A stretch of 12,949 nt of DNA, from assembly GCA_003157595.1 (NCBI GenBank), contig PMKB01000058.1, positions 1-12,949 on the forward strand. The letters are read 5' to 3'. Shown here in pieces: positions 1 to 12,949 of this stretch (within the stretch, counting starts at the first letter, position 1; every line of letters starts with the position of its first letter). This stretch comes from Solirubrobacterales bacterium (GTDB taxonomy: Bacteria > Actinomycetota > Thermoleophilia > Solirubrobacterales > Solirubrobacteraceae). Below the pieces are notes generated by a model that searched no databases, had not been told where the DNA came from, and worked only from the letters and a program-made list of their open reading frames with translations. A program made the position numbers and the translations under genes.

Positions 1-133
1 CGCGGCGGCCGCCGTCGCCGGCGAGGGGCTCGAGCCGCCGTCGGACGTGCACGCGAGCGGCTCCTACCGGCGCGAGATGGCCGCCGTGATGGCGAAGCGT
101 GCGCTGGCGGACGCGATCGGCGGCGCGAGATGA
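1..133 (+). CDS. FAD-binding subunit of a molybdenum hydroxylase (CoxM-like), C-terminal end only
   Basis: Only the last 43 codons are in the window, read from base 2 to the TGA at 131-133. The peptide ends in a segment containing HASGSYRREMAAVMAKRAL, which resembles the C-terminal end of CoxM/XdhB-type FAD subunits, where a His-Ala-Ser...Tyr-Arg segment is followed by a helix of the form M..V...RAL. In this family the subunit carries FAD and passes electrons from the 2Fe-2S subunit to the final acceptor. The assignment also rests on context: the 2Fe-2S and Mo subunits follow directly, 45 nt downstream, in the common M-S-L order. The N-terminal FAD domain lies outside the window, so cofactor motifs cannot be checked. 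Confidence 0.8.
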   Translation, partial: AAAAVAGEGLEPPSDVHASGSYRREMAAVMAKRALADAIGGAR

Positions 134-167
134 GGTCCGGCGCGAGATTCCCGACACGACGAGAGGC

Positions 168-172
168 GGAGG
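168..172 (+). promoter_or_regulatory. Ribosome binding site of the 2Fe-2S subunit gene
   Basis: GGAGG lies 6 nt before the ATG at 179. It supports that ATG as the start and shows that this gene is translated independently of the upstream FAD subunit gene. Confidence 0.75.
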
Positions 173-178
173 TGGCTG

Positions 179-670
179 ATGGCGACTGAGGGCGCAGCGG
201 TACACGTGATCGACGTGACGGTCAACGGCGTGCCCCACTCCACCGCCGTGCCGGCCCGGCGGCTGCTCGAGCATTTCATACGCGAGACGCTCGGCCTGCG
301 CGGCACGCACATCGGCTGCGACACCGGCAACTGCGGCGCCTGCTCGGTGATCTGCGACGGCCAGCTGATCAAGAGCTGCATGATGCTCGCGGTCCAGGCC
401 GACGGCTGCGAGATCGAGACGATCGAGAGCCTCGGCGACGGCCCCGACGGACTCGACCCGATCCAGCAGGCCTTCAAAGAGCACCACGGCCTGCAGTGCG
501 GCTACTGCACGCCCGGGATCGTGCTGAACGCGAAGACGCTGCTGGCGGAGAACCCACACCCCAGCGAGGCGGAGATTCGCCGCGCGCTGAAGGGCAACAT
601 CTGCCGCTGCACAGGCTATGTGAACATCGTCCGGTCGATCGAGGCCGCCGCCGGAGCCCAAGGAGAGTGA
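179..670 (+). CDS. 2Fe-2S subunit of a molybdenum hydroxylase (CoxS/XdhC-type small subunit)
   Basis: The 163-residue protein carries two [2Fe-2S] clusters that move electrons from the Mo centre to FAD in xanthine dehydrogenase-family enzymes. The N-terminal plant-ferredoxin-type domain (about residues 8-83) has Cys47, Cys52, Cys55 and Cys67 in the pattern [12 protein letters not shown]...SC. The C-terminal four-helix domain (about 90-160) has Cys107, Cys110, Cys142 and Cys144 in QCGYCTPG and ICRCTGY. All eight ligands are present, and the length matches the family (about 155-170). The ATG is preceded by GGAGG. The gene lies 45 nt after the FAD subunit and 4 nt before the Mo subunit, so all three are probably one transcript. 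It acts in the cytoplasm as part of an (LMS)2-type complex, by family knowledge. Confidence 0.95.
660..665 (+). promoter_or_regulatory. Ribosome binding site of the Mo subunit gene
   Basis: AAGGAG inside the last codons of the 2Fe-2S gene lies 9 nt before the ATG at 675. It fixes the start and suggests coupled translation across the 4-nt junction. Confidence 0.7.
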
Positions 671-674
671 CGCG

Positions 675-3161
675 ATGAGCACCCCATCAGGCGAGACGAC
701 CTACTACCCCGAGGTCGAGCAGAGCGAACGGCTGGGCGCGTGGTCGGGCAAGAGCGTGCCGCGCAAGGAGGACAAGCGCCTGCTGAAGGGCCAGGGAGCC
801 TTCGTCGACGACCTCTGGATGCACCGCCAGGGCCACGTGCACTTCGTGCGCTCGCCCCATGCCCACGCGCGGATCGTCTCGGTCGACGTCTCGCGCTGCG
901 AGGCCGTGGCGGGCGTGTACGCGACGCTCACCGGCGAGGAGGTCGGCCTGTTGCAACAGCCGTTCTTCCAGATGGCCCCCGAGCCGGCCGGTCTGATGAA
1001 GGACTACTGCTTGGCGGTCGGCAAGGCGCGCTACATGGGCGAGCCGGTGGCCTGTGTGCTGGCCGAGTCCGCTGAGCTGGCGCGCGACGCCGCCGCGCTC
1101 GTTGAGGTGGTCTATGAGCCGCTGGCAGTCGTGGTCGACGGGATCGCCACGATCGAACCGCAGGCGCCGGTGCTGCATGAGGAGATCGGCTCGAACGTGG
1201 CCTGGCACGGGCTCTACGACTACGGCGACGTCGACTGGGCGCTCGAGCACGCCGACCACGTCGTGCGGATCGACCGCCTGCACTTCCACCGCTTCTCTTC
1301 GACGCCGCTCGAGACGACGGGCGCGCTGGTCAACTGGGACCCGGGCACGGGCGTGGTCGAGTTCCGCTCCAACAACCAGATGCCGATGTTCGCGGCGATG
1401 TTCATCGGGCCGGCGATCGGCCTGGGGGTCGACCACATGCAGTTCTCGAGCCAGGACATCGGTGGCGGCTTCGGGATCAAGATCACCAGCTACACCTACC
1501 TGACCGCGCTCGCGCTGCTCTCGCGCAAGGCCGGTCGCCCGGTGAAGTGGAGCGAGTCGCGCTGGGAGCACCTCGTGGCCTCGGCTCACGGCAACGAGCG
1601 AACCTTCCTCGACATCGAGGTGCCCGTGATGAGCGACGGCACGATCCTCGGCTTCAAGGTGCGGGCCTTCGACGACGCCGGCGCCTACCTGCGCTACGAG
1701 CCGCTCGGCGCGGTGATCTGGTCGCAGGTCGTGCCCGGCAACTACCGCTTCAAGCATGTCCGCGTCGACTACACCGAGACGTTGACGAACAAGTGTCCCG
1801 TCGGCCCCAACCGCGGCTACTCGCGCCTGCAGCATCTGTGGCTGATCGAGCGGATCGTGGATGTCGTCGCGAAGGAGCTGAACTTCGATCGCGTGGCGCT
1901 GCGCAAGCTCAACTACGTGCAACCCGAGGAGTTCCCCTACGAGACGCCGAACGGCTGCATCTACGACTCCGGCGACTACCCGGCGATGCTCGACCAGGTG
2001 CTCGAGCTGATCGACTACGAGGGCGCCCGCGCCCGCCAGCTCGCGAGCGCCGGCAGCGGCAAGCGGATCGGCATCGGGATCGGCTCGACGCTCGACTCCG
2101 GCACCAACAACTTCGGGCAATCGCGGATCATCAACTCCGCGCTTCCGTTCTCCGGCAACGGCGAGGCCGCGGTCGTGCGGCTCGACCTCTACGGCGAGGT
2201 CACGGTGACGATCGGGACCAGCCCGCAGGGACAGGGGCACGAGACGACCGCCGCGCAGGTCACAGCCGACATCCTCGGCTGCAGCCCGGACCAGGTTCAC
2301 GTCGTGGCCGGCTACAACAAGGCGGCGAACACCTACGTCGGCTTCTCGGGCACCTACGCGAGCCAGTTCGCCGTGACCGGCCTGGGCGCCGTGATGGGGG
2401 CGGCCGAGCGACTGCGTGGGGAGATCGTCAAGGTCGGGGCGTGCATGCTCGGCGCCGAGGAGTCAGACATCGAGCTCGCCGACGGATTCGTCCGCCTCGC
2501 GGCCAATCCGCAGGCGGCGATCCCCTTCATCGGCATCGCGGCCACCGTCTTCGCGAACGTGGCCGAGCTGCCCGGTGAGCTGGCCGACTCCGTGACGCTC
2601 AACTGCCGCTATGTGTACCGCCCGCCGTTCACGGTTCCCGACCACGAGACCAAGCGCGGCAAGCTGACGCTGACCTACGCCAGCCAGGTGCACGCGGCGG
2701 TTGTCGAGGTGGACGACGAGACCGGCCAGGTCACGATCCTCGACTACGCGGCGGTCGACGAGTGCGGCCGCAAGGTCAACCCCAAGATCGTCGAGGGCCA
2801 GGTGCACGGCGCCACCGCGCACGGAATCGGAGCGGCGCTGTATGAGAGCTTCGAGTACGACGCCGACGGGCAGCTGCTGAACTCGACGTTCATGGACTAC
2901 CACGCCGCCACCTCGCTCGACGTCCCCCACATTCGCACCGGCGAGATCGAGTGTCCGTCGCCGTTCACCCCCAACGGCGCGAAGGGCATGGGCGAAGGCG
3001 GCGGCGCGCCGCTGTCGACGATCGCCAGCGCGATCGAGGACGCGCTGCCGCACGGCGCCCACATCGTCTACGACACGCACAACAACGCCGAACGGGTTTA
3101 CGAGCTGCTGCGCAGCGCCGCGGCGGCCGGCCCGCGAGGTGTGGAGGTGGTCTCGAGATGA
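675..3161 (+). CDS. Molybdopterin-binding large subunit, xanthine dehydrogenase/CoxL family, non-CO active-site loop
   Basis: The 828-residue catalytic subunit would bind the Mo-molybdopterin cytosine dinucleotide cofactor and hydroxylate its substrate with water-derived oxygen. Visible landmarks are the N-terminal a/b hammerhead domain ([20 protein letters not shown], about residues 27-46), the first Mo-pterin glycine loop [10 protein letters not shown] (260-269), the second loop [13 protein letters not shown] (516-528), and the catalytic glutamate region [10 protein letters not shown] with Glu774. The substrate-side loop reads VGPNRGYSR (376-384). This is neither AYRCSFR of true CO dehydrogenases (form I) nor the AYRGAGR of most form II homologues. 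I therefore do not call it CO dehydrogenase; the substrate is probably an aldehyde, purine, N-heterocycle or similar, and is unknown. It overlaps the next gene by ATGA, so expression is coupled. No Mo-insertion chaperone gene is in the window. Confidence 0.93.
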
Positions 3162-3607
3162 TCGTCAGCGGCCAGATGACGGTGGCGAGTCCGCGCGAGG
3201 AGCTGTGGGCTGTCCTGAGCGACCCGGGCCGCCTGGCGCAGGCGCTGCCCGGCGTCGGCGATGTCTCGGTCCAGGACGAGCGCCACTTCAGTGCCGTCGC
3301 CCACCCGTTCACGGCGCTCGGCGAGACGCGCGTGGCGCTGGACTTCGAGATCGTGGAGGCGCGCCCCGGCGAGTTCGTGCGCATCGCCGCCTGCGGGCGC
3401 TCCGGGGAGAACCTGCTCCAGCTCTCGATCGCGCTCGAGCTCGCGTCGGCCGGCGAGGAGACGCAGGCGAGCTGGCGGGCCGAGCTGTTGCTGCGCGGCG
3501 TGCTGGCCTCGCTGCTCCAGCGCGGGCTGGGCGAGCTGCTGCGCGAGCAGGTCGAATCCGTGCTCTGCGCCGGCGCGCGGATCAGCGAGTCCGATCGCGG
3601 GAGCTGA
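3158..3607 (+). CDS. CoxG-like SRPBCC-domain protein
   Basis: The 149-residue protein matches the CoxG family (CO dehydrogenase subunit G, SRPBCC/START-like fold). Its opening [31 protein letters not shown] has the usual pattern of a short strand, a helix with a W...L.D...L...LPG motif, then alternating strands and a long C-terminal amphipathic helix (about 112-142). No signal peptide is seen. In CO dehydrogenase operons CoxG has been linked to membrane attachment of the enzyme. In other Mo hydroxylase operons its role is less clear and may involve small hydrophobic ligands, since SRPBCC folds have a deep pocket. The ATG overlaps the TGA of the large subunit, with GGAGG about 10 nt upstream at 3143-3147. 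Longer in-frame openings exist upstream but would overlap the large subunit by about 200 nt, so I reject them. Confidence 0.85.
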   Translation: MIVSGQMTVASPREELWAVLSDPGRLAQALPGVGDVSVQDERHFSAVAHPFTALGETRVALDFEIVEARPGEFVRIAACGRSGENLLQLSIALELASAGEETQASWRAELLLRGVLASLLQRGLGELLREQVESVLCAGARISESDRGS

Positions 3608-3608
3608 G

Positions 3609-4316
3609 GTGGCCGGCGGACTGACCAGGCTCGCCGGCGCCGGCGCCGTCGAAGGTCATCGTACGCTCGCCGACCGGGCGTTCGCGGCGCTGCACGACGC
3701 GATCGTCACCGGCCGTCTGGCGCCCGGCGAGCGCCTGCCAATCGAAGAGCTGGGGGTCGCGCTGGGGATGAGTGCGATGCCGATCCGCGAGGCCCTGCGC
3801 CGTCTGGACGCCGCCGGCCTGGTCGAGAACATCCCCCACCGCGGCGGCCGCGTGACCGAGCTGTCGATCCCCGATCTGGCCGAGGTCTACGAGGCCCGCC
3901 TGGCACTCGAGCCGCTCGCCGTCCGGCGAGCGGCGCTGCGCTTCGGCGAGGCCGAGGCGGCGCTCGCGACGGAGCGGCTGGCGACGCTCGACGAGCTTCC
4001 CGACGACTCCTCTCCCGAGACCTGGGCTGCCCACACGGCATTTCACTTCGCGCTCTACGACGCCGCCGACTCGCGCTGGCTGCTGCGGCTGATCGAGCCA
4101 CTGTGGGAGACCAGCCAGCGCTACCGCCTCGCCGCGAACGTCGCGCCCAAGCTGCGCGCGCGAAGCGTCGAGCACGAGGTGATCCTGCAGGCGTGCATCC
4201 AGCATGACGCCGAGCTCGCCGCGCGCTCGCTGCACAACCACCTGACACGGACGGCGAACGTCGTGTCGCAGGCGATGGGCGGCACGACGCTGTTTGAGCC
4301 GCTGCCCGAAGGCTAG
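3609..4316 (+). CDS. GntR-family transcriptional regulator, FadR/FCD subfamily
   Basis: Starting at GTG 3609, one base after the CoxG stop, the protein has 235 residues, normal for the family. Residues about 17-83 form a winged helix-turn-helix (LADRAFAALHDAIVTGRLAPGE..., then MSAMPIREALRRLDAAGLVE, then a wing RGGRVTEL). Residues about 88-225 form an all-helical FCD ligand domain with FHFALYDAADSRWL, a His in VEHEVILQA and another in LHNHL. FCD domains usually bind a metal through Asp/Asn-His-His-His; here the usual first Asp position (D..FH) appears to be His (HTAFH), a mild departure. Translational coupling to the Mo hydroxylase genes suggests it controls this operon, probably repressing until the substrate or product binds. 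That is inference from position. A longer open frame runs back through coxG but has no family similarity there. Confidence 0.9.
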   Translation: MAGGLTRLAGAGAVEGHRTLADRAFAALHDAIVTGRLAPGERLPIEELGVALGMSAMPIREALRRLDAAGLVENIPHRGGRVTELSIPDLAEVYEARLALEPLAVRRAALRFGEAEAALATERLATLDELPDDSSPETWAAHTAFHFALYDAADSRWLLRLIEPLWETSQRYRLAANVAPKLRARSVEHEVILQACIQHDAELAARSLHNHLTRTANVVSQAMGGTTLFEPLPEG

Positions 4317-4501
4317 GCCGGTGGCGTCGGTCCCGACCAGCGGCGGGCAGGGCGGCGCGAGGCGAAATACGCCAGCCGGCGCCCAGCCGCCGCGGCGGCC
4401 GTGCCCGGACTGGCGGCGACGGCGATGAACAGCGCAATCGCCGCTCAGCGAGCCCGGCGCGATCCGCGATCCGCCGCGCGGCCCGCAGCACCTCACGCGG
4501 C
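4317..4501. other. Intergenic region between the gntR gene and the GH79-like gene
   Basis: These 185 bases contain no gene I can support. I see a perfect 14-bp GC palindrome at 4386-4399 (GCCGCCGCGGCGGC) and a weak 4-bp hairpin near 4326-4337. No clear terminator with a T-tract and no good -10 box are visible. A promoter for the downstream gene may lie here, but I cannot place it. Confidence 0.5.
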
Positions 4502-4507
4502 GTGAGG
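4491..4507. repeat. Inverted repeat spanning the GTG start of the GH79-like gene
   Basis: CCTCACG (4491-4497), CGG, CGTGAGG (4501-4507) is a perfect 7-bp inverted repeat with a 3-nt centre. The GTG start codon (4502-4504) lies inside the right arm. As DNA it could be an operator. As RNA it could fold over the start codon and reduce translation. No regulator is tied to it by the sequence. Confidence 0.5.
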
Positions 4508-5866
4508 CGGCGCAGACTCGGCCTGGCGGCGGGGATGGCGATCGTCCTCGCCCTGGCGGCGATCGCGCTGCACGGCGTGCACCGAGCCGGGCGGCCGGCC
4601 GCGCACGCGCCGGCGGCGCTGATGCTGGCGGCGCCGGCTGGGCCGGCGCTCACGATCGGCCCCCATCCGGTCGGCCTGAGCATCGAGTATCCGCTGCTCG
4701 TGCATGACCTCGGCAGCGGCCGCTGCCCGCCGCCGGCGTTCACGCACGCGATCGCCGCGCTGGGCTCGCCGGCGCTCCGCATCGGCGGGGACTCACAGGA
4801 CGAGCTGGCACCGGCGGGAAGCCCCGCGCTCCCGGGCCTGCGCGACCTGCCGCCCCGCTTCTGGGCGCAACTGGCGTGCCTGGAGCGCGAAACGCGGATC
4901 CCCGTCGTCGTCGGGCTCAACGTCGCGTGGGGAAAGCGGTCGTGGGCCGCGGAGATGGCGGCCGGCGCACGCGCCGCGATCCCGCGGTCGCGGCTGAGCT
5001 TCGAGCTGGGCAACGAGCCGGACATCTACGGCGATCCGGTGCGGTGGTGGAACGGCCACGCGTTGGTGGCGAACCGGATGCCGTGGCCGACCTACCTGGC
5101 GCGCGTCAGGGCGCTGGCCGCGGTGCTCGGGCCCGGGACCAAGCTCGAAGGGCCCGACTTCGCCTCCGGGCGCTGGGTCGCCAGGGTGCCGCTGCTCGCT
5201 CGGACGCTGCACCTGAGGACGATTGACGCGCACTTCTATCCACTGGACGGCTGCCACGATCCGGGTGCCGCCACCAGCGCGCTGCTCAGCCACCAGATCC
5301 AGACCAAGCTCGATGAGCGCGTCAGGCTCGCCCGTGACGCGCGCGCAGCGGGCCTGAAGGCCGTGATCTCGGAGGCCAACTCGATCAGCTGCGGTGGGCT
5401 TGCGGGTGCCTCCGACGAGCCGGCGGCGGCGGTCTGGGCGGTGCGAATGATCCTGACGGCACTGCGCGACGGCTTCGTCTCAGTGCGCCTGCACTCGAGC
5501 GGGGGCTCCTACGACCCGTTCGTGCTCAGCGCCGGCGAGCTGGTGGCGCGGCCGCTCTACGCGGGCCTGCGCGCGGCCGCCGGCCTGCTGACGCCCGGCG
5601 CCGTGCTCCGCGCGATCCCGAACGCCGCGAGCCTCGACGGCGTTGCGATCACCGCGCCGGATGGGTCGAGGACGATCGTGCTCAGCAATTACGGCTCAAA
5701 GGCCGCGTGGGTCACGCTGCACGCAGCGGCACCCGTGCGCGTGCTGCGCGTGCGCTCCGACGCCCCGACCGTGAGCAGCGCCGCCGTCGTCGCGGCCGCG
5801 GGACGCGCGCGGGTCGAGCTACCGCCGGGTTCCGTGGACGCGATCGCCCTCACGCCGGCCGCTTGA
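4502..5866 (+). CDS. GH79-like glycoside hydrolase (beta-glucuronidase/heparanase family), exported
   Basis: The protein has 454 residues. Residues 1-33 look like a signal peptide or signal anchor: RRRR, then a hydrophobic stretch LGLAAGMAIVLALAAIAL. The rest fits a GH79-type (b/a)8 barrel with a C-terminal b-sandwich. ALRIGGDS (about 91-98) matches the first barrel strands. FELGNEPDIY carries the probable acid/base Glu172. VISEANSISCGG carries the probable nucleophile Glu291 in a setting typical of GH79. The C-terminal part, with IVLSNYGSKAAWVTL, matches the GH79 C-terminal domain. The family cleaves glucuronides and related glycans; the substrate here is unknown. The GTG start is chosen because it supplies the basic n-region. 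An ATG at 4535 (residue 12) is the alternative and would lose the arginines. No good ribosome binding site precedes either. Confidence 0.8.
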   Translation: MRRRRLGLAAGMAIVLALAAIALHGVHRAGRPAAHAPAALMLAAPAGPALTIGPHPVGLSIEYPLLVHDLGSGRCPPPAFTHAIAALGSPALRIGGDSQDELAPAGSPALPGLRDLPPRFWAQLACLERETRIPVVVGLNVAWGKRSWAAEMAAGARAAIPRSRLSFELGNEPDIYGDPVRWWNGHALVANRMPWPTYLARVRALAAVLGPGTKLEGPDFASGRWVARVPLLARTLHLRTIDAHFYPLDGCHDPGAATSALLSHQIQTKLDERVRLARDARAAGLKAVISEANSISCGGLAGASDEPAAAVWAVRMILTALRDGFVSVRLHSSGGSYDPFVLSAGELVARPLYAGLRAAAGLLTPGAVLRAIPNAASLDGVAITAPDGSRTIVLSNYGSKAAWVTLHAAAPVRVLRVRSDAPTVSSAAVVAAAGRARVELPPGSVDAIALTPAA

Positions 5867-5882
5867 GCGGCTGCCTCGCGAT

Positions 5883-5897
5883 CGGCCGGGGCGGCCG
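5883..5897. terminator. Possible hairpin between convergent genes
   Basis: CGGCC (5883-5887) and GGCCG (5893-5897) can pair around a 5-nt loop in the 38-bp gap between two convergent stop codons. A second short stem, GCCGC-TTGA-GCGGC, covers the GH79 stop codon just before it. There is no T-tract, and such stems are common at this GC content, so this is only a candidate. Confidence 0.3.
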
Positions 5898-5904
5898 GCG
5901 CACG

Positions 5905-7140
5905 TCACGCCCGGTTGAGCACGTAGATCCTCACGCTTGCGGTCGGGAAGGCGGTGGCGGTGAAGGAGGCAACGACGTAGTGGACGCCGTCGTAGGTGAC
6001 CGGCCCGCGCGCGGGGAGGTTGGGTGGGCCTGGGAAGCTGCCGGCGAGCTGGCGGCGGCCGGTGCGAACGAGCACCGGGACGTCGGTCAGCGCATGGGCG
6101 AGGATCGTGTAGCCATGGGCGTTCTGCACGGAGAACAGGGCGCTGCCGACGACGTCCCCGGCGCTGTCGCGGATCGGTCGCCGCAGCGGCGCGAGCAGCG
6201 GGATCGACGAGCCGGCGTCGGCGATCACGCGACCCCCGACGCTCACCTGCAGACGGGCGAAGCCGCCGCCGGCGACCATGCCTGTGACGATCTTCGCGGC
6301 CCCCCGGTAGTCGCCGGCCGCCAGCGCCTGCGGCAGCGCCTGGTCGAGCGCGAGCGTGGTGAGCGCCGGGCGCACCGGAGGACCGCTCCGCGACTCCTCG
6401 TAGGCGCGCCGCGCGACGTCGGCGAGCACGTCGGCGCCGACCTGGGCGCAGGTGCTGCGCGCGAGCGTCGCCGGCGGGCTGCGAAACAGGAGCCAGATGC
6501 GAAGCGTGCCCGACGGGAAGCGGCCGTCGCGCAAGCTCGCGACCAGGTAGTGCACGCCTCCGATCGCGACGGAGCCGCGCGCGGGCAGGCGTTGGTTGCC
6601 GGCGGCGATGTCGCTCATGACGGTGCGGCCCCGGTAGCGCATCACGACGGCGGCGCCGACGAGCCGCTGCGCGAGCTTGCGATAACCCGCGTCGTCCTGG
6701 ATCGACATCACGAACGTCCCCACCACGCGCCCACCCAGGCGCAGCGATCCGCTGACCGGCGCGAGCACGAGCGGGCCGCCGAGATCGTCGAGCACGGCTC
6801 CGGCGCGCAGCACGCGCAGGCGAACGATGTGCTCGTGGTTGAAGACGAGCACGTGGACCTCGCTCTCGACCGCCGTGACGTCGTCCGCGGCGACCGCGGC
6901 GGCGAGCACCTGGTCGCTCGAGATCGTGTGCAGCGCCCGCTCGACCGCATTGCCGGTGCTCTCGCCGACGTTGATCCGACGCGCCAGCGCGAACGCGATC
7001 GAGAGGTAGGTGCGGTCGGTCGCCGCAGCGCAGCTCGCGCCGGCGGAGCCCGCGGTCGCGCCGATCAACAGCAGCGCGACGATCACGGCGATCACCGCAC
7101 CGGCAAGCAGCGAAGTGGCGATCCTGGCGCGCTCCGACAT
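5905..7140 (-). CDS. Membrane-anchored extracytoplasmic protein with two tandem Cache-like sensor modules
   Basis: From the ATG at 7140 the protein has 411 residues. Residues 8-30 form one transmembrane or signal-anchor helix, and the rest is probably outside the cell. It consists of two copies of a ~190-residue unit: Cys37 to about Arg220 and Cys231 to the end. Matching blocks are VVGTFVMSIQDDAGY (139-153) with VVGSALFSVQNAHGY (330-344), LPARG (185-189) with LPARG (375-379), and HYLVAS..RFPSGTLRIWLL (197 on) with HYVVAS..AFPTASVRIYVL (387 on). Each unit starts with its only Cys followed by a helix, so the two Cys could form a disulfide. The predicted strands and the V.G.....D..GY pattern recall the extracytoplasmic Cache/PDC sensor fold, but I cannot name the family. 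There is no kinase, HAMP, cyclase or methyl-accepting domain. It is divergent from the response regulator gene at 7621. A TTG 57 nt upstream is possible but unlikely as a start. Confidence 0.75.
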   Translation of the reverse strand: MSERARIATSLLAGAVIAVIVALLLIGATAGSAGASCAAATDRTYLSIAFALARRINVGESTGNAVERALHTISSDQVLAAAVAADDVTAVESEVHVLVFNHEHIVRLRVLRAGAVLDDLGGPLVLAPVSGSLRLGGRVVGTFVMSIQDDAGYRKLAQRLVGAAVVMRYRGRTVMSDIAAGNQRLPARGSVAIGGVHYLVASLRDGRFPSGTLRIWLLFRSPPATLARSTCAQVGADVLADVARRAYEESRSGPPVRPALTTLALDQALPQALAAGDYRGAAKIVTGMVAGGGFARLQVSVGGRVIADAGSSIPLLAPLRRPIRDSAGDVVGSALFSVQNAHGYTILAHALTDVPVLVRTGRRQLAGSFPGPPNLPARGPVTYDGVHYVVASFTATAFPTASVRIYVLNRA

Positions 7141-7148
7141 GCCGCGAC

Positions 7149-7154
7149 ACCGTA
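7149..7154 (-). promoter_or_regulatory. Candidate -10 element of the Cache-like gene
   Basis: On the minus strand TACGGT lies 8 nt before the ATG at 7140. There is no Shine-Dalgarno sequence in between, which fits a leaderless or nearly leaderless transcript. No convincing -35 element is seen. Confidence 0.35.
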
Positions 7155-7581
7155 GCGCGGCCGACGCGGCGAAGCCGCCATTTGTGAAACGCCGCAAGGT
7201 GCGGAACCGCCGCGTGATGCAGTCCGACCCGGGCTCTATGGTGGCGTCGATGACCGGGGTGTCTCGGAGCGATGGTGGTGGCGCCCGAGCGCGGGCGTCT
7301 GGGACGCGACGCGCGGGTTGGTTTTCAGGCGCCAGCTACGAAGTGGGCAACGAAGACCAGGAGGCCGAGGTTCGCGAGCAGCTTTACGCCAAGCGCGCCG
7401 AGTCCGAACGTACGGTCAGGCGAGTCGAGCCGATCCAGCCGGCCTCGCGGGTCGAGTGGCTCGATCGATCGGCTCGGATCGATCGCTCCGAGCCGATCGC
7501 GCCGGCGGTCGAGCGCGTCGCCGAGCGCCCCGCGGCCTGACGGTCGCGTCGGCGCGCGCCGGCAACGCCCGCCGACGCGAG
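7155..7581. other. Gene-poor spacer between the divergent Cache-like and response regulator genes
   Basis: Together with its flanking promoters this ~480-bp spacer is the longest gene-free stretch in the window. It holds a 13-bp perfect inverted repeat (7466-7499) and a 6-bp hairpin CGCCCG-AGCG-CGGGCG (7282-7297). Two antisense-aligned open frames also cross it. The plus frame could run from GTG 7343 to TGA 7538-7540 (65 residues, highly charged) without a ribosome binding site. The minus frame ends at 7325 in a hydrophobic tail (VKLLANLGLLVFVAHFVAGA), but has no ATG, GTG or TTG. Neither is called as a gene. Confidence 0.5.
7466..7499. repeat. 13-bp perfect inverted repeat with 8-nt loop
   Basis: CGATCGGCTCGGA (7466-7478) and TCCGAGCCGATCG (7487-7499) are exact reverse complements around the 8-nt loop TCGATCGC. 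A third copy of the core, GAGCCGATC, lies at 7427-7435. The arms are long enough for a stable RNA hairpin or a dimeric protein site. No T-tract follows on either strand. It lies about 120 nt before the response regulator start and about 325 nt before the Cache-like gene start. Confidence 0.7.
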
Positions 7582-7599
7582 ACTCAGCAAACTCACAGC
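7582..7599 (+). promoter_or_regulatory. PhoP-type direct repeat upstream of the response regulator gene
   Basis: ACTCAGC (7582-7588), AAAC, TCACAGC (7593-7599) is a direct repeat with 11-bp spacing. The second half equals, and the first half resembles, the TCACAGC-N4-TCACAGC box known for Mycobacterium tuberculosis PhoP, an OmpR-type regulator. It lies where a -35 element would be for the -10 at 7609. This suggests activation, probably autoregulation, by the adjacent OmpR-type regulator; that last step is inference. Confidence 0.55.
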
Positions 7600-7608
7600 A
7601 AAGGGCGC

Positions 7609-7614
7609 GACAAT
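7609..7614 (+). promoter_or_regulatory. Candidate -10 element of the response regulator operon
   Basis: GACAAT lies 6 nt before the ATG at 7621, which puts the likely transcript start at or next to the A of the ATG. There is no Shine-Dalgarno sequence. The -35 position (about 7586-7591) is poor and overlaps the direct repeat, as expected for an activator-dependent promoter. Confidence 0.45.
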
Positions 7615-7620
7615 CCCTGC

Positions 7621-8322
7621 ATGAGCGCGGATGACGAGCGGCTGCGTGTCCTGGTCGTCGACGATGAGCCCAACATCGTCGATGTGATCTCGATGGCGCT
7701 GCGGTTCGAGGGCTTCGATGTCGAGTCCGCCGCGACCGGCGCCGACGCGATCGCTGCGGTCGCCGCGCGGCCCCCGCAGCTGGTGGTGCTGGATGTGATG
7801 CTCCCCGACATCGACGGCTTCGAGGTGGCCCGGCGGCTCGCCGGCGCTCGCGCGAAGGTGCCGATCATCTTCCTGACCGCTCGCGACTCGACCGAGGACG
7901 TCGTCCATGGCCTGACGCTCGGCGGCGACGACTACGTCACCAAGCCGTTCAGCCTCGAGGAGCTCGTCGCCCGGATCCGCACCATCCTGCGCCGCTCGGG
8001 CCTATCGGAGGAGAGCAGCTCGAAGCTCGTGTTCGGCGATCTGGAACTCGACGAGGACACCCACGAGGTTGCGCGCGCGGGGCGCGAGGTCGAGCTCACC
8101 GCGACCGAGTTTCGCCTGCTGCGCTACCTGATGGCGAATCCGCGCCGCGTACTCACCCGTCCGCAGCTGCTCGACCATGTCTGGAACTACGACTTCGGCG
8201 GCGACGCCCGCGTGCTGGAGACCTACATCAGCTACCTGCGCAAGAAGATCGACGTCGGCTCACCGTCGCTGATCCACACCGTGCGCGGCGTCGGCTACGC
8301 GCTGCGGATGCCGCGGGGTTGA
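7621..8322 (+). CDS. OmpR/PhoB-type response regulator
   Basis: The 233-residue protein has a receiver domain (about 8-122) and a winged-helix DNA-binding domain (about 133-230). The receiver shows the acidic pair Asp14-Asp15, phospho-acceptor Asp58 in VVLDVMLPD, Thr86 in FLTAR, and Lys108 in TKPF. The effector domain has the OmpR-type ELTATEFRLLRYLMANPRRVLTRPQLLDHVW, followed by R.LETYISYLRKKI and TVRGVGYALR. It is the cytoplasmic transcription factor partner of the kinase that begins 7 nt downstream. The ATG at 7621 is chosen because homology starts there and a promoter-like -10 sits just before it; a longer upstream frame has no family similarity. Resemblance is to the actinobacterial MprA/TrcR/PhoP group in general; I cannot name an orthologue. 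Confidence 0.95.
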   Translation: MSADDERLRVLVVDDEPNIVDVISMALRFEGFDVESAATGADAIAAVAARPPQLVVLDVMLPDIDGFEVARRLAGARAKVPIIFLTARDSTEDVVHGLTLGGDDYVTKPFSLEELVARIRTILRRSGLSEESSSKLVFGDLELDEDTHEVARAGREVELTATEFRLLRYLMANPRRVLTRPQLLDHVWNYDFGGDARVLETYISYLRKKIDVGSPSLIHTVRGVGYALRMPRG

Positions 8323-8329
8323 GAGCGCG

Positions 8330-9832
8330 ATGTCGCTGCGTGCGCGGCTGCTGATCGGCCTGATCGCGCTGACCGCCGCGGGGCTGGTGATCGCCGGCGT
8401 CGTCACCTACGCGGCCGAGCGCTCCTACCTGGTTTCGCGCGTGGACTCGCAGCTCTCAGGCGCCACGATCAACAGCTTCGAGGACTTCCTCGACCGCCAG
8501 CTCGGCGTCGCCAAGGCCGGCGGCGGCCTGACACCGGGCGGCGGCGGCGGCGGCTTCGGCGGCGGCGGCGCAGGGCTCTTCCCGCCGCCGAGCGGCGGCG
8601 GCCCCCAGCCCGGCGGTGAGCTGGCCGGCCATGTGCTCCCGCCGGTCGGCACCTACGGCATCTACATCGCCGCGACCGGGAAGATGAAGGAGGGCGAGTT
8701 CGGGGGCGAGGGCGCTTCCCAGCCGAAGCTTCCGACGTCCATACCACTGACCACCAACCCTCGCCACCCGAAGCTGATCACCGTCGACTCGGCGGCCGGC
8801 TCGGGACTGCAGTACCGCGTGCTGCGCAAGACCAGTGACACCGGGTCGGGCACGATGACGATCGCGATCCCGCTCAACGACCTCAGCCAGACACTCACCC
8901 GGCTGCGCACCGTCGAGTTGATCGTGATCGCCGCGGTGCTGCTCGCGCTCGCCGCCTTCGCCTGGCTGCTGATCCGGATCGGCCTGCGGCCGCTGCACCG
9001 GATGGGTGCGACGGCCGGCGCGATCGCCGCCGGGGACCTTTCGCGCCGCGTCAGCCCCGCGGACTCGCGCACCGAGGTCGGCCGCCTCGGCCTCGCCCTG
9101 AACGCGATGCTCGGACAGATCGAGCAAGCGTTTGGCGAGCGCCAGGCAAGCGAGGATCGCCTGCGGCGCTTCCTCTCGGACGCCTCGCACGAGCTGCGCA
9201 CGCCGCTGACCTCGATCCGCGGCTACGCGGAGCTGTTCCGCATGGGCGCGACGGCGTCCACCGAGGACACCGAAAAGGCGATGGCGCGGATCGAGGAAGA
9301 GGCGACGCGCATGGGCATCCTCGTGGAGGACCTGCTCGCGCTTGCCCGCCTGGATGAGATGCCGCTCCCTCGCCGCGAGGCGGTCGACCTCGAGCCGCTC
9401 GCGCGCGACGCCGCCGACGACGCGCGCGCCGCCGCGCGCGAGCGTGAGGTGACGCTGACCCTCGCCGGTGAGCACATCGTCAGCGGCGACCCCTCGCAGC
9501 TTCGCCAGGTGCTCGCGAACCTGATGCGCAACGCGCTGACCCACACCCCGGCCGGCTCGCCGATCGAGCTGTCGCTGACGGGTGCGAACGGCAGCGTGCG
9601 GATCGAGGTGCGCGATCACGGCCCGGGCCTGCCGCAGGGCTCCCAGGACAGCGTGTTCGAGCGCTTCTGGCGCTCCGAGACCGGTCGCGAGCGCGGCAGG
9701 GCGGGCGCCGGCCTCGGGCTCGCGATCGTCGCGGCGATCGTGGCGGCGCACGGCGGCAAGGTCAGTGCGGACAACGCCCCCGGCGGAGGGGCCGTGTTCA
9801 CGATCGAGCTTGCGGCGCCGGCCGCGCGCTAG
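8330..9832 (+). CDS. Sensor histidine kinase with Gly/Pro-rich extracytoplasmic segment
   Basis: The 500-residue inner-membrane kinase has TM1 at about 7-27, an extracytoplasmic region 30-193, TM2 at about 194-216, and a HAMP domain at about 216-270. The dimerisation domain carries phospho-acceptor His287 in FLSDASHELRTPLTSIRGY. The ATPase domain has N-box Asn401 in ANLMRNALTHT, the G1 motif DHGPGLP, the F box VFERFWRSE, and the G2 motif GAGLGLAIVAAI. All catalytic motifs are intact. The extracytoplasmic region is odd: residues 64-100 are nearly all Gly and Pro, a flexible linker between two small halves, and no known sensor fold is evident. It starts 7 nt after the response regulator stop and is surely its partner. 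A strong hairpin follows about 38 nt after its stop. Confidence 0.95.
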   Translation: MSLRARLLIGLIALTAAGLVIAGVVTYAAERSYLVSRVDSQLSGATINSFEDFLDRQLGVAKAGGGLTPGGGGGGFGGGGAGLFPPPSGGGPQPGGELAGHVLPPVGTYGIYIAATGKMKEGEFGGEGASQPKLPTSIPLTTNPRHPKLITVDSAAGSGLQYRVLRKTSDTGSGTMTIAIPLNDLSQTLTRLRTVELIVIAAVLLALAAFAWLLIRIGLRPLHRMGATAGAIAAGDLSRRVSPADSRTEVGRLGLALNAMLGQIEQAFGERQASEDRLRRFLSDASHELRTPLTSIRGYAELFRMGATASTEDTEKAMARIEEEATRMGILVEDLLALARLDEMPLPRREAVDLEPLARDAADDARAAAREREVTLTLAGEHIVSGDPSQLRQVLANLMRNALTHTPAGSPIELSLTGANGSVRIEVRDHGPGLPQGSQDSVFERFWRSETGRERGRAGAGLGLAIVAAIVAAHGGKVSADNAPGGGAVFTIELAAPAAR

Positions 9833-9869
9833 CGCGCCGAGCATGCGGACTGCCGCCGGCGCTCGCCCT

Positions 9870-9892
9870 TGGGGGCGCCGAAGGCGCCCCCA
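9870..9892. terminator. Strong hairpin between convergent kinase and serS genes
   Basis: TGGGGGCGCC (9870-9879) pairs perfectly with GGCGCCCCCA (9883-9892) around a GAA loop, giving a 10-bp GC-rich stem. It lies 37 nt after the kinase stop and 7 nt after the serS stop, so it can serve both strands. No T-tract follows, as is common in high-GC actinobacteria. The palindrome CCTGATCAGG (9895-9904) beside it contains the serS stop codon. Confidence 0.75.
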
Positions 9893-9899
9893 CCCCTGA

Positions 9900-11150
9900 T
9901 CAGGATTGGGCTGGGATCACGGCGGGCGCGCCGAACGCCACCAGGCATTCCGGCAACACGACCGAGCGGTCCTCGCGCTGGTGGTTCTCGAGCAGCGCGA
10001 TCATCGTGCGGCCGGTCGCGACCGCGGTGCCGTTGAGCGTGGCGGCGGTGACCGGACGCCCGCCGGCGGGTCGCACGCGGATCTCCAGGCGGCGCGCCTG
10101 GAAGTCGGTCGTGTTCGAGCAGGAGGTCAGCTCGCGGTAACGCTGCTGGCCGGGAAGCCAGGCCTCGCAGTCGTACTTCTTGGCGGCCGAGGAGCCCAGG
10201 TCGCCGACCGCGATGTTGACCACGCGGTAGGGGATCTCCAGCTCGCGCAGCAGCGACTCCTCGATCGCGAGGATCCGCTCGTGCTCCGCCGTCGCCTCCT
10301 CGGCGGTCGTGAAGACGAACATCTCAACCTTGTCGAACTGGTGCACGCGGAAGATGCCGCGAGTGTCCTTGCCGGCCGCTCCGGCCTCGCGGCGAAAGCA
10401 CGATGAGAAGCCGGCGTAGCGGCGCGGCAGCGTGGCGGCGTCGAGGATCTCGCCGGCATGCAGCGAGGCGAGCGCGACCTCGGAGGTGCCGACGAGGAAC
10501 AGCTCGTCGTCGGGCAGGCTGTAGATCTGCTGCTCGGTGTCGGGCAGGAAACCGGTGCCGTAGAGCGCCTGCTCGCGGACCAGCACGGGGGGAAGCACCG
10601 GCTCGAAGCCCTGGGCGCGCAGCCGTTCGAGCGCCCAGCGCACGAGCGCCAGCTCGAGCATCACCAGATCCCCCTTGAGATAGGCGAAGCGCGAGCCCGA
10701 CAGCCGCGCGCCGGCCTCCATGTCGATCAGGCCGCCGGCGAGCTCGAGGTGGTCGGCCACCGGGCCGGGGCGGCACTCGCCGACCGAGCGGATCACCGTG
10801 TCGGCGTCGGCCGCGTCCGCCGCCGGCAGATTCGGCAGCACGATCATGGCCGCGTGCAGCTGCGCCTGGGTGGCTGCAAGCTCCGCCTGAAGCCGTCTCT
10901 CGCGCTCACCCACCTCGCGCATCTGGGCGATCGCCGCGGTCGTGTCGGCGCCGTCGCGCTTGGCCTGCGCGATCTCCTCGGAGGCCTGGTTCTTCGCGGC
11001 GCGCAGGTCTTCCAGCTCCGGCAGCAGGCTGCGCCGGCGAGCATCGAGCTCGAGCACCGCCTCGACGCCGGCGGCGACCCCCCCACCCCGCCGCTCGAGC
11101 GCCGCGCGGACGGCGTCGGGGTCCTCGCGGATCAGCCTGAGGTCGAGAAT
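9900..11150 (-). CDS. serS: Seryl-tRNA synthetase, apparently starting at ATT
   Basis: This class II enzyme charges tRNA-Ser with serine in the cytoplasm. Read from the ATT at 11148-11150 it has 416 residues, the normal bacterial length. The N-terminal coiled-coil arm begins (ATT)LDLRLIREDPDAVRAAL, which aligns exactly with the usual MLDL..IRE.P..V. Family motifs follow: TSE (222-224), motif 2 FRREAGAAGKDTRGIFRVHQF (from Phe252), and motif 3 NGTAVATGR with Arg381. GGAGG (11156-11160) lies 5 nt before the ATT. A TAG is in frame at 11160-11162, so the protein cannot begin further upstream. The first canonical start is GTG at 11057, which would delete 31 residues of the arm needed for tRNA binding. 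Either ATT is the true start or an ATG was changed by mutation or read error. It follows the cytochrome gene by 59 nt on the same strand. Confidence 0.93.
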   Translation of the reverse strand: MLDLRLIREDPDAVRAALERRGGGVAAGVEAVLELDARRRSLLPELEDLRAAKNQASEEIAQAKRDGADTTAAIAQMREVGERERRLQAELAATQAQLHAAMIVLPNLPAADAADADTVIRSVGECRPGPVADHLELAGGLIDMEAGARLSGSRFAYLKGDLVMLELALVRWALERLRAQGFEPVLPPVLVREQALYGTGFLPDTEQQIYSLPDDELFLVGTSEVALASLHAGEILDAATLPRRYAGFSSCFRREAGAAGKDTRGIFRVHQFDKVEMFVFTTAEEATAEHERILAIEESLLRELEIPYRVVNIAVGDLGSSAAKKYDCEAWLPGQQRYRELTSCSNTTDFQARRLEIRVRPAGGRPVTAATLNGTAVATGRTMIALLENHQREDRSVVLPECLVAFGAPAVIPAQS

Positions 11151-11155
11151 CGCGG

Positions 11156-11160
11156 CCTCC
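11156..11160 (-). promoter_or_regulatory. Ribosome binding site that marks the ATT start of serS
   Basis: On the minus strand GGAGG (within TTAGGAGG) is followed by 5 nt and then ATT at 11150. It is one of the best Shine-Dalgarno matches in the window and supports initiation at this ATT rather than at the GTG 93 nt downstream, which has no comparable site. Confidence 0.75.
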
Positions 11161-11209
11161 TAACGATCCGCCGGCGCCAGCGATGCGATTGGGGTGCTGG
11201 GATGGCTTC

Positions 11210-11632
11210 CTAACCCGAACAGGAGTTGCTCGACCCGATCGTCGGCGTGTGCGGCGCTTGCAGGCCGGCGTACTTCGCCAAGAAGTGCGCGATCGCCGTC
11301 GCATCCGAGCCGACGACGATGTTCTGGGGCATGATCTGACCCGAGAATCCGCCGTTCTGGATCGCGTACAGCACGCAGGCGTAACCCTCCTTGCGGAAGT
11401 TGAAGTTCGGCCCGTTGGTCCGCACGCGGCCCTGGACCGAGGTCGCCGAGCCCTCCGCGCCGACCAGCGACAGCGTGTGGCAGCCCGAGCAGTGCGTGGC
11501 GAACAGCTCCGCCCCGGTCCGGTAAGCGCTGCTCTTGGACAGCTGGATGCCCTGCGAGCTGCAGGCGCTGATTGCGAGCGCCACGGCAGCGCCGACCGCG
11601 ACGGTCCTTGCGATCTGTGCGGGTGAAGCCAT
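11210..11632 (-). CDS. Lipoprotein c-type cytochrome
   Basis: From the ATG at 11632 the protein has 140 residues. A short n-region and hydrophobic stretch (IARTVAVGAAVALAISAC) end in a lipobox-like ISAC with Cys24, so it is probably lipid-anchored outside the membrane. The single haem site is CSGCH (48-52), and Met101 in SGQIMPQN is the likely distal ligand. It is a small class I cytochrome domain of the kind that passes electrons between quinol oxidising complexes and an oxidase. An ATG 15 nt upstream (11647) is in frame, but a TATGAT box overlaps it, so I prefer 11632. Two further Cys (Cys86, and Cys138 near the C-terminus in SSNSCSG) might form a disulfide. Neighbours on the same strand are a membrane protein upstream and serS downstream; complex I genes lie further upstream on the other strand. 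Confidence 0.85.
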   Translation of the reverse strand: MASPAQIARTVAVGAAVALAISACSSQGIQLSKSSAYRTGAELFATHCSGCHTLSLVGAEGSATSVQGRVRTNGPNFNFRKEGYACVLYAIQNGGFSGQIMPQNIVVGSDATAIAHFLAKYAGLQAPHTPTIGSSNSCSG

Positions 11633-11642
11633 GCGGGCGCAG

Positions 11643-11648
11643 ATCATA
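11643..11648 (-). promoter_or_regulatory. Candidate -10 element of the cytochrome gene
   Basis: TATGAT on the minus strand ends 10 nt before the ATG at 11632, predicting a leader of only a few nucleotides. No Shine-Dalgarno sequence precedes either possible ATG. The -35 region is not recognisable. Confidence 0.4.
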
Positions 11649-11821
11649 TGGGGACGGCAGCCCGAACGCCGGACACCGATCGCCGCAGCGTTGCAGGAGC
11701 CGGTCGCGCCGGCGTCGAATCAGACCACCCCGGCGTCGGTGCAAGACGGTCGCCCTGTTGCCTTGCGATCGATCCTTACGGCGGCAACCGATGCCGACGC
11801 CGGGTCTTCTCCCCCGCCGGT

Positions 11822-11845
11822 GAGCGCCGGCCCCCGCCGGCGCTC
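11822..11845 (-). terminator. Hairpin just downstream of the four-helix membrane protein gene
   Basis: GAGCGCCGGC (11822-11831) and GCCGGCGCTC (11836-11845) pair perfectly over 10 bp around a CCCC loop. It lies 13 nt beyond the stop codon of the minus-strand gene at 11859-12308. There is no T-tract. It probably ends that transcript before the separate promoter of the cytochrome gene; the remaining bases from 11649 to 11821 hold nothing else I recognise. Confidence 0.55.
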
Positions 11846-11858
11846 CATTCGCGGCCGC

Positions 11859-12308
11859 TCAATAGGTGCCGGCGGCACGCAGCGCGAGCACGCACACGAC
11901 CAACGCCGCCAGCGCCATCACACCCACCTCGCGGCGCAGGATCGCGGTCACGATCGCCTGCTGCTCGGCCGGCGGCAGCGTCGCGACCTGCTGCGCATCG
12001 TCGAGCTCGCCCCTCGAGAGCACCTGGTCGGCGGCGACGAGCCGCAGCTGCTCGGCGACGAAGCCGATCGCGATCGGCAGCAGCGCGTAGAGGTAGTAGA
12101 GGCTGCTCGACGGGTGCTGGTGACCGAGCAGCTGGACGGCGACGAGCACGGCGTAGGCGAGGGCGAGGCCCTGCCCGACGCGCACTCCGAGCCAGAACTC
12201 GCGGCTCGGCGCAAACCAGTACCAGCGCACCGCTCCAAAGAGCCCGACGAGGCCGTTCGCGGCGGCCACGGCCAGCGCTCCCCAGATCGCGACATCGCGC
12301 GCGCTCAT
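11859..12308 (-). CDS. Four-helix integral membrane protein of unknown function
   Basis: From the ATG at 12308 the protein has 149 residues. Four hydrophobic helices are visible at about 7-26, 40-62, 70-88 and 127-146. A hydrophilic, acidic-to-basic segment at about 89-126 (ELDDAQQVATLPPAEQQAIVTAILRRE) lies between helices 3 and 4. Aromatic residues (RWYWF, LYYLYALL) mark the helix ends. I do not recognise the family. A GGGGG stretch about 5 nt before the ATG may be the ribosome binding site; an in-frame start 48 nt upstream is possible but lacks one. It is divergent from nuoA across an 88-bp AT-richer gap, which makes a respiratory role possible but unproven. Confidence 0.7.
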   Translation of the reverse strand: MSARDVAIWGALAVAAANGLVGLFGAVRWYWFAPSREFWLGVRVGQGLALAYAVLVAVQLLGHQHPSSSLYYLYALLPIAIGFVAEQLRLVAADQVLSRGELDDAQQVATLPPAEQQAIVTAILRREVGVMALAALVVCVLALRAAGTY

Positions 12309-12359
12309 CGGCCCCCGGCACGCCTTGATATCGAGCGTTTTGCCACTAAGTAACACTCC

Positions 12360-12388
12360 GTCACAAACATCGGGGGTAGTGATATAAC
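12360..12388 (+). promoter_or_regulatory. Promoter of the nuo operon, predicted leaderless
   Basis: GTCACA (12360-12365), a 17-nt spacer and TATAAC (12383-12388) form the best sigma-70-type promoter in the window. The -35 matches TTGACA at four of six positions. The -10 ends 8 nt before the GTG at 12397, so the transcript probably begins at or beside the start codon, and no Shine-Dalgarno sequence is present. Confidence 0.65.
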
Positions 12389-12396
12389 AGCGCGCT

Positions 12397-12753
12397 GTGA
12401 TCAGAACCTACCTGCCCGCGATCGTCTTCCTTGCGCTCGGGGCGATCGTAGGCTGCACGTTCGCCCTGCTCAACGCCGCGTTCGGTCCGCGCCGGCGGAT
12501 CCCGGCCAAGACGCAGCCCTACGAATGCGGTCTGCCGTCGGAGGTCAAGCAGGGCTTCCGCTTCGGCATCAGCTTCTACCTGATCGCGATGCTCTTCATC
12601 CTGTTCGACATCGAGGTGATCTTCCTGTTTCCGATCGCGGCTGAGCTGCGGGCCTACGGCACCTTCGCGCTCGGTGAGTTGATCACCTTCATCGTCCTGT
12701 TGACCGTCGCGTTCGGGTATGTCTGGCGGCGGGGGGCACTGGAATGGCGCTGA
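12397..12753 (+). CDS. nuoA: NADH-quinone oxidoreductase subunit A
   Basis: The 118-residue membrane subunit of respiratory complex I has three helices (about 7-28, 58-82 and 90-110). It shows the family signatures PYECGLP with Cys44 in the first loop and [10 protein letters not shown] (70-79) in the second helix, whose acidic residues lie near the quinone site and proton path. The length matches the family (115-140). The start is GTG, chosen because the promoter ends 8 nt before it and the homology begins there. It is the first gene of the nuo operon and overlaps nuoB by 10 nt, which implies coupled translation. Confidence 0.95.
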
Positions 12754-12949
12754 CACGCGAGCCGATCGAAGCGGGCAGCCTGCGCGCCCGCGGGCTGCTC
12801 GCGCGCGACCTGCTGCGCGGCGACCTCGACGGGCTCGAGCTGGAGCGCCACGTCGAGCAGTCGCTGCTGCTGACCACGCTGGACAAGGCGGTCGCCTGGG
12901 GGCGCTCGAACTCGATCTACCCGGCGACCTTCGGCCTCGCCTGCTGCGC
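12744..12949 (+). CDS. nuoB: NADH-quinone oxidoreductase subunit B, N-terminal part
   Basis: Only 68 codons are present; the gene runs off the window end. The segment [27 protein letters not shown] is the conserved start of NuoB. Cys67-Cys68 are the tandem cysteines that help bind the [4Fe-4S] cluster N2, the last electron carrier before quinone. The first ~40 residues ([20 protein letters not shown]...) are longer and more charged than the short N-terminus of many NuoB proteins. The ATG at 12744 lies inside the last codons of nuoA. The GGGGGG about 7 nt upstream may be the ribosome binding site. Confidence 0.95.

Follow-up and report, generated by a model that had tools for sequence, protein, structure and literature searches.

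A probable AUU start codon for the seryl-tRNA synthetase gene of a Solirubrobacterales bacterium

Where translation of serS begins

Annotation programs expect a gene to start at ATG, GTG, or TTG. Where, then, does translation begin in a conserved gene whose reading frame opens without any of these codons? The gene is serS, for seryl-tRNA synthetase (SerRS), and it lies on the minus strand of a 12,949-nucleotide stretch of DNA (the window) from a Solirubrobacterales bacterium. Its frame has 419 codons from stop to stop. Read on the minus strand, it runs TAG (11162-11160), GAG GCC GCG, ATT (11150-11148), CTC GAC CTC, so the in-frame TAG at 11160..11162 lies four codons 5' of the ATT at 11148..11150. 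The original prediction was that serS starts at this ATT behind a strong Shine-Dalgarno sequence, and we found this to be well supported by the sequence upstream, by the boundary of coding conservation, and by the codons of congeners. Specifically, AGGAGG (11156..11161, minus strand) is separated from the ATT by the 5-nt spacer CCGCG, and its anti-Shine-Dalgarno duplex is at -10.2 kcal/mol.

From the ATT to the stop codon (9900..11150, minus strand), serS would encode 416 amino acids. The protein scores above the cut-off for TIGR00414 (419 bits, cut-off 301.65), with residues 2-406 aligning to positions 2-417 of the 418 in the profile. This match begins at residue 2; the ATT had been claimed to lie where the family has its first methionine. 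The alignment of the window protein with solved bacterial SerRS structures, including 2dq3 and 1ser, likewise begins at residue 2. This is the single serS match in the assembly. Other genes in the window include, by eye, small (2Fe-2S) and large subunits that resemble the xanthine/CO dehydrogenase family (179-3161), and a response regulator and a histidine kinase (7620-9832) that are convergent with serS.

If translation began instead at the first canonical codon in the serS frame, then the first 31 codons would be a leader. We re-read the frame and agree that this codon is the GTG at 11055..11057 (minus strand), which lies 31 codons in. The number of residues that would be lost had also been counted correctly, but they were described as belonging to the coiled-coil arm; in the SerRS structure they are the N-terminal helix and the first part of the arm. 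Solved SerRS proteins match this segment beginning at residue 2. Across four congeners, codons 2-22 of serS differ by 0.11, 0.10, and 0.41 at positions 1, 2, and 3, which is a coding pattern and indicates conservation as protein, while the 20 codons 5' of the start differ by 0.61, 0.67, and 0.70. This contrast across the ATT argues that coding begins there. Furthermore, one congener (G002) has no canonical in-frame codon until 76 codons downstream, which excludes a later start as a general solution. The conserved codons and the missing canonical codon in G002 rule out the GTG for practical purposes, and we give it almost no credence. From these comparisons, serS in this genome probably starts at the non-canonical AUU.

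Could the ATT be an error for ATG or GTG? The window comes from a draft assembly (358 contigs, 73% complete) in which the initiator tRNA gene, elsewhere, is interrupted by NN. However, the same serS codon is non-canonical in all three congeners (GTT, GTT, and GTA), so a base error is very unlikely and we rejected it. Judging from the aligned genomes, the odd start is a real and recurring departure from the usual rule and not a sequencing slip.

serS start codons in relatives

Relatives with ATG at this position would have counted against the prediction. Within the genus we found none: the aligned codon is ATT in the window, GTT in G001, GTT in G002, and GTA in G003, so four of four are non-canonical. 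Outside the genus, the loci from this family mostly have ATG or GTG (117 of 126). More broadly, we found serS in 138 of 146 genomes from the family and read the start in 130 loci from 128 genomes; for the other 10 genomes, either the start lay outside the match or we did not obtain the piece that bears it. The codons in these 130 loci were ATG (59), GTG (58), GTT (8), GTC (2), ATT (1), GTA (1), and CTG (1), with no TTG. The 13 non-canonical loci all have T as the second base. They are from the window's genus (g1, 4 of 4 loci), g2 (2 of 2), g17 (6 of 24), and g18 (1 of 21). Two genomes from different genera (G129 and G063, loci L143 and L145) share a serS start region, which might reflect contamination of an assembly.

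Across the order, 213 of 232 genomes had a serS match, 75 of them outside the family. We read 20 of these 75, chosen from the best matches (18 from family f4 and 2 from family f2). Among these best-match loci there were 8 GTG, 5 TTG, 3 ATG, 3 GTT, and 1 GTA, so 4 of 20 were non-canonical (GTT in G210, G211, and G212; GTA in G226). The three GTT loci (L385, L376, and L383) are all of the species that we read from one genus of another family, and two of them lie behind GGAGG. In a further set of 80 serS loci from named genomes, which partly overlaps the other set, 76 were canonical. The exceptions were L007 (CTG), L011 (GTC), L017 (CTG), and L038 (CTG); L007 is apparently the same contig as that of G104, and the start of L017 was extrapolated from residue 9.

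To place these changes, we used a tree of the N-terminal part of SerRS with 148 of 150 rows, including 15 non-canonical ones, and 104 columns; two short non-canonical rows (G005 and G074) were left out. On this weakly resolved tree, parsimony requires 10 or more switches between canonical and non-canonical starts, of which only 3 are forced by branches with good support. All four g1 members group together. Across the loci that we aligned, serS is hit by non-canonical starts in several lineages of one order. A SerRS search of plasmid records gave 96 records, all with under 60% identity, and we set these aside. In the open-access literature that we searched, we came across no report of serS with a non-canonical start, nor of any gene in Thermoleophilia with one.

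According to PMC5472188, experiments have characterized very few of the natural genes that start non-canonically. An essential synthetase that is non-canonical in several lineages could provide a natural test of start-codon stringency, Shine-Dalgarno strength, and IF3 together.

Shine-Dalgarno initiation, the upstream gene, and IF3

For the window, we favor initiation at the AUU that is led by the Shine-Dalgarno sequence, behind a cytochrome c-like gene, which would be a known type of initiation. The strong AGGAGG, 5 nt away, would hold the ribosome at the AUU, so that the initiator fMet-tRNA enters there. In reporter mRNAs of Mycobacterium smegmatis with leaders and Shine-Dalgarno sequences, ATT was accepted and made up 9.8% of the reads at its position (PMC4633059). 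This is the same Shine-Dalgarno-dependent initiation at ATT that we propose for serS, but those reporters came from a selection of artificial constructs, while serS is a natural gene. Across the family, the mean Shine-Dalgarno duplex is stronger for non-canonical serS (-7.9, n = 13) than for canonical serS (-5.1, n = 117; one-sided Mann-Whitney p = 0.001, not corrected for kinship). The duplexes in G001 and G002 are weak (-3.6 and -3.9), so a strong Shine-Dalgarno sequence does not account for the starts of all four species.

The serS mRNA would also carry the cytochrome c-like gene, which is upstream on the same strand (11210..11647, minus strand). This gene has a CSGCHT haem motif (by eye) and a weak match to NF045774 from NCBIfam (1.5e-07, 31.3 bits, below the 118-bit cut-off). 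Its stop is 62 nt before the ATT in the window, 12 nt before the serS start in G002, 12 nt in G003, and 19 nt in G001. Our automatic test for upstream stops missed the one in G003, where we relied on inspecting the alignment by eye. In G002 and G003 (the latter again by eye), the TAG homologous to 11160..11162 is the stop of the cytochrome c gene, which is not so in the window. These short distances would fit termination and reinitiation: if ribosomes that finish the cytochrome c-like gene reinitiate at serS, then the codon would matter less. Six of the 13 non-canonical loci have an upstream stop within 25 nt (by the automatic test, which missed G003). However, the distance in the window is 62 nt, and many canonical serS loci are equally close to an upstream stop (35 of 117). 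We consider reinitiation quite unlikely as the explanation.

One of the closest precedents for initiation led by a Shine-Dalgarno sequence is sigR of Streptomyces. It lies behind AGGAGGTG, starts with GTC (with GTT in 2 of the 34 species), and is subject to repression by IF3 (PMC5472188). Both sigR and serS have a non-canonical start of the form NTN, a strong Shine-Dalgarno sequence (AGGAGGTG in sigR), and a codon that varies among species, and both are from Actinobacteria. Unlike serS, sigR encodes a sigma factor and not an aminoacyl-tRNA synthetase, and it is for sigR that repression by IF3 was shown (PMC5472188). Given this precedent, it is plausible that serS is sensitive to IF3; the original prediction proposed a coupling of serylation capacity to IF3 levels or start-codon stringency, and any such control is something that we infer by analogy. 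Less firmly still, the AUU start might be inefficient and sensitive to IF3 as in sigR, which would keep the synthesis of SerRS low or tuned.

Another precedent is infC, which starts with AUU in Escherichia coli and AUC in Streptomyces (as cited in PMC5472188). Like serS, the infC of E. coli is a gene for translation with an AUU start. In contrast to serS, infC autoregulates via its product IF3, and SerRS has no such link; furthermore, infC in the window's genus has GTG at the aligned start. More broadly, the aligned start of infC was GTG in 20 and ATG in 1 of the 21 loci that we read, and one further locus was cut off. Because these starts look canonical, an IF3 loop of the E. coli type is not evident. 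In G001, infC (L231) is broken by NN in the assembly and its frame is shifted. We also considered a degenerate IF3, but the alignment shows a conserved protein.

Similarly, we rejected a changed initiator tRNA, as a search for the anticodon pattern and ARAGORN both look normal. The initiator-like pattern for the anticodon stem was found at 11 sites in 10 of 12 genomes, with CAT at 10 sites and TAC at 1 (in G001). Of 6 sites that we gave to ARAGORN, 5 were identified as tRNA-Met (cat), and there was no tRNA at the TAC site. The interrupted initiator tRNA gene of the window's genome, mentioned above, is at L373.

Other genes of the genus and the leaderless reading

Are other genes in this genus affected? 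We compared orthologs across 666 kb from G001, G002, G003, and the window, along with three short loci from the window's genome (G000). This gave 255 pairs from 335 genes, with 66 pairs flagged. The flagged pairs were judged on protein alignments, and we read the DNA for 5 + 14 gene ends and for serS in the window's genus. The scan suggests 10 non-canonical gene copies: 4 of serS, 2 of SRAP, 2 of a DsbA-like gene, 1 of a thiolase-like gene, and 1 of an unnamed gene. The thiolase-like gene has ATT in G002 versus GTG in G001, and the unnamed gene has ATC in G003 versus GTG in G001; both of these rely on motifs read by eye, as do the names DsbA-like and thiolase-like. A search of NCBIfam with the DsbA-like protein gave no match. 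The start of one glycosyltransferase-like gene from G001 was ambiguous even from the DNA. The same scan of a control genus (g5) gave 54 pairs from 91 genes, with 12 flagged pairs, and no non-canonical start among the 91 genes on protein alignments alone; the two scans differ in size. The first five flagged pairs from g5 looked like wrong frames.

SRAP is the clearest other case in the genus. The protein has its catalytic cysteine at position 2, and because of this Cys2 the start of the gene is fixed. We found SRAP in 124 of 146 genomes and examined 53 loci, of which 52 were readable: 26 ATG, 22 GTG, 1 TTG, and 3 ATC. The three ATC starts are in G000, G001, and G002, while G003 has ATG. At the three ATC loci (contig C231 of G000, L326; L235 15757 in G001; L239 in G002), the sequence is ATC TGC GG, with TAGCCT 6-7 nt before.

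We located the DsbA-like gene in 46 of 61 genomes and fetched 30 loci, of which 27 were readable. Between the upstream stop and the start site, G001 (ATC) and G003 (CTG) lack any canonical codon. In the other 25 loci, including G000, an ATG or GTG lies no more than 5 codons from the start site, and in 9 it is exactly there. At L247 12624 and L252, the ATC (G001) or CTG (G003) lies 6 nt after TAGCCT; G000 has ATG.

These spacings bring up another reading of serS: a leaderless mRNA, with TAGGAG (11157..11162, minus strand) as the -10 box and transcription from the A of the ATT. TAGGAG is a weak -10-like hexamer 6 nt before the ATT. Across our stretches from g1, frame openings with ATG or GTG peak at 6-9 nt past TANNNT (51 at these 4 gaps and 21 at the other 21 gaps); G003 has TAGGCT, 6 nt, and GTA at serS; and there are the TAGCCT motifs at SRAP and the DsbA-like gene. 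However, no such peak appears in g1 for other RTN codons (8 within the 4 gaps, 53 across the remaining 21), TAGGAG has no T at its last position, and a strong Shine-Dalgarno sequence would be superfluous on a leaderless mRNA. Also, TAGGAG and its 6-nt gap overlap the Shine-Dalgarno sequence and the TAG that ends the upstream gene in congeners. Since the TAG at -12, -12, and -19 is the stop of that gene in G002, G003 (by eye), and G001, the resemblance may be chance, and our reading of the window does not rest on this hexamer. Finally, leaderless mRNAs of mycobacteria accept only ATG or GTG (PMC4633059). A leaderless serS is unlikely, and Shine-Dalgarno-led initiation remains the reading that we favor for the window.

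The control genus g5 has a similar peak for ATG and GTG (25 at the 4 gaps and 12 at the other 21; other RTN, 7 and 15). The TANNNT scan thus supports candidate leaderless genes with ATG or GTG in both g1 and g5. It gives no general support, in either genus, for leaderless starts other than RTG. The leaderless reading for such starts would rest on SRAP and the DsbA-like gene. The gene next to the DsbA-like gene (in both species) and to SRAP in G003 is divergent, so the TAG before these genes is not the stop of that neighbor. Our test found no upstream gene for SRAP in G000, G001, and G002. If ATC is used on these mRNAs, this would go against the ATG/GTG-only rule of mycobacteria (PMC4633059). 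SRAP, with its start fixed by Cys2, would be a well-defined marker for studying start-codon stringency on mRNAs that may be leaderless.

Wholesale relaxation of start codons can be rejected. The start of glmS is also fixed by a Cys2, and we found it to be canonical in 19 of 19 full-length loci from 15 genomes, so start codons are not disregarded across the board in these genomes. Among the ribosomal protein genes that we found by patterns in 24 loci, rpsS (10 of 10) and rpsC (9 of 9) were canonical; the patterns for rpsL, rplB, and rplN matched nothing in these loci, and the rpsG pattern gave five false matches in wrong frames.

Drift is another explanation: this clade might tolerate changes to the third base of the start codon, with no regulatory meaning. 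The serS codon shifts among ATT, GTT, and GTA within one genus, and the genus seems to have non-canonical starts in several further genes; against this, glmS, rpsS, and rpsC are canonical in all the loci that we read, and serS is affected in several lineages. Drift is a real contender, although we lean somewhat against it, and it is compatible with our best explanation. More tentatively, the genus may have relaxed the third base on chosen genes, including genes with leaderless mRNAs (the TAGCCT loci of SRAP in three species and of the DsbA-like gene in G001 and, with CTG, in G003), with serS as the most conserved member.

Two more frames, without orthologs in the stretches that we compared, seem to open at ATC: L244 5837, 5 nt past TAAGCT, and L314 7027 (G003), 6 nt past TACCCT. 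The first has an N-terminus that resembles a signal peptide and has no canonical codon for 75 codons, and the second has TTG at codon 17.
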